64,000 nt of DNA from Thermoproteus uzoniensis 768-20 (lineage in GTDB: Archaea; Thermoproteota; Thermoprotei; Thermoproteales; Thermoproteaceae), in contig NC_015315.1 of NCBI RefSeq assembly GCF_000193375.1, forward strand, positions 186,001 through 250,000. Direction: 5' to 3'. Of this stretch, positions 1 through 64,000 are shown piece after piece. Positions within the stretch are counted from its first letter, which is position 1; each line of letters opens with the position of its first letter. The notes below the pieces were generated by a model. It saw nothing but the letters and a program-made list of their open reading frames with translations. It was not told the origin of the DNA and did no database searches. Position numbers and translations under genes: made by a program.

Positions 1-858
1 AAGGCCGGCGCCGGCTCTCTGGTGCTGGCGGCGACGGCGGACGAGGAGGTCGGCGGCCACGCCGGCGTCGAGGCCTTGGTCAAGGACGGCGTGTTGTCGG
101 GCGACGCCGCGATAGTCGCAGAGCCCTCGGGCCCGGACAAGTACTGCATAGGCGAGAAGGGCCTTAGCCAAGTCAAGCTGGTGGCTAGAGGCAAGCCGGC
201 CCACGGCAGCCTCCCCCTGTTGGGCGAAAACGCCATAGTGAAGCTGATTAAGGCCGTCGAGGAGGCCTCGAAGATAGTCGACGAGATAAATAGGGGCATC
301 GCCCTGCCCCGCGATCTGGCCGAGGCAGTGGAGAATTCGGCGAGGCTGTATCTTGAGAGCGCCTTGAGGAGCGGCTTGAGGCTCAGCGAGGAGGACTTCA
401 GAAAAGTCATCGGCTCTGTGTCGTTCAACCCAGGCGTGATAAGGGGCGGCTCCAAGATAAACATGGTGCCCGACTACGCCGAGCTGGAGCTCGACATGAG
501 GGTCCCGCCCGGCGTATCGCCGAAAGACGTCGTGGAGCGGCTGAGGAAAGGCTTGGCGGGCCTCGCCGAGGTCGAGGCCATAGACACCAGCGAGCCCAAC
601 TATACGCCCTCCGGCGAGAGGATAGTCGGGCTCGTGCGCGAGGGGATCGCGGCCCAGGGGATGCGGCCGAAGCCGATAATAATGACAGGCGCGACCGACG
701 GCAGATACCTCAGAATGAGGGGCATACCGACCGTGATATACGGCCCCGGCGAGCTGACGCTGGCACACACTTACGACGAATATGTCTCTGTAGAGGATCT
801 AGTACTTACATATAACACAATAATATATACTATTAAGAAATATTTTAATATATCTTAA
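1..858 (+). CDS. M20-family metallopeptidase/deacylase (5' end outside window)
   Basis: The C-terminal ~285 residues of an M20 (ArgE/DapE/LysK/CPG2-like) zinc amidohydrolase; the reading frame is already open at base 1, so the true start lies upstream. TADEEVGG near the visible start is the family's metal/catalytic Glu-Glu motif. KPAHGS matches the dimerisation-domain histidine region, GATDGRY the second metal site, and the late AHTYDEY supplies the last metal-ligand histidine. The substrate cannot be read from sequence: amino-acid deacylation, dipeptide cleavage or LysK-type release of lysine are all possible. The last ~75 bases switch abruptly to AT-rich codons. Stop TAA at 856-858. The family call is secure; the specificity is not. 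Confidence 0.9.
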   Translation, partial: KAGAGSLVLAATADEEVGGHAGVEALVKDGVLSGDAAIVAEPSGPDKYCIGEKGLSQVKLVARGKPAHGSLPLLGENAIVKLIKAVEEASKIVDEINRGIALPRDLAEAVENSARLYLESALRSGLRLSEEDFRKVIGSVSFNPGVIRGGSKINMVPDYAELELDMRVPPGVSPKDVVERLRKGLAGLAEVEAIDTSEPNYTPSGERIVGLVREGIAAQGMRPKPIIMTGATDGRYLRMRGIPTVIYGPGELTLAHTYDEYVSVEDLVLTYNTIIYTIKKYFNIS

Positions 859-1208
859 ATTCATTTGCTTTTATTATATAAATCAATATGTTATCTAATT
901 ATTTAATTATTTGTGATATACTCATACGGCGTCCGATTTGGTGAAGGCCGGCAAACCCGGCGTGAACATATCCGCGACGGCGGCAGAACAACGAATCGGG
1001 ATAAATATATTGCTCAATATACTATATAATAATTTATATAATTACATTTATCACTTACGTAAATATATTAAATTATATTGTTACGTAAAATATACGATAG
1101 GTAAAATGTAACTGGCCGCTAATAGCTGATATATCGCTTTTTCATTAATATTTTGTTAGTATATTTTTATTCTGCCTCGTATACACGACATCAGTCTATA
1201 CCAATAGA
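859..1208. other. AT-rich intergenic gap with one GC-rich folded island
   Basis: About 350 bases without a credible gene. Most is very AT-rich, with many TATA-like runs. A compact GC-rich block at about 925-1000 stands out and is listed separately as a candidate structured RNA. The right edge holds the TATA element of the acyl-CoA synthetase at 1236. I see no tRNA T-arm or other known RNA signature here. Confidence 0.6.
925..1000. ncRNA. candidate structured RNA (GC island in AT-rich gap)
   Basis: A GC-rich block of about 75 bases sits inside an otherwise AT-rich gap, a classic sign of non-coding RNA in hyperthermophiles. Two nested helices can be drawn: CCGATT at 933-938 pairs with AATCGG at 994-999, and GCCGG at 947-951 pairs with CCGGC at 957-961 around loop CAAAC. 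The pairing leaves the strand undecided. It matches no RNA family I recognise; I see no clear C/D boxes and no RNase P core. It could also be a relic of coding sequence. Confidence 0.3.
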
Positions 1209-1217
1209 TATATAAAA
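1209..1217 (+). promoter_or_regulatory. TATA element of the acyl-CoA synthetase gene
   Basis: TATATAAAA centred about 23 bases before the ATG at 1236, the spacing expected for a leaderless archaeal transcript. There is no Shine-Dalgarno sequence between it and the ATG. Confidence 0.6.
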
Positions 1218-1235
1218 AACCTCGTATATTTAAGC

Positions 1236-3254
1236 ATGTCGACCGGCCAGGATCTCGAAGTGAAGCTCCCCTTCGATACATATGTCTCCAATGAGCGATA
1301 TAAAGCAGGCCCCGAGGCTATAAAGGCCTACTGGGAGCTCCATAGACGCACCGTCGAGGACATAGAGGGCTACTGGGCCTCCATCGCTAGGGAGCTTGAG
1401 TGGTTTAGGCCTTGGGAGAAGGTTCTTGACGCCTCTAATCCGCCGTTTTATAAGTGGTTTGTTGGGGGTGAGCTGAACCTCTCCTATCTGGCTATTGATA
1501 GGCATGTCAAGACTTGGCGTAAGAACAAGCTGGCGCTGATATGGGAAGGAGAGCCGGTAGACCAGACAGGATACCCCACAGACAGGAGAAAATTCACCTA
1601 CTACGACCTATGGAGAGAAGTAAACAGAGTGGCTTGCATGCTCCACTGCAACTTCGGGATAGGCAAGGGCGACCACGTGGCGTTGTATATGCCCATGATC
1701 CCCGAGGTGTTGATAGCTATACTCGCGATATGGCGCATCGGCGCGGTCCACACCACGATATTCTCCGGCTTCTCGGCAGACGCGTTGGCGGATAGGCTTG
1801 CGGACTTCAAGCCCAGGATGATCATAACGACGGACGGCTTCTGGAGGAGGGGGAAGGTAGTGAGGCTTAAGGATATCGTGGACAAGGCTCTGGAGAAGGC
1901 GCCTGGGGCCGAGGCCGTCCTGGTTGTGAGGAGGCTCGGCCTCAACGACGTGCCCATGACGGAGGGCAGAGACTGGTTCTGGGAGGACTCTCTGAGGGGC
2001 GTGAAGCAGAACGCCTACGTAGAGCCGTTGCCCGTAAAGAGCGAGGACCCCTCCCACATACTCTACACGTCGGGCACTACAGGGAAGCCCAAGGGCATAG
2101 TCCACGACACGGGCGGCTTCGCCGTGTCCATATACGCAGACATGAAGCAGATATTCGCGGTGAGGGACGACGAGGTCTACTGGTGCACCGGCGACATAGG
2201 ATGGGGCACCGGCGCCTGGTACGTGGCCTTCGGCCCGTTCTTGATGGGGCTCACCCAGGTGATGTACGAGGGCGCTCCCGACTTCCCGCAGCCCGACCGC
2301 TGGTGGTCGATAATTGAGAGGTACGGCGTCAACGTGTTCTTCACCTCGCCGACGGCTATACGTATGTTCATGCGCTACGGAGAGGAGTGGCCCAGGAAGC
2401 ACGACCTGTCAACTCTCAGGGCCATATTTACCGTGGGCGAGCCCCAGAACCCCGAGGCCTTCTGGTGGATGTACAGAGTCTTGGGCAACGAGAAGATATT
2501 CGTGGGCTCCACGTGGGGCATGACGGAGACCGCGGCAGTGCCGTTGGACATAGCTCCCGGCTTCTATCTGCTCCCAATGAAGCCCGGCACGAACGGCCCG
2601 CCGAGGCCCGGCTACGACATAGACGTCGTCGACGACAAGGGCAACCCGTTGCCGCCGGGGGTCAGAGGCTACCTCGTAATAAGGAAGCCGTGGCCTGGGA
2701 TACTCCACGGGATATACGGCGATCCAGAGCGCTATATTAAGACTTACTGGAGTAGGTTTCCGGGTATGTTCTATGCTGGGGATTACGCGATTAAGGATAA
2801 GGACGGCTATATCTGGGTGTTGGGGAGAGCCGACGAGGTGATTAAAGTCGCCGGACACCGCCTAGGCACCTACGAGCTAGAGTCAGCCCTCATATCCCAC
2901 CCAGCAGTAGCGGAGGCAGCAGTAATAGGCATACCAGACCCAATAAAGGGAGAAGTACCCATAGCGTTCGTGATACCTAGGGAGGGGGCCAAGGCGGACG
3001 ACGCGTTGAGGAAGGAGTTGAGAGACCACGTCAGGAAGACCATAGGCCCCATCGCCGAGCCGGCCCAGATATACTTCGTCACGAAGCTCCCCAAGACGCG
3101 CTCCGGCAAGATAATGAGGCGCGTGTTGAAGGCCATAGTTGTGGGCGGCCAGATCGGGGACTTGACCACTTTGGAGGACGAGACGTCGGTGGACGAGGTC
3201 AAGAGGGCGTTCGAGGAGATGAAAAGAGAAATAGCCGGGCAGACAACCCCTTAA
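1236..3254 (+). CDS. AMP-forming acyl-CoA synthetase, acetyl-CoA synthetase family
   Basis: A 672-residue ANL-superfamily enzyme that activates a carboxylic acid to acyl-AMP and then acyl-CoA. Length and N-terminal domain match acetyl-CoA synthetases. The P-loop YTSGTTGKPKG is at about 277-287, the hinge region GRADEVIKVAGHR near 530, and the C-terminal catalytic, acetylatable lysine in SGKIMRR. The segment equivalent to TWWQTE of acetate-specific enzymes reads TWGMTE, so the acyl-pocket Trp is Gly (about residue 428). This predicts a roomier pocket, for example propionate, butyrate or 4-hydroxybutyrate. The start is fixed by a TATA box 23 bases upstream. The stop overlaps the next ATG by one base, so it is co-transcribed with the thioesterase. 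Confidence 0.93.
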   Translation: MSTGQDLEVKLPFDTYVSNERYKAGPEAIKAYWELHRRTVEDIEGYWASIARELEWFRPWEKVLDASNPPFYKWFVGGELNLSYLAIDRHVKTWRKNKLALIWEGEPVDQTGYPTDRRKFTYYDLWREVNRVACMLHCNFGIGKGDHVALYMPMIPEVLIAILAIWRIGAVHTTIFSGFSADALADRLADFKPRMIITTDGFWRRGKVVRLKDIVDKALEKAPGAEAVLVVRRLGLNDVPMTEGRDWFWEDSLRGVKQNAYVEPLPVKSEDPSHILYTSGTTGKPKGIVHDTGGFAVSIYADMKQIFAVRDDEVYWCTGDIGWGTGAWYVAFGPFLMGLTQVMYEGAPDFPQPDRWWSIIERYGVNVFFTSPTAIRMFMRYGEEWPRKHDLSTLRAIFTVGEPQNPEAFWWMYRVLGNEKIFVGSTWGMTETAAVPLDIAPGFYLLPMKPGTNGPPRPGYDIDVVDDKGNPLPPGVRGYLVIRKPWPGILHGIYGDPERYIKTYWSRFPGMFYAGDYAIKDKDGYIWVLGRADEVIKVAGHRLGTYELESALISHPAVAEAAVIGIPDPIKGEVPIAFVIPREGAKADDALRKELRDHVRKTIGPIAEPAQIYFVTKLPKTRSGKIMRRVLKAIVVGGQIGDLTTLEDETSVDEVKRAFEEMKREIAGQTTP

Positions 3255-3649
3255 TGCCTTTCGAGGCCAAGTTCCACATCTACTGGTCCCAAACCGACGC
3301 GGCCGGGATCGTCCATTTTTCCGAGTTCTTCTCTCTGGTGGAGCACGCCGAGGAGGAGCTCTACAGATCTAAGGGAGTTCTGGAGGCGCACGGGCGTATG
3401 CCCAGAGTCGAGGCGTACGCCGTTTTCAAGTCGCCGCTTAGGCGCGGCGACGTCGCGCGCGTGGTGTTGAGGCCCCTGGAGCTCAAAGAGAAGGCCGTCA
3501 AGTACGGGTTCGAGATATACAACGAGACGACCGGTCTGCTGTCGGCCGCCGGCCATATAGTGGCCGTCTGCGTCGAGAACGACGGAGGCAAGCTGAGATC
3601 CACTAGATGTCCGCCGGAGCTGATAGAGGCGTGGCGAAGCGTTGAGTAG
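3254..3649 (+). CDS. 4HBT-type hot-dog acyl-CoA thioesterase
   Basis: A 131-residue single hot-dog protein of the 4-hydroxybenzoyl-CoA thioesterase/YbgC group, which hydrolyses acyl-CoA esters. The N-terminal segment DAAGIVHFSEFF is the family signature: the Asp is the usual catalytic residue, followed by the helix with conserved Glu residues (HAEEE). Length is typical. Its ATG shares one base with the upstream synthetase stop (TAATG), so a ligase and a thioesterase for acyl-CoA are translationally coupled. The substrate is unknown; a role in resetting CoA pools or in proofreading is inference. Confidence 0.85.
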   Translation: MPFEAKFHIYWSQTDAAGIVHFSEFFSLVEHAEEELYRSKGVLEAHGRMPRVEAYAVFKSPLRRGDVARVVLRPLELKEKAVKYGFEIYNETTGLLSAAGHIVAVCVENDGGKLRSTRCPPELIEAWRSVE

Positions 3650-3676
3650 GCGGGCCTGCGTCCGAGCAAGTCAAGG

Positions 3677-3683
3677 TTTATAT
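3677..3683 (+). promoter_or_regulatory. TATA element deciding the start of the PaREP1-like gene
   Basis: TTTATAT lies 22-28 bases before an in-frame GTG at 3705. A longer frame that would start at 3642, inside the thioesterase gene, is therefore unlikely to be used. Confidence 0.5.
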
Positions 3684-3704
3684 CGACGGCAACATACAGC
3701 TTTT

Positions 3705-4181
3705 GTGGAGGGCTACCTCGACTTTAAAAGCAAGCCTAGGGAATACGTTGAGGCGAGAATAGAGGAGGCCAGGGCCGAGGCGAGGCTGGCGGAGGAGATG
3801 TTGAGGCGGGAGCTCTACCAGAACGCGGCGAACAAGGCGTTTATGGCCCTCAAGGCGCTGGTCAGCGCTTTGGTCGTGTCGAGGCTCGACGCCTTGGCTA
3901 AAGACGGGAAGAGGCGGGAGTGGTACGAGAGGGTCGGGTACGCCGCGCCTACTACGGGTCTGGTCAAGATCGCCAAGGACCTCGAGGCCCTAGGCATTAA
4001 GGGAATCGAGCCGGCCGTCAAGACAGCGTTGATGCTACATAGGTTCGCCTACAACGGCTTCGATCCCAACTTCGTCGACTACTCCGACGTCGACGAGGTG
4101 GTCTCCGACATCAGGCAGGTTCTCGACTTCGTCGAGAGGGCCGTCCAGCAGATCGCGGGGCCCGACGGCGGGGGACGTTAA
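3705..4181 (+). CDS. PaREP1/HEPN-like helical protein
   Basis: About 158 residues, almost all helical. The pattern is an N-terminal Arg/Glu-rich helix (YVEARIEEARAEARLAEEM), then a helix rich in small residues (ANKAFMALKALVSALVV), as in PaREP1 proteins, a paralogous family expanded in Pyrobaculum and relatives and related to HEPN four-helix proteins. No HEPN RNase RxxxxH motif is evident, so nuclease activity is not supported. GTG at 3705 is chosen because a TATA box lies about 25 bases upstream; the in-frame codon at 3642 would overlap the thioesterase. Function unknown. Confidence 0.7.
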   Translation: MEGYLDFKSKPREYVEARIEEARAEARLAEEMLRRELYQNAANKAFMALKALVSALVVSRLDALAKDGKRREWYERVGYAAPTTGLVKIAKDLEALGIKGIEPAVKTALMLHRFAYNGFDPNFVDYSDVDEVVSDIRQVLDFVERAVQQIAGPDGGGR

Positions 4182-4202
4182 AGAGGGCGGCAATATTCCG
4201 GC

Positions 4203-5096
4203 ATGGCCAAGTACAGAGCTGTCGAGCTGGCCGTGCTCTACCCGGGCCCCCTAGCCGGGAGGCTGTTGGCCGAGTGGGGGTTCGACGTTGTGAAGGTGGA
4301 GCCGCCGGGCGGCGACCCCATGAGGGCCTACAGCCCGACGCTTTACCGACTGCTCAACGAGGGCAAGGAGGTCGTCGTCCTCGACCTAAAGACGGAGGAG
4401 GGCAGGCGGGGCTTGTACGACCTCGTGAAGGGGGCCGACGCCGTTCTGACGAGCTTCAGGCCGGCGGCCGCCGAGAGGCTCGGCGCGTCCTACGAACAGC
4501 TCAGCAAGGTGAACCCCTCGATAACCTACGTGGCGGTGACCGGCTACGAGTCGTCCAACGCGCCGGGCCACGACATAAACTTCGCGGCGGTTGCGGGACA
4601 TTTAAGGGACGCGCCGCCGATCCCGCAAGGCGTCGACGTGGCGACGGGCCTCATGGCCGCGTTCGCGGCCGCCGCCTCGATAGCCGCAGGTCGGCCTGGC
4701 TACTTTGAGATCTCGATGGAGCGCGTGGCCTATCTCCTGAACCTCCTCAACTTCGCCCAGATTGCCGACGGCAAGGCGCCGCAACTCACCGGCGGATATC
4801 CACACTACAACGTCTACAGCTGCGCGGGCGGCCGGGTGGCGCTGGGCGCTGTTGAGCCCAAGTTCTGGGAGCGGTTCTGCGACCTCCTGGGGAGGCCCGA
4901 CCTCAAGGCCAGGATGCTCGACCCGGCGGCCGTTGCCGAGGTGGAGGGCGAAACCTCGCGCAGGTCCTGCGCCGAGCTGTTGAGGCGGGCGGAGGAGCTG
5001 GACGTGCCCCTATCCCTCGTGAGGCCGTTGGAGGACGCTCTTAGGTCGGTGGACTTGGGGAGGCTCCTATCGAGAAGTAGCTGGGCTAAGCGGTGA
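4203..5096 (+). CDS. Family III (CaiB/BaiF) CoA-transferase, short form
   Basis: A 297-residue member of the formyl-CoA transferase/alpha-methylacyl-CoA racemase family. The N-terminal signature is clear (PGPLAGRLLAEWGFDVVKVE), followed by GDPMR, KEVVVLDLK and the GVDVATG stretch, where Asp145 aligns with the catalytic Asp that carries the acyl-anhydride intermediate. Family members usually have 380-400 residues. Here the middle and C-terminal domains are reduced, but the active-site Asp is kept. The product is acyl-CoA transfer or racemisation on an unknown acid. It sits among CoA ligases and thiolase-like genes, which supports a role in the same acyl-CoA pathway. Confidence 0.85.
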   Translation: MAKYRAVELAVLYPGPLAGRLLAEWGFDVVKVEPPGGDPMRAYSPTLYRLLNEGKEVVVLDLKTEEGRRGLYDLVKGADAVLTSFRPAAAERLGASYEQLSKVNPSITYVAVTGYESSNAPGHDINFAAVAGHLRDAPPIPQGVDVATGLMAAFAAAASIAAGRPGYFEISMERVAYLLNLLNFAQIADGKAPQLTGGYPHYNVYSCAGGRVALGAVEPKFWERFCDLLGRPDLKARMLDPAAVAEVEGETSRRSCAELLRRAEELDVPLSLVRPLEDALRSVDLGRLLSRSSWAKR

Positions 5097-5298
5097 AAGA
5101 CCGGCGGGCGCGGCCGCGCGTGCGCATTCGGCTAGATAAATAATTACGATTAATTCTGAATTTCTATATATAATTTTATATTAATATATATTTTTATTAT
5201 ATTTAAGTTTATTTTAGTCATATTATATGATGTTATAGTTATTATACCGACTACATACATAGCGTAAATATTTAAAAGTTTAAGTAGGAAATTAATTG
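5097..5298. other. intergenic gap: GC palindrome then AT-rich promoter region
   Basis: A perfect 12-base palindrome GCGCGGCCGCGC at 5108-5119 follows the CoA-transferase stop and could form a transcript-end hairpin. The rest is AT-rich. A TATA-like TATTTAAAAG around 5267-5276 precedes the ATG at 5299. Nothing else is recognisable. Confidence 0.45.
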
Positions 5299-7179
5299 AT
5301 GGAGGTCTGGAGACCCGAAAGAAACCACCTAGAAAATTCTAATGTTGCTAAATATATGTCTATTCACGGCTTCAAAACTCTCGAAGAGTTCATTGCCTAT
5401 ACCTACGAGAAACCCGACGAGTTTTGGGCTTCCTTCGACCGCGAAATACTGAGGCTTAGGTGGTACGAGGAGTACGGAAAGGTTCTGGATCTCTCGCGGG
5501 GGGTCCAGTGGCCGCGGTGGTTTGTAGGGGGGCGTATAAACATAGCCGACCAGCTAGACGACTCGGCGGATCCCTTGGTCAAATGGGAGGGGGAGGACGG
5601 CACTACGGCGATCTGGAGCTACTCGGAGGTGCTCTACAAGGCCAGGGCCGTGGCTAGCTGGCTCAAACGCAACGGCTTGGAGAAGGGGGACCGCGTCGCG
5701 GTCTTTATGCCCATGGTGCCCGAGATAGTGCCGGTCATGCTGGGCGCCATAAGGGCTGGCGGCATAATAGTGCCTCTCTTCAGCGGCTTCGGCAAGGAGG
5801 CCATCAGAGTTAGGCTAGAGGACAGCGAGGCCAAGTTCGTCTTCGCCTCGGACGTGTCGTACCGCAGAGGTAAGGAGATAGACATGCTGTCGGAGCTCAA
5901 GGCCGGCCTAACGCAAAGCGTGAGGCACGTGGTGGTGCATGAGAGGGCCGGAAGGCCGAGCGGCTACGTCCCGCTCTCAGACGTGTTCAGGACGGGCGGG
6001 GACTACGTCGAGAGGGCATCTTCGGAGGACCCCGTCATGATCATCTACACCTCGGGCACCACCGGGAAGCCCAAGGGCACCGTCCACACACACGACGGAT
6101 TCCCCATAAAGGCGGCCGCCGACGTCTATTTCCACTTCGACATAGGCAGAGGCGATACGTTGAGCTGGGTGACCGACATGGGCTGGATGATGGGGCCTTG
6201 GATGGTCTTCGCGGCGTACCTCCTCAGGGGCTCTATGGCGTTCTTCGAGGGGGCTCCCGACTACCCCAAGGACAGGCTGTGGCGCTTTGTGGAGAGGTTT
6301 AGGGTCAAGTCGTTAGGCCTCGCCGCAACTCTCACTAGGTATCTCAGAAGCATAGGCGCGTCGGCGGAGCCCGGGCAGTTAGACCGTCTTGAGGCGTTCG
6401 GCAACACAGGCGAGCCCATAGACGTCGAGAGCTGGCTCTGGCTGTACAAGATGGGCAGGGGGAGGATACCTATAATAAACTACTCGGGCGGCACGGAGAT
6501 CTCGGGAGGCATATTGGGCTGCTACGTGGTCAAGCCCATAAAGCCGAGCTCCTTCAACGGCGCCAGCATAGGCACCAAGGCCGCGGTCTTCGCCGAGGAC
6601 GGCAGGCCGGCTCCTCCGGGCGTGGAGGGAGAGCTGGTCGTCCTGTCGGTGTGGCCCGGCATGACTAGGGGCTTCTGGAGGGATCCGCAACGCTATCTGG
6701 ATACGTACTGGAGCAAGTGGCCCGGCGTGTGGGCCCACGGCGACGCCGCCATGGTCGACCAAGACGGCTACTTCTACATCTTGGGGAGGGCCGACGACAC
6801 TATAAAGGTGGCTGGGAAGCGTCTGGGCCCCGCCGAGATTGAGACCGTCCTCAACGCCCACCCCGCCGTGGCTGAGTCCGCCTGTATAGGCGTCCCCCAC
6901 GAGGTCAAGGGCGAGGTCCCCATATGTTTCGTGGTGCTGAAGCCGGGCTACGAGCCCAGCGAGGCCTTGAGGCGCGAGCTCATAAAGCTCACCGAGGAGG
7001 CTTTGGGGAAGGCCTTCGGCGCGGTGGAGGATATAAAGTTTGTCAAGATGTTGCCGAAGACGCGCAACGCCAAGATCATGAGGAGGGTCATAAGGGCCGT
7101 CTACCTAGGCCGCAACCCCGGCGATCTGTCGGCCTTGGAGAACCCCGACGCCATCGAGGAGATCAAGAGGGCGGTATAA
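5299..7179 (+). CDS. AMP-forming acyl-CoA synthetase, possible 4-hydroxybutyrate-CoA ligase
   Basis: A 626-residue ANL ligase, a distant paralogue of the gene at 1236. It has YTSGTTGKPKG (about 250-260), GRADDTIKVAGKR and the C-terminal catalytic Lys in TRNAKIMRR, where SG of the usual motif is NA. The pocket segment equivalent to TWWQTE reads YSGGTE, so the acyl-pocket Trp is Gly (about residue 397). In Metallosphaera a Trp-to-Gly change at this position gives activity on 4-hydroxybutyrate, and Thermoproteaceae use an AMP-forming 4-hydroxybutyrate-CoA ligase, so that role is a reasonable inference. Start ATG 5299 preferred over TTG 5296; a TATA-like box lies about 27 bases upstream. Confidence 0.9.
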   Translation: MEVWRPERNHLENSNVAKYMSIHGFKTLEEFIAYTYEKPDEFWASFDREILRLRWYEEYGKVLDLSRGVQWPRWFVGGRINIADQLDDSADPLVKWEGEDGTTAIWSYSEVLYKARAVASWLKRNGLEKGDRVAVFMPMVPEIVPVMLGAIRAGGIIVPLFSGFGKEAIRVRLEDSEAKFVFASDVSYRRGKEIDMLSELKAGLTQSVRHVVVHERAGRPSGYVPLSDVFRTGGDYVERASSEDPVMIIYTSGTTGKPKGTVHTHDGFPIKAAADVYFHFDIGRGDTLSWVTDMGWMMGPWMVFAAYLLRGSMAFFEGAPDYPKDRLWRFVERFRVKSLGLAATLTRYLRSIGASAEPGQLDRLEAFGNTGEPIDVESWLWLYKMGRGRIPIINYSGGTEISGGILGCYVVKPIKPSSFNGASIGTKAAVFAEDGRPAPPGVEGELVVLSVWPGMTRGFWRDPQRYLDTYWSKWPGVWAHGDAAMVDQDGYFYILGRADDTIKVAGKRLGPAEIETVLNAHPAVAESACIGVPHEVKGEVPICFVVLKPGYEPSEALRRELIKLTEEALGKAFGAVEDIKFVKMLPKTRNAKIMRRVIRAVYLGRNPGDLSALENPDAIEEIKRAV

Positions 7180-7238
7180 TCGATTTTAATTAAGTTGTAC
7201 TGCCAACTGTTAAATAATCAGCATTTCCTTTATAGTTA

Positions 7239-8381
7239 ATGAGGGTAGGGATTGCAGGTGTGGGCTGGTTCGGGTTCCAGCCCGAAGTTGTCGACTACTC
7301 GTTCCGCGAAATGATGTTCAAGGCGGCGCAGAGGGCTTACGAGGACGCCGGCGGGCTCGACCCGCGTAAAGACGTGGACGCGTTTATCTCGTGCCAAGAG
7401 GACTTCTGGGAGGGCATATCCATATCCGACGAGTTCGCGCCCGATCCTGTCGGCGGCGCGATGAAGGCGGTGTACACCGTGACTGGCGACGGGCTTCAGT
7501 GCGTGGGGCAGGCATATATGATGATCAAGTCTGGCCTTTTCGACGTCGTTGTGGTCGAGTCTCATGGAAAGCCCTCCGACGTCGTCACGCTCAACGAGGT
7601 TATGTTCACAGCCACGGATCCCATCTCCGTGCGGCCTCTGGGGCTGGAGAACGTACACGCATTGGCGGCCTTGGAGGCCAGGTCCTACATGGCTAAGTAC
7701 GGCGTCGAGGAGGGGCACCTAGAGGCTGTGGTGGAGAAGGCCCATAGGGCCGGCGCCAAAAACCCCCGCGCCGTATACGCATCGCCGGGCAGATCGAGAG
7801 CGTCTACTCCCACCGTGGTGGATCCCCTAAAAGAGGCCGACATAGCCAAGTTCGTAGACGCCGCCGTCGTCGTAGTGCTGGCCTCCGACAGAGTAGTTAG
7901 GGACTTCACCGACACACCCGTGTGGGTGGATGGGGTCTGGTGGTCTACGGAGATCTCAACTCTGGAGTACCACGACTGGGCTTTTCCGCACCACGCCAGG
8001 GAGGCAGCCGACGGCGCGTATATGCAGGCCAAAATCGCGGATCCCGCCAAGGAGGTGGGCTTCGCCGAGGTGGACAACCGATACAGCTTCAAGGAGCTCC
8101 AGCACATCGAGGCTCTTAGGCTGGCCCCTAAGGGAACCGCCAAGGATCTGTTGGTGGACGGCGCCTTCTGTCCCGGCGGGAGATTGCCCGTAAATCTCAG
8201 CGGGGGAGCTCTGGCCGAGGGCGTTCCCTTCGAGGTGCACGGACTGGCGAGGCTGAGCTACGCCGTCGCCGTCATGAGAGGCGACTTTAAGGCGGAGGTA
8301 GATAGGCGGGATGTGGCGGTGGTGCACAGCTGGAGAGGCGTCCCCACCACTACAAGTGTCGTGGCTGTGCTGAGGCTATGA
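7239..8381 (+). CDS. Thiolase-fold (SCP-x/Ltp-like) protein lacking the catalytic Cys, subunit 1
   Basis: A 380-residue protein of the acetyl-CoA acetyltransferase/lipid-transfer protein family. The N-terminal VGIAGVGWFGF and YEDAGGLDP fit the thiolase fold, and LPVNLSGGAL fits the C-terminal N-x-GG loop. The usual nucleophile motif (Cys-x-Ser-Gly) is replaced by VTGDGLQ, and the GHP histidine motif is missing, so classical thiolysis is unlikely. Related Cys-less Ltp2-type proteins act as retro-aldolases with DUF35 partners. It starts a tight operon: its stop overlaps the next ATG by four bases. A TATA-like box lies about 27 bases upstream. The exact reaction is unknown. Confidence 0.8.
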   Translation: MRVGIAGVGWFGFQPEVVDYSFREMMFKAAQRAYEDAGGLDPRKDVDAFISCQEDFWEGISISDEFAPDPVGGAMKAVYTVTGDGLQCVGQAYMMIKSGLFDVVVVESHGKPSDVVTLNEVMFTATDPISVRPLGLENVHALAALEARSYMAKYGVEEGHLEAVVEKAHRAGAKNPRAVYASPGRSRASTPTVVDPLKEADIAKFVDAAVVVVLASDRVVRDFTDTPVWVDGVWWSTEISTLEYHDWAFPHHAREAADGAYMQAKIADPAKEVGFAEVDNRYSFKELQHIEALRLAPKGTAKDLLVDGAFCPGGRLPVNLSGGALAEGVPFEVHGLARLSYAVAVMRGDFKAEVDRRDVAVVHSWRGVPTTTSVVAVLRL

Positions 8382-9565
8382 CGGGCCGTAACATCAACTT
8401 CAAGCACAGAGTGGCCGTGGTAGGCGCCGGCATGACGCTGTTCAGAAGCAGAATGCTGGAGACGCCCCAGGAGCTGGCGTGGCTCGCGGCTAAGCAAGCG
8501 CTGGACGAGGCCGGCTTGACGCTCAAGGATATAGACTGCGTCGTCATCGGAAGCGCGCCGGACGCCTTCGACGGAGTTCACATGAAGGGCGAATACTTAG
8601 CTGAGGGCGCCGGCGGCATCCACAAGCCGACCGTGAGGGTGTTCGTCGGAGGTGCCACAGGCGTCTTCGTCCCCATTGCGGCGTGGTGGCACGTGGCCTC
8701 AGGGCTCTGCAAGAGGGTGTTGGCCGTGGCTGAGGAGAAGATGAGCCACGCCGCGAAGCCCCACACCCAATACGTCTTCCGCTACATATGGGATCCCATA
8801 GTGGAGAAGCCCCTCAACCCCAACTTGATCTGGATATTCGCTATGGAGATGCACCGGTACATGCATAAGTGCAACGTCAAGAAGGAGGACATAGCGTTGG
8901 TCTCGGTCAAGAACAAGCGCAACGCCTGCGGCCACCCATCGGCCCAGCTGTGTATGCCCAACATAACCGTCGACGACGTGCTCAAAAGCGAGGTGTTGGT
9001 CTGGCCGGTCCAGCTATACGACATATCCCCGACGACCGACGGGGCCGCGGCCTTGGTCCTCGCCAGCGAGGAGGAGGCGAGGAGGATAACCGACACGCCG
9101 GTGTGGGTCAAGGGGATAGGGTGGACGCTCGACACGACACACTGGACCAACCGCGATCTGGCCTATCCGGAATACGTGCGCCGCGCCGCCGAGATGGCCT
9201 ACCGCATGGCGGGCATAGACAACCCGAGGAAGCAGATAGATGTGGCCGAGCCCTACGACCCCTTCGACTACAAGGAGCTCCACCACATGGAGGGCCTCGG
9301 TTTGGCCAAGAAATGCGAGGCGCCTATTCTGACCAGAGAGGGCGTGACGCAGAGGGACGGAGACCTGCCCATAAACCCGTCGGGCGGCTTGTTGGGCGTG
9401 GGCAATCCCATAGCCGCCGCAGGCCTCATGAAGGTCGCGGAGATATTCTGGCAGGTGAGGGGCGAGGCCGGCGCGAGGCAGGTGAAGAAGCCGGTGTATA
9501 CGGGGCTGGCGCAGGCGTGGGGCGACCTAATGCAGGCAGGAACAGTGATAGTGATGGGGATATGA
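8378..9565 (+). CDS. Thiolase-fold (SCP-x/Ltp-like) protein lacking the catalytic Cys, subunit 2
   Basis: A 395-residue thiolase-family protein, second of the pair. Where thiolases carry the nucleophilic Cys it reads FVGGATG. The C-terminal loop LPINPSGGLLGVGNP has Asn where thiolases have the GHP histidine. The overall fold landmarks remain: ETPQELAWLAAKQALDEAG, TTDGAAALVLAS and ELHHMEGLG. It overlaps the upstream paralogue by four bases and the downstream DUF35 gene by four bases, so a multi-subunit thiolase/DUF35 complex is likely. Steroid-type Ltp2/DUF35 aldolases and the archaeal thiolase/DUF35 mevalonate complex are the known parallels; no HMG-CoA synthase lies here. Confidence 0.82.
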   Translation: MTGRNINFKHRVAVVGAGMTLFRSRMLETPQELAWLAAKQALDEAGLTLKDIDCVVIGSAPDAFDGVHMKGEYLAEGAGGIHKPTVRVFVGGATGVFVPIAAWWHVASGLCKRVLAVAEEKMSHAAKPHTQYVFRYIWDPIVEKPLNPNLIWIFAMEMHRYMHKCNVKKEDIALVSVKNKRNACGHPSAQLCMPNITVDDVLKSEVLVWPVQLYDISPTTDGAAALVLASEEEARRITDTPVWVKGIGWTLDTTHWTNRDLAYPEYVRRAAEMAYRMAGIDNPRKQIDVAEPYDPFDYKELHHMEGLGLAKKCEAPILTREGVTQRDGDLPINPSGGLLGVGNPIAAAGLMKVAEIFWQVRGEAGARQVKKPVYTGLAQAWGDLMQAGTVIVMGI

Positions 9566-10101
9566 GCGGCGCGACTAAGCCCCTAAATCCGAGAGGCACC
9601 AAGTACGAGAAGGTCGACTTCCCGGTGTTCGAGTTCCCGGTGGTAGGCAAGGCGCGTTACAACTACACGACGGGGCAGGCGCTCGGGCGGTTCCTCGCGG
9701 GCTTGAAGGAGGGGAAGATCCTCGGCACCTACTGCGCCAAGTGCGGCAGGGTGTTCGTCCCGCCGCGTATGTACTGCTCCTACTGCTTCAGAGAGGTAGA
9801 CGGGTGGATTGAGGCTCGGGACGAAGGCGTCGTGGTGACTGCTGTCCTGAGCTATATATCGGCTACAAGGGCCAGGCTCGAGAAGCCGGTGGCCGTGGGC
9901 GTTATAAAGCTCGACGTCCCGGGCCGCCAGTTCGACGACCACTTCTTCCCCGGCTTGATGCACTACATCTGCGGCGCGTCGGAGGACGACGTGAAGTCCA
10001 TGAGGATATTCGGGGCTAGGGTAAAGGCCAAGTGGAAGCCGCCGGAGCAGAGAACCGGGTCCATCACCGATATAGAATGCTTCGAGGTGGTGAGGCCATG
10101 A
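9562..10101 (+). CDS. DUF35 OB-fold/zinc-rubredoxin protein, acyl-CoA binding, subunit 1
   Basis: 179 residues. A rubredoxin-like zinc knuckle (YCAKCGRVFVPPRMYCSYC, four Cys as two CxxC pairs) is followed by a beta-rich OB domain, the DUF35/DUF35_N architecture. DUF35 proteins hold CoA thioesters and bridge thiolase-fold subunits. The N-terminal ~60 residues form the helical lead-in. ATG 9562 overlaps the thiolase-like stop (ATGA), and its own stop overlaps the next DUF35 start. Two DUF35 proteins for two thiolase-like proteins suggests matched partners. Confidence 0.88.
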   Translation: MSGATKPLNPRGTKYEKVDFPVFEFPVVGKARYNYTTGQALGRFLAGLKEGKILGTYCAKCGRVFVPPRMYCSYCFREVDGWIEARDEGVVVTAVLSYISATRARLEKPVAVGVIKLDVPGRQFDDHFFPGLMHYICGASEDDVKSMRIFGARVKAKWKPPEQRTGSITDIECFEVVRP

Positions 10102-10529
10102 GGCGGGTCAAGCAGTTCCCCGAAGTGATGGAGATAGAGGCATACGTCTACACCGCTGGCCCTATCGGCACTAAGTGGCTGGAGGCCCTCAAGTCGGGCA
10201 AGATAACCGCGGCGTACTGCCCCAAGTGCGGCCGCCTGTTCCTCCCGCCGAAGATGTACTGCCCATACGACTTCGAGGAGGTCAAGGAGCTACGGGAGGT
10301 GGCGCCCGTCGGCGTCGTCGAGAGCTACACGGTGATCGAGAGGGATTTCTACGGCGAGCCGTTGAAGGAGAAGAAAGTGCTGGCCTTCATAAGGTTCCCC
10401 GGCGTCGAGGGCGGCCTCATACACTATGTGAAGACCGACAAGCCTAGGGTGGGCATGAAGGTAAGGCCCAAGTGGCGCGACGAGAGGAGGGGTCTGGTTA
10501 CTGATATCGAATATTTCGAGGAGGCATGA
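10098..10529 (+). CDS. DUF35 OB-fold/zinc-rubredoxin protein, acyl-CoA binding, subunit 2
   Basis: 143 residues, second DUF35 protein of the operon. The zinc knuckle YCPKCGRLFLPPKMYCPYD has three Cys and an Asp where the fourth Cys would be, so metal binding may be weakened or use another ligand. The OB part follows (VGVVESYTVI, GLIHYVKTD). GAGGTGGTGAGG just before the ATG is a good Shine-Dalgarno-like stretch, as expected inside an operon. The start overlaps the preceding stop by four bases, and its stop overlaps the acyl-CoA dehydrogenase start. Confidence 0.87.
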   Translation: MRRVKQFPEVMEIEAYVYTAGPIGTKWLEALKSGKITAAYCPKCGRLFLPPKMYCPYDFEEVKELREVAPVGVVESYTVIERDFYGEPLKEKKVLAFIRFPGVEGGLIHYVKTDKPRVGMKVRPKWRDERRGLVTDIEYFEEA

Positions 10530-11671
10530 GCCTTTTGACCGAGGAGCACGAGCTTATCAGGAAGTCGGCCCGCGATTTCGCCGAGAAGTACGTCGATCCA
10601 ATCGCGCGCAGGATGGATAGAGAGAACTACTACCCCCGCGAGACCATTAAGGAGGCGGGCAAGCTGGGCATCCTCACGCCGACCGTGCCGGCCGAGTACG
10701 GAGGAGGCGGGGGAGATCTGAGGGCGGCTGTCGTAGTCCTCGAGGAGCTGGGCCGCGTCAGCGGCGGGTTCAGCTTGTTGGTAGAGGCATACGGCATACT
10801 CTTCGCCGACGCTGTGAACAACTTCGCCTCTAAGAGGCAGAAAGACGAGGTCTTGCCCAAGGTCGCCGCAGGCGATAAGATAGGCGCCTTCGCCCTTTCG
10901 GAGCCCTGTTGCGGCTCGGACGCCGCAGCCATACAGACCAAGGCCGAGAGGAGGGGCGGCGAGTGGGTGATAAACGGCCACAAGATGTGGATAACCAACG
11001 GCTACTACGCCGACTACTACCTCCTTGCGGCCAGGACGGGGCCGCGGGAGGCCCGCCACAAGGCCATAACCGTCTTCCTCCTGCCGAGGAGCAGATGCGT
11101 CGAGGCGACGCCCATAGAGGTCATGGGCGTTAGGGGGACGGGCACGGCCGAGCTTAAGTTCAACGACTGCGTTGTCGGCGACGACGACGTCGTCGGCGAG
11201 GTTAACGGCGGGTGGAAGATAATCATGCACACGCTGGACGTCGGGAGGGTGGCCATATCGGGAGTTGCCGTGGGAGTTGCGAGGGGGGCCTTCGAGGAGG
11301 CCCTCGGCTGGGCCAGGAGCCGGGAGCTCTTCGGCAAGAGGCTTATAGAGATGCAGAACGCGCAGTTCGAGCTCGCCGAGATGCTGGCCTCCATAGAGAC
11401 CGCGAAGACGCTCGCCTACTACGCGGCGTATCTCTACGACACGAAGTCGCCTGACTTCTTGCTGATGTCGCACGTGGCCAAACTACAAGCCGCCCGCCTT
11501 GCCGTCGACGTGACGCGGAGGGCCGTGCAGATGGAAGGCGGCTTCGGCTACAGCAAGGACAGCAAGGCGGAGATGTTTTATAGGGACTCGAAGATACTGG
11601 AGATAGGGGAGGGGACCAACGAGGTGATGAAGTACGTCATATACAAGCTCCTGGAGAAGAAGTTCGGCTAG
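10526..11671 (+). CDS. Acyl-CoA dehydrogenase
   Basis: A 381-residue FAD enzyme that desaturates acyl-CoA at C2-C3. Family landmarks are in order: ALSEPCCGSDAAA (FAD/substrate loop), WITNGYYADYYLL, the VMGVRGTGTAELKFNDC segment, and the C-terminal MEGGFGYSKDS with YRDSKILEIGEGTNEV. IGEGTNEV carries the Glu position used as catalytic base in many members. It is the last gene of the thiolase-like/DUF35 operon, with a four-base overlap and GAGGAG just upstream. No electron-transfer flavoprotein gene is nearby. The substrate chain is unknown; a role in beta-oxidation-like processing is inferred from context. Confidence 0.93.
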   Translation: MSLLTEEHELIRKSARDFAEKYVDPIARRMDRENYYPRETIKEAGKLGILTPTVPAEYGGGGGDLRAAVVVLEELGRVSGGFSLLVEAYGILFADAVNNFASKRQKDEVLPKVAAGDKIGAFALSEPCCGSDAAAIQTKAERRGGEWVINGHKMWITNGYYADYYLLAARTGPREARHKAITVFLLPRSRCVEATPIEVMGVRGTGTAELKFNDCVVGDDDVVGEVNGGWKIIMHTLDVGRVAISGVAVGVARGAFEEALGWARSRELFGKRLIEMQNAQFELAEMLASIETAKTLAYYAAYLYDTKSPDFLLMSHVAKLQAARLAVDVTRRAVQMEGGFGYSKDSKAEMFYRDSKILEIGEGTNEVMKYVIYKLLEKKFG

Positions 11672-11874
11672 TCGGTGGTCTGGGCCACGACGTCTATCAG
11701 CTCCTTTGGGCACATCTCGCCCAACATGGCCTCGGCCCTCTTCCCCACAGACTCCGTCACGAGGCCTGCCTTGTAGAGCTTGACGAGCTGGTACAGTGTC
11801 CTGCAAGCCATGGTCTTCTCGACTCCGAACTTCTCGACGGCCGATCTCAGCTTCTCGTCCGCTATGTAGTACAT
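11668..11874 (-). CDS. small hypothetical protein, 68 aa
   Basis: A short, well-formed helical reading frame with no recognisable domain, convergent with the acyl-CoA dehydrogenase and overlapping its stop by four bases. It has normal GC-rich codon usage and two isolated Cys (one in TMACRTL, one in GEMCPKEL). A TATA-like ATTAAAAA lies about 20 bases before its ATG. Function unknown; it could bind DNA or a protein, but nothing shows this. Confidence 0.55.
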   Translation of the reverse strand: MYYIADEKLRSAVEKFGVEKTMACRTLYQLVKLYKAGLVTESVGKRAEAMLGEMCPKELIDVVAQTTD

Positions 11875-11942
11875 GGCCTATCTCGGGCAGGCATTAAAAA
11901 CGCTCGCGCCTATGTTTTTAAGCAAGGGAGGAGGCGCCGTAT

Positions 11943-12923
11943 ATGTGGTACAGGATAGGGAGGGGCCCCGCGAGGGAGTATTTCCACGCTAATATCGACC
12001 TGGTGAGGGCCTCGCAGATAGCTCTCGCCCTCTCCTTCGCCCTCTTCATGGCCGGCCTCGCCGCGCCCCGCCTCTCCGTGGAGCTACACGGCGACTTCAT
12101 GGTGTGGGGCCTCCTCGCGTTCTACCTCTCCGTCATGTATCTGCAACACCCGGCGTTCACCAACACTATGCCGAAGAGGCCGTTGAGCTACGTCCTCCTG
12201 GCTCTGTTCGCGGCGGGCCTCGTCGGCGGATACGCTCGCGTGCCGTTCTCCTGGGCCCCCTTTTCGGCGCTCTACATAGCGCTATATGCGCCGGGCTTCA
12301 GAGGCAGGAACGCGCCGCCCAATTTAATAACGGTCGCGGGGCTCGCCGCGCTCGCCCTCGCCAGATCCCCCTGGCAGATCGTCATGTCGTTCCCGGCGGC
12401 CTCCGCCATGAGCCTCATGTTGCGCGTCGATTCTGCTAAGAGGAAGATCTACGTGGGCCTCCCCGCGGCGGCTGCGTTCGCCGCCGTCTATCTAGCGCTT
12501 GTGTTCTCCCCGGCGCCGCAACCCATATCAACTGCGCTAGTGTTCGCGGCGTTTCTGGCCTTGGTGAGGGGGTTCCACATATCGCGCGAGCCCTACTCGT
12601 GGGGCACCGCCGTCGGCAGACTGTTGCCTCTGCTCTCCCCGCTGAGCTTCCTGGGCCTCCCCGCCCACCACTTCCTCTACATGGGCATATCGGTGATTAT
12701 GTTCAGCCTGTGTATACCCTGGTTCTTGCCGTCGGTGTTTCTGCGGCAAGTCCCCAGATGGCCCCAATACCTCCCGTTGATACCCATAACGGCTAGCGTG
12801 TTGCGGCTGACCGGATACGGCCCTCTGGTCGGCGCGTCGGCGGCGATATTAATGGCCGGCGGCGTCTACGCGGCCTTGGCGATACTCAGAGAGAGGGCCT
12901 TCCCGCTCGGTCCAGCTCCTTGA
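11943..12923 (+). CDS. polytopic membrane protein, unknown function
   Basis: 326 residues with roughly 9-10 hydrophobic segments starting near residue 23 (ASQIALALSFALFMAGLAA). Short charged loops lie between them, and the Arg-rich N-terminus is probably cytoplasmic. No transporter or enzyme motif is visible. A TATA-like GTTTTTAAG about 25 bases before the ATG indicates its own promoter. The C-terminus overlaps convergently with the metallopeptidase gene by 38 bases. It could be a permease or a lipid-processing membrane enzyme; I cannot assign it. Confidence 0.75.
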   Translation: MWYRIGRGPAREYFHANIDLVRASQIALALSFALFMAGLAAPRLSVELHGDFMVWGLLAFYLSVMYLQHPAFTNTMPKRPLSYVLLALFAAGLVGGYARVPFSWAPFSALYIALYAPGFRGRNAPPNLITVAGLAALALARSPWQIVMSFPAASAMSLMLRVDSAKRKIYVGLPAAAAFAAVYLALVFSPAPQPISTALVFAAFLALVRGFHISREPYSWGTAVGRLLPLLSPLSFLGLPAHHFLYMGISVIMFSLCIPWFLPSVFLRQVPRWPQYLPLIPITASVLRLTGYGPLVGASAAILMAGGVYAALAILRERAFPLGPAP

Positions 12924-13281
12924 TGGCGTCGCAGATCTCCCCGGCCCTCCTCAATATCGCCTTGTAGTCCCTCCGGAAGTAGGCGTTGTGGGGCCTCAAG
13001 GCGCCGCTGGCGGTGCGCGGTATGTGGGCCAGCTCGTGCGCCAATACCTTCGTCTTCCCCTCGCAGTCGAGATCCCAGAAGGGGCGCAACAGCTCGACGA
13101 CGTATAGAGGGCCGATGCCCAGGGCCTCCTGCAGAGGCTTAGAGAGGCCCCATATCCTGGCGTACGCCCTCGACCGCGAGCCCGAATAGACGACGTAGAT
13201 GGGCACCTCGGCCAGATGCGGAAGGCCGGACGCCTTGGCTAAAGCCCTCACCACCTCCTCGTATCCGGGTAGCCTAGCCAT
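12886..13281 (-). CDS. compact HELAH zinc metallopeptidase-like protein
   Basis: About 131 residues with KVLAHELAHIPRT, an HExxH zinc motif of the minimal (gluzincin/metzincin-like) putative metallopeptidase type. A third ligand is not obvious; the following HNAYF may contribute a histidine. The preferred start is the ATG at 13281, because TTATTAAATA lies about 26 bases upstream. An earlier in-frame ATG at 13317 would place the promoter inside the gene. It has no signal peptide, so it is cytoplasmic. The gene is divergent from the molybdopterin oxidoreductase and appears to share its TATA box. Substrate unknown. Confidence 0.7.
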   Translation of the reverse strand: MARLPGYEEVVRALAKASGLPHLAEVPIYVVYSGSRSRAYARIWGLSKPLQEALGIGPLYVVELLRPFWDLDCEGKTKVLAHELAHIPRTASGALRPHNAYFRRDYKAILRRAGEICDAIKELDRAGRPSL

Positions 13282-13300
13282 GTCGCCGGGACGCGCGCAG

Positions 13301-13310
13301 TTATTAAATA
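13301..13310. promoter_or_regulatory. shared divergent TATA element
   Basis: TTATTAAATA sits about 26 bases from the leftward ATG (13281) and about 22 bases from the rightward GTG (13327). Only 45 bases separate the two starts, so one TBP site appears to serve both genes. Confidence 0.5.
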
Positions 13311-13326
13311 TGGCCATCGCACGCGC

Positions 13327-15192
13327 GTGGGCCTAATTGCGTGTACCCGCGACTGCTACGACACCTGCGTGTTCGAGCCGATAGTTGCAGGCGGGAAGCT
13401 GGCGGATTTAAGGCCGGCGAGGTGGTTCCCGGTCCTCGGCTTCACGTGCCCCCGCGGGAGGGCCGACGTCAAGAGGCTTTACTCCGAGAGGCGCATCAAG
13501 AGGCCGTTGTTGAGGAGCGGGGGGAACTTCATCGAGGTAGGGTGGAATAGGGCTATCGCCGAGCTCGCGGAGAGGCTCAGATCGGCGGATCCGCGAAGGG
13601 TGATACACGTGGAGTACGACGGGAACCAGGGACTCTTGACCTGGTACTACCCCGCCCGCCTCTTCAACGCGTTGGGGACGGCTTCGACGGACTACTCCAT
13701 ATGTAGCGCCGAGGGCCACGCCGCCTTGAAGCTCCACTGGGGCCGTAGCTGGGGCATGTTGCCCGAGGAGCTCGCGGCGGCCAGGGCGGTCGTCTTCTGG
13801 GGCGTCAACGCGGCGATCAGCTTCATACACGGCTGGGCTTTGGCCAAAAGGGCCCGCGCGACCATAGCGGCCGTCGACGTGGCGCTGACGGAGACCTTGA
13901 AGGCGGCGGATCTCCCGGTCGTCGTGAGGCCCGGCACCGACGTGGTCCTCGCGCTGGGGATCGCGAGGGAGCTGATCTCGCGGGGGTCCTACGACCGGCA
14001 TTTCGTTGAGCGGTACTCCTACGGCTTCGAGAAATTCGCTGAGTACGTCCAGCGGTTCGATCCGCAGTACGTGGAGGCTGAGGCCGGCGTCGATCCCCAG
14101 ACTTTGAAGAAGCTCGCAGACCTCTACGAGTCGGGGGCGAAGACCGTGATAGGCTTCTCGCTCGGGAGGACCCTTAACGGCGGCGAGGCAGTGAGGGCCA
14201 TCTCGTTGATACACGGGCTTTTGGGCGACCCGCTGGGGTTCTTTTACTCGAACTCGGGGGCTTGGGGTATCGACTTCGACTACTTGAGGGGCCTACACGC
14301 CGGGAGGCCCTCGTCAGTGGTGCCCATGGGCCTCTTAGGCAACGCCGTGGATAAATTCGACGTCATGTACGTCTGGAATTCCAACCCCGTCATGACGCTC
14401 CCCCAGGGCGACAGGATATGCGAGTCGGCGCGCCGCGGCGACCTATTTCTGGCTATCCACGACCTGATCCTCAACGAGACGGCCGAGTGCGCCGATCTGG
14501 TGCTCCCGGCCCCCTCATATCTCGAGAAGGACGACGTGATGTACAGCTACTGGCACAACCTGCTGGTATACAATAGAGCTGTTGCGCAGCCGGTGGGCGA
14601 GTCCAGGCCCGAGCACTGGGTGGTTAGGGAGGTGGCGAAGGCGTTGGGCCTCGGGCACCACGTGTTGATGGCCGAAGATCCTTGGGACGCGGTGGACAGG
14701 GCCTTAAGGCCGGCCGGCGTGAGTCTGGCTGAGCTGAGGGCTAGAGGCGTCGTCGTGTTGAGGCGCGGGGATCCGATGCGCTTCAACACGCCGTCGGGCA
14801 AGCTCGAGTTCTACAGCACGTCGGCCGAGAGGAGGGGGGCCAGCCCTCTGCCCGCCTACGCTAGGCCGGCCGCCGGATACGTCTTGACCTTCACCTCGGA
14901 GCCTCTGCACACGAACACCCAGTTCTTCAAGGAGTACGGCGCCCCGCCGCCGGTGGTGTACGTGAACCCGGAAGACCTCAAGGGCGATTACGCCTGTCTG
15001 GAGAGAGACGGCGTATCGGTCAAGGTGAGGCTCGTCGCAGATCCCGCCGTCCCGCGCGGAGTCTTGCTGATGAGAGGAATCCCGAGAGATGCCGAGGGGC
15101 GGCCGGTGAACGCGGTAGTCGACGGAACGCCGAACCCCTACGGAGGCACGCCGAGGATAAACACCACAGTCGTGGACCTACGCCCGTGCTAA
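13327..15192 (+). CDS. Molybdopterin oxidoreductase catalytic subunit (DMSO reductase superfamily)
   Basis: A 621-residue Mo/W-bis-PGD enzyme. The N-terminus carries a 4Fe-4S site, CTRDCYDTC followed by FTCPRG. The MGD-binding region follows, and SICSAEG near residue 125 lies where the Mo-ligating residue usually is, which makes its Cys a candidate ligand. The C-terminal molybdopterin-dinucleotide domain includes NTQFFKEYG. There is no twin-arginine signal, so it is cytoplasmic. No electron-transfer or membrane subunit gene is adjacent, so the acceptor is unknown. GTG start supported by a TATA box 22 bases upstream. The specific substrate (formate, aldehyde or another) cannot be assigned. Confidence 0.88.
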   Translation: MGLIACTRDCYDTCVFEPIVAGGKLADLRPARWFPVLGFTCPRGRADVKRLYSERRIKRPLLRSGGNFIEVGWNRAIAELAERLRSADPRRVIHVEYDGNQGLLTWYYPARLFNALGTASTDYSICSAEGHAALKLHWGRSWGMLPEELAAARAVVFWGVNAAISFIHGWALAKRARATIAAVDVALTETLKAADLPVVVRPGTDVVLALGIARELISRGSYDRHFVERYSYGFEKFAEYVQRFDPQYVEAEAGVDPQTLKKLADLYESGAKTVIGFSLGRTLNGGEAVRAISLIHGLLGDPLGFFYSNSGAWGIDFDYLRGLHAGRPSSVVPMGLLGNAVDKFDVMYVWNSNPVMTLPQGDRICESARRGDLFLAIHDLILNETAECADLVLPAPSYLEKDDVMYSYWHNLLVYNRAVAQPVGESRPEHWVVREVAKALGLGHHVLMAEDPWDAVDRALRPAGVSLAELRARGVVVLRRGDPMRFNTPSGKLEFYSTSAERRGASPLPAYARPAAGYVLTFTSEPLHTNTQFFKEYGAPPPVVYVNPEDLKGDYACLERDGVSVKVRLVADPAVPRGVLLMRGIPRDAEGRPVNAVVDGTPNPYGGTPRINTTVVDLRPC

Positions 15193-15231
15193 CTGGCGCA
15201 ATGTTTTTAAGCTGGGCATGTCTGGCGGGCC

Positions 15232-15507
15232 ATGCGTTTTCCTAAGAAGGTGATGGCGTACTGCCCGAGGTGCAACACATACACCGAGCACAGCGTCTCC
15301 ATATACCATCAAGGCAAGAGGCGGGAGCTCGCAGAGGGCCAGAGGAGGTACAACAGGAAGCTCAAGGGATACGGCTCCTCGCCGAAGCCGAAGCAGAAGA
15401 GGTTCGCCAAGGTCAACAAAAAGATCTCCCTAGTGCTTACCTGTTCTAAATGCGGTTATAAGCTACACAAGTCCCTAGGGAGAATGAAGAGGGTAGAGCT
15501 GGTCTGA
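15232..15507 (+). CDS. rpl44e: 50S ribosomal protein L44e
   Basis: A 91-residue archaeal/eukaryotic large-subunit protein that binds near the E site. It has the N-terminal zinc half-site [11 protein letters not shown], the basic centre, and the second half-site [19 protein letters not shown], giving the four-Cys zinc finger. TATA-like GTTTTTAAG is centred about 25 bases before the ATG, so the transcript is probably leaderless. It is followed at once by S27e, the conserved archaeal order L44e-S27e. Confidence 0.97.
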
Positions 15508-15508
15508 T

Positions 15509-15712
15509 ATGCCGCCCCGGTTCTCCAAGGTGTTAATACCGCAACCCCGCACCAAGTTCTTGAGGATACGTTGTCCCGACTGCGGGAACGAACAGGTGGT
15601 GTTTAGCCACGCCTCGATGGTCGTCAGATGCCTCGTCTGCGGCAGGGTCTTAGTCCAACCGACGGGCGGCAAGGCCCAGATCCTCGGTAATATAATCAGG
15701 TCGCTCGACTAG
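15509..15712 (+). CDS. rps27e: 30S ribosomal protein S27e
   Basis: A 67-residue zinc-ribbon small-subunit protein. The C4 finger is RCPDCG plus RCLVCG, with the typical tail [14 protein letters not shown]. It begins one base after the L44e stop, so the two are co-transcribed. In many archaea S27e is followed by eIF2-alpha; here the next gene is the oppositely oriented GINS subunit, with which it overlaps by four bases. Confidence 0.97.
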
Positions 15713-16185
15713 GTCAATTTAAACCGCCTTACGACTCCCTTGGCCTCCAACTCCCGCGCGTCCTCAGTAGGTATCTTCGCCAGATCGCCCTTGTTGAACG
15801 GCCCTATCTGCTTGAAATCGGAAGTAGAGATAATCGGGAATTTGTCCAGGAAAACCACTATCTCGTATCTTCCGGAGGCTTTCGCCGGCATCTCCAAGAC
15901 CCTCTTAAGGGAACCCCACAGCCTCTCCTCCTCTGCGGTCAAATCGCGGGGCTCCCTCCCCTGATATAGCTCCGCGGCGATTTTTCTGACCCTAAGCTCT
16001 ATTATAGAGGCCAGAGCTCTGGCCAACTGTATCCGTATGCCCTCCTCCAACGCTGGAGGCAACGCCGTCCTTCTCAGCTCCTCGTTCAGCCTATTTACGA
16101 GCTCTGCGTAGGAGGGGGCAGGCGGCTTGGCTAAAAGCTTGGCGTTCATCTCTGCCTCAAGCCAGGCGTATATCTCGCCGAGCAC
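15709..16185 (-). CDS. GINS complex subunit, Gins51/Gins15-type
   Basis: A 158-residue replication factor of the archaeal GINS complex, which links MCM helicase, GAN/RecJ-like nuclease and primase at the fork. The N-terminal helical A domain is followed by a small B domain at about 120-158, with [24 protein letters not shown] as the recognisable GINS C-terminal pattern (read here in two parts: [13 protein letters not shown] and [10 protein letters not shown]). It lies next to the primase small subunit on the same strand, as in many archaea, which supports the call. It has weak primary sequence conservation, as is usual for GINS. Confidence 0.85.
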
Positions 16186-16244
16186 GAGATATCTTCAAGC
16201 CTATTTAATATATAGCCCCTCTTGGCAACGCCCGGCGGCCGCGC

Positions 16245-17216
16245 CTATCCGCCACGCCCTCTCCGCCGCCCCCGGACGTCCCTACCGGCCTCAGCCTGTA
16301 TCTCGGCTCTGCCTTGCAGGTGTAGGTACACCGCTATGTAGGTCGGCACTACGGCCTCCTCTCGGCCTATCTCGACGCCGAGGACCTCCTCCACAGGCTC
16401 CTTAAGCCTTATGAGGATCTCGCCCTTCTTGAAGGCGAGAGCCCTCTCCACGATGGTCTCCGCATCCCTATCCAGATCTGAATAGGAGAGGGGAAGCGCG
16501 ATGAAGCCCGTCTTGTTGTTGAGGGAGCCGGGAGCTCTGATGAGCCTGTGCACGTCCGCCGTCACGACCTCGTCTATCCTTATCGAGTAGCTACCGTCGT
16601 CGAGGCCGCGCATGAGCCTCGCGAGGCTCCCCACAGGCTCCTCGACGTATAGCTTGACCGCCCTCCTCCCGACCCTCGCCTCGAACTTCGACAAGTCGAG
16701 GTTGCGCCCCACTAGAAAGTCCACAAGCCTCCTCCGCTCGCCGGCGTCGAGCCCTCTGACCTCCTCGGCCCTTACGTGTACGTGGAACCCCCTATGGCCC
16801 GAGTAGACCGGCAACCCCTCGAGGCCCAGCTCGTTCCTCAAGGCGTCGAGAAGCTTCAAGGCCTCCTCCTTAGCGTCCTCGAGACATCCGTAGTTGAGGA
16901 GCTCCATGCCTCTGCAGTTCGGCGTGTCCAGGTGGTCCCCGTCTATGTCGAATACGAGGTCGGCGCCCAGCCACCCCTTGGCGTCCATGTCCTTCTCGTC
17001 CGGCCTTTCATAGAGCGCCGCCGAGTAGTAGAGCCCTAGAGGCGGCCTATCGACGCAGAACGATCTGAGGTCCTCCAGCGATCTGAACGACTTGTGCCTA
17101 ACCATGGCGCCGTCCATCGTCAGATAGCCCACCTCGCGCCTCTCTATCTCCGGCACGTCCAGCTGGGCGTTCCTGTAGTAGTTCCTAAACAAAGCCTCGA
17201 GGAATTTCATAGCCAT
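16245..17216 (-). CDS. priS: DNA primase small (catalytic) subunit PriS
   Basis: 323 residues. It synthesises RNA/DNA primers for replication. The N-terminus RNYYRNA is typical, and DLVFDIDGDH contains the two metal-binding Asp residues; a third Asp lies further on. YSGHRGFHVHV matches the conserved SGRRGVHxWV-type motif with catalytic His. The C-terminus ends in a short Arg/Gly tail, which is unusual. A TATA-like element lies about 24 bases upstream of the ATG at 17216. GINS follows after a short gap. Confidence 0.95.
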   Translation of the reverse strand: MAMKFLEALFRNYYRNAQLDVPEIERREVGYLTMDGAMVRHKSFRSLEDLRSFCVDRPPLGLYYSAALYERPDEKDMDAKGWLGADLVFDIDGDHLDTPNCRGMELLNYGCLEDAKEEALKLLDALRNELGLEGLPVYSGHRGFHVHVRAEEVRGLDAGERRRLVDFLVGRNLDLSKFEARVGRRAVKLYVEEPVGSLARLMRGLDDGSYSIRIDEVVTADVHRLIRAPGSLNNKTGFIALPLSYSDLDRDAETIVERALAFKKGEILIRLKEPVEEVLGVEIGREEAVVPTYIAVYLHLQGRAEIQAEAGRDVRGRRRGRGG

Positions 17217-17342
17217 ATCACGGACGCCACAGCCGCATAAAAACAGCCGTCGGTATTATCGATGCTTTCTGAAATTAAACTCGTGAGAGATATTAACATC
17301 CATCTTAGAGCAATATATTTATAACCATATATTCCCAATCCT

Positions 17343-18686
17343 ATGGTTCAATGGACACCAGAACACTATAAATGGCCCCCGAAGGCAGCAAGCGCCATAT
17401 TTTCGCAGTTTTTGGGGTTCTTCCTAGACGCCTACGATCTGACGTTCGTGACCGCCATGACGTCGACGTTGGCGGCGGTCTTGCTACCTCCGACGCTCTC
17501 GAAGGAGGTGGTCGGCTACTTCATAACGTTGCTGGGCTACGCGTTCACCATGATAGCGAGGCCTCTAGGCAGCGCGATCTTCGGGAACCTCGCAGATAGG
17601 TGGGGGAGGCGCGATACTTTGATGATAACCATAGTGGGCTATTCCACGGCCAGCGCCTTGACCGCGGCGATACCGACGTACGCGCAAGCCGGCTGGGCCG
17701 CCTTCTGGATATATTCGGCCTTAAGGTTCATCCTCGGCATCTTCGTGGGCGGCGAGTACGCGGCGGGCCACCCATTCGCCATGGAGTACTCCGCCCCTAG
17801 ATGGAGGGGCCTCGTCAGCGGCATAGTCCAGGGCGCGTTCAGCTGGGGCGTCGCGCTGGGCGGCTTCGTGGTCGCCGCGTTTACCGCCTACTTCGGGCAA
17901 GCCGCCATGCAGGCGTACGCGTGGAGATATGTATTCCTCACCGGGCTGATACCGGCTGTGGTCGCGCTCTATATAAGGTTCGCCATGCCCGACACGCCCG
18001 TGTTCTCGGAGGCCAAGAACAAGGGACAGCTGGAGAAGGTGCCGTTCTTCAGCCTATTTAGACCTCCCGCTCTCTGGACCTTCTTGTCGGTCTTCGTATT
18101 CATGACAGGCCTCTTCTTCAGCAGCTATTCCCTATTCTATTTCGCCACCGGCATCCTTGAGAAGGCCGGTCTGGCGCAGGGCGCCGCCAGCTACTACTAC
18201 GGGGTGTCCGGCGTCATCGCCGCCATAGCGGCAACTCTGTGGGGCTTCTCGTCGGACTTCTTGGGCAGGAGAAAGGCCTTAGTCATAGCCGGCGTGGTTT
18301 CGGCGATTCTCGCAATCCCCGCGTTCTACGTCTGGTATCTTGGCGCGGCCACGAACAACGTCGCCCTGCTCTACCTCGGAGCGGCCCTCGCCGGCTGGCT
18401 GACCCAATGGCCTTGGGGCCTCGTCCCGGTGTACCTCTCCGAGCGTTTCGCAACCCAGAGGAGGGCCAGCGGCGTCGGTTTCGGCTACAGCTCCGGCATA
18501 TTCATAAGCGCGTGGATGCCGCTCTACTCGATACCGCTCTACAATCTGTTTAAGCCCATAGAGGACGGCAATATATGGTTCGTGGCGGCTTTCTGGCTGA
18601 TATTGGCCGGCGTCGTCTACGGCATCGCAGCGTTGCTAGGCCCCGAGACGATAGGGGTCGATCTGCGGATAGCCCAAGAGAAATAA
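17343..18686 (+). CDS. MFS transporter, metabolite:H+ symporter type
   Basis: A 447-residue, 12-helix major facilitator. The first helix FSQFLGFFLDAYDLTFVTAM and the loop GNLADRWGRRDTLM (the MFS A motif between helices 2 and 3) are diagnostic, as is FILGIFVGGEYAAGHPFAMEY, the sugar-acid/dicarboxylate symporter pattern. The second A-like motif is SSDFLGRRKA. It is probably a carboxylate or aromatic-acid importer; the substrate is not determined. TATA-like TATTTATAAC lies about 24 bases before the ATG. It is monocistronic and convergent with the PCNA gene. Confidence 0.9.
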   Translation: MVQWTPEHYKWPPKAASAIFSQFLGFFLDAYDLTFVTAMTSTLAAVLLPPTLSKEVVGYFITLLGYAFTMIARPLGSAIFGNLADRWGRRDTLMITIVGYSTASALTAAIPTYAQAGWAAFWIYSALRFILGIFVGGEYAAGHPFAMEYSAPRWRGLVSGIVQGAFSWGVALGGFVVAAFTAYFGQAAMQAYAWRYVFLTGLIPAVVALYIRFAMPDTPVFSEAKNKGQLEKVPFFSLFRPPALWTFLSVFVFMTGLFFSSYSLFYFATGILEKAGLAQGAASYYYGVSGVIAAIAATLWGFSSDFLGRRKALVIAGVVSAILAIPAFYVWYLGAATNNVALLYLGAALAGWLTQWPWGLVPVYLSERFATQRRASGVGFGYSSGIFISAWMPLYSIPLYNLFKPIEDGNIWFVAAFWLILAGVVYGIAALLGPETIGVDLRIAQEK

Positions 18687-18705
18687 TCCCTCTTTTTCCC
18701 CAGAT

Positions 18706-19461
18706 CTACTGTTCTATATGCGGCGCCACGAAGTACGTCAGCTTTCCTCCAGCCGGTATATCGAAGGTTAGGGATATGGGCTTGGCCGTGGCGAGCTCCA
18801 CAGTGACTATATCGCTGACCTTGGAGGCCTTGCCGGCTATATCCACGAGGTACTCCAGCGAGAACGTGGCGCTTGCCGGCTCCTTGACGTCGAATTCGTA
18901 TACGAGCTCTCCGCCCTTGTCGAGCTTCACCTCCACCTCGCCTCTGTCGCTCGACGCCCTTATGTAGAGGGCCTCCTCGTCTACGTCGAACTTTACCGAG
19001 TCGGCGACCGCGTCGGCATCTTTAAGCGCTTGGCTCAACACATCGCTGGCGGTCTTCACCGTGGCGGTGTAGACCACCTTGGGCGTGGGCAACTCCTCTG
19101 CGGCGGCCTCGATCAGGGGAAGCGTTATGGAGCGGGTGGACTTGCCTATGAGCTTCACCCTGAGCTTGGACTCCTCGACCTCCAGAGAGATCTTGTCGCC
19201 TTTCTTGAGCCTTCTGAGGAGCTTCCTGAAGTCCTTGAAGTTTATCCCCATCCTGACCTCCGACTGGAGCTCCGGGTACTCCTCGAAGCCCTCCTTAGGT
19301 ATGAAGAGGTCTACCATGGCCGTCCGCGAGGGGTCTAGAGATCTTAGGGCTAGGCCGTCTTGCCGAAAGACGAAGGCGGCCTCCTCCACCAGAACCGCTA
19401 TGGAGTCGAGGATGTAGGACCACTCCTTGGCGTCGGAGTACGTGATGGTGTATTTCGCCAT
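18706..19461 (-). CDS. pcn: DNA polymerase sliding clamp PCNA
   Basis: A 251-residue sliding clamp that tethers DNA polymerase, ligase and FEN1. The two-lobed PCNA pattern is clear: FVFRQDGLALRSLDPSRTAMVDL in the first lobe (given here as DGLALRSLDPSRT) and the C-terminal LTFDIPAGGKLTYFVAPHIE. Crenarchaea often have several PCNA paralogues; only this one is in the window. A TATA-like CTTATATTTA lies about 25 bases before the ATG. It is next to TFS, same strand, but each has its own promoter. Confidence 0.96.
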   Translation of the reverse strand: MAKYTITYSDAKEWSYILDSIAVLVEEAAFVFRQDGLALRSLDPSRTAMVDLFIPKEGFEEYPELQSEVRMGINFKDFRKLLRRLKKGDKISLEVEESKLRVKLIGKSTRSITLPLIEAAAEELPTPKVVYTATVKTASDVLSQALKDADAVADSVKFDVDEEALYIRASSDRGEVEVKLDKGGELVYEFDVKEPASATFSLEYLVDIAGKASKVSDIVTVELATAKPISLTFDIPAGGKLTYFVAPHIEQ

Positions 19462-19503
19462 GTGGACAGATGCGTCGCTAAATATAAGCTTTGGCTTGTA
19501 ATA

Positions 19504-19833
19504 TCAGGCGTATTCTCTCCAGGTATATCCACATCTGGTGCATCTGTAGAAACGCGTGGGGGGTTCGTCGGCCGCCCTCGTCTGTTGCATCCAGACGTAG
19601 GCCTCCTCGTTGCCGCATTTGGGACATACGGCCTTCGTCTTGGGCAGAGTCTCCGCCACGGCGTCTGCGACGAGTATCTCGTTCCTCCTCTCGACGGCGG
19701 ATTTAGACCTATAGGCCGATCTAGCCGCGTCGTTGACCGGCTCCTCGTAGCCGCATTTAGGACAGCGCAACACGGTGGCCGACCCTTTCTTGACCGGCAC
19801 GAGTAGAGAGCCGTCGTTGGGGCAAAAGCGCAT
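19504..19833 (-). CDS. tfs: Transcription cleavage factor TFS (RPB9/TFIIS-like)
   Basis: 109 residues with two zinc ribbons. The N-terminal RFCPNDGSLLVP and RCPKCGYEE form the first, where one Cys is replaced by Asp-Gly (CPNDG). The C-terminal CPKCGNEEAYVWMQQTRAADEP and YRCTRCGYTW form the TFIIS ribbon with the catalytic acidic pair, here in RAADEP rather than the usual RSADEP. The factor rescues backtracked RNA polymerase by stimulating transcript cleavage. A TATA-like TTTTTATAG lies about 24 bases upstream. Confidence 0.93.
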   Translation of the reverse strand: MRFCPNDGSLLVPVKKGSATVLRCPKCGYEEPVNDAARSAYRSKSAVERRNEILVADAVAETLPKTKAVCPKCGNEEAYVWMQQTRAADEPPTRFYRCTRCGYTWREYA

Positions 19834-19918
19834 GGCCTCGCTATCGGAGCTCTCTATAAAAACTTTTTGCTAGATCCAGCTGGGGAAAAGTTTTAAATAG
19901 GCCGTCGAAGGCGGGGAC

Positions 19919-20395
19919 GTGGTTTCGGTCAAGGACGTGCCCGCGGATCTGTTAATCAAGGAGCTGGCCGCGTATCTGAAGACGAACGTTGCCCAGGTCA
20001 AGCCGCCTGTGTGGGCCGCCTACGTGAAGACCGGCGCCAATAAGGACCGGCCGCCTATGGACGACGATTGGTGGTACGTGAGGGCCGCGTCCATAGTCAG
20101 GAGGCTGTACTTGGACGGGCCGGTGGGGCTGTCCAGGTTGAGGACGTACTACGGATATAGGGCTAAGGTCGGCCAGGGGATGAGGAGCGAGAGGACGAGG
20201 AAGGCGGGCGGCGCCGTGATCAGGAAGCTCTTGCACCAGCTCGAGCAAGCCGGCATAGTGGCGAGGACCAAGAGAGGACGCGTCCTCACCCCCGAGGGGA
20301 GATCGCTCGTGGATAGGATCGCAACGAAGATCGCGAAGGAGCTTGTTAAGGCCAGGCCGGAGCTAGCCAAATATCTGGCCCCGCCTAAGGAGTAA
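19919..20395 (+). CDS. rps19e: 30S ribosomal protein S19e
   Basis: A 158-residue archaeal/eukaryotic small-subunit protein needed for 18S/16S maturation in relatives. [20 protein letters not shown] is the signature, followed by the Gly/Arg-rich basic segment and [14 protein letters not shown], a winged-helix-like C-terminus. GTG start at 19919, 24 bases after TTTTAAAT. It heads a cluster with PDCD5-like, L39e and L31e genes; its stop overlaps the next ATG by one base. Confidence 0.97.
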
Positions 20396-20724
20396 TGGCC
20401 GCCGAGGGCGGCGACGAGGAGCTGGAGAGGCTACGAGAGAAGAAGCTTAGGGAGATGCAAGAGCAGGCAGAGGCTCGGAGGAGGGCCGAGGAGCTGGCTG
20501 CCCAGAGGCGGCTTGCTCTGAAAAGGATATTGACTCCGGAAGCCCTCGCGCGGCTGGACAACCTCAGAATTGTGAGACCGGAGTTGGTGGAGGCATTGGA
20601 GCAACAGCTCATATCTCTAGCCGCCAGCGGTAGGGTCAAGTTGCCCATAACGGACGACGACCTCAAGGAGATCTTGGCCCAGATATACGAGAGGAGCAGG
20701 AAGGAGTATAGATTTCGTTTCTAG
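20395..20724 (+). CDS. PDCD5/TFAR19-family DNA-binding protein
   Basis: A 109-residue helical protein of the archaeal PDCD5 family (MTH1615-like). The charged N-terminal helix ([19 protein letters not shown]) leads into the compact three-helix core with [19 protein letters not shown], the family signature, and a C-terminal basic tail. Members bind nucleic acid; the cellular role in archaea is not settled. It starts on the last base of the S19e stop, so it is co-translated. The genomic position between S19e and L39e is conserved in crenarchaea. Confidence 0.93.
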
Positions 20725-20759
20725 GGAAATCTTTAAAAAGGGCCGACGCCGGCGGGGAC

Positions 20760-20915
20760 ATGGCGCGCAACAAGGCGTTGGGGAGAAAGTTAAGGCTCGC
20801 GGCGGCTTTGAAATCTAACAGAGATCCCCCGGCCTGGGTGAGGCTGAAGACCAAGAACCGAGTGACGAGGTCGCCCGCCAGGAGGTACTGGAGGCGGGCG
20901 AAGCTCAAGGCTTAA
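20760..20915 (+). CDS. rpl39e: 50S ribosomal protein L39e
   Basis: A 51-residue, very basic large-subunit protein that lines the peptide exit tunnel. It starts MARNKALGRKLRLA and ends RRYWRRAKLKA; WVRLKTKNRV in the middle is the family core. It is short but unmistakable. A TATA-like CTTTAAAAA lies about 27 bases before the ATG. The stop codon region doubles as the TATA box of the L31e gene. Confidence 0.97.
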   Translation: MARNKALGRKLRLAAALKSNRDPPAWVRLKTKNRVTRSPARRYWRRAKLKA

Positions 20916-20919
20916 AAAG
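20911..20919 (+). promoter_or_regulatory. TATA element of L31e overlapping the L39e stop
   Basis: CTTAAAAAG spans the L39e stop codon (20913-20915) and is centred about 24 bases before the L31e ATG (20939). L31e may therefore be transcribed from its own start as well as by read-through. Confidence 0.5.
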
Positions 20920-20938
20920 GTGGTTCTTGCGGTGAGCC

Positions 20939-21214
20939 ATGTCCGAGGAGGCCAAGGTCGTCGCGTCGAGGGAATACAGGATAAGCCTCCGCAGGGCCTA
21001 CTGGGCGGCCCGCACTCGGAGGGCCAAGAGAGCCGTGGCGATAATAAGGGAGTTCGCGGCGAGACACATGAAGACCGAGGTCGGCAAGGTGAAGATAGAC
21101 CCTTCCCTCAACGTCGCGATTTGGTCCCGGAGCAGAGAGAGGCCGCCGCGCTATGTGGATGTGGTTATCGAGAAGAGGGAGGACGGCACCGTCTTAGTCA
21201 AGCCTAAACAATAA
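20939..21214 (+). CDS. rpl31e: 50S ribosomal protein L31e
   Basis: A 91-residue archaeal/eukaryotic large-subunit protein located near the exit tunnel. [21 protein letters not shown] is the family core (read as [16 protein letters not shown]), followed by [20 protein letters not shown]. Length is standard. It shares one base with the next gene (TAATG), placing the 116-residue protein downstream in the same transcript. Confidence 0.97.
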
Positions 21215-21564
21215 TGGACCCGCTCAAGGCGCTACAGTACCGCTTTGTCAGATACTGCGTAAATAGGGCCTACGTCAACGTAGACCTATCCAACAAGCCG
21301 GCTGAATTCGTCAACCTCCTCGACGACGTTGTCGACGAGCTCAGAGACCTGGAGCATCTAATCGCCGAGGATCCTAACAAGACCGAACAGATACTGACCG
21401 GAGAGTTGATGGAGAAATACAGACTATTGCGCGAGAGGGATAAGGACGTCGCCAAGGCCCTATTCTCCGGCATTCTCCGCAACTGCCTAGAGCTTGAGGA
21501 GATCTCGGAGAGCAAGCTCGGCGATACCATAAGGCGGCTGCTCGACGAGATAGAGAAGTCGTAG
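21214..21564 (+). CDS. hypothetical helical protein downstream of L31e
   Basis: 116 residues, acidic and predicted nearly all helical, with conserved-looking blocks RFVRYCVNRAYVN and LRDLEHLIAEDP. No known domain is recognised. The start overlaps the L31e stop by one base (TAATG), so it belongs to the ribosomal transcript and may work in ribosome biogenesis or translation; that is inference from position only. Confidence 0.75.
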   Translation: MDPLKALQYRFVRYCVNRAYVNVDLSNKPAEFVNLLDDVVDELRDLEHLIAEDPNKTEQILTGELMEKYRLLRERDKDVAKALFSGILRNCLELEEISESKLGDTIRRLLDEIEKS

Positions 21565-21589
21565 TTGCTCTAAAGGCTTGCGACATTGC

Positions 21590-22810
21590 GTGAGGACGCT
21601 ACTGCAGGCGCCGCCCGGCTTCGGCAAAAGCAGGAGGCTCGCCAAGGTTGCTGTAGAACACGGCGGGAGGACCCTATTCTTTGTTAGATCGCACCTAGAG
21701 GCTCTACAGGTCTATTCTTATATAGCCGAGTACGGCGGGAGCGCCGCGCTGATGTTCGGTAGATCCTCCTTATGTAAATTCGGCGCGAGGACGGCGACCG
21801 AGTGCCTCTTGCTTCGGGAACGTGGAATATGTAAAGCTCGATATAAATATATAAATAGAAAATTCGCTAAAATAGACGATATTTACAACGCCGGCGTATG
21901 TCCCTACGAGTACTTACAAGCTATAGGGCGCCAGAGCAAGATAGCGGTGTTGCCTATTGCCTATCTTGAAAGCCAAGAATATCTATCGTCTATCGCCGAT
22001 CTCTTGAGGGAAAGCGATCTGGTCATAATCGACGAGGCGCACAACCTCCTGCTGCACGACCTGCTTGTCGAGAAGGACGTTCCATCAGATATGATATGCG
22101 ACCCACACGCCCGGCGGTGCGTCTTGCTACCCATAATGGGAGAGCTCCTGAAAGGAAGAAACGTTCTATTGGCGAGCGCATCTGTAACTAAACCTTTTTC
22201 TGAGATATTCATTAAATTTCTTGATATAAACTATATAAATAATGATAATATATTTTTTGAAAATTTAGTAATTGATATATATCCTATAAAAATAAGGTAT
22301 ATAAATAGAATAAGCAAGTCGACTGTATTACTTATTAAAAAGATATTAAACGATACTTTTTCTGTTTTTAATAAAATTATATTATTTCTTCCTAATAAGA
22401 AATTATATGAATATTATAAAGTCAAACTTAGAGAATATCCGTTATCAGATAGGCCGCTTGGGGATATACCACACATAGTGATCACCTATTTCGGGAGCCC
22501 GCTCTCTGAAGGCGTCAACGTGGATGCGGACGCGGCAATCCTCGTCGGATTCCCCATACCTAACGTGACAGATAGTTGGTTGAAGGCCAAAATGCAGATC
22601 GTCGACAGGCTAGGGCTATCGGGCTTCAAATATGTGTTGCTCTTCGCGGCGGTCAGCAACTCCGTACAAGCCATGGGCAGAGTCATGAGAGGCCTAGAAA
22701 ACCGAGAAAAATACGTGGCGGCTGTCGACGACAGGTTCTGGAAATACCGCTGGGCGATGCCCAAGTGGTTCGCCAACTCTGCAGTATTGAGAGAGGCGCC
22801 GACAAGATGA
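21590..22810 (+). CDS. XPD/Rad3-like FeS superfamily 2 helicase, short form
   Basis: About 406 residues. Motif I is LLQAPPGFGKSR at the N-terminus. Four Cys (about residues 62, 72, 81 and 104) lie between motifs I and II, as for the FeS cluster of XPD/FANCJ/DinG helicases. Motif II is IIDEAHNL, and the C-terminal helicase half ends with SNSVQAMGRVMRG, the motif VI-like QxxGRxxR. True XPD has about 550 residues, so the arch region is reduced. GTG 21590 is preferred to TTG 21578 because of TATA-box spacing. Bases about 22190-22450 are strongly AT-rich within the gene. The stop overlaps the HerA-like gene (ATGA). It probably unwinds or remodels DNA together with the downstream ATPase. Confidence 0.85.
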   Translation: MRTLLQAPPGFGKSRRLAKVAVEHGGRTLFFVRSHLEALQVYSYIAEYGGSAALMFGRSSLCKFGARTATECLLLRERGICKARYKYINRKFAKIDDIYNAGVCPYEYLQAIGRQSKIAVLPIAYLESQEYLSSIADLLRESDLVIIDEAHNLLLHDLLVEKDVPSDMICDPHARRCVLLPIMGELLKGRNVLLASASVTKPFSEIFIKFLDINYINNDNIFFENLVIDIYPIKIRYINRISKSTVLLIKKILNDTFSVFNKIILFLPNKKLYEYYKVKLREYPLSDRPLGDIPHIVITYFGSPLSEGVNVDADAAILVGFPIPNVTDSWLKAKMQIVDRLGLSGFKYVLLFAAVSNSVQAMGRVMRGLENREKYVAAVDDRFWKYRWAMPKWFANSAVLREAPTR

Positions 22811-23706
22811 TCGACATAGCCCTCACGGCGCTCGTATCGCTGGCTCTCGCTACATACATCTGGAGAGACGACGAGGTGTTCGTAGGCCTCGGCTCCGGCG
22901 GCCTCGTCTATCTGCCTCTCGACAAACATATAACCATAATAGGGCCCACCCGATCGGGCAAGACTACCCTCGCCAAGAAGATAGCAAGCCGTAGCGGAAA
23001 GAAGGTCGTCGTGATGGACTGGAACGGCGAGTACAGCCTAGGCCTTAAGATAAATGCCTCTAAATTAAAACTAGATATATCAAATATAAATAAGAAAATC
23101 TTAGCAGAATTAATTGGTATATCATTAAATCTAAATGAGCCATCTATTTACTTTCTATATAGATCTATAAAGGATCAAGAGGTTAAGCGGCCGAAAGATC
23201 TGCTGACGGCGATAGATTCGTATCTGACAACCACGAAGAGCGAGACTGAAATGAAGGCGGCCATACTACGTAGGCTTGAGTACATTCTCGATGCATTAGA
23301 CAAAGGAAGAATTCCACTTGATTTTATTATTAAGTACAATAAAAATATAACAATTGATTTATCTAGTCTATCATTAGTTGAGGAGAAGATTCTAATAATA
23401 TCATTAATTCTGACCTTTATATACAATAAATTTAGAAATATGTCTATTACAAAAAATATAAAATTAATATTAATAGTCGATGAAGCTCAAAATATTTTAA
23501 ATCTAAATATCATAAGGCACATAATTACTGAAATGGCCAAATACGGCATTAGAGTTGTTCTGGTCACCAATATACTGCCGCCACCGGATGTAATGGCGCA
23601 TACAAACATTATACTCGTTAAACCACATATATCGTATAACTTTAAAGTGAATAATTCATCTATTATAATAAATGATAAAATTATAAAAATTTATAAATTT
23701 ATTTAA
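22807..23706 (+). CDS. membrane-anchored HerA/VirB4-like ATPase
   Basis: 299 residues. A single N-terminal hydrophobic segment (IALTALVSLALATYIW) precedes the Walker A motif IIGPTRSGKTTLAKK (about 46-53). VVMDWNGEY follows, the typical HerA/FtsK strand. The Walker B motif LILIVDEAQNIL is near 224, with a sensor region VVLVTN. This is the layout of HerA-like DNA translocases, including the membrane ATPase CedB of crenarchaeal DNA import, though CedB is about twice as long. It overlaps the FeS helicase stop by four bases. Bases 23041-23160 and 23310-23530 are AT-rich. A DNA pump at the membrane is inferred. Confidence 0.8.
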   Translation: MIDIALTALVSLALATYIWRDDEVFVGLGSGGLVYLPLDKHITIIGPTRSGKTTLAKKIASRSGKKVVVMDWNGEYSLGLKINASKLKLDISNINKKILAELIGISLNLNEPSIYFLYRSIKDQEVKRPKDLLTAIDSYLTTTKSETEMKAAILRRLEYILDALDKGRIPLDFIIKYNKNITIDLSSLSLVEEKILIISLILTFIYNKFRNMSITKNIKLILIVDEAQNILNLNIIRHIITEMAKYGIRVVLVTNILPPPDVMAHTNIILVKPHISYNFKVNNSSIIINDKIIKIYKFI

Positions 23707-23711
23707 GAAAT

Positions 23712-23921
23712 ATGAAAGATAGAGATGAAGTAATTAAACAGATTATTAACACACTGAAGATATTGGGCATTGATATCGACGAGATGGAAACTTGCGAGAT
23801 TTATTTTAATTATCTAAATTATAAGTTGTCATACATAGAAAAAACCCTCGATGAAATAAAAGAGAAAATAATTTTTATAGAAAATCTAAAATGCTTAAAT
23901 AGAAAAGAAATGCATAAATAA
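23712..23921 (+). CDS. small helical protein, 69 aa, unknown
   Basis: 69 residues, AT-rich codons (Ile/Lys/Asn/Glu heavy), predicted as two or three helices with a likely coiled coil in the second half (YIEKTLDEIKEKIIFIENL). It starts five bases after the HerA-like stop, so it is probably co-transcribed with it. No homologue or motif is recognised. It may be an adaptor of the ATPase. Its composition differs sharply from the GC-rich neighbours. Confidence 0.6.
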   Translation: MKDRDEVIKQIINTLKILGIDIDEMETCEIYFNYLNYKLSYIEKTLDEIKEKIIFIENLKCLNRKEMHK

Positions 23922-23941
23922 GAGGTGAATTCTAATGATCT

Positions 23942-24304
23942 ATGGAAGGCTTTCGTACAATTTACAAATATTCCGATAAGCTCGATTCCTATGTAATAAA
24001 AAGAATCACTATACAGTTTTTGCAAGATCAAGCAAAGAACGCAAAGGGCAACTTGATAACATTCCGCCCATCTAAAATCGCCCAAGACCTAAGCATATAT
24101 AGCAGGAAGGATATAAGGGCAAAAACGGTCATGATACGCGGGTTCCTCGACGAGCTCGTCCACCGCGGCTATATCGCAGTCATTAAGAGGAGCGCCAGGG
24201 GCAAAGTCTACGGCCTCTATCGATCGGGCAAGCTCTGGGATCTCCTTGAAAAGTACGAGACCGACAAAGTCCTGGAGATACTGGAGTCCGAAAAGTTACA
24301 GTAA
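23942..24304 (+). CDS. winged-helix-like protein
   Basis: 120 residues. FRPSKIAQDLSIYSRKDIRAK with VMIRGFLDELVHRGYIAVIKRS forms a helix-turn-helix plus wing pattern, so it is probably a DNA-binding regulator or an adaptor of the locus. GAGGTGA 13 bases upstream and a TATA-like TGCATAAATA about 26 bases upstream both fit the ATG at 23942. The first third is AT-rich, then composition returns to GC-rich. No specific family is recognised. Confidence 0.65.
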   Translation: MEGFRTIYKYSDKLDSYVIKRITIQFLQDQAKNAKGNLITFRPSKIAQDLSIYSRKDIRAKTVMIRGFLDELVHRGYIAVIKRSARGKVYGLYRSGKLWDLLEKYETDKVLEILESEKLQ

Positions 24305-24339
24305 TCGCCGGCAATATATTAGGGCTTTCCTCCCGCCTT

Positions 24340-25341
24340 GTGTATATCGACTTGAGCGACCAGTGGAGGAGGTTGGGCTTGGGCTCGAGACTCGAAGTAA
24401 GAGACGGCGTCATATTAGCCGACGGCGAGATCATAGAGGTCAACAGACCAAAGCTCCGTAGCTTGAGGGCACGGGCCGCATATCTCCTATATCTACGAGA
24501 GCTCGCGAGAGATGACAGATATAACGTGGCCATAATTGGGGCTTGGAAATCGGGCAAGTTGATCGAGCCACCGGAAATCAAGGTCAACCCCCTATTTCTA
24601 TTCCTCCCGTTTCTGATCTCCATGCCGCCGGCCCTGCTCGTGCACCATCTGTCTCTACAGCTCGTGGTTGGGATTTCCGCGATTATCGCCAGCTATATCG
24701 CTTTATTTCTATATTTAAAAAGTAAATGTATTAAAGTAGATTATATAACTATAATAAAAACTAAATATAAAGATTTAAATTTTCTTAAAAAGAACAAAAA
24801 AGAGATTTTAGAAAACCCCGCTATACTTGGCGAATACGAGGCCTACCACTTCAAGGCCAGGGGCATATGCGTGGTCAAGGACCGTACGGCCAACGCCATG
24901 TCTTTCGAGACGCCCTTCGGCAGTATTATACTCGCCACCACCGGGCTCCTCGCGAGGCTGAAGCCGGAGGAAATAGAGGCGGCCTTGAAGCATGAGGAAG
25001 GCCATATAAGGCTTCACCATATGTATAAAATTCTTTTATTTCTAATAAGTGAATTTATTTTAAGAATATATTTAATTAATTATATATATGCTAATATATC
25101 GCTTTATTTAATAGGAATTCATCTAATCGGCGCGTCTCTGCTCTACACGGCATTGATACGCCTCTACGAGTACGAGGCGGATAGATACGCCGGCTCCAGA
25201 CACCTGGCCACCGGCTTGTTGAAGGTCGGGTGGAACGAGGTCGTCGAGGAGGTATTATATCCGGCCTACTCGCGGCTGAAGTTCTTAGTTAAGACACACC
25301 CTAATACGTTGGACAGAGTCCTCAGAATATGGACTTGGTGA
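24340..25341 (+). CDS. M48-family (HtpX/Ste24-like) integral-membrane zinc protease
   Basis: 333 residues with two N-terminal membrane segments (about 83-100 and 107-126), then the zinc motif KHEEGH (218-222) and the third ligand Glu in YEYEADRYAG (about 279). A further hydrophobic hairpin lies between them. This is the M48 order, with the active site facing the cytosol. GTG 24340 is supported by CAATATATTA about 23 bases upstream, so the gene has its own promoter. Two AT-rich patches (24680-24830 and 25021-25120) coincide with membrane or linker parts. It could process membrane proteins of the island or have a general quality-control role. Confidence 0.88.
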   Translation: MYIDLSDQWRRLGLGSRLEVRDGVILADGEIIEVNRPKLRSLRARAAYLLYLRELARDDRYNVAIIGAWKSGKLIEPPEIKVNPLFLFLPFLISMPPALLVHHLSLQLVVGISAIIASYIALFLYLKSKCIKVDYITIIKTKYKDLNFLKKNKKEILENPAILGEYEAYHFKARGICVVKDRTANAMSFETPFGSIILATTGLLARLKPEEIEAALKHEEGHIRLHHMYKILLFLISEFILRIYLINYIYANISLYLIGIHLIGASLLYTALIRLYEYEADRYAGSRHLATGLLKVGWNEVVEEVLYPAYSRLKFLVKTHPNTLDRVLRIWTW

Positions 25342-25706
25342 GAGATCTCGCCAGGTCTTTGAGGGATCTCGACAGAGCCGCTAGGCGCTATGACGATGAG
25401 GAGTTAAACGAGGCTGTGGCGCAAGTCATGAGGGAGCTAGGCGCCGTGGTCGAAGTGCTCGGAAAGCTGGCGGACATATACGAGGAGCTGGAGGTGCTCG
25501 TCAAGGGCGTCCTTAGGCTCGACTCGCCGGCCATCGCCGAGGTGGAGCTGAAGGACGGAGAGGAGATCTCGTCGTTTGTGGAGCGGTGTAGGGAGGCCGG
25601 CGCGGATCCCAACAAGGCGCTCGCCTATCTCCTAGCCACCGAGAAGGCCAGGCTGGTCCAGGACGGCGGGAAGGTCGTCCTAAAGCTCGGCGTAAGGAAG
25701 GCCTAG
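25329..25706 (+). CDS. hypothetical acidic helical protein
   Basis: 125 residues, acidic and rich in Glu/Leu/Val, with long helices (LRDLDRAARRYDDEELNEAVAQ) and a short C-terminal beta segment. No domain is recognised. The ATG lies 13 bases inside the end of the M48 gene, so the two are probably co-transcribed, although the codon usage here is uniformly GC-rich. Function unknown. Confidence 0.65.
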   Translation: MDLVRDLARSLRDLDRAARRYDDEELNEAVAQVMRELGAVVEVLGKLADIYEELEVLVKGVLRLDSPAIAEVELKDGEEISSFVERCREAGADPNKALAYLLATEKARLVQDGGKVVLKLGVRKA

Positions 25707-25710
25707 CCAA

Positions 25711-25720
25711 AATTTAAATA
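25711..25720 (+). promoter_or_regulatory. TATA element of the small zinc-ribbon gene
   Basis: AATTTAAATA is centred about 26 bases before the GTG at 25741, which fixes that codon as the start of a 58-residue frame. Confidence 0.5.
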
Positions 25721-25740
25721 GGCCCGTCAACGGGCGGTTC

Positions 25741-25917
25741 GTGGTCTACCCTATAAAGACCTTGATGGTCGGGAGGTGTAGCCGATGCGGCAGAAGGCTC
25801 TACCTCTACGAGGATAGATACCTTTGTAAGAAGACGGGCCATATGTTCTGCGACGTGTGCGCCAGGAAGATGCAGTACAAATGTCCAAATGGGGTCGACC
25901 CGCTCGAGAGGCTCTAA
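25741..25917 (+). CDS. small zinc-ribbon protein, 58 aa
   Basis: A 58-residue frame beginning GTG GTC. It has CSRCGRRLY, a single Cys in YLCKKTG, FCDVCARK and a final CPNG: six Cys arranged as two CxxC pairs plus two singles, so one or two zinc sites are likely. A GC-rich normal codon pattern and a TATA box at 25711-25720 support it as a real gene. Its end overlaps the next gene by 29 bases. No family is recognised; zinc ribbons of this size bind RNA or proteins. Confidence 0.65.
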   Translation: MVYPIKTLMVGRCSRCGRRLYLYEDRYLCKKTGHMFCDVCARKMQYKCPNGVDPLERL

Positions 25918-26347
25918 GGGGCCGTTGCTTTCCGTAGTGGTCAGCCCCTACGTCCGATCTATTTCACTGATCGGCGATAGGGCTGCGTTCTTGATGCAGT
26001 ACCACCTCGAGACCAAGAGCCTCTATTCTGCCGTAGTTGGCAAGGAGAGCGAGGAGAAGATAGACGACGAGGAGGTGGCCAGAGCCGGCAGAGTTCTGGC
26101 CAGGCTTATGTCGTTGATAGCCAAGGCGACGAAATCGCGGTACTACTCCTACACGGGCCCGTTGCAGGTAGAGGAGAGGCGGCTGGTTTTCAGACCCTAT
26201 ATATCTCCGACTTCGACGGCCAGAATATACATAGAGGGCAACCGCATCGTCGCGGACGCCGGCGATGTCTTCAAGAAGAAAATACGGACTAAGACCGATG
26301 TCGAGAAGGCGTTGCGCACTATTTTAAGCAAGGTCCATAACGCCTAG
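25889..26347 (+). CDS. hypothetical protein, 152 aa
   Basis: 152 residues with mixed alpha/beta character and no recognised domain. Conserved-looking stretches are SVVVSPYVRSISLIGDRAAF, LETKSLYSAVVG and RIYIEGNRIVADAGDVFKKK. The frame overlaps the zinc-ribbon gene by 29 bases if the ATG at 25889 is used; TTG at 25925 is the alternative start and would remove the overlap. It is probably co-transcribed with the zinc-ribbon gene. Function unknown. Confidence 0.65.
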   Translation: MGSTRSRGSKGPLLSVVVSPYVRSISLIGDRAAFLMQYHLETKSLYSAVVGKESEEKIDDEEVARAGRVLARLMSLIAKATKSRYYSYTGPLQVEERRLVFRPYISPTSTARIYIEGNRIVADAGDVFKKKIRTKTDVEKALRTILSKVHNA

Positions 26348-26396
26348 GTGATGAGGCCAGGCTGGAGGACGGCGTGAATGGGGTTAAAAGCGCTGA

Positions 26397-27470
26397 TCAG
26401 GGCAGAGTGGAGCCCTCCGGCACGTCCTCCACGACTTCTCTGTTGGGGCCCACTGACGAGTTCCTCCCGACCGACACCTCGTCTCTGACGTAGACGCCGT
26501 CGGCTATCACAGCGTCGACTATGCGGGCCCACCTCCCTATATAGCTCTCCTCGCCTATTATGCTACCCGATATGTGGGAGCCCGGCTCCACCGACGCTCC
26601 CCTCATCAACACGCTGTTCCTTATTCTGGAATATTTGCCCACTCTGGAGCCCGACCCCAACACCACGTAGGGGCCTATGGAGGCGCCCTCGCCTATCTCT
26701 ACGTCTCCGGCAATATAGACAGGCGGCGTGATCTCCGCGCCTGCCCTCTCGGCTACGCCTCCCCACTTGTCGAGCGCCGCGAAGTTGGCCTTCAGATAGT
26801 CGGCAGGGGTCCCTATGTCGTGCCAGATCCCTCTATGTATATAGACATATATATCGTGTTTCTCCAGGAGAGCCGGTATGAGGTCCTTCGCTATCTTGAC
26901 CTCGCCTCTCCTTCTAGGTATGGCCTTAAGGGCCTCCGCCTCGAAGACGTAGACTCCTGCGTTGGCGAGCCGGCTACCTCCCGGCGGCTCCTTCGGCTTC
27001 TCCACGAAGCCTCTTAGCCTCATGGAGTCGTCGACCACGGCTATGCCGTATTTGCTCACGCTCTCCGGCGGCACCTCGACGAAGGCTATGGTGGCCACGC
27101 CGCCGTATTTCTTATGGGCGTTCACGACGGCTGAATAGTCCACGTCGGTGAACACGTCGCCGTTGACCACCAACACCGGGCCGTTGAGGCTCAACATGTC
27201 GGCTATGTACGCCACAGCGCCTCCGTCTCCCAACGGCCTACTCTCCTCGACCACGGTAGCCACGTCGTTCCACCTCCTCGAGATATGGTCGCGGATCATG
27301 TGGGCGAGGTAGCGGGCGGACACAACGACAGGCGCTATGCCCTTCACGCCCTCCACTATCCAGTCTATAAGCGGCTTATCCAACACGGGGAAGAGGGGCT
27401 TGGGCCTGGTATAGCTGAGGGGCCTGAGCCTCGTGGCAAAACCGCCTGCAAGGACGATAACTCTATCCAT
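26397..27470 (-). CDS. sugar-1-phosphate nucleotidyltransferase with left-handed beta-helix
   Basis: A 357-residue NDP-sugar pyrophosphorylase. The nucleotide loop VLAGGFATRLRPLSYTRPKPLFPV is intact (GG-x-A/G-TRLRPL, then KP), with VNGDVFTDVD as the metal-binding Asp region. The C-terminus is a hexapeptide-repeat left-handed helix (IGEGASIGPYVVLGSGSRVG). It probably makes GDP-mannose or UDP/dTDP-glucose for glycans; specificity is not readable. The ATG 27470 start overlaps the stop of the upstream gene by four bases (ATGA); a longer frame exists but is not credible because it runs through that gene. Confidence 0.92.
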   Translation of the reverse strand: MDRVIVLAGGFATRLRPLSYTRPKPLFPVLDKPLIDWIVEGVKGIAPVVVSARYLAHMIRDHISRRWNDVATVVEESRPLGDGGAVAYIADMLSLNGPVLVVNGDVFTDVDYSAVVNAHKKYGGVATIAFVEVPPESVSKYGIAVVDDSMRLRGFVEKPKEPPGGSRLANAGVYVFEAEALKAIPRRRGEVKIAKDLIPALLEKHDIYVYIHRGIWHDIGTPADYLKANFAALDKWGGVAERAGAEITPPVYIAGDVEIGEGASIGPYVVLGSGSRVGKYSRIRNSVLMRGASVEPGSHISGSIIGEESYIGRWARIVDAVIADGVYVRDEVSVGRNSSVGPNREVVEDVPEGSTLP

Positions 27471-28162
27471 CAAGATCGGTAGACCTCCTGGATAAAAAGA
27501 TTGAGATTTTCTAGAGGTCCGATAAATCTCCTGTGTATGTTGCCGCCGGAGCCTTTGATAACAACCACACCGTCGCTTCTCCTGTTCTGGATATTCATGT
27601 AGATTTTGACCAAGACGTATTCGGTGCCGCGTCTGGCCAACAGCTCCACTGGGAGCAGGCCGAGCCGGCACGAACAAGCGACCGAGACCTCGCCGAATTT
27701 CCTCAAGAGCTCTAGGGAGTCCGTCACGGCCTTGACGTGTCTGGCGTCGGTCCTAGCCGTGCTCAGATGGAGGAGGGAGCCGGCTCTGGAGGCCCCGATC
27801 GCCAACACGCCGGCAGGCCCCCCTATCAGGATCAGCTTGTTCCACACGTCGTCCCATCTGCCGAACTCGCGCCCCTTCACCGTCTGGATAGTGACGGCTC
27901 CCCGCTGCATCTTCCTAAGCCCCCCAACGTCTAACAGCTCCGCGTCGCCGTCGACGGCGATGGCCTTGATAAACGACGTTGCGTAGGACGCCACGGCTAC
28001 GTGCGACCTGACGCTGAAGCCCTCTATCTTGAGCTCCGCGACGTCTATCCCCTCGAGTCCTATGGGCAAATCGTAGAACTTCCCGCCCTCCACGTCGTAA
28101 GCTACGAGCCTCCCGCCCCTACTGCCTATAGCCACCACCGCAGGCGTCGGCAACGTCAACAC
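27470..28162 (-). CDS. hypothetical beta-rich protein upstream of the nucleotidyltransferase
   Basis: About 230 residues, rich in short beta strands (VVAIGSRGGRLVAYDVEGGKF), with CSCRLGLLP in the second half, and no recognised family. The GTG at 28162 is preferred to TTG 28171 because TTAAAT at 28184-28189 lies about 24 bases upstream of the GTG. It is translationally coupled to the nucleotidyltransferase. A role in glycan or cell-envelope assembly is only inferred from that coupling. Confidence 0.65.
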   Translation of the reverse strand: MLTLPTPAVVAIGSRGGRLVAYDVEGGKFYDLPIGLEGIDVAELKIEGFSVRSHVAVASYATSFIKAIAVDGDAELLDVGGLRKMQRGAVTIQTVKGREFGRWDDVWNKLILIGGPAGVLAIGASRAGSLLHLSTARTDARHVKAVTDSLELLRKFGEVSVACSCRLGLLPVELLARRGTEYVLVKIYMNIQNRRSDGVVVIKGSGGNIHRRFIGPLENLNLFIQEVYRS

Positions 28163-28183
28163 TCCGGACAATCCGCGCCACCC

Positions 28184-28189
28184 TTAAAT
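28184..28189 (-). promoter_or_regulatory. TATA core deciding the start at 28162
   Basis: TTAAAT on either strand, 22-27 bases upstream of GTG 28162 in the leftward direction. A separate TATA-like AAAAATAT at about 28205-28212 serves the rightward gene at 28232. Confidence 0.4.
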
Positions 28190-28231
28190 CCGTAACCGTC
28201 GCCTAAAAATATCGGACGGCCGAGATCTACG

Positions 28232-28441
28232 ATGGATCTAAGGGCTCTGGCCAAGCTCGTCTCCCTTAAGGCAGGCGATTCGGCGGACTTAGACGAGGTG
28301 TTGCGGCAGTACGGCATATCCCTCGACTTCGGCGAGAAGGTAGAGCTGGCGCGTATGCTGGCCGGCGACTTCTCGATAGTATACGACATAGTGTCCGACA
28401 AATTCATACTGATCAAGGCCAGACGCGCCGAGCAGGGCTGA
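28232..28441 (+). CDS. small hypothetical protein, 69 aa
   Basis: 69 residues, acidic helices followed by two strands (FSIVYDIVSDKFILIKAR). No domain is recognised. ATG 28232 follows a TATA-like run by about 25 bases. It is GC-rich and in normal codon usage. A hairpin-prone GC-rich stretch follows its stop. Function unknown. Confidence 0.6.
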   Translation: MDLRALAKLVSLKAGDSADLDEVLRQYGISLDFGEKVELARMLAGDFSIVYDIVSDKFILIKARRAEQG

Positions 28442-28443
28442 AG

Positions 28444-28456
28444 CCCGCTACGCGGG
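28444..28456 (+). terminator. possible 3' hairpin after the 69-aa gene
   Basis: CCCGC-TAC-GCGGG forms a tight hairpin three bases after the stop, inside a GC-rich stretch of about 110 bases before the HIT gene. It could be a transcript-end structure; archaeal terminators usually need a T-run, which is missing here, so support is weak. Confidence 0.25.
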
Positions 28457-28553
28457 GCCTCGCCCGCGGCGTCGGCGGAGCCGGCCTTTGGACTACCCCG
28501 GCCCCAACATCCTCATGCCGGAAAACCTATAAAGGCATTGGGTAAGACGGCAG

Positions 28554-29033
28554 GTGGGAGCGTTCCGGGTGGTGCTGACGCCGTGGAGGTACAAGTACAT
28601 CGTCTCCGGGGAGAACAAGAAGGGGTGCTTCTTCTGCGAATACATAGGGAGGCCCGAGGCCGACGGGGAGAACCTCGTGTTTTATAGAGGCAGATACTCC
28701 ATAGGTCTGCTGAATAAATACCCCTATATGTGGGGACACGTGATGGTGGCCCCCTACAAGCACGTGGGCGATCTGGACGAGCTTACAGACGAGGAGCTGG
28801 CCGGCTTGTTGAGGGAGGCCTATATGGTGAAGAGCGCGGTTATGGCGGCGACGGGTTGCGAGGATGTGTTGATGGGGATAAACGTGGGCAGGGCGGCCGG
28901 CGCAGGCGTCGAGGCGCACCTCCACATACACATAATCCCCAGATGCAGAGAGATAGACCCCAACACGCCTCCGGAGGAGCTGGACAGATTGTTGAGGCGG
29001 TATAGGGACGAGCTGGCGAGGTTATGGAGCTGA
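28554..29033 (+). CDS. HIT-family nucleotide hydrolase/transferase
   Basis: A 159-residue histidine-triad protein. The catalytic motif AHLHIHIIPR is at the C-terminal part, with the N-terminal zinc-type CFFC and PYMWGHVMVAPYKHVGDL, typical of the Hint/Fhit branch. Such enzymes hydrolyse nucleoside phosphoramidates or Ap4A. GTG 28554 lies about 26 bases after CCTATAAAG. Its end overlaps the ATPase gene by ten bases, so HIT, ATPase and PIN genes form an operon. Confidence 0.92.
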   Translation: MGAFRVVLTPWRYKYIVSGENKKGCFFCEYIGRPEADGENLVFYRGRYSIGLLNKYPYMWGHVMVAPYKHVGDLDELTDEELAGLLREAYMVKSAVMAATGCEDVLMGINVGRAAGAGVEAHLHIHIIPRCREIDPNTPPEELDRLLRRYRDELARLWS

Positions 29034-30073
29034 GGAGGCTCTGCGCCCGGAATTTCAGGGCGTTGGACCGTTGCGTGGATCTGGAAGGCCACGCCCTCCT
29101 CTTCGGGCCGCCGAATTCCGGCAAGACGTCGCTCCTCGAGGCGCTCTCTATGCTGATGCAGAGCAGGGGGGAGCAGTGGATATTGTTCGAGGGGCCTTTG
29201 TTGATAGTACACGAGGCGGAGGACATCCACAGAGGCGGCGATACCTCGACGCCGTTTACCATAGAGGCGCATTGGGCCCTCGAAGGCGGGGTGTACGGCT
29301 ACAGCTACTCCTACGCCACGAAGGGCGGATACGTCGAGCAGGCGATCTACGAGAACTTTCAACAGTTGATACGCGTAGCGAAGAGCGGCCAGAGGGGCAG
29401 AGTGGTATATCCCGAGGGCCTCGACGTGGAGCTCTGCACCGCGCCCTACGCTGTGTTGAACGAGGACGTCCTAATACCCTGCGGGCCTGTCGACGACGAG
29501 AGGTTCAGGAAAGCCGAGAGGATCTTGCTGGATCTGAGAGTCGGGCTGAAAGACGCCTACTATTTCATAAGCGGCAGGAGACTGGCCGCCTGGAAATACA
29601 CCTACGAGACTCATGTGGACCTCTTGCCGGCCACAAGCGTGGGGCCCGAAGGCCAGTACACGGCCCACCAAATCTCGCGCATACTATCCCAGCCCCAGTT
29701 CGAGCCCCTCAGAGACCACCTCTACGGCCTCCTCAAGGCGGCCAAAATAGACGACGTGAGGGTCGGGCTCGTGTCGACGGGGAGGATCGCCATGTACGTC
29801 AAGGCAGGCGGCATGTGGACAAACGCCTACAATGTCGGCAACTTTACCAAGGCCGTTCTGCCGGTCTTGACCCAGCTGATACTCTCCAACGAGGGCAGCG
29901 TCGTGGCCGTGGACGACGCCGATCTCGCCGTGCCCGACAACTACGCCGAGGAGCTCTTGGCGACCTACCTGAGCCTGGCTAGGAAGAAGCGGCTCCAGCT
30001 CATCGCGACGGCGAAGTCCGACGCGTTCAGGAAAGCCGCCGAGAAGTTGGGGATATCCGTCGTGGAGCTTTGA
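29024..30073 (+). CDS. RecF/OLD-like ABC-class ATPase without the coiled coil
   Basis: 349 residues. The N-terminus LRRLCARNFRALDRCVDLEGH with LLFGPPNSGKTSLLEALS is the RecF/OLD/SMC-type opening and Walker A. VVAVDDADLAVPDNYAEELL near residue 300 is the Walker B region, where the usual D-E pair reads DD. It lacks a TOPRIM domain and a long coiled coil, so it is not a canonical OLD nuclease or SMC. It overlaps the HIT gene by ten bases and the PIN gene by four. A nucleic-acid-linked ATPase paired with a PIN RNase is a reasonable inference. Confidence 0.8.
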   Translation: MELRRLCARNFRALDRCVDLEGHALLFGPPNSGKTSLLEALSMLMQSRGEQWILFEGPLLIVHEAEDIHRGGDTSTPFTIEAHWALEGGVYGYSYSYATKGGYVEQAIYENFQQLIRVAKSGQRGRVVYPEGLDVELCTAPYAVLNEDVLIPCGPVDDERFRKAERILLDLRVGLKDAYYFISGRRLAAWKYTYETHVDLLPATSVGPEGQYTAHQISRILSQPQFEPLRDHLYGLLKAAKIDDVRVGLVSTGRIAMYVKAGGMWTNAYNVGNFTKAVLPVLTQLILSNEGSVVAVDDADLAVPDNYAEELLATYLSLARKKRLQLIATAKSDAFRKAAEKLGISVVEL

Positions 30074-30411
30074 GGCTGGTCGTCGACACGTCGTCGTTTC
30101 TATACGTCGTCGAGCGGAGGGTGGGCGTCGACGTGCTGGCCGAGCACACGCTCTTCACCACCTACGCCGTTCTGGAGGAGCTACAGACTCTAGCTGGCAG
30201 AAGCCGGAAGGCGAGGGTGGCTCTCAAACTAGTGCGGGTGTTGGCCCCCTTCGTGGTCGGCGAGAGGGGCCCCGCAGATAGGTCGATCGTGGAGGCCGCC
30301 AGACGCGTGGGCGGCGCCGTGCTGTCGGGCGACTCGGAGATCGTGGAGAGGGCGAGGAGGGGCGGGCTCGCGGTGGTCCTATTCCACGATAGGGAGTTGG
30401 TAGCGCTTTAA
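30070..30411 (+). CDS. PIN-domain putative ribonuclease
   Basis: 113 residues with the PIN core. It has VVDTSSFLYV (first catalytic Asp), a Glu in VLEELQTLAG, an Asp in GPADRSIVEAARR and an Asp in LSGDSEIVERA, so the acidic quartet is present. The pattern is nearer the Fcf1/Nob1-like archaeal group than VapC toxins. It starts with TTG at 30070 overlapping the ATPase stop by four bases. There is no VapB-type antitoxin beside it; the partner is the ATPase. Confidence 0.8.
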   Translation: MRLVVDTSSFLYVVERRVGVDVLAEHTLFTTYAVLEELQTLAGRSRKARVALKLVRVLAPFVVGERGPADRSIVEAARRVGGAVLSGDSEIVERARRGGLAVVLFHDRELVAL

Positions 30412-30447
30412 GGCGTTGTATTTAAAAAGACGGGATAGGATAGCCCC

Positions 30448-31017
30448 ATGCCTTTCCGTCTAATTGAGGCTGAGGACTACGTCAGGATCAACCCGTCGGA
30501 GTTCGGCAAGCCGCTTGAGGACGTCGCCCTGGCCCAGTTGAGGGCGAGGTACGAGGGGAAGTCCTTCAGGGATCTGGGCTTCGTGGTGGCCGTGCTGGGC
30601 GCCAAGGTCGCGAGAGAGGGCGTCATACTATTCGGCGACGGCGCCACGTACCACAGAGCCGTGTTCGATTTGTTGACCTACGTGCCCCTAGACGGGGAGG
30701 TTGTCTACGGCATAGTGGAGTCGGCCCGCGAGGTGGGCGTCATGGTGCGCATAGGCCCCGTCCTAGGCTTCATAAACAAGATCCACCTCATGGAGGAGCC
30801 CAATATATTGTTCGACGCGAGCACGAAGAGCTTTATAGGCGAGAGGAGCAAGAGGAAGGTTGGGGTGGGGGATATGGTGAGGGCCCGCATCACCGGCGTC
30901 TCCTACGTCGCCCAGAAGGAGGGCCTCGACCTCGCCGTGAGGATCACCATGACCATGCGCGGCCCCGGCCTCGGGAAGCTTGAGTGGCTCAAGGAGAAGA
31001 AAGGGAAGAAGCCATGA
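30448..31017 (+). CDS. rpo7: RNA polymerase subunit Rpo7 (RpoE')
   Basis: A 189-residue stalk subunit, orthologue of eukaryotic Rpb7, that with Rpo4 helps open the promoter and binds nascent RNA. The N-terminal tip domain (MPFRLIEAEDYVRINPSEFG) is followed by the S1/OB domain (GFINKIHLMEEP, GDMVRARITGVSYV). TATA-like ATTTAAAAAG lies about 26 bases before the ATG. Its stop overlaps the Spt4 start (ATGA), the conserved archaeal order rpo7-spt4. Confidence 0.96.
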   Translation: MPFRLIEAEDYVRINPSEFGKPLEDVALAQLRARYEGKSFRDLGFVVAVLGAKVAREGVILFGDGATYHRAVFDLLTYVPLDGEVVYGIVESAREVGVMVRIGPVLGFINKIHLMEEPNILFDASTKSFIGERSKRKVGVGDMVRARITGVSYVAQKEGLDLAVRITMTMRGPGLGKLEWLKEKKGKKP

Positions 31018-31235
31018 GCCGCGCCAAGAAGACCCTGTCGGGCTACAAGGCCTGCAAGAACTGCAAGCTGATAGTGCCCGAGGACGCAGCGCAATGCCCC
31101 AACTGCGGCTCTACCGAGTTCGTCAACAACTGGCGCGGCATGTTGGCCGTCCTAGACCCCGAGAAGTCCTGCATCGCCAAGCGGCTGGGAATCTCGAAGC
31201 CCGGCGTCTACGCCTTGGAGCTCGTCGAGGAGTAG
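31014..31235 (+). CDS. spt4: Transcription elongation factor Spt4 (RpoE'')
   Basis: 73 residues. The zinc ribbon is ACKNCKLIVP plus QCPNCGSTEF (C4), followed by the NusG-binding beta strands WRGMLAVLDPEKS. It pairs with Spt5 to close the polymerase clamp. The start overlaps the Rpo7 stop by four bases. The end overlaps convergently with the leftward 136-residue gene by 28 bases. Confidence 0.95.
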   Translation: MSRAKKTLSGYKACKNCKLIVPEDAAQCPNCGSTEFVNNWRGMLAVLDPEKSCIAKRLGISKPGVYALELVEE

Positions 31236-31618
31236 GCCTTCGGACACCGCCGCTCCGCCTCCTTGACCATCTCGGCCAGCTTGAAGAGCTCTGACCGATA
31301 GGCGTCCAGCTCCCTCAGCAGAAGCTTGTAGTCTACATCCGGCAGATCCGCGTCCTCGCCTAACGCTATGCGGGCCAGGGCGGCCAACGCGCCGCCGGAG
31401 AGCTCCTCGTAGAGCTCTATCAATCTCCTCATGCGCGACTCGAAGATATAGTAGTCGTTCAGCACCCTTAACACCTCCTCCGTCGTCAAGACCACGTTGC
31501 ATCTGTAGGCCTCCAACAACGTCTTTATGGCCTCCGCCGCAGTCCTCCCCACGGCCTTGACGAAGGTTGGGCTGTTTATCTTGGCCTCCAACAGGTCTAC
31601 GGCCTCCTGGAGCTCCAC
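31208..31618 (-). CDS. hypothetical helical protein
   Basis: 136 residues, helical and leucine-rich (AIKTLLEAYRCNVVLTTEEV), with no recognised domain. GTG start at 31618. It is divergent from glmS and shares the AT-rich TATA run between them. The C-terminus overlaps the Spt4 gene. It could be a regulator or a structural protein; nothing more can be said. Confidence 0.6.
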   Translation of the reverse strand: MELQEAVDLLEAKINSPTFVKAVGRTAAEAIKTLLEAYRCNVVLTTEEVLRVLNDYYIFESRMRRLIELYEELSGGALAALARIALGEDADLPDVDYKLLLRELDAYRSELFKLAEMVKEAERRCPKAYSSTSSKA

Positions 31619-31634
31619 TGTGGCTCCATGGCAC

Positions 31635-31647
31635 TAATTAATATATA
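31635..31647. promoter_or_regulatory. shared divergent TATA element
   Basis: TAATTAATATATA is centred about 23 bases from GTG 31618 (leftward) and 24-27 bases from GTG 31668 (rightward). The starts are only 49 bases apart, so one AT-rich element serves both. Confidence 0.5.
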
Positions 31648-31667
31648 CTCGCCGCCCCGACGCTAGT

Positions 31668-33473
31668 GTGTGCGGCATCTTCGGCATAACCACAAACGCC
31701 GAGGTGTCCCTCGGCGCCTTGCTACGCAGAGCCTTGGAAAGGCTCGAATATAGGGGTTACGACTCGGCCGGGATCGCGGTGGTGACGCCCCGCGGCGTAG
31801 TCGTCAGGAAGGACGCAGGGAAGGTGGCCGAGGTCTCCAGCAAGCTGGGCTTCGACCAGATAAGGGGGAGGACCGGCGTGGCTCACACTAGGTGGGCTAC
31901 GCACGGGAAGCCCAACCAGGCCAACGCGCATCCGCACGTGGACTGCACCGGCTCCATCGCCGTGGTGCACAACGGCATAATCGAGAACTACGAGGAGCTG
32001 AAGGCCGAGCTGGTCGCGAGGGGCCACGTGTTTAGGAGCGAGACCGACACAGAGGTCTTCGCGCACCTTATGGAGGAGTACGAGAAGGCGGGCTTGACCC
32101 CTTGGGAGGCCTTCAAGAAGGCCTTGTCGCGGTTGCGGGGGGCCTACGCCCTCGCAGTCGTGGACTCCAAGGAGCCGGACAAGATTTTCTTCGCCCGCAA
32201 CCTCTCGCCGCTGATCGTGGGCCTCGGCGAGGGCTTCAACGTGGTCGCCAGCGATATACCGACCGTGCTTGAGCACACTAAGAAGGTCCTCCCGCTGAGA
32301 GACGGCGAGTACGGCTACGTCACCCCGGCCGAGGTCGTCGTGGAGCACGACGGGGTGAGGGTGGAGGTGGGGGATAGAGTGCACTTAATACCTTGGAGCG
32401 CCGACCAGGCACTCAGAGGCGGCTACCGGCATTTCATGTTGAAGGAGATACACGAACAGCCGGAGGCCCTAGCCTCCACTGTGGCCGGCCTCGAACAACG
32501 GCGTCTGTCGGAGGTCGCCGAGATGTTGCTGAACGCCAAGAGAGTGTACGTCGTGGGCGCGGGGACGTCGTACTACGCCGGGCTCGTCTTCCAGCTGGGC
32601 CTTGCAGAGTACAAGATCGCGGCTCTGCCGATAATCTCCTCGGAGTACGCCACGTACGAGGGGCTTTTCGACGTCGACGACGTGGCCATAGCCGTGTCGC
32701 AGTCGGGCGAGACCATAGATACAATAAAGGCCGCCCGGTCCATGAGGGAGAGAGGGGTCAAGGTGGTGGCGGTGACCAACGTGGTGGCGAGCACGTTGGC
32801 GAGGGAAAGCGACGCTGTGCTTTACACCAGGGCGGGGCCCGAGATAGGTGTGGCCGCCACCAAGACGTTCACCACGCAGGTGGCCCTCCTGGCCGCGCTC
32901 CACGCCCAGATCGGCAGATCGTTGGGTATGGACGTGGAGCCCCGCGTGGAGGGCTTGAAGAGGCTTCCCGACGTCGCGAGGAAGGCCATAGAGCTCAACG
33001 AGGGATCCGCCAAGGCGCTCGCCGAGAGGCTGAAGAGCAGCCAAAGCGCGTACTACCTAAGCAGAGGGCTCGGCATGCCGGTCGCGCTCGAGGGGGCCTT
33101 GAAGATGAAAGAGATAGCGTATATACACGCCGAGGCCTATCCCGCCGGCGAGTCCAAGCACGGGCCCATAGCGCTGGTCGAGAGCAAGTTCCCCGTGGTG
33201 TTCGTCTTCTCCGACCCCTCGCTTAAGGACAAGCTCCTTAACAACGTGGCGGAGATGCAGGCGAGAGATGCGTTGATAATCGGCGTCGCGCCGCGCGGCG
33301 ACGACGTGGCGAGGAAGCTCAAGTACGTGTTCGAGGTGCCCCACCTGGACCCGTTGCTGAACGCCGCCTCGTTCGTGATACCGCTACAGCTGTTGGCGTA
33401 CTACACAGCTGTGGAGCTGGGCAGAGATCCAGATAAGCCGCGTAATCTGGCCAAGACGGTCACCGTTGAGTGA
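31668..33473 (+). CDS. glmS: Glutamine-fructose-6-phosphate aminotransferase GlmS
   Basis: A 601-residue enzyme making glucosamine-6-phosphate from fructose-6-phosphate and glutamine, the entry to UDP-GlcNAc glycans. MCGIFGI gives the N-terminal Cys nucleophile after Met removal. HTRWATHGKPNQANAHPH and HNGIIENY complete the class II amidotransferase domain. Two SIS domains follow (GAGTSYYAGLVFQ; SQSGETIDTI; SRGLGMPVALEGALKMKE). Length is normal. It is followed directly by a GlmU-like gene, so amino-sugar synthesis is organised as an operon. GTG start; TATA shared with the divergent gene. Confidence 0.97.
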   Translation: MCGIFGITTNAEVSLGALLRRALERLEYRGYDSAGIAVVTPRGVVVRKDAGKVAEVSSKLGFDQIRGRTGVAHTRWATHGKPNQANAHPHVDCTGSIAVVHNGIIENYEELKAELVARGHVFRSETDTEVFAHLMEEYEKAGLTPWEAFKKALSRLRGAYALAVVDSKEPDKIFFARNLSPLIVGLGEGFNVVASDIPTVLEHTKKVLPLRDGEYGYVTPAEVVVEHDGVRVEVGDRVHLIPWSADQALRGGYRHFMLKEIHEQPEALASTVAGLEQRRLSEVAEMLLNAKRVYVVGAGTSYYAGLVFQLGLAEYKIAALPIISSEYATYEGLFDVDDVAIAVSQSGETIDTIKAARSMRERGVKVVAVTNVVASTLARESDAVLYTRAGPEIGVAATKTFTTQVALLAALHAQIGRSLGMDVEPRVEGLKRLPDVARKAIELNEGSAKALAERLKSSQSAYYLSRGLGMPVALEGALKMKEIAYIHAEAYPAGESKHGPIALVESKFPVVFVFSDPSLKDKLLNNVAEMQARDALIIGVAPRGDDVARKLKYVFEVPHLDPLLNAASFVIPLQLLAYYTAVELGRDPDKPRNLAKTVTVE

Positions 33474-34553
33474 ATGATAGTCCCAGTAGTGGCTGCGAAC
33501 GAGTACAGCGAGCTCTTCAAGAGCCTCACAGGCGGCTACATAGCCGAAGTTAAGCTGGGCGGGAGGCCCCTATACCGGTACACGGCCGATATCCTGTCGG
33601 AGATTTTCGGCAAGGTCTACGTCGCCTCCAAATCGGTAGAGGAGGGGAGACACGAGGTCCTCCACGTCGACGGCAACTCGGCGGAGGATGTCGTGAGGGC
33701 CGCGGCCCAGCTGTGCACCGTCAACGACAAGCTACTCGTAGCGTCGGGCTCCGTGATAACAGAGAGGGACGCGTTGAGGGCCTTGGTCGAGGCGACCGCC
33801 TCGGCGGGGGCTGACGGCGCCGTCTTGGCGGTGCCCTCGAGAGCCCGAGGTGGTCTATCCGTGGCCATGTCGGGGGGATTGCTTGCCGGGATCGGCGGCG
33901 AGGGGCAACTGGCCTACGGAGGCGCTCTGCTAATCCCGTGCCGTCTGGCCAGGCTCTTCGAAGGCGCGAGGCTCCCCCAGGCGCTTGCCGAGGCCGCCAG
34001 GGAGGCTAGGATCGCCGTCGCCGTGTGGGGAGGGAGGTGGTTTAGGGTCGAGGAGCCGGTGGACCTAATAGAGGCCTTAGAGCTCGTCATGCCCAACGCC
34101 ACATACATAGCGGCGGACGCCAAGGTGAGCCCGACCGCAGTCATCGAGGGGCCCGTGGTGGTGGAGGGCGGAGCAGAGATAGATCACTACGCCGTAGTGA
34201 AGGGGCCGGCGTATATAGGCAGGCGGGCCTTCGTGGGCACCCACGCCTTGATCAGGAACTTCGCCGATATAGAGGAGGGCGCCGTCGTGGGGAGCGGGGC
34301 CGAGATAACGCACAGCCTCGTGGGGCCGCGGGCCACGGTCGGCAGGGGCTCCTTTGTCTCCTACAGCGTCGTGGGGGAGGACGCGGTGCTGGAGCCCAAC
34401 GTCTTGACTAAATCGGTGTTGAGGGAGGGCAGAGATAGGCTGAGCCCCATAGAGGTGAGAGGCCGCGAGCTTTACAAGCTCGGCGCGTTGATAGGCAGAG
34501 GCGTCCGGGTAGGCGCCGGCACCGTGTTGGAGCCCGGCCAGGGGTTCGCATGA
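33474..34553 (+). CDS. GlmU-like nucleotidyltransferase/hexapeptide protein with degenerate catalytic loop
   Basis: 359 residues. The C-terminal half is a left-handed beta-helix of hexapeptide repeats (VIEGPVVVEGGAEIDHYAVV, IGRRAFVGTHALIRN), as in sugar-nucleotide acyltransferases. The N-terminal half looks like a nucleotidyltransferase fold, but the required GxGxRLxPLT nucleotide loop is not present: the start reads MIVPVVAANEYSELFKSLTG. It may be inactive as a pyrophosphorylase, act only as an acetyltransferase, or regulate GlmS. It starts immediately after the GlmS stop and overlaps the next gene by four bases, which ties it to amino-sugar metabolism. Confidence 0.8.
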   Translation: MIVPVVAANEYSELFKSLTGGYIAEVKLGGRPLYRYTADILSEIFGKVYVASKSVEEGRHEVLHVDGNSAEDVVRAAAQLCTVNDKLLVASGSVITERDALRALVEATASAGADGAVLAVPSRARGGLSVAMSGGLLAGIGGEGQLAYGGALLIPCRLARLFEGARLPQALAEAAREARIAVAVWGGRWFRVEEPVDLIEALELVMPNATYIAADAKVSPTAVIEGPVVVEGGAEIDHYAVVKGPAYIGRRAFVGTHALIRNFADIEEGAVVGSGAEITHSLVGPRATVGRGSFVSYSVVGEDAVLEPNVLTKSVLREGRDRLSPIEVRGRELYKLGALIGRGVRVGAGTVLEPGQGFA

Positions 34554-35506
34554 CCTCGATCTCCAACACCGAGGTTGAGGTGGTCAGACTGGTCACTCCG
34601 CACAACGTGAACCCCATAGGGACGTTATACGGAGGCTATATGCTCCAGTGGCTTGTAGACGCCGGGACTATAGCCGCCATGGACTTCTCCGAGTCCAACG
34701 TGGTCTTGGGCTACCTAGACCGCATGCACTTCGTCTCCCCCGTCAAGGTAGGCGACGTGGTCAAGTTCAAGGCCTGGATCGTCCACGTCAGGAGATCCAG
34801 CATGACGGCGTTGGTCGAGGCCTACGTGAAGAGGGCCGAGGGGCCCTCGCTGGCCACTATAGCCAGAATGATATTCGTGAAGGTTGGAGCCGACGACAGA
34901 CCGTCGCCCGTCGGGAGGGCGCTGGAGGCCTCCGAGGACTGGGAGAGGGCCCTCTGGAGCTATTTCTCCAGGTGGAGGGAGTCCGTGGAGCCTGAGCTGA
35001 AGCGCGAGCCAACCGTCGGCGATCTCCCCGCGGTAACTCATATCCAGGTAATGCCGGAGGACGCAGTATACGGCGATCTTATGTACGGCGGCAGGCTCCT
35101 CTACTATCTAGACCAAATAGCAGCGATATCGGCGTTCAACTATAGACCGGGGATCTACGTGACGGCGAGCTTGAACTCGATAAATTTCAGGAGGCCGATC
35201 TACGTAGGCGACATAATTGCTGTCAGGAGCGACGTCGATTACGTCGGCCACACGAGCCTCGAGGTGGCTTTCGAGGTGGTGGCCAAGGGGCTGAGGGGAG
35301 AGAGACGCGTAGCCAGCGGCTACTTCACCTTCGTCAACATGGCCGGGGGAAGGCCGACGCCCATAGGGCAGGAGCTTGTCAAGGACCCCGACGCGCTTAG
35401 GCGGAAGTCGCAGAACCTCGCTGAGGCGAAGGCCTTAAGGACCGCCAAGCTGTACGACGATAGGCCTGCCTACGTCTCCGTCCTAGAACGCGGAGGGTCG
35501 GCCTAG
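34550..35506 (+). CDS. acyl-CoA thioesterase with two hot-dog domains (BACH/ACOT-like)
   Basis: 318 residues containing two tandem hot-dog domains: the first around HNVNPIGTLYGGYMLQWLVD with LDRMHFVSPVKVGD, the second around DLMYGGRLLYYLDQIAAISA with INFRRPIYVGD. Each keeps the Asn/Gly-rich entry and the central helix of the acyl-CoA hydrolase family. It releases CoA from acyl-CoA; chain preference is unknown. It overlaps the GlmU-like gene by four bases, an unexpected operon partner for a thioesterase. Convergent with deoC. Confidence 0.87.
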   Translation: MTSISNTEVEVVRLVTPHNVNPIGTLYGGYMLQWLVDAGTIAAMDFSESNVVLGYLDRMHFVSPVKVGDVVKFKAWIVHVRRSSMTALVEAYVKRAEGPSLATIARMIFVKVGADDRPSPVGRALEASEDWERALWSYFSRWRESVEPELKREPTVGDLPAVTHIQVMPEDAVYGDLMYGGRLLYYLDQIAAISAFNYRPGIYVTASLNSINFRRPIYVGDIIAVRSDVDYVGHTSLEVAFEVVAKGLRGERRVASGYFTFVNMAGGRPTPIGQELVKDPDALRRKSQNLAEAKALRTAKLYDDRPAYVSVLERGGSA

Positions 35507-36177
35507 GGCGCGAACGTCTTGATTATGTCCACCCCGTGGCTGGACCCTATCCTGTTGGCGCCTGCCCTTAACATCGCCAACGCTTGCTCCGCCGTCCTGA
35601 TGCCGCCAGCAGCCTTGACGCCGGCCCTATCGCCGACAGCCCTCCTCATTATCTCGACGTCCTCTACGGTTGCCCCACGGGGGCCGTATCCCGTGCTCGT
35701 CTTGACGAAGTCGGCGCCGGCCTCCACGGCTATCGACGACGCCTTGGCTATCTCCTCCGGCGTTAAGTAGCCGGTTTCCAGTATCACCTTTAGGATGCCG
35801 CCGTAGTCGTGCACGACCGAGGCGACGACCCTTATCTCCCTCTCCACGACCTCGTAGAGGCCCGCCTTAAATGCGCCTATGTTCATGACCATGTCCACCT
35901 CGTCGGCCCCGTCGTTCATGGCGGCCTCGGCCTCCGCCGCCTTCAACGCAGGCTTAGTGGCGCCGAATGGAAAGCCGACGACTGACATTACCTTAGCCCT
36001 GTTCCCGATCACGCTCTTGGCGTACGCGACATACGACGGATTGACCATCACGCCCCAGAAGCCGTGCTCCAGGACCTCTCTGCAGTACCTCTCGACGTCT
36101 TTTGGAGTAGCCGCCGGGTTGAGTATGGTGTGGTCTATCAGCCGGGCCAGCTCCTCCCTAGTCTTGGGGAGATCCAT
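35503..36177 (-). CDS. deoC: Deoxyribose-phosphate aldolase DeoC
   Basis: A 224-residue class I aldolase that interconverts deoxyribose-5-phosphate with acetaldehyde and glyceraldehyde-3-phosphate. FVKTSTGYGPRGATVEDV holds the Schiff-base Lys, LKVILETGYL the second conserved Lys, and VKAAGGIRTAEQA the phosphate loop. Length is typical for archaeal enzymes. ATG 36177 is about 24 bases from TTTAAAA, which is shared with the divergent permease gene. Confidence 0.96.
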   Translation of the reverse strand: MDLPKTREELARLIDHTILNPAATPKDVERYCREVLEHGFWGVMVNPSYVAYAKSVIGNRAKVMSVVGFPFGATKPALKAAEAEAAMNDGADEVDMVMNIGAFKAGLYEVVEREIRVVASVVHDYGGILKVILETGYLTPEEIAKASSIAVEAGADFVKTSTGYGPRGATVEDVEIMRRAVGDRAGVKAAGGIRTAEQALAMLRAGANRIGSSHGVDIIKTFAP

Positions 36178-36197
36178 ATAACCCTCCCCGGGAAATC

Positions 36198-36204
36198 TTT
36201 AAAA
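36198..36204. promoter_or_regulatory. shared divergent TATA element
   Basis: TTTAAAA is almost symmetric and lies about 24 bases from each start: ATG 36177 (deoC, leftward) and GTG 36225 (permease, rightward). The starts are 47 bases apart. Confidence 0.5.
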
Positions 36205-36224
36205 CAATTGGACGACGAGGGCCG

Positions 36225-36986
36225 GTGTCCGCGCTAGACGAGTTGTTGACCTCGTTGCTCGCCTTCGCCCTAGTCTACAACAACGCCTTGGTGGTCCTCG
36301 GCCCGTCTGCGTGGGGCGGCGTCCAGCCGGATCGCGCGTTGGTATTGGCCGTGGTGTCCGAGATAGCGGGCACGTTCCTGTCGCCCATGTCGCCGCTCAA
36401 GTTCAGCGCGCCCGAATACCTCGCGGCGCTTCTGTTCTACGTCGCGTTCACCGCCGCGAAGATCTCCCTGCCGATCTCCGTATTCCTATACTCGCTCAGA
36501 GGCTTAACAGCTACGTCATTGTTGTTGTGGTTCGGCACGCCCGCGCTCGCGTTCGCCGTGGGCTACCTCGTGGCCAAGCTCGTGAGGCCCTCCCTCGCGT
36601 TGGGATACGCCGTCCTGGCCGCCGTGTCCTTCATGTTCGGCGTAAACAACATAGCGTTCGTCGACAAGAGCGTCTACGTGGTTGCGGCCATACTGCTCGG
36701 CAACTATCTAGGCCTCAGATTCTCCAGGTGGATAGTCAAGCTCTACGCGTTCTCGTTCAGCGGAGCCGTCGCGGCCAGCGTGTCTGCCGCCGTCCTGGCC
36801 GCCGTGGGCACTGCCTTTAACGTCCCCATGTCGTTCACCCTCTTAACCTACAGCACCTTGCTCGGCTCGGCCGCCTCGAGGAGGATGAGGATCATAAGGG
36901 TCGTCGACTTCATAAAAGCGCTGGCGTCTATAACGTCGGCGTTGTTGCTCGCTTACGCTACGTTGATCCTGCTGGGCCGCGTCTAG
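36225..36986 (+). CDS. PiT-like (phosphate transporter family) short membrane protein
   Basis: 253 residues with about seven hydrophobic segments. Two short motifs, VYNNALVVLGPS near the N-terminus and FGVNNIAFVDKS in the middle, resemble the inverted GxNDxxN signatures of PiT phosphate/sulfate permeases, and are placed as in their two-fold repeat. The protein is shorter than typical PiT proteins (about 330-500 residues), and the Asp of the motif is Asn, so transport activity is uncertain. GTG start; shared promoter with deoC. It may instead be an unrelated membrane protein. Confidence 0.6.
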   Translation: MSALDELLTSLLAFALVYNNALVVLGPSAWGGVQPDRALVLAVVSEIAGTFLSPMSPLKFSAPEYLAALLFYVAFTAAKISLPISVFLYSLRGLTATSLLLWFGTPALAFAVGYLVAKLVRPSLALGYAVLAAVSFMFGVNNIAFVDKSVYVVAAILLGNYLGLRFSRWIVKLYAFSFSGAVAASVSAAVLAAVGTAFNVPMSFTLLTYSTLLGSAASRRMRIIRVVDFIKALASITSALLLAYATLILLGRV

Positions 36987-37019
36987 TAATAGATATATAT
37001 ACCGGCGCCCGGCCAAGCC

Positions 37020-38333
37020 GTGAGGCCGTTGACCGAGCTCTTCTCGAAGCTTGTCGAGAAGATAAGAGGCGTCGAGTACATCGACGAGCAGACGCTCCAG
37101 GAGATCTCGCGGGAGCTCCAGAGATCTCTGTTGAAGGCAGACGTGCCTCTGGATATGGTCAGGGCGTTCACAGACACAGCGGTTAGGCGCATAAGGGAGG
37201 AGAGGCCGCCGCCCGGCATACCCGTCAAGGACTTCGTGATTTACGTCATATATCAAGAGCTGGTCAAGCTCCTGGGCGGGGAGGCCGAGCCCGATCTAAA
37301 GCTCCCCAAGAGGCCGTACGTGATCATGTTGCTGGGGGTAGAGGGCAGCGGGAAGACCACCACTGCGGCGAAGATAGCGCTCTTCTATATAAAACGCGGC
37401 TTGAAAGTCGGCGTAGTTGAGACCGACACCATTAGGCCGGCCGCATACGACCAGCTAAAGCAACTGGCGGAGAGAGTGGGCGCCCGCTTCTACGGCGAGA
37501 GGGACGGCAACGACGCGGTGGGCATAGCCAGACGCGGCCTAGAGCAGATGAAGGGCGTAGACCTAGTCCTCGTTGACACGGCCGGCCGACACAAGAACGA
37601 GCAGTCGTTGCTGGAGGAGGTCAAGGCCATCTACGACGCCATAAAGCCCGACGAGGTGATGTTAGTGGTGGACGCCACCGTCGGCCGCCAAGCCGCGGCG
37701 CAGGCGGAGGCCTTCATGAAGTACGTGCCCATACACAGCGTCGCCATAACCAAGATGGACAGCACCGCCAGAGGCGGAGGCGCCCTGGCGGCCGTGGCCA
37801 AGACAGGCGCCAGGGTCAAGTTCATCGGAGTCGGAGAGGGCGTCGACGAGATCGAGCCCTTCAGCCCCAGGAAGTTCGTGGCGAGGGTGTTGGGCATGGG
37901 CGACCTGGAGACCTTGGTGGAGCGCGTCAAGGCGGTGTTCGAGGAGGAGGAAGTCTTGGAGGAGCTGGAGAGCGGGCGGCTCGACCTGCTCACCTTCAAG
38001 AAGCAGATAGATGCGTTGTTGAAGCTCGGGCCTCTGAGCAAGGTCCTCGAGCTCCTCCCCGGCACGCTCGCCTCCAAGATAAGCGATGAGCAGATAGAGC
38101 TCTCCCAGAAGAATTTAAGGAGATGGCGCGCCATCTTGAGCTCCATGACCGAGGAGGAGTTGAGGGACCCGAGCATACTCAACGCCTCCAGGATCAGGCG
38201 TATAGCCATAGGCGCCGGCGTGACGCCCAAGGACGTGAAGGACATGTTGAAGGTCTACGAGTCGATGAAGAAGATGTCCAAGGTGTTGCGGCGCCAGTAC
38301 AGGCTCGGCGCCAGAGGCGTCCGCCTCCAATGA
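37020..38333 (+). CDS. srp54: Signal recognition particle GTPase SRP54
   Basis: 437 residues. It has an N domain, then the G domain with GVEGSGKTTTAAKIA (G1), VETDTIRPAAYDQLKQLA, VLVDTAGRH (G3), ITKMDSTARGGGAL (G4) and the GEGVDEIEPF closing motif, followed by the Met-rich M domain that binds 7S RNA and signal sequences. The last residues are basic. It binds signal sequences on translating ribosomes and docks with FtsY. GTG start about 25 bases after ATAGATATATATA. It overlaps the TrmY-like gene by four bases. Confidence 0.97.
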   Translation: MRPLTELFSKLVEKIRGVEYIDEQTLQEISRELQRSLLKADVPLDMVRAFTDTAVRRIREERPPPGIPVKDFVIYVIYQELVKLLGGEAEPDLKLPKRPYVIMLLGVEGSGKTTTAAKIALFYIKRGLKVGVVETDTIRPAAYDQLKQLAERVGARFYGERDGNDAVGIARRGLEQMKGVDLVLVDTAGRHKNEQSLLEEVKAIYDAIKPDEVMLVVDATVGRQAAAQAEAFMKYVPIHSVAITKMDSTARGGGALAAVAKTGARVKFIGVGEGVDEIEPFSPRKFVARVLGMGDLETLVERVKAVFEEEEVLEELESGRLDLLTFKKQIDALLKLGPLSKVLELLPGTLASKISDEQIELSQKNLRRWRAILSSMTEEELRDPSILNASRIRRIAIGAGVTPKDVKDMLKVYESMKKMSKVLRRQYRLGARGVRLQ

Positions 38334-38800
38334 GGAGGTTCGTCCTGGTCACATCGACAAGGGCGTTCGCCGAACAGCCTTACGTCCACGGCAAGGCGCT
38401 TGTGGCCGCCCTATTGATATCGAACGGGATAAGAGAGGACGCCGAGTTCGTGGCGTATTTCATTGACGCGGCCCGCGCGATTAGGGTCCTCGGCAACTCC
38501 GTGAGGTCGTTGTTCCCCGACGAGGAGTCCTCTACCGGCCTCTTGAGGAGGGCGTTGCGGGGCGCCAGACATCCCGGCGTCAAGCTGATTGAACGCGTCA
38601 GCTTGGCGAATCTCATACGGAGGCCTGTCGTGGACGGCAGGCGCGGCGTCTGCAAGCCGCCGCGGGATTTCACATACGTAGCCTATCTGGAGCCTGCAGA
38701 CGTCGAGGTGGACTGCGGCGCTGGGCTGGGCGACATGCCGCCTCACCACCAGTTCGCAGTGTTCAACATAGCGGCAGATCGCCAGGAGGTAGTCCGTTGA
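38330..38800 (+). CDS. tRNA pseudouridine-54 N1-methyltransferase, TrmY-like (DUF358)
   Basis: 156 residues of the SPOUT superfamily. LISNGIREDAEFVAYF and LGNSVRSLFPDEESSTGLLRRAL match the TrmY core, which methylates N1 of pseudouridine 54 in tRNA with S-adenosylmethionine. The N-terminus differs from textbook TrmY, so the call rests on the middle. It overlaps the SRP54 stop (ATGA). The next gene is Pus10, which makes the pseudouridine-54 substrate, so the pathway fits. Confidence 0.75.
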   Translation: MRRFVLVTSTRAFAEQPYVHGKALVAALLISNGIREDAEFVAYFIDAARAIRVLGNSVRSLFPDEESSTGLLRRALRGARHPGVKLIERVSLANLIRRPVVDGRRGVCKPPRDFTYVAYLEPADVEVDCGAGLGDMPPHHQFAVFNIAADRQEVVR

Positions 38801-38849
38801 CCTCTTCCCGGCCGATCCTAAATTTATAACCCCCTCCGCAGAGTGCGCG

Positions 38850-40082
38850 GTGGATCCCGTCGAGAGGGCTAGGGAAATTCTGCGCCAGTATCCGCTATGC
38901 GACTCGTGTCTGGGCAGGCTATTCGCCTCGATGGGCTACGGCGTGGAGAACGCCGAGAGGGGCCGCGCCATAAAGACTCTGCTCCACATGAGGCTGGTGT
39001 ACGACTACAGAAACGGCGTAGATGTCGCCGAGGATCTCAAGGCGCTCGGGAGAGTCCACGCGCCCACGAGGAGGTTCCTCGCCTCGAACGGCATAAGCGT
39101 CGAGGAGGCCCGTTGCTATATCTGCGGCGGCTTGCTCAAGGACGTGGAGAAGTACGCGGAGAGCGTGGCGAAGGCGTTGGCCGAGATAGACTTCGGGACG
39201 TTCCAGGTGGGGTCCGTGGTGCCGAGGGATATGTTGGAGCGGGAGCGGGAGATCGTGGCCAAATTCGGCATAGAGACGGGGGAATCCATAAAACACGAGA
39301 TAAACAGGAGGATAGGAAGAGCCGTGGGGGAGCTTCTGAGGAGGCCGGCCAGCAAGGAGAGGCCCGACGTCGTGGCCACCGTGAATATAATCGACGGCAC
39401 GGTCAAAGTCGCCAGAAACCCCCTCCTGTTGCTTGGGCGCTACCTCAAGCTGAGCCGCGTCGTGTCGCAGGGAAGGCTCGTGCCGGGCGCCTCGAGGACC
39501 ATCGAGGAGGTGCTCGACCCCGTGCGGGCCAGGTTCGGGGGCTCTGCGTTGGTCCTCCACGCGGCGGGCCGCGAAGACTCCGACGTGAGGATGTTGGGCA
39601 ACGGGAGGCCCGCTGTCGTCGAGATCAAGGAGCCGTCGAAGTATAGAGGGGATCTCTCCGGGCTCGCTACTGAATGGGTTATACTATCGCCGCTTAAGCC
39701 GGGCACCAGAAACGACGTAAGGGAGATGAAGGCCAAGTCGAAGACCAGCATAAAGCTCTACAGAGCAGTGGCGTTGTCCGACAAGCCCATCTCGGCCGAG
39801 GATCTAGCCAAGCTTAAGGCCCTCGAAGGCGCCGTGGTGGTCCAGCGGACTCCGAGGCGGATAAAGAGGTTGAGCCCGCGCGCCAGGAGGCGGAGGATGG
39901 TATACAATATCGAAGCGTACCAAATCGCCGACAGAGTCATCGAGGTATTTGTGAGGTGCCAAGGCGGTCTATACGTCAAGGAGTTCATAAACGGCGACGG
40001 CGGGCGGACGCAACCGAGCGTCGCCGAGACGCTTGGGGCCTCGCTCGAGGTGGTGGAGCTCGACGTGCTGGACGTCGAATAG
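38850..40082 (+). CDS. pus10: tRNA pseudouridine synthase Pus10
   Basis: 410 residues. An N-terminal THUMP-like zinc region (LCDSCLGRLFASMGYG with CYICGGLLKD, four Cys) is followed by the catalytic domain with LVPGASRTIEEVLDP; the conserved Asp lies in GREDSDVRMLGNGRP (a typical Pus10 motif). It forms pseudouridine 54 and 55 in archaeal tRNA. GTG start about 26 bases after AAATTTATAAC. It is next to the TrmY-like gene. Confidence 0.95.
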   Translation: MDPVERAREILRQYPLCDSCLGRLFASMGYGVENAERGRAIKTLLHMRLVYDYRNGVDVAEDLKALGRVHAPTRRFLASNGISVEEARCYICGGLLKDVEKYAESVAKALAEIDFGTFQVGSVVPRDMLEREREIVAKFGIETGESIKHEINRRIGRAVGELLRRPASKERPDVVATVNIIDGTVKVARNPLLLLGRYLKLSRVVSQGRLVPGASRTIEEVLDPVRARFGGSALVLHAAGREDSDVRMLGNGRPAVVEIKEPSKYRGDLSGLATEWVILSPLKPGTRNDVREMKAKSKTSIKLYRAVALSDKPISAEDLAKLKALEGAVVVQRTPRRIKRLSPRARRRRMVYNIEAYQIADRVIEVFVRCQGGLYVKEFINGDGGRTQPSVAETLGASLEVVELDVLDVE

Positions 40083-40109
40083 GTTTTAAATAGGTATGGG
40101 TAAGGCAGT

Positions 40110-41078
40110 ATGCGCCAAATAGTCAAAAGCGCCAGGCTACACTGGAAGTTTTACCAAGAATTCCTCAACAACAGATATTTCAACTTCGGCATCGGCGGGG
40201 CTACGGCTGCCTATATTCTCCGCGCGGTGGCCAGCGGCATGTTTATCCCGTTCTCGCTTCAGGAGATAACCAACGGGCTGTTCAACAGGTCCGTGGGGTC
40301 GATGAGCCACGGCTTGTGGCTCCTGGCCCTTGCAGGTCTGATATACGCAACGACCGAGTGGCTGTTCCGGCCGTTTTGGGTCGGCATTGCCCAATCAATC
40401 CGCCTCATAAAAATGCGCTTGGTCAAGGGCGTGGCTGGAGGCGCGGCGCGCGACAACGGAGACGATATAGGTAAACTGGTGAACGACGTCGACTTCGTCA
40501 TGTGGAACGTAGGCGGTATAATAAACTCCATGGTGCCGAACCTCTTCACGGCCGCCGTCGCCGAGGTGACCGTATTCGAGATGAGCCCGATTCTAGGCCT
40601 CGTGGGACTGATAGGGCTCCCCTTCTACGTGGCGCTGTTGGAGCACTACGTCAAGAACGTCGAGGAGGCCAGAGGCCTCGAGAGGAAGGCCTACAGCGAG
40701 AGCATCCACGCGGCCTCGGAATATCTCGCCGGAAGGACCAGCGCGGATGCCTTCACATCCGCCATGGATAGGTGGATCAGGGGAATCAGTAGGAACATCC
40801 ACCTAGATAGAGAGTACTGGTCCTCCTCGTTCGCCGTGGGCTACGCCGTGCCTCTAATAACAGCGCTTATAGGCGTCAACTACGTCAACGAGGGGCGGCT
40901 CAGCGTGGGGTCCCTGGTAGGGACTCTCACGGCGTCGCTCACCATGTACACCGCGCTCGTCAACGCCTTCTGGGGCATATGTCTGCTCGGCCAAAACGCG
41001 GTGGCTATAAGCAGGATCTTCTCGATCAGAGAGGCCAGCGCCCGGAGAACTCTAGCTCCCGTCCAAGCCGCTCCTTGA
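40110..41078 (+). CDS. ABC exporter transmembrane domain without an ATPase domain
   Basis: 322 residues with six or so hydrophobic segments and the typical type-1 exporter order, including RLIKMRLVKGVAGGAARDNGDDIGKLVNDVDFV, which corresponds to the coupling-helix region (key part DIGKLVNDVDFV). It ends near IFSIREASA, exactly where the nucleotide-binding domain would begin. No Walker A or LSGGQ is found downstream: the next gene is convergent. It may be a relict, or a membrane partner that borrows an ATPase. TATA-like GTTTTAAAT lies about 22 bases before the ATG. Confidence 0.7.
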   Translation: MRQIVKSARLHWKFYQEFLNNRYFNFGIGGATAAYILRAVASGMFIPFSLQEITNGLFNRSVGSMSHGLWLLALAGLIYATTEWLFRPFWVGIAQSIRLIKMRLVKGVAGGAARDNGDDIGKLVNDVDFVMWNVGGIINSMVPNLFTAAVAEVTVFEMSPILGLVGLIGLPFYVALLEHYVKNVEEARGLERKAYSESIHAASEYLAGRTSADAFTSAMDRWIRGISRNIHLDREYWSSSFAVGYAVPLITALIGVNYVNEGRLSVGSLVGTLTASLTMYTALVNAFWGICLLGQNAVAISRIFSIREASARRTLAPVQAAP

Positions 41079-41979
41079 CCGCCTTGTCGTAGACCACCTT
41101 GGCGACGACTAAATCCTCGACAGCTATGCCCAACGACTTGAACAGAGTTATGGAGCTCTCGTCGGGCCGCCCGCGCGCCTTTCCGGCCACTATATCGGCT
41201 AGAGGCACAGCTCTGTCGAGGGCCCCCGCCATGATTAGGTCCCCCGCCTCCTCCCGCGCCTGGGTCAGGTCGTCCACGGCTATCACGTCGGCCTTCGCCA
41301 CGGCGTCCGGCGCCAGCTCCGCTCTATTCGCCCAGTTGCTCCCTATGGCGTTTACGTGGACCCCGGGCCGTAGGTACTCCCCCCTTATGAAGGGCTCTGC
41401 CGAGTTCGTCGCCGTGACCAACACGTCTACGTCGCTCACCGATCTGTAGTCGTCGGCCAGCGCCGCGTCGTAGCCCCTGCCCCTCACGAACTCTACAAAG
41501 GCTCTAGCCCTCTCTCTATTCCTGCTGAATATCTTGACGAGAGACGGCTTGAAGACCTCGACGAGCGCCTCGAACTGGGCCCTCGCCTGTCTGCCCGAAC
41601 CCACTATGCCGAGCGTTCCCTGGAAACGGGCCGCCATATGCCTAGTGGCCACAGCGGAGGCCGCCCCGGTCCTCTTCTGGCCGAGCCTATCCGCCTCGAT
41701 TATAGCCAGCAGATCGCCGCCAGCTACATCGAAGAGCAAGACCGCGAATCTAGCGCCCTCCCTAGTGCTTAGGTAGGTCTTCAACCCAGCCACTCCGTAC
41801 TTCCCCAACACCACGCCCTGCAAGACGTGGAGGACGGCGCCTTTCACGATAGCCCTACGCCTAGGCAAATTGACCGCCTGGCCCTCCGCCAAAAGCCTGA
41901 ACCCCTCCTCGACCGCCTCTATCGCCTCCCTGAAGCTCAACAACTGATCGACCTCACCCTCTGTTATGAAGAGGGTCAT
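41026..41979 (-). CDS. Ornithine cyclodeaminase/mu-crystallin family dehydrogenase
   Basis: A 317-residue NAD(P)-dependent enzyme. LVVGSGRQARAQ-type Rossmann motif reads GIVGSGRQARAQFEAL; GLKTYLSTREGARF, RTGAASAVATRHMA and the ATNSAEPFIRGEYLRPGVHV region are the family markers. It probably acts as archaeal alanine dehydrogenase or a ketimine reductase; the specific reaction is unknown. The TATA-like TTTTTTAAG is about 27 bases upstream of the ATG. It overlaps the ABC membrane gene convergently by 53 bases. Confidence 0.9.
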   Translation of the reverse strand: MTLFITEGEVDQLLSFREAIEAVEEGFRLLAEGQAVNLPRRRAIVKGAVLHVLQGVVLGKYGVAGLKTYLSTREGARFAVLLFDVAGGDLLAIIEADRLGQKRTGAASAVATRHMAARFQGTLGIVGSGRQARAQFEALVEVFKPSLVKIFSRNRERARAFVEFVRGRGYDAALADDYRSVSDVDVLVTATNSAEPFIRGEYLRPGVHVNAIGSNWANRAELAPDAVAKADVIAVDDLTQAREEAGDLIMAGALDRAVPLADIVAGKARGRPDESSITLFKSLGIAVEDLVVAKVVYDKAVKERLGRELEFSGRWPL

Positions 41980-42018
41980 GAAAAACGAGGACGAGGAAGC
42001 CTCTTAAAAAATTGGTTT

Positions 42019-42654
42019 TTAGTGGGCGCCGTACCAAGGAGCCCAGGCCTTCCAAGCCGCCGTGTGTGCGAATATGGCCGAGACGCCTATGAACAAGGAT
42101 ATCAAACCGCCTATAACCAATAGCAACATGAGCAGGTAGGCGACGCCCCTCGCCGCCTTCTTGAACGTGAGGAGCGGGCTTAACAGCCCGGCTAAGCCCA
42201 CGGCGAAGAAGAGCAGGCCGGCTAGAGGCGGCTCGTTAGTCAGCCCGTACTTCCATATATCGAAGGAGTAGACGAACGGCGCTAGGGACAGCGCGGCGAC
42301 GCCCACGAGTGCCCCTCTCAGATAGTAGAGGCCGTCCTCGCCGAGGGCCTCCACGCCTATCCTATTGCTCGTGAGGCCGAGGAGTATCAGCGCTACGCCG
42401 AAGATCGGCCAGGCGTCGGAGAATATCAGGTTGTAGGAGCTGGGAAACGGCCAGGTGGCCGTGGCCCATAGACCGCTCGCCAAGGCGTACACGCCCAAGG
42501 CTATGTAGAAGTACCCGAATGCCTTGTTAAAGGCCAGCTTGACGGCTGAGGAAGCCTTAGAGGCGAAATTCAGATAGAGCCAATAGGCGGTGGCCAATAG
42601 GGTCGTGCCCAATACGTCCAGCCACAGATCTAGCGGGTCCATAAACAGCGGCAT
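42019..42654 (-). CDS. DUF981-like polytopic membrane protein
   Basis: 211 residues with about six membrane segments. The pattern NFASKASSAVKLAFNKAFGYFYIALGVYAL with WPFPSSYNLIFSDAWPIFGVALILLG (key part WPFPSSYNLIFSDAWPIFG) resembles the archaeal DUF981 membrane family, of unknown function. TTATATAATA lies about 23 bases before the ATG at 42654. No catalytic or transport motif is visible. Confidence 0.65.
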   Translation of the reverse strand: MPLFMDPLDLWLDVLGTTLLATAYWLYLNFASKASSAVKLAFNKAFGYFYIALGVYALASGLWATATWPFPSSYNLIFSDAWPIFGVALILLGLTSNRIGVEALGEDGLYYLRGALVGVAALSLAPFVYSFDIWKYGLTNEPPLAGLLFFAVGLAGLLSPLLTFKKAARGVAYLLMLLLVIGGLISLFIGVSAIFAHTAAWKAWAPWYGAH

Positions 42655-42752
42655 GTGGATAACTGAACACTATTATATAAGCCATATTACATTTCTATAT
42701 GTAATAATGTATTTTAACGGTTTATATGACTAAATTATTAGAAAACGCGTTA

Positions 42753-44165
42753 TTACTTGAGCCTCAAGCTGTACGCCCTATAGCCCGATCTCCTTAGACG
42801 TTCGGCCACATCTGCGCTCAGAGCCCCTTGGTAGCAGTAGAAGACGTAGGTCTTGTCTCTGCCCATCCTCTCGACGAAGTCAAAGACTCTGTCGAGCTCG
42901 ACGCGGACGGCGCCCGGCACGTGCCACTTGAGGTACGCCTCCTGGTCTCTGAGATCCACCACGACGGCGCCCTCGGGCACCCTGTCCACGACCAGGCCCT
43001 CTACGCTGGGGGCCAGACTGGCTATCGCAGACTTAAGCTCCGATCTCTTCACTATCCTTATATTCCTCAAGACCTCCTCGACCACGTCGGCCAGGTAGAG
43101 GTCTATCGCCTCTATCTCACCTCTGGAGGCCCACCTCCTGGGCTCTCTCGAGAATATCCCGCAGTACTCCGGGACGGACACGGATAGGTCGTAGGTGCCT
43201 ATCCTCTGCGCCATCTTGGCTATCTCCTCCTTGTCCAGCCCTATCAGAGGCCTAAACACCGGCAGGTCTATCCCCATCTCCACTGCCGAAAGCGCCTGGA
43301 GAGTCTGGGACGACACTTGGCCGAGGGATTCGCCCGTGACCAGGGCCTCGGCCTTGACGAGCCTTGCGGCCCTCTCGGCGAGCTTGTACAACGCCCGTTT
43401 AAACGCTATGGACCACAAATGGTGGTCCACATATCTGCGTATGGCGTCGGCCACGGGGGCGCAGTCGGCCACCAACACCTTGGCGTCGTAGCCGTACGAC
43501 CACTCCAACAGCTTGTCTATCACCCTCAAGGCGGCGGCCTCCGTCAAGACACCGCCGAGGTTGCAGTAGAGCACGTCGACGTAGGCCCCTCTACGCATCA
43601 TATACCAGGCGGCCACAGGGGAGTCTATTCCCCCCGACACTAGCGCCAGGACCTTGCCCTCAGACCCCAGAGGGAGTCCGCCGGGGCCTTCGTAGATCTC
43701 GTTGTACGTGTAGGCCCGATCTCCCCTAACCTCGACGAATATCTCCACCTCCGGCCGCTCCAAGTCGACGGAGCCGCCGGCGGCCGCCAAGATCTCCCCC
43801 ACTTTAGCCGCGATGTCTCTCGACGTGAAGGGATGCGTCCCGGCCCTATGAGCCCTCACGGCGAACTTCCTCCCGGCCACTATATCCCTCCAGCGGGCCG
43901 CTACCTTTGCCGCGAGATCCGCCAGATCTGTAAATACATACTCGGCCGCCGGGCTCGTCGACTTGACCCCGAACACCCGCGCCGCGGCCTTCGCCACACA
44001 TCCGTCGTCTCCGTAGACGAATATCCTCCCTGGCTCCAGCCTAAACTTGACCTTGCCGCACCCGGCGGCGGCCTCCCTGATAGCTCTGACGAGCAACCTC
44101 TCCATCTCCCTCCGGGTAGACCCCCGCTTGATCGCCACCTCGCTGTACCTCACCAAAACTACCAC
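42753..44165 (-). CDS. thiI: tRNA 4-thiouridine synthase ThiI with rhodanese domain
   Basis: 470 residues. An N-terminal ferredoxin-like/THUMP module (to about 165) is followed by the PP-loop SGGIDSPVAAW (177-187) that adenylates the tRNA uridine, and a C-terminal rhodanese domain with FYCYQGALS, whose Cys444 carries persulfide sulfur. Many archaeal ThiI proteins lack the rhodanese domain, so this is the longer form. It may also feed thiazole synthesis. The GTG start at 44165 is about 25 bases after TTAAAAT. Confidence 0.94.
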   Translation of the reverse strand: MVVLVRYSEVAIKRGSTRREMERLLVRAIREAAAGCGKVKFRLEPGRIFVYGDDGCVAKAAARVFGVKSTSPAAEYVFTDLADLAAKVAARWRDIVAGRKFAVRAHRAGTHPFTSRDIAAKVGEILAAAGGSVDLERPEVEIFVEVRGDRAYTYNEIYEGPGGLPLGSEGKVLALVSGGIDSPVAAWYMMRRGAYVDVLYCNLGGVLTEAAALRVIDKLLEWSYGYDAKVLVADCAPVADAIRRYVDHHLWSIAFKRALYKLAERAARLVKAEALVTGESLGQVSSQTLQALSAVEMGIDLPVFRPLIGLDKEEIAKMAQRIGTYDLSVSVPEYCGIFSREPRRWASRGEIEAIDLYLADVVEEVLRNIRIVKRSELKSAIASLAPSVEGLVVDRVPEGAVVVDLRDQEAYLKWHVPGAVRVELDRVFDFVERMGRDKTYVFYCYQGALSADVAERLRRSGYRAYSLRLK

Positions 44166-44194
44166 GGCGGCGTTTAGGGCGCTTGCTTAAAATC

Positions 44195-46729
44195 TTAAAC
44201 CACTTTGTCCAGCCAGTATCTGCTCCGCGCGTCGAGCTTGTCGACCTCTATCACATAGGCGTTTTCGTACACGTCTATCAACACCACGGAGCCGTCCATC
44301 ACCATGACGTTCCTCCTGCCTCTTGTCGAGACGATGCGGCGGCCTATCTCGGTCTCCACATCCCACACGAGCTCGTCCCCCTTTATGTCCACCGACTTTA
44401 TCGACGTTATGCGGGGCACCAAGACGTTGGCGCCTATAGCCCTCTCCAACGCCGTCCTCGATTCCTCGTCCAGCGTTGTGTAGTCCTCTATTATGTATTG
44501 GCGCCCGCCGCAGTCCAACAACACGAAATGTCTGTGGCTCACGGGGAACGGCAACGTGGGCCTACACTCGCCGGCCACGCCGTCTAGCTTGACGTAGCTA
44601 CGCCTAGATCCCGGCGCTACCTTGGGCGATTTCAAGATAGGGGGCGGAGCCGTCTCCTGTCTCCTAGACCACATGGAGGCCGCCGCCTCAGCGTATTCGC
44701 TGAACATTCTGCTGAACTCGCCGCCCTTAATCAAGAGCTCTGCCGGCGCGCCCTGCTCGACGATCTCCCCGTCGCGCATGACCACCACCTTGTCGGCCGC
44801 CAGCGCCTCCACCGGCGAGTGCGTTATGAAGATGGCCGTCCTGTCGCCGACTACGCCTAGTATGGTGGAGAAGACCTCCTTCTCGGTTAAGGCGTCTAGG
44901 TTCGAGGTAGCTTCGTCGAATATGAATATGTCGGGGTCCTTCACGAGGGCTCTGGCTAACGAGATCCTCTGCCTCTGGCCGCCCGATAGGTAAGATCCCC
45001 TCTCGCCTAAGGGAGTGTCGTAGGCGAGCGGCATCTTCATTATGTCGTCGTGGACCTTCGCCAGCCAACAAGCCTTAAGTATGTCGTAGGGGCCTATCTT
45101 CCCGTCGGCGCCGTAGGCCACGTTGTTGGCCACGGTGTCGTCGAAGAGCAACACCTCCTGGGACACGTAGGCGATCCTGCGCCGTAGATACGACGTGTCT
45201 ATCTCCCTTATATCCACGCCGTTTATGTATATTGAGCCCTCGGCGGGCTGGTACATCTTGAGCAACAGTTTGGCTATAGACGTCTTGCCCGAGCCGCTTC
45301 TCCCAACCAAGGCGACTTTCTGGCCCCTCTCTATCCTCAAATTTATGTTCTTCAAGACAGGCGTTAGAGGCTCGTAGCCGAACCAGACCCCTCTAAACTC
45401 TATGGGCCCTCTCAGGGACGGCTTCTTGTCGCCGCCCTGGGGCTCCTCCTCTGCCTCCATGATCTCCCTAAGCCTCTCGCCCGAGGTTATAGCTTGCTGG
45501 ATGAACGGTATTATATTGCTGAGGTTGTTTATGGGCCCGTAGAACTGGGCCATGTAGGACACGAACGCGGTGAGGACGCCGAGCTCTATATTGCCGGCTA
45601 TGACTTGATTGCCTCCGAACCACCAGATCATCACCGTCGCTAGGGAGGTGAGGAAGCCTATCGGCGGCCAGTGCAACGAGTTCATGGCAGCCACGTCGCG
45701 TTGCGACTCGTAGAGCCTGTCCAGTATACGCCAGAACCTAGAAGTCTCGTAGCCCTCTCTGGAGTACGCCTTGACTATCGCGTAGTTCGGGACCACGTCT
45801 GAGGCGGCCGAAGTCATATCGGCGCTCCTCCGCCAGTTTCTGTGGTAGAGAAGCCTGGACACGCGTCTATAGTGTACGAGTAGGTACACTATAAGGGGTA
45901 CAGGTACGAGGACGTAGACAGCTAGGCGGGGGTCCATGGAGAACAGTATCACCCCTATGCCTATCAGCGTAAGCGTGTTCACGAGAAGGGTCGGAAGGCC
46001 CCACACCATGAGCCACTGCGCGTTGCCCGCGTCGGTGGTCAGCCTGGACAGTATCCTGCCAGTCGAGATCTTGTCGACCACGGAGGGGCTCAGGCGCAGT
46101 ACCTTGGAGTACAGCTTGCCTCTGAGGTCGTTGACCACCCTCTGCCCGACTGTGTTGAGGACGTAGTTCTGGGCCATGGACAGCAACGACACCGACGCAT
46201 ATGCGGCCACCAACAACAAGGTCAGCCTCACGAACAGCCCCTCGTCGCGGCTGGGCGAGAGCAGTACTTGGTCTATAAGCACCTTGAGCATGTAGGGCGG
46301 CACTAAGTTCAACGCGGTGATCGCGAGCGAGAGAGCCACGCCGAGAGCCAGCCTGTACTTGTACGGCGCCATGTGGGAGAACAGCCACAGAAGAGTCCGG
46401 CTGGAGCCGCGCCGCACGGGCCCGCTGGCCTGATCCTCGACGAGCGCCGCCTCGGCCCTCCTCAAGTTTATCGCCTTGGCCAAAGCCCTGAACTGCACCA
46501 GCTTCCTCTTAGTGAAGTAGGCCGCCTCGACCGACGACCCGTCGTCCAGCTCGACGACGAGCTTCGCCAGGCCTATCCCATCCTCCACATAGGCCCTCTT
46601 GATCCGGCCTAGGTCTACCCTATACAGAATCTCGCCGTTCCTCACCACAGACAGCTCCTTCTCCGTCAGCACCACGCGCTCGGCGCCGGGCCTCAGCTCA
46701 TGCGTTAAATCCGACTCGACCTCGGCCAC
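44195..46729 (-). CDS. ABC exporter (membrane domain + ATPase) with N-terminal domain and DUF1854-like tail
   Basis: About 844 residues, far longer than the usual ~600. An N-terminal beta-rich domain of about 100 residues is followed by the six-helix exporter domain, then the ATPase with VGRSGSGKTSIAKLLLK (Walker A), YLSGGQRQRISLARAL (signature) and IFIFDEATSNLD (Walker B). A C-terminal ~130-residue module (RHFVLLDCGGRQYIIEDYTT, NVLVPRITSIKSVDIKGDELVWDVET) resembles DUF1854. In bacteria DUF1854 goes with ABC transporters of cyanophycin-type clusters. GTG 46729 is favoured over ATG 46831, because TTAAAT lies about 27 bases upstream and the extra N-terminus is basic and atypical. Substrate unknown. 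Confidence 0.85.
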   Translation of the reverse strand: MAEVESDLTHELRPGAERVVLTEKELSVVRNGEILYRVDLGRIKRAYVEDGIGLAKLVVELDDGSSVEAAYFTKRKLVQFRALAKAINLRRAEAALVEDQASGPVRRGSSRTLLWLFSHMAPYKYRLALGVALSLAITALNLVPPYMLKVLIDQVLLSPSRDEGLFVRLTLLLVAAYASVSLLSMAQNYVLNTVGQRVVNDLRGKLYSKVLRLSPSVVDKISTGRILSRLTTDAGNAQWLMVWGLPTLLVNTLTLIGIGVILFSMDPRLAVYVLVPVPLIVYLLVHYRRVSRLLYHRNWRRSADMTSAASDVVPNYAIVKAYSREGYETSRFWRILDRLYESQRDVAAMNSLHWPPIGFLTSLATVMIWWFGGNQVIAGNIELGVLTAFVSYMAQFYGPINNLSNIIPFIQQAITSGERLREIMEAEEEPQGGDKKPSLRGPIEFRGVWFGYEPLTPVLKNINLRIERGQKVALVGRSGSGKTSIAKLLLKMYQPAEGSIYINGVDIREIDTSYLRRRIAYVSQEVLLFDDTVANNVAYGADGKIGPYDILKACWLAKVHDDIMKMPLAYDTPLGERGSYLSGGQRQRISLARALVKDPDIFIFDEATSNLDALTEKEVFSTILGVVGDRTAIFITHSPVEALAADKVVVMRDGEIVEQGAPAELLIKGGEFSRMFSEYAEAAASMWSRRQETAPPPILKSPKVAPGSRRSYVKLDGVAGECRPTLPFPVSHRHFVLLDCGGRQYIIEDYTTLDEESRTALERAIGANVLVPRITSIKSVDIKGDELVWDVETEIGRRIVSTRGRRNVMVMDGSVVLIDVYENAYVIEVDKLDARSRYWLDKVV

Positions 46730-46753
46730 GGGAGTGCGCAACTGGCCTAACCA

Positions 46754-46759
46754 TTTAAG
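46754..46759 (-). promoter_or_regulatory. TATA core favouring the internal start of the ABC exporter gene
   Basis: TTAAAT (leftward) is centred 27 bases before GTG 46729. The rightward TATA of the MFS gene (about 46805-46812) would overlap the first codons if ATG 46831 were used. Confidence 0.35.
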
Positions 46760-46833
46760 TTTGAATAGGGGCTCTACGCGGGGCCGACGGCAGTTTGTCT
46801 TAAAGTTTTTATAGGTCCGACGTCTCGGCATCC

Positions 46834-48480
46834 GTGGATCACAGACGGGCCATACTGTTCAACAGCGTTCTGGGCTCCTTCATGGCCAGCATGAACGTAT
46901 CGGCTCTAGTCATAGCGCTCCCGGCGATCTTTAGAGGAATAGGAATAGACCCGTTCTCGCCGCTGGGGTTTATGTCCATGTTATGGCTGATATTGGCCTA
47001 CCCCTTCACCATCGCCGTCTTGGTGGCCATAGCTGGCCGCTTGTCCGATATGTACGGCAAGGGGAGGGCATTCACCTTAGGCGCCGCCGTGTTCACCGCG
47101 GCGTCGCTACTGCTCGGCTTGACCCCGGGCACGGGCGCCGTAGCCGCCCTCCAGATGATTATATATAGGGCCGTGCAAGGTGTCGGCGGCGCCTTGATGT
47201 TCAGCAACAGCGCCGCCATAATTGCCGACGTCTTTCCGCCCAGCGAGAGGGGAGTAGCCCAAGGGATCGTGGGCATCTCCTTCTCGGCCGGCTCCCTCGT
47301 TGGGCTTCTAGCCGGCGGCGCGCTCGCCGTAATCGACTGGAGGCTTGTCTTCCTCGCGAACGTGCCCTTCGGCGTCCTCAACACGTGGTGGTCCTACAAC
47401 GTCGTATACCGCGTGTCGCCGGGCACGGGCAGAGTTGTGGTCGACTGGGCAGGCGCCGCCGTCCTGGCCGCCGCGCTTTTCCTATTCCTCATGGGGCTCG
47501 CCCTCTCCACCGTGCCCTACGACGGCCATATGTTGGGCTGGAGCGCCCCCTACGTCTGGGCTCTGCTGGCCGGCGGGGCGGCGCTCTTAGCCGCGTTGAT
47601 ACCCCTCGAGCGGAGATCCCGGACGCCCATGTTACGCCTCGATCTCTTCTCGAACAAGCAGTTCTCCTTCGGCGTGTTCAGCGCCTTCCTGCTCTTCCTG
47701 GCCCAGGGAGCCAACGTCTTCGTGCTGTCCATCTTCCTCCAGGCCGTCTACCTCCCCATGGGCGGCATGCCCTACGAGCTGACGCCTCTATGGGCCGGGA
47801 TCTACCTAACGCCGAGCAGCTTGGCAAGCGCCGTGTTCGCCCCAATCGGCGGCAAGCTCGTCAACAAGTTCGGCGCTAGGGCCGTCGCCACCGCGGGGGC
47901 CGCGTTGATGGGCTTAGGCTTCGAGATGCTGTCGGCGTTGCCCCTCTCCTTCCACTACGCACTCTTCGCGTTCATAATAGCGCTCATAGGCGCCGGCACC
48001 GGCCTCTTCATGAGCCCCAACCTCGTCTCGGTACTGAGCGCGGTGCCCTCGTCAACAAGGTCGGCGGCCTCCGGCGTCAGGGCCATGTTGCAGAACATAG
48101 GCACGCTCTTGAGCTTCGCCGTCTTCATAACGTTGATAGTGGCGGGCTCCGCCGCGTCGTTGGGGCCCAGCATATACAACGCGTTGGTCAACGCCGGCGT
48201 TCCGCCCAGCTCGGCGCGGCTTCTGCTCTCCACGCCGCCGATAGTGGCGTTCTTCGCCGCTTTTCTCGGCTACAACCCGATGGCCACGTTGGTCTCCCTC
48301 AACCACGTACAGCTTAGCCAAGCCGTCTACTCGGCGATAACCGAGCCGCAGTTCTTCGCCGGCGCCGTGGCGCCCGCGCTCGCCGACGGGTTCCACTACG
48401 CCTACCACCTCGCCGCGGCGTTCGCATTCGCCGCCGCGCTCCTCTCAGCCCTAAGAGGCAGAGAGGTGTTCGTGGAGTGA
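46834..48480 (+). CDS. MFS drug/proton antiporter, DHA2 (EmrB/QacA) type
   Basis: A 548-residue, 14-helix major facilitator. ASMNVSALVIALPAIFRGIG is the helix-1 signature, AGRLSDMYGKGRAFTLGA the A motif, and AVQGVGGALMFSNSAAIIADVFP the C motif of drug antiporters. The length fits 14 helices. It probably exports hydrophobic compounds or acids; the substrate is unknown. GTG 46834 is about 26 bases after TTTTTATA. It overlaps the following gene by four bases. Confidence 0.92.
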   Translation: MDHRRAILFNSVLGSFMASMNVSALVIALPAIFRGIGIDPFSPLGFMSMLWLILAYPFTIAVLVAIAGRLSDMYGKGRAFTLGAAVFTAASLLLGLTPGTGAVAALQMIIYRAVQGVGGALMFSNSAAIIADVFPPSERGVAQGIVGISFSAGSLVGLLAGGALAVIDWRLVFLANVPFGVLNTWWSYNVVYRVSPGTGRVVVDWAGAAVLAAALFLFLMGLALSTVPYDGHMLGWSAPYVWALLAGGAALLAALIPLERRSRTPMLRLDLFSNKQFSFGVFSAFLLFLAQGANVFVLSIFLQAVYLPMGGMPYELTPLWAGIYLTPSSLASAVFAPIGGKLVNKFGARAVATAGAALMGLGFEMLSALPLSFHYALFAFIIALIGAGTGLFMSPNLVSVLSAVPSSTRSAASGVRAMLQNIGTLLSFAVFITLIVAGSAASLGPSIYNALVNAGVPPSSARLLLSTPPIVAFFAAFLGYNPMATLVSLNHVQLSQAVYSAITEPQFFAGAVAPALADGFHYAYHLAAAFAFAAALLSALRGREVFVE

Positions 48481-49016
48481 CGGCCATACCCTTCTACGAT
48501 ATCGGCGAGGCGCTGGTTGACGGGTATTTCGTGGACAAGATATCGGCGAAACACGAGCGGGTTCTCCTCGTCGTGAGTCGGAGCGCGGCCGCGCAACCTG
48601 GCGGGCCGTGCGTCGGGCCTCTGCCCTACGGGACCGTCGTGGAGCTATTACGCGAGGGGTACGAGGAGGCCAGAAGAATATTGGCGGGGGCGCCTTTGAG
48701 GAGGCGCGGCAGGCTCTACTTCGCCTTAATCCCTCTCTACAGCTCCGGGCGCTACCTCTCGGAAATCGCCGATTATTTGACCGACTTGACGTCTGCGAGA
48801 ATTCTGGCGGATCTCTACGAGCGCATCCTCGCAAGACTGTCCGAGGGGCCCCGCGACGTCCTATGCGCGCCGATAGAGGTGAGGGGCGACGTGGTGTACC
48901 TCGGCGGTGAGGCCAACAGAGCCTACACCTACCTCTTCAGAAAAGACGGACGGTTTAGGGAGGCTCTACTGAGCCTACTTGAGCCAAGGGACGCCGGCGG
49001 CTCTGTAAATGTCTAG
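48477..49016 (+). CDS. hypothetical protein co-transcribed with the DHA2 transporter
   Basis: 179 residues, no recognised domain. GTG 48477 overlaps the transporter stop by four bases (GTGA). Conserved-looking strings are FYDIGEALVDGYFVDKISA, GRLYFALIPLYSSGRYLSE and DVLCAPIEVRGDVVYLGGEA. It is a soluble alpha/beta protein by eye. The C-terminus overlaps convergently with the oxidoreductase gene. It may be an accessory protein or have an unrelated role. Confidence 0.65.
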   Translation: MTAIPFYDIGEALVDGYFVDKISAKHERVLLVVSRSAAAQPGGPCVGPLPYGTVVELLREGYEEARRILAGAPLRRRGRLYFALIPLYSSGRYLSEIADYLTDLTSARILADLYERILARLSEGPRDVLCAPIEVRGDVVYLGGEANRAYTYLFRKDGRFREALLSLLEPRDAGGSVNV

Positions 49017-49952
49017 TACTCCCTTTAGATCTCTCAAGGAGAGCTCAGGCGGGTAGGGCACCTCCGAGTCCTCCTCCACCGCCTTGAAGAAGCCCTTGAA
49101 CATCTCCACGAAGACGTCGACGTCGGGCACCTCCACCCTCCTGCCGTTGAGGACGGGGTCCCCGTACACCCTATATCTAGGCGGCGCCCACGTCCTCCGC
49201 TTGGTCTCCAAGTCCTCGACCACCGAGCCGGCGTCGCCGATGACCTCGTAAGAGGGCAAGAGCGGCGGGTTGGGGTAGGCCCAGCTGTAGTAGAAGAGGC
49301 CGTAGGCCCCCGACTTGAACTTGAAGATCGCCATGGCCGTGTCGTCGCCCTCCATGGGCACAAACGCTCTGTATACGTAGGCCTTGACCTCCTCGTAGTC
49401 CCCGCCGAAGTTCAGAAGAGTGTTTACGAAGTGGACTCCGCCGTCTATCAGAGCGCCGCCGCCCATCTCCTCCAGCCTAGTCCGCCACTCCTTGGGCTTT
49501 CCCAATACCTGCGACCTCACTATTATGGTGTGGACTCTGCCGAGGCGGCCGTCCCTTATCATCTCCACTACTGCCTTGACCGCCGGGTCGAAGTGGAACT
49601 GGTCGGTGACCATTAACTTCTTGCGGGCGGACCTCGCGGCGTTTATCATATCGAGAGCCTCCGCCTCGATCCTAGCCATCGGCTTCTCGACGAGGACGTG
49701 TTTGCCTGCCTTAAGGGCCTCCACGGCCATATCCCTATGTAGATTATGCGGGACTACTAGGTCCACCACGTCGGCATTTGAGGAGAGCACGGACGAATAC
49801 GTGACGTGCACTTTCCTCGCCCCGTATCTCTCCACGCACGTCCTGGCGGCCTCCTCGTTCCTCTCCATAATCTCCAGATCGACGCCGAGCTGGGACAGGG
49901 CCCTTAAATGTATCTGGCCCCATCCCCTACAGCCGACGACCACGACCTTCAT
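48975..49952 (-). CDS. Gfo/Idh/MocA-family NAD(P)-dependent oxidoreductase
   Basis: 325 residues. The N-terminal Rossmann strand is VVVVGCRGWGQIHLRALSQLG, with the EKPMA motif in HVLVEKPMARIEAEALDMI, where the Lys is essential for the family. The C-terminal alpha/beta domain includes GGALIDGGVHFVNTLL with its catalytic His. It probably oxidises or reduces a sugar, cyclitol or biliverdin-like molecule; the substrate is unknown. Monocistronic, leftward; it overlaps the convergent 179-residue gene by 42 bases. Confidence 0.92.
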   Translation of the reverse strand: MKVVVVGCRGWGQIHLRALSQLGVDLEIMERNEEAARTCVERYGARKVHVTYSSVLSSNADVVDLVVPHNLHRDMAVEALKAGKHVLVEKPMARIEAEALDMINAARSARKKLMVTDQFHFDPAVKAVVEMIRDGRLGRVHTIIVRSQVLGKPKEWRTRLEEMGGGALIDGGVHFVNTLLNFGGDYEEVKAYVYRAFVPMEGDDTAMAIFKFKSGAYGLFYYSWAYPNPPLLPSYEVIGDAGSVVEDLETKRRTWAPPRYRVYGDPVLNGRRVEVPDVDVFVEMFKGFFKAVEEDSEVPYPPELSLRDLKGVLDIYRAAGVPWLK

Positions 49953-49977
49953 GGACCGGAACGGAGGCTGATATATA

Positions 49978-51126
49978 TCAGTGCCCGGCGTTTTTCAACA
50001 CGTCGGAGACGGCCGACCTCACAAGCTCTACGTCCTCCTTCGCGATCATGTAGGGCGGGAGGAACCTCAACACGTTCATGCCGGCGGTGAGGGCCAACAC
50101 CCCCCGCGCCATTAGAGGCTGGATGAACTGGTCGGCCTTCACCCTAAGCTCTAGGCCCAACATGAGGCCCATCCCCTTGACTCTCAGCCCCAGCCTAGAG
50201 CCGTGCTCCGAGAGGGCCTTGGCAAGATCCCTACCCGCCGACTCGGCCTTGGAGGGCACGTCGTCCCTCAGCAACAGCTCCGACGCCGCGGCGGCCGCCG
50301 CCATCACGACGGCGTTTCCCGCAAAGGTGGAGCCGTGCTCCCCCGGCTCGAACACGTCGCCGTAGTCCTCTCTGGCCACCACAACGCCTATGGGGAGGCC
50401 GCCGCCAAGCGCCTTGCCCGCCGTGAAGAGGTCTGGCTCAACCCCGTATTTCTGGAAAGCCCATACGGCCCCGGTCCTGCCGAAGCCCGTCTGGACCTCG
50501 TCGAATATCAGCAGGGCCCCCTTCCGGGAGGCCTCGTCGCGGAGCGCCTTCAAGAAGTCCGGAGTCGCCGGATTGACGCCGCCCTCGCCCTGTATGGGCT
50601 CGACGACGACGCAACAGGTGTCTTCGCCCACCACCTTCTCCACCTCGGAAACCACGTTGAACTTGCCGAACCTCACGTGGGGGTAGAGCGGCTCGAACGC
50701 CTTGCGGTACGCCTCGTTCCACGTAATCGAGAGGGAGCCCATGGTCCTCCCGTGGAAGCTGTTAGTGAAGGCCACTATGGTGTGCCTCCTCGTGATCTTC
50801 TTCGCTATCTTGACCGCCGTCTCGACCGCCTCCGTGCCCGTGTTCTGGAGAAACACCACGCCGAATTTCGCCGGAAGGAGCCGGGAGAAGGCCTCAACGA
50901 ACCTCTCCCTCGCCGGCGTCGCGAAGTTTAGGGGGACGGCCCACACCTCCTCTACCTGCTTCTTTACGGCCTCGACTATGTAGGGGTTCGAGTGGCCGAG
51001 GAACGCCACGCCGTGGTTGGTGTTGCAGTCGAGATACCGCCTCCCCCCGTCGTCCCAGACATACTGCATGTAGCCCCTCACAAGCCTCACGCCGTATTCG
51101 CGATAGTACCGCGCGATCCTCGTCAT
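49978..51126 (-). CDS. Class III aminotransferase, LysJ/ArgD type
   Basis: A 382-residue PLP enzyme. Key motifs: HGVAFLGHSNP, TGTEAVETAVKIAKK, FTNSFHGRTMGSLSIT, LLIFDEVQTGFGRTG (the Asp binds the PLP ring) and TAGKALGGGLPIG with the Schiff-base Lys. In archaea this group serves lysine (LysW-linked) and arginine biosynthesis; which cannot be separated here, and no lys or arg genes adjoin. ATG 51126 is chosen because TTATATAAA lies about 22 bases upstream; the ATG at 51159 would include the TATA box in the gene. Confidence 0.9.
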   Translation of the reverse strand: MTRIARYYREYGVRLVRGYMQYVWDDGGRRYLDCNTNHGVAFLGHSNPYIVEAVKKQVEEVWAVPLNFATPARERFVEAFSRLLPAKFGVVFLQNTGTEAVETAVKIAKKITRRHTIVAFTNSFHGRTMGSLSITWNEAYRKAFEPLYPHVRFGKFNVVSEVEKVVGEDTCCVVVEPIQGEGGVNPATPDFLKALRDEASRKGALLIFDEVQTGFGRTGAVWAFQKYGVEPDLFTAGKALGGGLPIGVVVAREDYGDVFEPGEHGSTFAGNAVVMAAAAAASELLLRDDVPSKAESAGRDLAKALSEHGSRLGLRVKGMGLMLGLELRVKADQFIQPLMARGVLALTAGMNVLRFLPPYMIAKEDVELVRSAVSDVLKNAGH

Positions 51127-51143
51127 GGTGGAAAAACCGCAGG

Positions 51144-51152
51144 TTATATAAA
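51144..51152 (-). promoter_or_regulatory. TATA element deciding the aminotransferase start
   Basis: TTATATAAA on the plus strand, centred 22 bases before ATG 51126 in the leftward direction. Confidence 0.5.
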
Positions 51153-51187
51153 GCCGCATCCCGGACCCCTCGTCGATGAAAGGCCGG

Positions 51188-51201
51188 GGCCGGCGCCGGC
51201 C
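51188..51201. other. 14-base GC palindrome in the gap downstream of the membrane-protein gene
   Basis: GGCCGGCGCCGGCC reads the same on both strands and could form a strong stem. It lies 38 bases after the stop of the leftward gene ending at 51239, so a transcript-end role is possible. The rest of the gap (51160-51238) holds nothing else I recognise. Confidence 0.35.
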
Positions 51202-51238
51202 GCCGCCCGCGTAGATCTCCGCACTTATAGGCTTTTAG

Positions 51239-51703
51239 CTAGACGGGCTCTGCGACCACCGGGAAAAGCGTCGATATAGCCGCGAGGGCTATCAGAAAGG
51301 CTAGAGCCGCCACTGCCAGAAGCAGAGCGGCGGCCGTCTTCGCGATTGCGCCTCTCTTCCCCAATAGTTCGACTGCAACAGCCACGTAGCCGGGCAACGC
51401 CGCGAGCGCGCAGACGGCTAAAGAGGCGATCAACGCCTTGTACGTAATCCAGCTCAACACTTCGGCCCATACGGCGATGGCCGCAAAGGACGCCGCGGCG
51501 ACGCCTGTCGACGCGGCCGAGATCAACGCGGTGGCCCACAACCGCCCGGAAGCATCGCGGGCTCTATAAAGTAGGCCCGCAACCAGGACGCAGGCGCCTG
51601 CCAGCGAAATCGCCAAGGCGTTGTAGTTCACGAAAACAGCCGCCGCGCCTCCCAATATCATGGCCGCGCCCAGCAAGATCAATAACGGATAAACCGCACC
51701 CAC
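51239..51703 (-). CDS. small polytopic membrane protein, unknown
   Basis: 154 residues with about four hydrophobic segments, rich in Ala/Val/Leu (GAAMILGGAAAVFVNYNALAI). There is no motif. GTG start at 51703, about 21 bases after TAATTAAAAATA. No recognisable partner adjoins. It could be any small integral membrane protein. Confidence 0.6.
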   Translation of the reverse strand: MGAVYPLLILLGAAMILGGAAAVFVNYNALAISLAGACVLVAGLLYRARDASGRLWATALISAASTGVAAASFAAIAVWAEVLSWITYKALIASLAVCALAALPGYVAVAVELLGKRGAIAKTAAALLLAVAALAFLIALAAISTLFPVVAEPV

Positions 51704-51787
51704 GTACCTCTTGTGCTAATTAAAAATATCTCTCCTGCTTGATACGCGTAAAGGCCAGCTTGCGATATTTGATTATTGGATGCTCGG

Positions 51788-52603
51788 TCAGAGCTCTGCC
51801 AGAATTTTGTGGAACGACGATATGTGGTCTCTGAAGCTGCTGAAGAACCTCGCCCTCCTCAGCTCGTCCATATCGAGGGCGTAGACAGCTCTGTCCTCCT
51901 CGAAGATCTTGAGCCTCAGCTTCACCTCGCCGAGAGGCGACACGACCATGGATCCGCCCCAGAAGAACTCCTCCTCCTGGCTCCCGACTGTGTTGACGAA
52001 GGCCATCCACACCGTGTTCATCAAGGCGTGCGCCTTCAGCAACGCCTCCCAGCTCTCTTGTATTGCCAAGTCCTTGCCGAGCCTGCGCATGGGCGACGCC
52101 GCGGGGACCAGTATCAAGTCGGCCCCCATCAACGCCAATGCCTCGGCCGGCTCCGGATGCCAGGCGTCCTCGCATATGATAACCCCGAACTTCACGCCTG
52201 CGTGTTGGAACACCTTGAGGTCCTTCAGAGGATCGCCGCGTTGGAAATACCTCCTCTCCTCGAAAAGTCCGTAGGTGGGGAGATAAAACTTGTAGACGTA
52301 GTTGATCTCCCCGTTTATTATAACGGCCGCCGAGTTCCTCAAGACGCCGGGCCTCACCTCCTTTATGGCGCCGGCCACCACACACTTGCCCCCAGCCGCG
52401 TCGGCCAGCTTCTCCACGGCCTTCTCGCTGTGCCGGAAGAGCTCGAAGGCGAGGTCCTTGAGCACATAGCCCGTCAACGAGAGTTCCGGGAACACAACGC
52501 AGTCGCTATCGCTCGTCTCGACGATCTCCTTGTGTTTTATGAGATTGCGCTCGACGTCGCCTAGAAACGGCCTTATCTGGGCCAGCTCTATCCTCAAACC
52601 CAT
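51788..52603 (-). CDS. Nitrilase-family amidase, likely glutaminase partner of NadE
   Basis: A 271-residue carbon-nitrogen hydrolase with the intact Glu40-Lys105-Cys144 triad (VFPELSLTG, YKFYLP, ICEDAWHP). The Cys motif ICEDAWHPEP and neighbours resemble the N-terminal amidase domain of glutamine-dependent NAD synthetases rather than free nitrilases. It overlaps the nadE 3' end by ten bases. The likely role is to release ammonia from glutamine for NadE, as a separate subunit. ATG 52603; a much longer frame runs back into nadE and is not used. Confidence 0.9.
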   Translation of the reverse strand: MGLRIELAQIRPFLGDVERNLIKHKEIVETSDSDCVVFPELSLTGYVLKDLAFELFRHSEKAVEKLADAAGGKCVVAGAIKEVRPGVLRNSAAVIINGEINYVYKFYLPTYGLFEERRYFQRGDPLKDLKVFQHAGVKFGVIICEDAWHPEPAEALALMGADLILVPAASPMRRLGKDLAIQESWEALLKAHALMNTVWMAFVNTVGSQEEEFFWGGSMVVSPLGEVKLRLKIFEEDRAVYALDMDELRRARFFSSFRDHISSFHKILAEL

Positions 52604-53448
52604 GGCCTCACGTTCCAGTACCTCCTGGGATATCTCCAGTCGGATCCGATGGCCCTCCCGCTCAACCTGAAGATCTCCGGCGGCAACCTCTTGTGCTGGC
52701 TCCTCCTCACCAAGGAGTCTATCTTGTCGACGACCGAGACGTCGATGCCCAACATGGCCGCTATCTCCTCCCGCGTCCTCATCTCCTCGTAGCGCAGGTA
52801 CAGGACGGAGTCTATCGTCTCGTAGTCGATTCCGAGCTCCCCCTCGGCCGTTTGCCCCTCCCAGAGGGCGGGCGAGGGCGGCTTGGCCACTATCTCCTCG
52901 GGCACGCCTAGGCATCTGCCCAACTGCCTCACCTGCGTCTTGTATAGATCCCCTATAGGGAGTATGTCGACGCCGCCGTCGCCGTACTTAGTGAAGTAGC
53001 CCAACATCAACTCGCTCTTGTCGCCGGTGCCGACCACGAGGTAGCCGAGCTTTTGGGCATATGCGTAGAGCAGAACCATTCTGACCCTCGCCTTTATATT
53101 GCCCACTATCTTCTTATCGGCGACGCCGACAGCGTCGGCTAGGGCCTTGACGTGCTCGTCTATGGGCACCACGGCGTATTTCCCCTCGGCCCTAGTCAGC
53201 TTGATTATCTTCATAGCGTCTTCTATATCCCTAGGCGGGGTCGAGGAGGAGGGCATCAAGAGGAAGAAGAAGTTGTCCGTGGCCCTGGCCAAGAGAACCG
53301 CCACCACAGACGAGTCTATGCCCCCGCTGAGGCCCAAGACGCCTCCAGCGGCGCCGCTCTCCTCGAAGTATTCCCGCAACCTCTCCACGAGGTATCTGGA
53401 GACGGCCTCGCAGTCGATAGCCAGAGCCCTCCTTACATACTCTATCAC
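52594..53448 (-). CDS. nadE: NAD synthase NadE, synthetase domain only
   Basis: A 284-residue enzyme that amidates nicotinic-acid adenine dinucleotide to NAD with ATP. The PP-loop is SGGIDSSVVA (41-50). VVGTGDKSELMLGYFTKYGDGGVDILPIGDLYKTQVRQL (key parts GTGDKSELMLGYFTKYGDG and PIGDLYKTQ) is the conserved active-site block. The amidase domain seen in many bacteria is missing but encoded next door. GTG start at 53448; it lies seven bases downstream of the amidotransferase gene, in the glnA operon. Confidence 0.96.
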   Translation of the reverse strand: MIEYVRRALAIDCEAVSRYLVERLREYFEESGAAGGVLGLSGGIDSSVVAVLLARATDNFFFLLMPSSSTPPRDIEDAMKIIKLTRAEGKYAVVPIDEHVKALADAVGVADKKIVGNIKARVRMVLLYAYAQKLGYLVVGTGDKSELMLGYFTKYGDGGVDILPIGDLYKTQVRQLGRCLGVPEEIVAKPPSPALWEGQTAEGELGIDYETIDSVLYLRYEEMRTREEIAAMLGIDVSVVDKIDSLVRRSQHKRLPPEIFRLSGRAIGSDWRYPRRYWNVRPWV

Positions 53449-53455
53449 GTCTCCG

Positions 53456-54163
53456 CTAACCTCTCTCTATCAAAAACTTTACTTCCTCAACGGCCCCGCC
53501 TGACGCGATCGCCAACACGCCGTTTCCCAAGGGCCTCCACGCCCCGCCGTCCAGCGGCTCGGACGCCACCGCCGTCTGCGGCCCGTCCAGCACCACCGGC
53601 ACAAAATGCGGATCCTCCCGCAACCTATATGTCAGGAAATACGCCTCGAGCCTCTCCAGGTTTACTAGAGCTATGTTCATCATGGGCTCCTCGGGATCTA
53701 GGAAATGTACGGCTATCTCGGAAACCTCCCTCAGAGCGTCTAGGTCTCCGCCCATGTCCACGAAGGCCTTGAGGAACAGCTCGCTGTCCGTCGCGCCTCC
53801 AGTCCTCACGTCTATCCCCCTCTTCCTCAACTCTTCCGAGAATTTGTCTTTCATTATAGTGCCGTTGTGGGCTATGGCGAAGTTTCCGTAGACTATGGGG
53901 TGGGTATTGGCCGGCGACACCCCGCCGACGGAGGCCAGACGGGAGTGGAATAAATATAGTTTATATCCACTAGGCGGATCTATATATGATTCCCATATGG
54001 GTCTAGTGGACTTATATAGCCCGTACTCCCCCTCCCTGGCGTAGAGGACGCCCCAGCCAGATCCGTGGCTTAAACCCGCCGTCCTGTCCCTTCTCGAGAT
54101 CTCGATAAAAGATCTGAAAAGATCTGGCCGAGGATCCCCAAAAAGCAGTAGTATTCTACACAT
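53456..54163 (-). CDS. Class II glutamine amidotransferase-like protein
   Basis: A 235-residue Ntn-hydrolase starting MCRILLLFG, so Cys2 becomes the N-terminal nucleophile. SRLASVGGVSPANTHPI, AHNGTIMKDKFSEEL and GATDSELFL match the family's glutamine-binding loops (YafJ/EgtC-like). It has no second domain, so it either hydrolyses glutamine-type amides itself or delivers ammonia to a partner. It overlaps the glnA stop by four bases (ATGA) and is followed by nadE. The AT-rich patch at about 53940-54010 lies inside the gene. Confidence 0.9.
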   Translation of the reverse strand: MCRILLLFGDPRPDLFRSFIEISRRDRTAGLSHGSGWGVLYAREGEYGLYKSTRPIWESYIDPPSGYKLYLFHSRLASVGGVSPANTHPIVYGNFAIAHNGTIMKDKFSEELRKRGIDVRTGGATDSELFLKAFVDMGGDLDALREVSEIAVHFLDPEEPMMNIALVNLERLEAYFLTYRLREDPHFVPVVLDGPQTAVASEPLDGGAWRPLGNGVLAIASGGAVEEVKFLIERG

Positions 54164-55464
54164 CAGGCGGTTTCTAGGTACTGGTCGTACTCCCACCGGG
54201 TTATCACGTTCCAAGTCTTGTCCCACCCCTCGGAAACGCTTGCCAGATAGTCGCTCCACTCCTTCTCCTTGAGCGCGAGGTATGCCTTGACTAGCTGTTG
54301 CGGCAGGGTCTTGGCCGCGACGCCCTCCGACGCCAGCTTGACCGCCTCGCCGAGGTGCTTGGGGGTCTCCTTGACGCCCTCGAGGTCGTACGCGATGTCC
54401 TCGACCGGGCTCGGCGGCTCGAGCTTCTTGTCGAGGCCCTCAAAGGCGGCTAGCAGTATCGCTGAGAAGCCGAGGTAGGGGTTTGCGGAGGGATCGGGGT
54501 GGCGGTACTCGAACCTATTTATCTTCTTCCCGTAATACGGCACTCTGACCATCGCCGAGCGGTTGCCGAGCCCCCAGACGACGCGGGTAGGGGCCTCGTG
54601 GTGCGGCACGAGGCGTTTGTAGCTGTTCACGATCGGGGCCACGAAGACGCTGTTGGCCAACGCGTTGTTGAGCACGCCGGCTATCGCCGACTTGAGCTCC
54701 GGCGTGGGCTCCTTATACGACGCGAAGAGGTTGACGCCGTCGCGCCAGAAGCTCACGTGTATATGCATGCCGGAGCCATTGACGCCCCAGAACGGCTTAG
54801 GCATAAACGTGGCGATCAGGCCGTACTTCTGCGCGACCGACTTGGCGAGTATCTTGTACACGAGTATCTGGTCGGCCACCTGGACCGGGTCGCCTGCCGG
54901 TATGTTCACCTCGAACTGGCTAGGCGCCACCTCGTGGTGCGTCTTGGTCAGCCCTATGCCCGACAGATAGAAGTGCTCTATTATCTCCTCCATGACAGGC
55001 ATCGTCTCCTTCAACGGATAGCCCTCGAAATAGGCCCCGCTGTCGACAAGGGACGGCGGGTTGCCCCTCACAAGGAAGAACTCGACCTCGGCGCCCATCT
55101 TGGCCTCGTATCCCCTGGACTTGAGGTACTCGACAGTCTGCTTAAGGGCGTTGCGCGGGTCCATCGGATGCGGCTTGTCTCCGTCCAACGTGCTCGTGAA
55201 CGCCAGCGCCGTCTTGCCTCCGTTCCACGTCTCTATATAGACGGCGTCTGCGTCGACCTCAGCCACGAAGTCGCTCTTGTTGACGGTCGTATACGCCGGT
55301 ATGGAGGAGCCGTCGTACGCTATGCCGTCGATGAAGGCGTCGCGCGCAGCGTCTATTGGCAAGATCTCGAGCTTCGGCCTGCCGAATATGTCGACTATAA
55401 CGAACTTGACGTACTTAACCCCGGCGCCTTTTAGCGTTCTCCAGACGCTTAGCCCTTCCGGCAT
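54163..55464 (-). CDS. glnA: Glutamine synthetase type I
   Basis: About 433 residues, makes glutamine from glutamate, ammonia and ATP. Family blocks: IAYDGSSIPAYTTVNKSDFV, MGAEVEFFLVRG, HHEVAPSQFEVNI, NGSGMHIHVSFW, KRLVPHHEAPTRVVWGLGNRSAMVRVP and the RHPDPSANPYLGFSAILLA region. I see no obvious adenylylation tyrosine. ATG 55464 is chosen because TATATAAA (55484-55491) is centred about 23.5 bases upstream; ATGs at 55473 and further upstream would be too near or inside the promoter. It heads the transcript glnA, class II amidotransferase, nadE, nitrilase. Confidence 0.96.
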   Translation of the reverse strand: MPEGLSVWRTLKGAGVKYVKFVIVDIFGRPKLEILPIDAARDAFIDGIAYDGSSIPAYTTVNKSDFVAEVDADAVYIETWNGGKTALAFTSTLDGDKPHPMDPRNALKQTVEYLKSRGYEAKMGAEVEFFLVRGNPPSLVDSGAYFEGYPLKETMPVMEEIIEHFYLSGIGLTKTHHEVAPSQFEVNIPAGDPVQVADQILVYKILAKSVAQKYGLIATFMPKPFWGVNGSGMHIHVSFWRDGVNLFASYKEPTPELKSAIAGVLNNALANSVFVAPIVNSYKRLVPHHEAPTRVVWGLGNRSAMVRVPYYGKKINRFEYRHPDPSANPYLGFSAILLAAFEGLDKKLEPPSPVEDIAYDLEGVKETPKHLGEAVKLASEGVAAKTLPQQLVKAYLALKEKEWSDYLASVSEGWDKTWNVITRWEYDQYLETA

Positions 55465-55483
55465 AGGCGACATGCCCACTCGG

Positions 55484-55491
55484 TATATAAA
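55484..55491 (-). promoter_or_regulatory. TATA element of glnA
   Basis: TATATAAA on the plus strand lies 20-27 bases before ATG 55464 in the leftward direction, the spacing seen for the other leaderless genes here. Confidence 0.55.
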
Positions 55492-55590
55492 CTTTACTCG
55501 TAGATCTACGCGACTATCTTGGCCTATATAGTTCATTGTATTCAAAGTACCCGCGATATAATGTATTTAGTACTGATGTTCTCGGAGGGA

Positions 55591-57645
55591 TTAGCTACCC
55601 GCTACGGGGACGTTTAGCTTTGTAGCTACCCGGCCGTCTAGGGACCTCAACAAATCTCTATTCCCTACCATGTGGAAGTAGCTGGTCACCCCGCCGGCTC
55701 CCATGGCCAGCTTGAGCTCCTTAGTGAGCGCCATTATTGTGTTCTCGTACCAACGCCTCTTGGTGGCGTAGTCAGGCGCGGGCCGCCTCGCAAGTAGCTC
55801 GAAGGGCTCGCGGGGCTCCACCAGATCCGCGCCCAACGCTGCGAGCTTATAGACGTCTGAGCCGCTGAAGAGGCGGCCGGCCGCGATCACCACCATCCTC
55901 TCCCTCATGCCCGCACGCCTCGCCTTCTCGTCCAGCGCGGCCACGGCCTCCTCAAGCCACGCGTCGCCTCCTAAAGCCTCGTCGATAACGATGACGCCAT
56001 CCTCAGGCTCGAGGTCTCTTGACGGCGCGACTCTGCGGTGCGGCAGGCGGGAGAGGCAGTACTGGGGCTCCGGACAGCCGTCTCCGTCGATGAGCGCGCC
56101 GAGGCCGTATCCTGCCATGACGGCCGCCCGCTCCAGGGCTGGAACCACCACCGGCGTGTCTAACTCGACGCCCGCCAGCAGCACGCGCACGTCTACCTCT
56201 TCCCTATACGGATCCACGGACGGGTGCGTCACCTGAGCCGCCTCTATCCTCAAGAGGTCCAGGGGCCTCCTCGCGGGGTACGTGTAGCCGGGCACTATAC
56301 CGCCCATGCCCGTGATAGGCGCTCTGCCCTCCTCGTACATCTCCCTGGGCAACTGCGGCACGTAGTCCTGGTAATAGGCCACCTCGCCCTCGGCGATTAG
56401 GTCGACCCCGACAGTGTTCGCCACCAGCTCGTCGACGTAATACAGCCCGAGGAGATCTCTCCGCCCCACTAGCTCCTTCAAGCTGTCCATGCCGAGCGAG
56501 TAGAGTATGGCCTTCAAGCCTAGCCTAAGCGCGGAGAGGTACCTGCGCAGAGCCGCGGAGGCCCACTCGATGTCTAGGTCGGGCCGCGCGCCGATCATGT
56601 TCGTTAGAGATGTAGGGCATCCTCCGGTGTGGCAAGAATGGCACATTATACAGCCGAAGGACAACAACGCGGCGGTCCCTATGTTGGCCATATCGGCGCC
56701 CAGCGCTATCAGCTTCGCTATGTCGGACGCGCTGTAGAGCATCCCGCCAGCCACAACGAGGAAGCCGTCCCTAACCCCGTTGTCCTTCAGCCACCTATCC
56801 ACGACAGGCACGGCGTAGTCTACGGGTATCCCTAGGTGGTTCCTCACCGATATGGGGGTCGCGCCGGTGCCCGCCCCCGCCCCGTCTATTATTATGCCCT
56901 CGGCAGTGGACCTCGCCACCCCGACCGCCACGTACATGATCTTGTTCACCGCGGCCACCTTGACTAACACAGGCTTGCCCGTCAAGTCCCTCAACGCCTT
57001 GACCCGCTGGGCTAGATCCTCTATGGAATATATGTCGTGGTGCGGCGCCGGCGATAGGGCGTCGCTCCCCTCCGGTATCTTCCGGAGCTCGGCTATTATC
57101 TTGGTGACCTTCCTCCCGGGGAGGTGGCCTCCGATGCCGGGCTTGGCGCCCTGGCCTATCTTTATGTTGACGGCCAGCCCCGCCCTCAACAGATCCATGT
57201 CCATGCCGAAACGCGCCGACGCCCACTGGACGACTATGTTCCTGTACTTCGCCACCTCGGGATGGAGCCCGCCCTCGCCTATGCCGGCCACCACCCCCTC
57301 CTCGGTGGCCGCCTTGGCTATGGCTATGTTGGGGTTGCCGCTAAGCGCTCCGAAGGACATATCGCCGAGATATATCGGCGCCGACAGCCTCGTGCCGAAG
57401 AAATCAACGCCGACATCTACGTCTAGCTTGTCGGCGTGTTTGAGCAAGTCGTTGACCTCCCGAGGCCTCAAGTCCTTGAAGACCATCCTATCGAGCAACC
57501 TCCCTATCTTGCTCGGCGACTCCTCCAAGGCATATGGCGGCATTCCCTCTACGGCAGAGCGGCGTACGTACTCCACGCGGTCGGGTCCCCAAAACTCCGG
57601 GATCTTATGGACGGCGGGACGCAAGTATATATTCACGCCACGCAC
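55591..57645 (-). CDS. Glutamate synthase FMN/FeS domain protein (GltB2) with a degenerate second copy
   Basis: 684 residues. Residues about 80-420 are the FMN barrel of glutamate synthase large subunit: PIYLGDMSFGALSG, NIKIGQGAKPGIGGHLPG, SPAPHHDIYSIEDLA, and C332-C343 (GCIMCHSCHTGGC) for the 3Fe-4S cluster. Residues about 490-670 echo the barrel without its cofactor motifs: LDTPVVVPALERAAV, IAAGRLFSGSDVYKLAALGA (compare VAGGMLYSASDIAKLIALGA) and VGNRDLLRSLDG (compare VGRRDLLGLYYV). So it looks internally duplicated and partly decayed. The amidotransferase and GXGXG parts are encoded at 59345-61009. GTG 57645, with TATA about 24 bases upstream. Confidence 0.9.
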   Translation of the reverse strand: MRGVNIYLRPAVHKIPEFWGPDRVEYVRRSAVEGMPPYALEESPSKIGRLLDRMVFKDLRPREVNDLLKHADKLDVDVGVDFFGTRLSAPIYLGDMSFGALSGNPNIAIAKAATEEGVVAGIGEGGLHPEVAKYRNIVVQWASARFGMDMDLLRAGLAVNIKIGQGAKPGIGGHLPGRKVTKIIAELRKIPEGSDALSPAPHHDIYSIEDLAQRVKALRDLTGKPVLVKVAAVNKIMYVAVGVARSTAEGIIIDGAGAGTGATPISVRNHLGIPVDYAVPVVDRWLKDNGVRDGFLVVAGGMLYSASDIAKLIALGADMANIGTAALLSFGCIMCHSCHTGGCPTSLTNMIGARPDLDIEWASAALRRYLSALRLGLKAILYSLGMDSLKELVGRRDLLGLYYVDELVANTVGVDLIAEGEVAYYQDYVPQLPREMYEEGRAPITGMGGIVPGYTYPARRPLDLLRIEAAQVTHPSVDPYREEVDVRVLLAGVELDTPVVVPALERAAVMAGYGLGALIDGDGCPEPQYCLSRLPHRRVAPSRDLEPEDGVIVIDEALGGDAWLEEAVAALDEKARRAGMRERMVVIAAGRLFSGSDVYKLAALGADLVEPREPFELLARRPAPDYATKRRWYENTIMALTKELKLAMGAGGVTSYFHMVGNRDLLRSLDGRVATKLNVPVAGS

Positions 57646-57897
57646 TATATAGCATCCCTATTGAGTATATAAGCATTATATTGGCGTCCCGGCTATTGCA
57701 CGTCGACGTTTAAATCCTCTTTACAAATATATATTTATATTTATATACATGATGTGCGTTATAGTTTAAATTATTTTTATATTTATTATTTGATATTATT
57801 TATATTTTCATAGAGTTAATTGAAATTTTCTCTACACTTTATGTCTTTCATATATTTCGTCTATTGCTGAAAAACATTTTGAAATAACGTCAATATT
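57646..57897. other. AT-rich divergent intergenic region
   Basis: About 250 bases between the leftward glutamate-synthase gene and the rightward flavoprotein gene, strongly AT-rich from 57720. The leftward TATA (GTATATAAG near 57665-57673) is clear. For the rightward gene only a weak TTTGAAATA (57878-57886) is present. No gene or RNA signature is visible. Confidence 0.5.
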
Positions 57898-57906
57898 TTG
57901 ACAGTG

Positions 57907-59355
57907 ATGGAGCTCGGAAAATACCCCATATTCCCGCCTACAGATCCCGAGTTTCTGCGGGAACCCAAACGCGATAGATACGACGTGGTTATAATAGGCG
58001 CAGGCGGAGGCGGCTACCACGGCGCCTTCGAGCTGAGCAAGGGCGGCCTGAACGTCTTAATAGTCGACGACAAGGGGAACCTCGGCGGCTCTTGCCTCTA
58101 CGAGGGGTGTATACCCAGCAAATCCGTTAGGGCCGGCATACACCTACTCCACACGCTTAGGGAGATACTCCTGTCAGTGGGCAACAACGACGTGGAGAAG
58201 GTAAGGCTGGCTTGGGAAAACTTGATAGACCACAAGGACTGGGTCCAGGAAGTGCGCTATATACAGCATATAAGGGAGGTCAAGGAACACCCGGGCCTCG
58301 AGCTTGTCAAAGGCATAGCCACGGTTGTGGACGAACATAGGGTGAAGATCCGCGGCGACGACTGGACCAAGGAGGTCGAGGCGAAATGGCTACACGTAGC
58401 GACGGGCTCCATCCCTATCAAGTTGCCCATACCTGGCGCCGAGCTCGCCATAGGCAGCATGGAGCTGTTCGGGTACAAGACGAAGTACAGGAAACTCCCG
58501 AAGAGTGCGGTGATTGTAGGCGGCGGATATATCGGCGTGGAGGTCGCCTTCATGCTGGCGCGCATGGGCGTCAAGGCAACCATAGTGGAGATGTTGCCGC
58601 GCATCTTAAGCGGATGGGGCGGCGAGGTGGTCTCGCACGTAGAGAACAGCTTGAGGAGGCTCGGAGTCGACGTGCTGACAAACTCCAAGGTCACCGCCAT
58701 TAGGCAAGACGGCGGGGAGAAGGTGGTCGAGTTCGAGTCCCAGAACGGGAAGGGGTATGTCAAGGGCGAGGAGGTCATAATGGCGGTGGGCAGAAAGCCG
58801 TTCGTCGACGGCCTAGACGTCTTGGGCATAGTCGAGCGCGGCAGGGTTGTAGTCGACTCTACCATGAGGACTAAGAAGCCCAACGTCTACGCGGCCGGCG
58901 ACGTCACCGGGCAGTACATGTTGTTCCACGCGGCGGTCAAGGAGTCCACTATAGCCGCGTGGAACATCCTCCACGGGCATCCCATATACGAGGTTAACTT
59001 CAACACGATACCGATAACCTTGTTCAGCGAGCCCGAGGCGGCCATGGTAGGCCTAAACGAGGAGGCGGCCAGGGCCAAGGGGATACCCTACACCACGGTG
59101 AGGTACCCGCTCGAGGACGACGCCCACGCCCAGATCTACAAGGCCCGGGAGGGGTACGTCAAGCTGATAATAGAAAGGGATTCCCAGAGGATAATCGGCG
59201 GGGAGGTCGTGGGCGAGGCGGCCTCGTTGGTCATAAACGAGATTGCGCTCGCCGTGGCGGTCAACGCGAGGGTGAAGGACCTAGCGCTACTGGCCCACGC
59301 ACACCCGACCATATTCGAGGCGATAGACAGAGCCGCTGTAAGGTTTAAGCTTTAG
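57907..59355 (+). CDS. Dihydrolipoamide dehydrogenase-like FAD/NAD disulfide oxidoreductase
   Basis: 482 residues. FAD motif VVIIGAGGGGYHGAFELSKGG, redox-active disulfide CLYEGC (C63, C68), second Rossmann motif VIVGGGYIGVEVAFMLARMG, a third FAD motif VYAAGDVTGQ, and the C-terminal dimer-active-site HAHPTIFEAID, so all catalytic parts are present. It oxidises dihydrolipoamide or a related dithiol. It sits between the two leftward glutamate-synthase genes, on the other strand, with no lipoyl or E2 genes near, so electron transfer to glutamate synthase in place of GltD is an alternative. ATG 57907 preferred to TTG 57898. Confidence 0.92.
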   Translation: MELGKYPIFPPTDPEFLREPKRDRYDVVIIGAGGGGYHGAFELSKGGLNVLIVDDKGNLGGSCLYEGCIPSKSVRAGIHLLHTLREILLSVGNNDVEKVRLAWENLIDHKDWVQEVRYIQHIREVKEHPGLELVKGIATVVDEHRVKIRGDDWTKEVEAKWLHVATGSIPIKLPIPGAELAIGSMELFGYKTKYRKLPKSAVIVGGGYIGVEVAFMLARMGVKATIVEMLPRILSGWGGEVVSHVENSLRRLGVDVLTNSKVTAIRQDGGEKVVEFESQNGKGYVKGEEVIMAVGRKPFVDGLDVLGIVERGRVVVDSTMRTKKPNVYAAGDVTGQYMLFHAAVKESTIAAWNILHGHPIYEVNFNTIPITLFSEPEAAMVGLNEEAARAKGIPYTTVRYPLEDDAHAQIYKAREGYVKLIIERDSQRIIGGEVVGEAASLVINEIALAVAVNARVKDLALLAHAHPTIFEAIDRAAVRFKL

Positions 59356-61009
59356 GCTTTATAATTGTAAAAATCTCTCTACTGAGTTTGATATTTTTAT
59401 TAAATAGCGAATTGAACCTAGCTATGTAGGGGGCCAACTTTGCTATTTCCTCCTCGGAGAGCTCCCTCTGCTCCACTAAGAGGCCTCCAGACTCCTCGAC
59501 CAGCCGGGCGTACTTGTCGCCGTCTATGATCCCGTCGAGGAGCAACGATCTGGCGTACCTCTCCACCGATCTCCTATCCACGCCCTCCACGTATTCCCTC
59601 GGGACCTCGCCTCTTATATAGAGCTCGCCGCCCACCATGCCTCTAGCTATCATGTCGCCTACCTCCTCGTCGTTAGTCGCGCGCAGGACGACCACTGTGC
59701 CACCGCCCATGTATTCGCCCAGATATTTGCCGGCGGAGCCGCCGATGATCAGCACTCCTCCCCTATGCTGGATAGCCGCCCTGGTCCCCGCGTCGCCGTA
59801 TACGTATATCTCACCGCCTCTCTTAGCCTGGCCCAGGGCATCCCCCGCATTGCCGTAGATTACCGCCGTCCCTCCGTTCATCGCGTCGCCGAAGTCGTCT
59901 TGCACGTCGCCGTACACGTCGAGCCGGCCCCCCGACATCACGTTGGCAGAGGCGTTCCCCACCACGCCCCAGAGCCTCAAATAGCCCGAGGACATCCCGT
60001 TGCCCAGATATCTATGGCCGTTGACGTTGACCACGTCCACCTGTCCCCGCCCGGCGAGCTCTTCCCTGACGACGCGCGCGAGGGACACGGCGTCGTAGAG
60101 GCTCGCGTCTATGGCGTCTGGCGGCTCGGGAGGTAGCTCGGAATAGACGTACCTCTTCCTGTAGTTTCCGTACACCTCATCGCCCTCCGCAATTATGTAC
60201 TCGCCGCCTCTCAAGGCCCATACGTTGGCCCTCGGCGCCACCGCCTTTATCGCCGCCGCCTCAGAAGCCACGAGTAGCAAGGAGCCGGAAACGCCGACGT
60301 ATAGCGGGCGGAAATGTTGCGTGTCGACGAAGGCGCCGAATATGGGCCTCGGGCCTCCTACTATGAAGGCCACGGCATAGGGCCCGTCGAGCCGGGCCCA
60401 CCTATAGCGTCTGCCGTACATCAGCTCCTTCACGGCCTCCTCGACGCCGAGCTCCTTAGCCAGAAATGACAGGAGATATGCTATGGCCTCGCTGTCGTTT
60501 CCGGTGAACTTGGCGTGAGCCCTATACTTTATGAAGTTGACGTTGGCGCCGTAGCTGCTCAAGTCGCCGTTGTGGACTATGGCCACATCGCCTGCCGTGA
60601 ATGGATGGGAATAGTAGGGCAACCGCCCCGGACTGTTCGTGGGGTATCTGGTGTGGCCGATCCACGCCCTGCTCGATAGATTGCCGACGCCGTAGAGCTT
60701 GTCCACGTCCTCAGGCCACCCGACCACCTTATAGACATCGATCCACTTACTATTTAGATATATATATCCATCAACTTCCGTATATTCATCGAGTTCAACA
60801 TCATATAAATTATCGGAGATCTTTATATATTTTGGGCCAATCGGGGCGCGGACAAACGCCTTTATCCTAGGCCTCTCCGAGGGCCTATATAGGGCCAGGC
60901 CCGCTCCGTGTGGCGTGCCGCGCTCCCTCATAACGCCGAGGCCTCTAATAGCTAGGCCGGCCGGGATCTCGACGCCGTCGAGCGAGTAAAGGCCGAGAAT
61001 TCCGCACAT
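59345..61009 (-). CDS. Glutamate synthase amidotransferase + GXGXG protein (GltB1-GltB3 fusion)
   Basis: 554 residues. MCGILGLYS gives the Cys nucleophile of a class II amidotransferase, with HTRYPTNSPGRLPYYSHPFTAGDVAIVHNGDLSSYG (key parts HTRYPTNSPGRLPYYSHPF and VHNGDLSSYG) typical of glutamate synthase. The C-terminal half is the GXGXG beta-helix (GMSSGYLRLWGVVGNASAN, GGRLDVYGDVQDDFG, GGEIYVYGDAGTRAAI). This is the archaeal arrangement, where amidotransferase and GXGXG are fused and the FMN domain is separate. A strongly AT-rich patch at 60720-60860 encodes about residues 50-95. TATA is about 23 bases upstream of ATG 61009. Confidence 0.93.
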   Translation of the reverse strand: MCGILGLYSLDGVEIPAGLAIRGLGVMRERGTPHGAGLALYRPSERPRIKAFVRAPIGPKYIKISDNLYDVELDEYTEVDGYIYLNSKWIDVYKVVGWPEDVDKLYGVGNLSSRAWIGHTRYPTNSPGRLPYYSHPFTAGDVAIVHNGDLSSYGANVNFIKYRAHAKFTGNDSEAIAYLLSFLAKELGVEEAVKELMYGRRYRWARLDGPYAVAFIVGGPRPIFGAFVDTQHFRPLYVGVSGSLLLVASEAAAIKAVAPRANVWALRGGEYIIAEGDEVYGNYRKRYVYSELPPEPPDAIDASLYDAVSLARVVREELAGRGQVDVVNVNGHRYLGNGMSSGYLRLWGVVGNASANVMSGGRLDVYGDVQDDFGDAMNGGTAVIYGNAGDALGQAKRGGEIYVYGDAGTRAAIQHRGGVLIIGGSAGKYLGEYMGGGTVVVLRATNDEEVGDMIARGMVGGELYIRGEVPREYVEGVDRRSVERYARSLLLDGIIDGDKYARLVEESGGLLVEQRELSEEEIAKLAPYIARFNSLFNKNIKLSREIFTIIKPKA

Positions 61010-61113
61010 GGCCTATCGATATAGCCTATATAAAAGCATTCGCCCATATATATAACGTCTATTTAGCCGGCTAGAGCTAAACGTTTTTATTCTGGAATAA
61101 ACTTTGTAAAACG

Positions 61114-61584
61114 ATGTATCCGAAATGGCGCGGCTACTATAAGGCGATCGTTCTCTACCTACTATCCTCGGGCCCTCTAAGTGGCTACGAGATAATTAAG
61201 GCCATAGAGGGCTCGTTCGGCGGGAAGATAAGGCCGTCGCCTGGCACCATCTACCCGCTGCTCCGGTATTTGGAGGAGGAGGGCTACATAAACTCCGAGG
61301 AGCAGTACGTCGGCAAGAAGAGGAAGAAGATCTACAGGATAACCGACGAGGGGAGGCGTATGTTGGAGAGCTATATGAAGGATCCGGCGTTCAACCAACT
61401 CCTCTCGTATCTGCGCCGGCAAGACGAGGAGAAGGTCGATATACTGGCCTCCATAGTGGAGGAGGTAAGGTTCCTGTCCGAGATCTTCGACGAGCTCGAC
61501 AGCACGGATAGGGCGAGGCTCGAGGAGCTGGCCAAGGTCCTGTCCGACTTCTCCGACAAGGTCTCGCGGAGGCTGAGCAGATAA
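61114..61584 (+). CDS. PadR-family transcriptional regulator
   Basis: 156 residues. The winged-helix N-terminus has YLLSSGPLSGYEIIKAIEGSFGGKIRPSPGTIYPLLRYLEEEGY (key parts GPLSGYEIIKAI and PSPGTIYPLLRYLEEEG), the PadR signature, followed by a long C-terminal helical dimer arm. It probably represses a nearby transcript, most simply the secreted repeat protein that starts 33 bases after its stop. TATA-like GTTTTTATT is about 27 bases before the ATG. Confidence 0.93.
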   Translation: MYPKWRGYYKAIVLYLLSSGPLSGYEIIKAIEGSFGGKIRPSPGTIYPLLRYLEEEGYINSEEQYVGKKRKKIYRITDEGRRMLESYMKDPAFNQLLSYLRRQDEEKVDILASIVEEVRFLSEIFDELDSTDRARLEELAKVLSDFSDKVSRRLSR

Positions 61585-61600
61585 AAGCTTATATATACCG
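61585..61600 (+). promoter_or_regulatory. TATA region of the secreted repeat protein gene
   Basis: AGCTTATATATACCGA lies just after the PadR stop and is centred about 25 bases before ATG 61617, so the repeat-protein gene has its own promoter in addition to any read-through. Confidence 0.45.
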
Positions 61601-61616
61601 ATATATCTGGAGGGCC

Positions 61617-64000
61617 ATGAAGAGGCTTGTAATACTTCTAGCGGCCTTCCTGGCCTTGGCCTATCTGGCCCACTCCCAGATAGTTCCCTCCAAGACGCCA
61701 CAGCCGCCGGCACAACCGCCCTATATAGGCATCACCGTCTTGCAGAACCCTCCAGTGGCCTATCCAGGAACCGTAGTACAACTCACCGTCGTGCTCACGT
61801 CTACCGCCGTCGTGGGGCCCCTCGACGTCTACATCACGTCGCCTAACCTTTCCGTATTGACAGGCGGCTCCTACCACCTAGCGGGCCTTGCGCCCGGGAC
61901 TCCAGTGACGCTCACGGCGGTGGTCAAGGTGCCGTTCGGGACGGCGCCAGGTAACTACGGAGTGACCGTGGGCCTGGTGAACCCGATCAACGACTTCCAG
62001 TTCGAGAGCGCTACCTACTACGTGCAAGTCTCGCCGCTCAGCTACGACGCGCTTGTGGTGCCCGTAGTGAGGGGCCTTCTGGCGCCCGGCCAGGTGGTCG
62101 AGATACCAATATTTTTCATAAACCCCACCGTAGACGTCGTCAAGGCCTCTGCTAAGTTGGTCGGAGGGCCCTTCACGCAGTTCTCCAACGCCTCTTTGAC
62201 CTGCTCCGCCTACGTGCCGCCGGAGTCGAATTCGACCTGCGTCATACCTGCCGTCGTCGAGAGGGGCCTCCAGCCTGGGAGCTACACCGCCGTCCTCAAC
62301 GTGACGTATTTAGATACGGCCAACAACGCCACTGTCTCCTTCTCCAAGAACTTCACGGTTGCCGTAGCCCAGCCGGTCAGCTTCAACGTAGGCTTGATAC
62401 CGCAGGGCTCCATCGTGCCGGGCCTCCCGACGACTCTGCTCGTCTCTATCTCCGCAGGCGGGCTGGCCCAGCCGACCAACGTGACCGTGACGCCGCTCAA
62501 CACAAGCGATATCTCGTTCATCTCGCGCCCCATAAAGCTACCGTTGCTGACCTCGATACAGATACCAGTTGAGGCTATAATTAACAGATACGGCACCATA
62601 ACGGCCTCCTTCGAGATCTGCTACTACACGAATATATGTGCCGTCGAGAACGCGAGTCTATACGTGCCGGCCCCCAACTTGGCCATAAACGTCGTCCAGA
62701 ACCCGCCTTGGGCCTATCCGGGCTCCATAGTCCAACTCACCGTGACGCTGGCGACGAACCAGCCGGTAGGTCCCCTCACCGTATACATAAACTCCGACAA
62801 GCTCGAAGTGTTGGAGGGCGGCGTCTACAATCTGCCGGGCATGGCGCCGGGGGCGCCCGTCACTCTGACCGCACTGGTGGAGGTGCCCAAGGACGCGGCC
62901 CCGGGCCTATATCCTCTAACCGTCTCTGCAGGCGGCTACACCTACGAATACCACGTCGACGTGCGGCGGCCGAATTTCGGGGTGGTCGTCGCCGCGAATC
63001 CGCCGACTGCATATCCCGGCGCCGTGGTTGCCCTCAACATCGTCATCACAAGCGATGCGGAGATGCGCGGAGTCTCTGTAAACATCTCGACGCCCCTCGC
63101 GGTACTGGAGGGCGCGTCGTACTACCTCCCCGTCCTGCCGTCGGGCAACCCCGTGACCCTCACAAGCGTCTTGAAGGTGCCGGGGAACGCCGCGCCTGGC
63201 GACTACCCCGTATATGTGTCCGTCGACGGATCTGTCTACGTCTCGTACGTGCACGTCGAGCCGGCCGCTGTGATCATACAGGGCGTGGCCATGGAGCCTC
63301 CTGTCGTAGTCGCCGGCGGTCTGGTGCCCTATATCAAGGCCGTTGTGTCCGTCATCAACACCGGGCTCGTCCCGGCGCGCGGGGCCTCTATATCTATCTC
63401 GGGCGTCCCCGTCGTGGGGAACTCCACAGTGAATGTGGGCGTGTTGCCGCCTGGACAGCCAATACAGATACCTTTCCTGATAAACGCGAGCGCCTTGAGG
63501 CCCGGCCAGTGGACGGCGAATGTCTCTGTTAGCTGGATAGGCGGCGAGGTCTCTTCCGCCGCTCCGCTGACCGTATTGCCGAAGGCGGAACTTAAGGTGT
63601 ACTACAACGTATCCAACGCCCAGCCTGGGTCTACCGCCGTTGTGACCATAACAGTGGTCAACGAGGGCCCCGTACCGGCCAAGATGGTCACGTTACAGTG
63701 GACTCCCAACCAGGTCTTCCAGATACATACGCCGAGCTCAGCGACGCCCACCGCCAATCTCCTAGAGTCCAGCATGAGGCTCCTCGGCGATATATATCCG
63801 GGCCAAAGCGTCACCACGACGTACCTAATAGACGTGTCCAGCAACGTCCCCGACGGGGTCTACTACGCTACCCTTGTGCTCGAGTGGAACGAGACGGGGG
63901 CTCTGGCGCCCGTCGTGGAGACGATCCAGGTACCCATATCTGTTAGGTCTTCGGTAAATCTGCTGGAGGTGGGGCCGCTGGCCGCCGCCTTGCTTATAGT
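61617..64000 (+). CDS. secreted/membrane Ig-like repeat protein (COG1361-type), 3' end outside window
   Basis: The open frame from ATG 61617 runs to the window end without a stop, at least 794 residues. An N-terminal signal peptide (MKRLVILLAAFLALAYLA) is followed by a short Pro-rich linker and beta-sandwich domains. Three share the pattern NPP-x-AYPG ... APG-x-PVTLT (about residues 40-118, 357-436, 455-535), so an Ig-like unit is repeated. Asn-x-Ser/Thr sites are frequent, as in secreted archaeal glycoproteins. The visible end (VGPLAAALLIV) looks like a membrane segment. COG1361-type proteins often accompany ABC permeases, not seen here. Confidence 0.85.
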   Translation, partial: MKRLVILLAAFLALAYLAHSQIVPSKTPQPPAQPPYIGITVLQNPPVAYPGTVVQLTVVLTSTAVVGPLDVYITSPNLSVLTGGSYHLAGLAPGTPVTLTAVVKVPFGTAPGNYGVTVGLVNPINDFQFESATYYVQVSPLSYDALVVPVVRGLLAPGQVVEIPIFFINPTVDVVKASAKLVGGPFTQFSNASLTCSAYVPPESNSTCVIPAVVERGLQPGSYTAVLNVTYLDTANNATVSFSKNFTVAVAQPVSFNVGLIPQGSIVPGLPTTLLVSISAGGLAQPTNVTVTPLNTSDISFISRPIKLPLLTSIQIPVEAIINRYGTITASFEICYYTNICAVENASLYVPAPNLAINVVQNPPWAYPGSIVQLTVTLATNQPVGPLTVYINSDKLEVLEGGVYNLPGMAPGAPVTLTALVEVPKDAAPGLYPLTVSAGGYTYEYHVDVRRPNFGVVVAANPPTAYPGAVVALNIVITSDAEMRGVSVNISTPLAVLEGASYYLPVLPSGNPVTLTSVLKVPGNAAPGDYPVYVSVDGSVYVSYVHVEPAAVIIQGVAMEPPVVVAGGLVPYIKAVVSVINTGLVPARGASISISGVPVVGNSTVNVGVLPPGQPIQIPFLINASALRPGQWTANVSVSWIGGEVSSAAPLTVLPKAELKVYYNVSNAQPGSTAVVTITVVNEGPVPAKMVTLQWTPNQVFQIHTPSSATPTANLLESSMRLLGDIYPGQSVTTTYLIDVSSNVPDGVYYATLVLEWNETGALAPVVETIQVPISVRSSVNLLEVGPLAAALLI

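Follow-up and report, generated by a model that had tools for sequence, protein, structure and literature searches.

A cluster of five genes in the 64,000-nucleotide stretch of Thermoproteus uzoniensis 768-20 analysed here (the window) raises the question of whether an XPD-like helicase and a membrane ATPase encoded side by side form a unit for DNA handling and, if so, which process that unit serves. The preliminary description of this DNA joined the two genes with a small gene, a winged-helix gene and an M48 protease gene into a single island. All five open reading frames were confirmed where that description had placed them, and chance reading frames are excluded because the helicase and the ATPase are conserved in 33 genomes. 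The features are listed here in window coordinates.

21214..21564, + strand: NusB-like helical protein, 116 aa; flanking neighbour, outside the unit
21590..22810, + strand: HEL, XPD-family FeS helicase paralogue, 406 aa, GTG start
22807..23706, + strand: ATP, ATPase with a CedD/VirB4/HerA-type core, 299 aa, one N-terminal membrane helix
23712..23921, + strand: s69, small coiled-coil protein of 69 aa, starting 5 bases past ATP
23942..24304, + strand: wH, winged-helix-like protein, 120 aa; flanking neighbour, outside the unit
24340..25341, + strand: M48 metalloprotease, 333 aa, with membrane segments; flanking neighbour, outside the unit

The HEL and ATP genes overlap by ATGA, and an alternative HEL start, TTG at 21578, would give a protein of 410 aa. 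The M48 protein carries an HEEGH motif and matches Pfam PF01435 (E=1e-12). Profile searches returned no family match for wH, which is 94-98% identical to its counterparts in three other species of the genus. The gene neighbourhood of the pair is informational in character, with PCNA, PriS and TFS.

Both HEL and ATP are present in 33 of 45 Thermoproteales genomes and both are absent from the other 12, several genera lacking the pair entirely; no genome carries one gene alone (0/45). The expectation that the helicase and the HerA-like ATPase would keep together in different contexts, and be present or absent as a unit, was thus borne out. In three genomes (G006, G008 and G017) exactly HEL, ATP and s69 are missing between the NusB-like and wH genes, where gaps of about 130, 130 and 77 bp are found. 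The neighbours behave differently from the pair. The NusB-like gene occurs in 44/45 Thermoproteales genomes with or without HEL and ATP, wH likewise in 44/45, including genomes that lack the pair, and M48 still adjoins wH in all three Thermoproteaceae without it. This persistence rules out the five-gene island: its reading frames are real, but its boundaries left out the conserved NusB-like neighbour and wrongly took in wH and M48. Nor is there support for the suggestion that the protease serves quality control or activation, since wH occurs, and M48 adjoins it, in genomes without the pair. The unit consists of HEL, ATP and s69, and it is smaller and older than the proposed island. In the trees of HEL and of ATP alike, the Thermoproteales proteins form one clade with family f3 as the earliest branch; in two genomes (G010 and G011) ATP lies far from HEL. 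We regard a functional link between HEL and ATP as very probable.

HEL matches the Pfam families DEAD_2 and Helicase_C_2, and its AlphaFold model (pLDDT 90) finds XPD as the best Foldseek matches. The four cysteines noticed between motifs I and II (Cys 62, 72, 81 and 104) hold up in the alignment, where they are invariant in 14 orthologues from three families. Judged by predicted fold, helicase motifs and four FeS-type cysteines, HEL belongs to the XPD superfamily, and it is predicted to bind an iron-sulphur cluster. These features are shared with archaeal XPD/Rad3 and with Xpd4 of S. tokodaii (PDB 2vl7), which have the XPD fold, both Pfam domains and four cysteines between motifs I and II; a PMC search yielded nothing useful on an XPD paralogue in S. 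tokodaii. Could HEL simply be the universally conserved XPD orthologue, a possibility that the preliminary description had itself raised? It is not, since the HEL clade (support 100/100) falls outside the canonical XPD clade (99/99), which includes the XPD of the same genome, and canonical XPD is encoded elsewhere in every genome examined. HEL is therefore an XPD paralogue and not canonical XPD. Unlike archaeal XPD/Rad3, it has only about 6 residues ahead of motif I and lacks most of the Arch insert. Motifs II and III stand 48 aa apart in the T. uzoniensis protein, against 114-129 aa in orthologues of the sister families f2 and f3, and the gap is common to all f1 rows of the alignment, from which we conclude that the Thermoproteaceae helicase has lost most of the Arch insert.

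The ATPase matches DUF87/HerA (E about 1e-10), and its residues 1-19 form a single hydrophobic segment. Its best named family is NCBIfam CedD (NF053655; E=1e-18, model positions 220-476 of 527). The score of 67.4 bits falls far below the cut-off of 600 bits, which two Sulfolobaceae controls exceed with 674 and 707 bits; with this score and partial model coverage, the protein was rejected as CedD proper. It resembles CedD of the Sulfolobales Ced system in its ATPase core, its N-terminal membrane helix and its membership of the FtsK-HerA superfamily, but the core starts about 20 residues past the membrane helix, so that the N-terminal VirB4-like domain of CedD (roughly 215 aa) is missing, and the protein belongs to another clade and has a helicase as its partner. 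The Walker A residues and E226, Q228 and N229 are invariant in the alignment; the ATPase motifs, like the helicase motifs of HEL, are intact. The predicted structure (pLDDT 84) matched DndH at the top of the Foldseek results, together with HerA, VirB4 and TrwB. Walker A and B motifs and this modelled fold identify the protein as an FtsK-HerA translocase, for which DNA pumping is predicted. Its matches to RecA in the PDB reflect P-loop similarity only.

The slot of s69 is filled by a homologue of 57-80 aa at 15 further Thermoproteaceae loci. In the f2 genera the ATPase itself ends in a coiled coil, and in f3 a separate coil of 180 aa is encoded downstream of the ATPase. Direct homology of s69 is weak: its match to the f2 ATPase tail covers 27 columns of coiled coil with a probability of 71%, which suggests that the two may be homologous. 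We take s69 as a candidate partner subunit of the ATPase. A connection of the f3 coil with the helical-domain/coil protein of Tad-type loci drew no support from a profile search.

Outside the Thermoproteales, we assembled 45 loci with a match to the ATP profile, most of them retrieved by way of the ATPase. The gene immediately next to ATP is HEL at 13 of them (families f12, f27, f37, f39, f44 and f46), and in f11 it lies three genes from ATP. The order there is usually ATP then HEL, the reverse of that in Thermoproteales. The Thermoproteales ATPases cluster with these HEL-linked outside ATPases (support 95/95, and 87/90 in a trimmed set), a group of Thermoproteales ATP with CedD alone was rejected (AU p=0.013), and none of four Sulfolobaceae CedD loci has a HEL neighbour. 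The preliminary description had remarked that no pilin-like gene is adjacent. This is true of the present locus, whereas in other lineages the pair adjoins CedA-like or type IV pilus genes. CedA/CedE-family proteins turned up in 3 of the 18 non-Sulfolobus genomes searched; two of these (G070 and G124) encode them at about 3-5 kb from ATP, next to small 2-TM proteins. In f39 and f46 the genes directly upstream of the pair encode T2SSE, a pilin-like protein and membrane proteins, one of them T2SSF-like, and in f44 T2SSE and T2SSF lie about 4-7 kb upstream. No recognisable pilus or channel gene was seen near the f37 pairs, and the 2-TM proteins of loci L078-L080 matched neither CedA1 nor solved pilins. 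A scan of named genomes returned only two Vulcanisaeta loci.

The locus had been set apart from the Ted and HerA-NurA systems, and this separation stands for Ted and very probably for HerA-NurA. Ted (TedA/TedB/TedC), for which DNA exchange is proposed, shares with the pair its occurrence in Thermoproteales and the use of VirB4/HerA-class ATPases, but the pair lies outside the Ted locus, and ATP is neither TedB nor the HerA-like protein of that locus. In P. calidifontis (G009), TedC and TedA are at about 721 kb and the pair at 1.838 Mb, 1.1 Mb apart. Ted has been reported in all five Thermoproteales genera, including Caldivirga (PMC9905601), and the Caldivirga genome (G019) lacks HEL and ATP; a single-sequence TedA query detected nothing in T. 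uzoniensis or in many genomes that have the pair. Thermoproteales T2SSF pilus genes are present both with and without the pair, and inside the order we saw no co-occurrence of the pair with T2SSF or TedA. HerA-NurA shares the HerA-type core, but at 299 aa, membrane helix included, ATP leaves no room for the barrel domain at the HerA N-terminus. Family-profile and neighbourhood searches showed no NurA-like gene in the unit and no nuclease among the genes kept beside the pair across the Thermoproteaceae. We found no description of the pair in the literature.

What, then, does the unit do? Translocation of DNA at the membrane by HEL and ATP is likely in our view. That the process served is DNA uptake or exchange is a more even question, and the full proposal, that HEL, ATP and s69 are a two-motor module for uptake or exchange of chromosomal DNA, may equally well prove right or wrong. 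Under this proposal a single helix would anchor ATP in the membrane, where it would most likely form a ring of the CedD/VirB4/TrwB type and drive DNA through a channel in the membrane, in whichever direction. HEL, presumably in contact with the ATPase, would separate strands or strip bound proteins on the inner side and so allow single-stranded DNA to be threaded. The s69 coil, which in sister families takes the form of a C-terminal ATPase tail, probably serves to bridge the ring or to make it more stable. As for the process, cells would most likely take up or exchange chromosomal DNA for use in recombination repair, much as with Ced and Ted. The proposal is backed by the joint inheritance of the two genes, by the predicted folds and the nearest named family (CedD), and by the DNA-import or pilus genes beside the pair in other lineages. 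Bacterial DNA uptake by ComFA and ComEC likewise combines a helicase with membrane DNA transport, ComFA being of the DEAD-box type. HEL would take the place that ComFA holds in competence, but the parallel is one of working only: HEL is of a different helicase family, and the unit has no ComEC-like channel. Within the Thermoproteales we can only infer an import or exchange role, given the distance from Ted in P. calidifontis, and use of the Ted channel there would be conjectural. Counting against the proposal are this distance, the many pair-bearing genomes where the TedA query drew a blank, the presence of Ted in Caldivirga, the occurrence of T2SSF with or without the pair, the f37 pairs with no pilus or channel neighbour, the 2-TM proteins that match neither CedA1 nor solved pilins, and the missing CedD N-terminal domain of ATP. 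More tentatively still, ATP and HEL might be an ancient Thermoproteota motor pair for DNA exchange: a CedD-like membrane pump that brings along an XPD-type helicase and serves several kinds of surface machine, among them Ced-like channels, Tad/type IV pili and possibly Ted. The Arch-less Thermoproteaceae helicase would then have to work with the pump ring, which would stand in for the missing Arch gate.

As to how single-stranded DNA is made and taken up in archaeal Ced/Ted exchange, HerA-NurA has only been proposed for making the single strand (PMC9905601), and the work showing that DNA import in S. islandicus requires CedD (PMC11868833) left the helicases general. HEL is a concrete candidate, since its gain and loss go together with those of a CedD-like pump and since it adjoins CedA-like or pilus genes elsewhere. 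A CedD-like core in Thermoproteales would also add to the published distribution, which assigns VirB4 to this order and CedB/CedD to others (PMC11868833).

One could envision four other scenarios. The best of them, although unlikely, is membrane-tethered DNA repair or end-processing, in which ATP acts as a HerA that has no NurA and HEL opens up damaged DNA, with no membrane crossing. An XPD paralogue beside an ATPase that is HerA/DndH-like by fold would suit this role, as would the informational neighbours (PCNA, PriS, TFS), a Thermoproteales pair with no Ted or pilus gene nearby, and retention of the pair in a 1.2-Mb genome (G015) where T2SSF and TedA were both undetected. However, the unit has no nuclease gene, the genome has both canonical XPD and a HerA-Mre11-Rad50 type cluster at other sites, and the membrane helix together with CedA or pilus neighbours in other lineages points to membrane transport. 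Quite improbable is a chromosome mover like FtsK/SpoIIIE, with ATP pumping DNA at division and HEL clearing obstacles. An FtsK-HerA protein with an N-terminal membrane helix, inherited vertically at a stable chromosomal position across most of Thermoproteales, could be so explained, but several genera of the order do without the pair altogether, which is hence unnecessary for chromosome segregation; ATP has a single membrane helix, and the linkage elsewhere is to pilus or CedA genes.

We give very little credence to an anti-virus defence module made of HerA and a DinG-like helicase. The PADLOC typeIV_DinG model does match HEL (E=3e-33), mad8/HerA defence models match ATP, and DndH is its top structural match, but the same DinG model gives the canonical XPD of this genome 305 bits against 113 for HEL, so the match is unspecific. 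Identity of HEL with the DinG of type IV-A CRISPR was rejected, as the match is limited to the broad PDLC01439 model, which fits canonical XPD better. The conserved housekeeping position and the lack of any nuclease or modification gene also speak against defence, as do the searches that found no match to ATP in plasmids or to HEL in phages, on which grounds a plasmid or phage origin was likewise discarded. Finally, that HEL and ATP have no joint function and are co-located only through a conserved housekeeping block is hardly credible: the adjacent NusB-like, wH and M48 genes are conserved too, and ATP is distant from HEL in G010 and G011, but the pair is lost jointly while its neighbours remain, recurs in swapped order in unrelated contexts, and is never reduced to a single gene in the 45 genomes.

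The preliminary description had proposed a five-gene DNA-handling island, and all five of its open reading frames were found where it had placed them in the source genome (1,936,063 bp, single contig). With the upstream neighbour, they are:

21214-21564 (+), NusB-like protein
21590-22810 (+), XPD-like FeS helicase (HEL), 406 aa
22807-23706 (+), membrane-anchored CedD/VirB4/HerA-type ATPase (ATP), 299 aa
23712-23921 (+), 69-aa coiled-coil protein (s69)
23942-24304 (+), winged-helix-like protein (wH), 120 aa
24340-25341 (+), M48 protease

Family searches matched HEL to DEAD_2 and Helicase_C_2, ATP to DUF87/HerA and the last frame to M48 protease, and gave no family match for the 69-aa and 120-aa proteins. 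Our Thermoproteales sample comprised 45 genomes of families f1 (which we take to be Thermoproteaceae), f2 (containing Vulcanisaeta) and f3, as labelled by the genome search tool. We assume that G002 is T. tenax, G019 Caldivirga maquilingensis and G009 P. calidifontis, the last being supported by the TedC signal-peptide motif and adjacent 7-TM protein found there.

Strong matches to both HEL and ATP were present in 33 of the 45 genomes and to neither in 12, and no genome carried one gene alone. The 12 negatives were genera g2, g4 and g7, one g3 genome, G017 and G043, a 54%-complete genome. The gene order in f1 is NusB-like, HEL, ATP, s69, wH, M48, g125; in f2 it is NusB-like, HEL, ATP, wH, M48, and ATP ends in a coiled-coil tail. 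HEL, ATP and s69 are missing together in G006, G008 and G017, where the NusB-like gene adjoins wH and M48 lies beside wH, and the NusB-like and wH proteins each occur in 44 of the 45 genomes. We, therefore, conclude that HEL-ATP is the co-inherited unit, that s69 is its probable third member, and that NusB-like, wH and M48 are neighbours outside it; of the proposed island, wH and M48 drop out, since they persist without the pair. Both genes are retained even where ATP has been relocated 0.4-0.7 Mb away (G010, G011) or the block is split between them (G014).

DEAD_2 matches were found in 46/46 genomes searched (45 Thermoproteales and G045). Besides HEL, the window's genome has a separate canonical XPD-type match (587 aa, G000:C1:85971), and nearly every other genome searched has such a match too. 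In the tree, canonical XPD forms its own clade (99/99), and neither Thermoproteales HEL, itself a single clade (100/100), nor the distant ATP-adjacent helicases fall within it; HEL is thus not the universal XPD orthologue that the preliminary description had named among its refuting conditions. Across 14 orthologues neither its catalytic motifs nor its four Cys vary, and its predicted model (pLDDT 90) matched XPD first and DinG second. Because the motif II-III spacing is 48 aa in the window's HEL versus 114-129 in f2/f3, and every f1 row of the alignment shares this gap, f1 HEL has lost most of the Arch insert. A partner may help it to hold the DNA strand. Canonical archaeal XPD scores ~250-305 bits against PADLOC PDLC01439 (typeIV_DinG) and would be mislabelled CRISPR-associated.

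ATP has a single hydrophobic N-terminal helix, and its model (pLDDT 84) matched DndH, HerA, VirB4 and TrwB. The top named family was CedD, of the Sulfolobales DNA-import system Ced, which ATP resembles in the ATPase core only (67 bits vs 600 required). In the tree, Thermoproteales ATP grouped with ATPases neighbouring a HEL (95/95; 87/90, moderate support, with long branches removed). An exclusive grouping with Sulfolobaceae CedD was rejected (p=0.013).

Outside Thermoproteales, 45 loci had an ATP-profile match; most were fetched around the ATPase alone, and the first survey supplied the others. A HEL-profile match was found in 17 of them as well, with HEL immediately adjacent and in the same orientation in 13. 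There ATP precedes HEL, the reverse of the Thermoproteales order, so the pairing is more than a simple inherited block. In f11 (G070) and f27 (G124), polytopic proteins of the CedA/CedE family, scoring far under curated cut-offs, and small 2-TM proteins lie ~3-5 kb from ATP. The 2-TM proteins in L078-L080 had no database match and are candidate pilins only. Among 18 non-Sulfolobus genomes searched whole, just one further genome, G131, had a CedA/CedE-type protein, on a separate contig from ATP. Directly upstream in f39 and f46 lies a T2SSE ATPase together with membrane proteins, one of them T2SSF-like, and a pilin-like protein of 80 aa; in f44 T2SSE, T2SSF and a DNA ligase are found upstream. 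No CedA-like, 2-TM or pilus neighbours were recognised in the f37 loci read. Two further families recur: a small one with an N-terminal helical domain and coiled coil, just upstream of Tad-like T2SSE genes preceding a CedD-like ATPase, and a methyltransferase-like gene (motif PFVPTPE[VI]V) near these clusters across several families.

L145:4456-4902, L155:4796-5170, L156:7205-7612 and L163:1765-2289, helical-domain/coiled-coil family
L065:4768-5526, L071:6730-7413, L080:8835-9338 and L224:1900-2559, methyltransferase-like gene

The best fit is that HEL-ATP would pair a DNA pump in the membrane with a helicase dedicated to it; its likeliest process would be DNA uptake or exchange, to which we give even credence. 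Within Thermoproteales we can only infer this role, since 1.1 Mb separates the pair from tedC/tedA of the Ted system in P. calidifontis, no T2SSF co-occurrence with the pair was seen, a single-sequence query found no TedA in the window's genome, and the pair is missing from Caldivirga, where Ted is reported (PMC9905601). Chromosome movement, repair at the membrane and defence all rank below uptake or exchange. A literature search, with most subscription journals outside its coverage, found CedD (PMC11868833) and Ted (PMC9905601) described and the HEL-ATP pair nowhere, and a published survey of type IV pili across archaea does not mention a helicase (PMC4858521). The superfamilies are known; the combination is apparently undescribed.

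Third-position GC is ~0.8 in the neighbours versus 0.52 in HEL, 0.40 in ATP and 0.30 in s69, with sharp AT-rich patches (25-codon blocks down to 0-0.2) within HEL, ATP and M48. It is low here in other Thermoproteus too; f2 gave no clear contrast. The NusB-like protein (116 aa, helical; sub-threshold NusB match, E=0.002) had matches only in Thermoproteales among the genomes searched, with C15, R44, E47, R75 and E96 invariant. wH, found throughout Thermoproteales with no family assignment, shows 89-98% identity within the genus, matching the PCNA level. M48 and wH form a separate conserved pair, adjoining even without HEL-ATP; in Caldivirga (G019) they are adjacent but divergent.

Window 21590-23921 and 24340-25341, low third-position GC
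L228 3569-5292 and L224 3016-4543, M48 and wH without HEL-ATP
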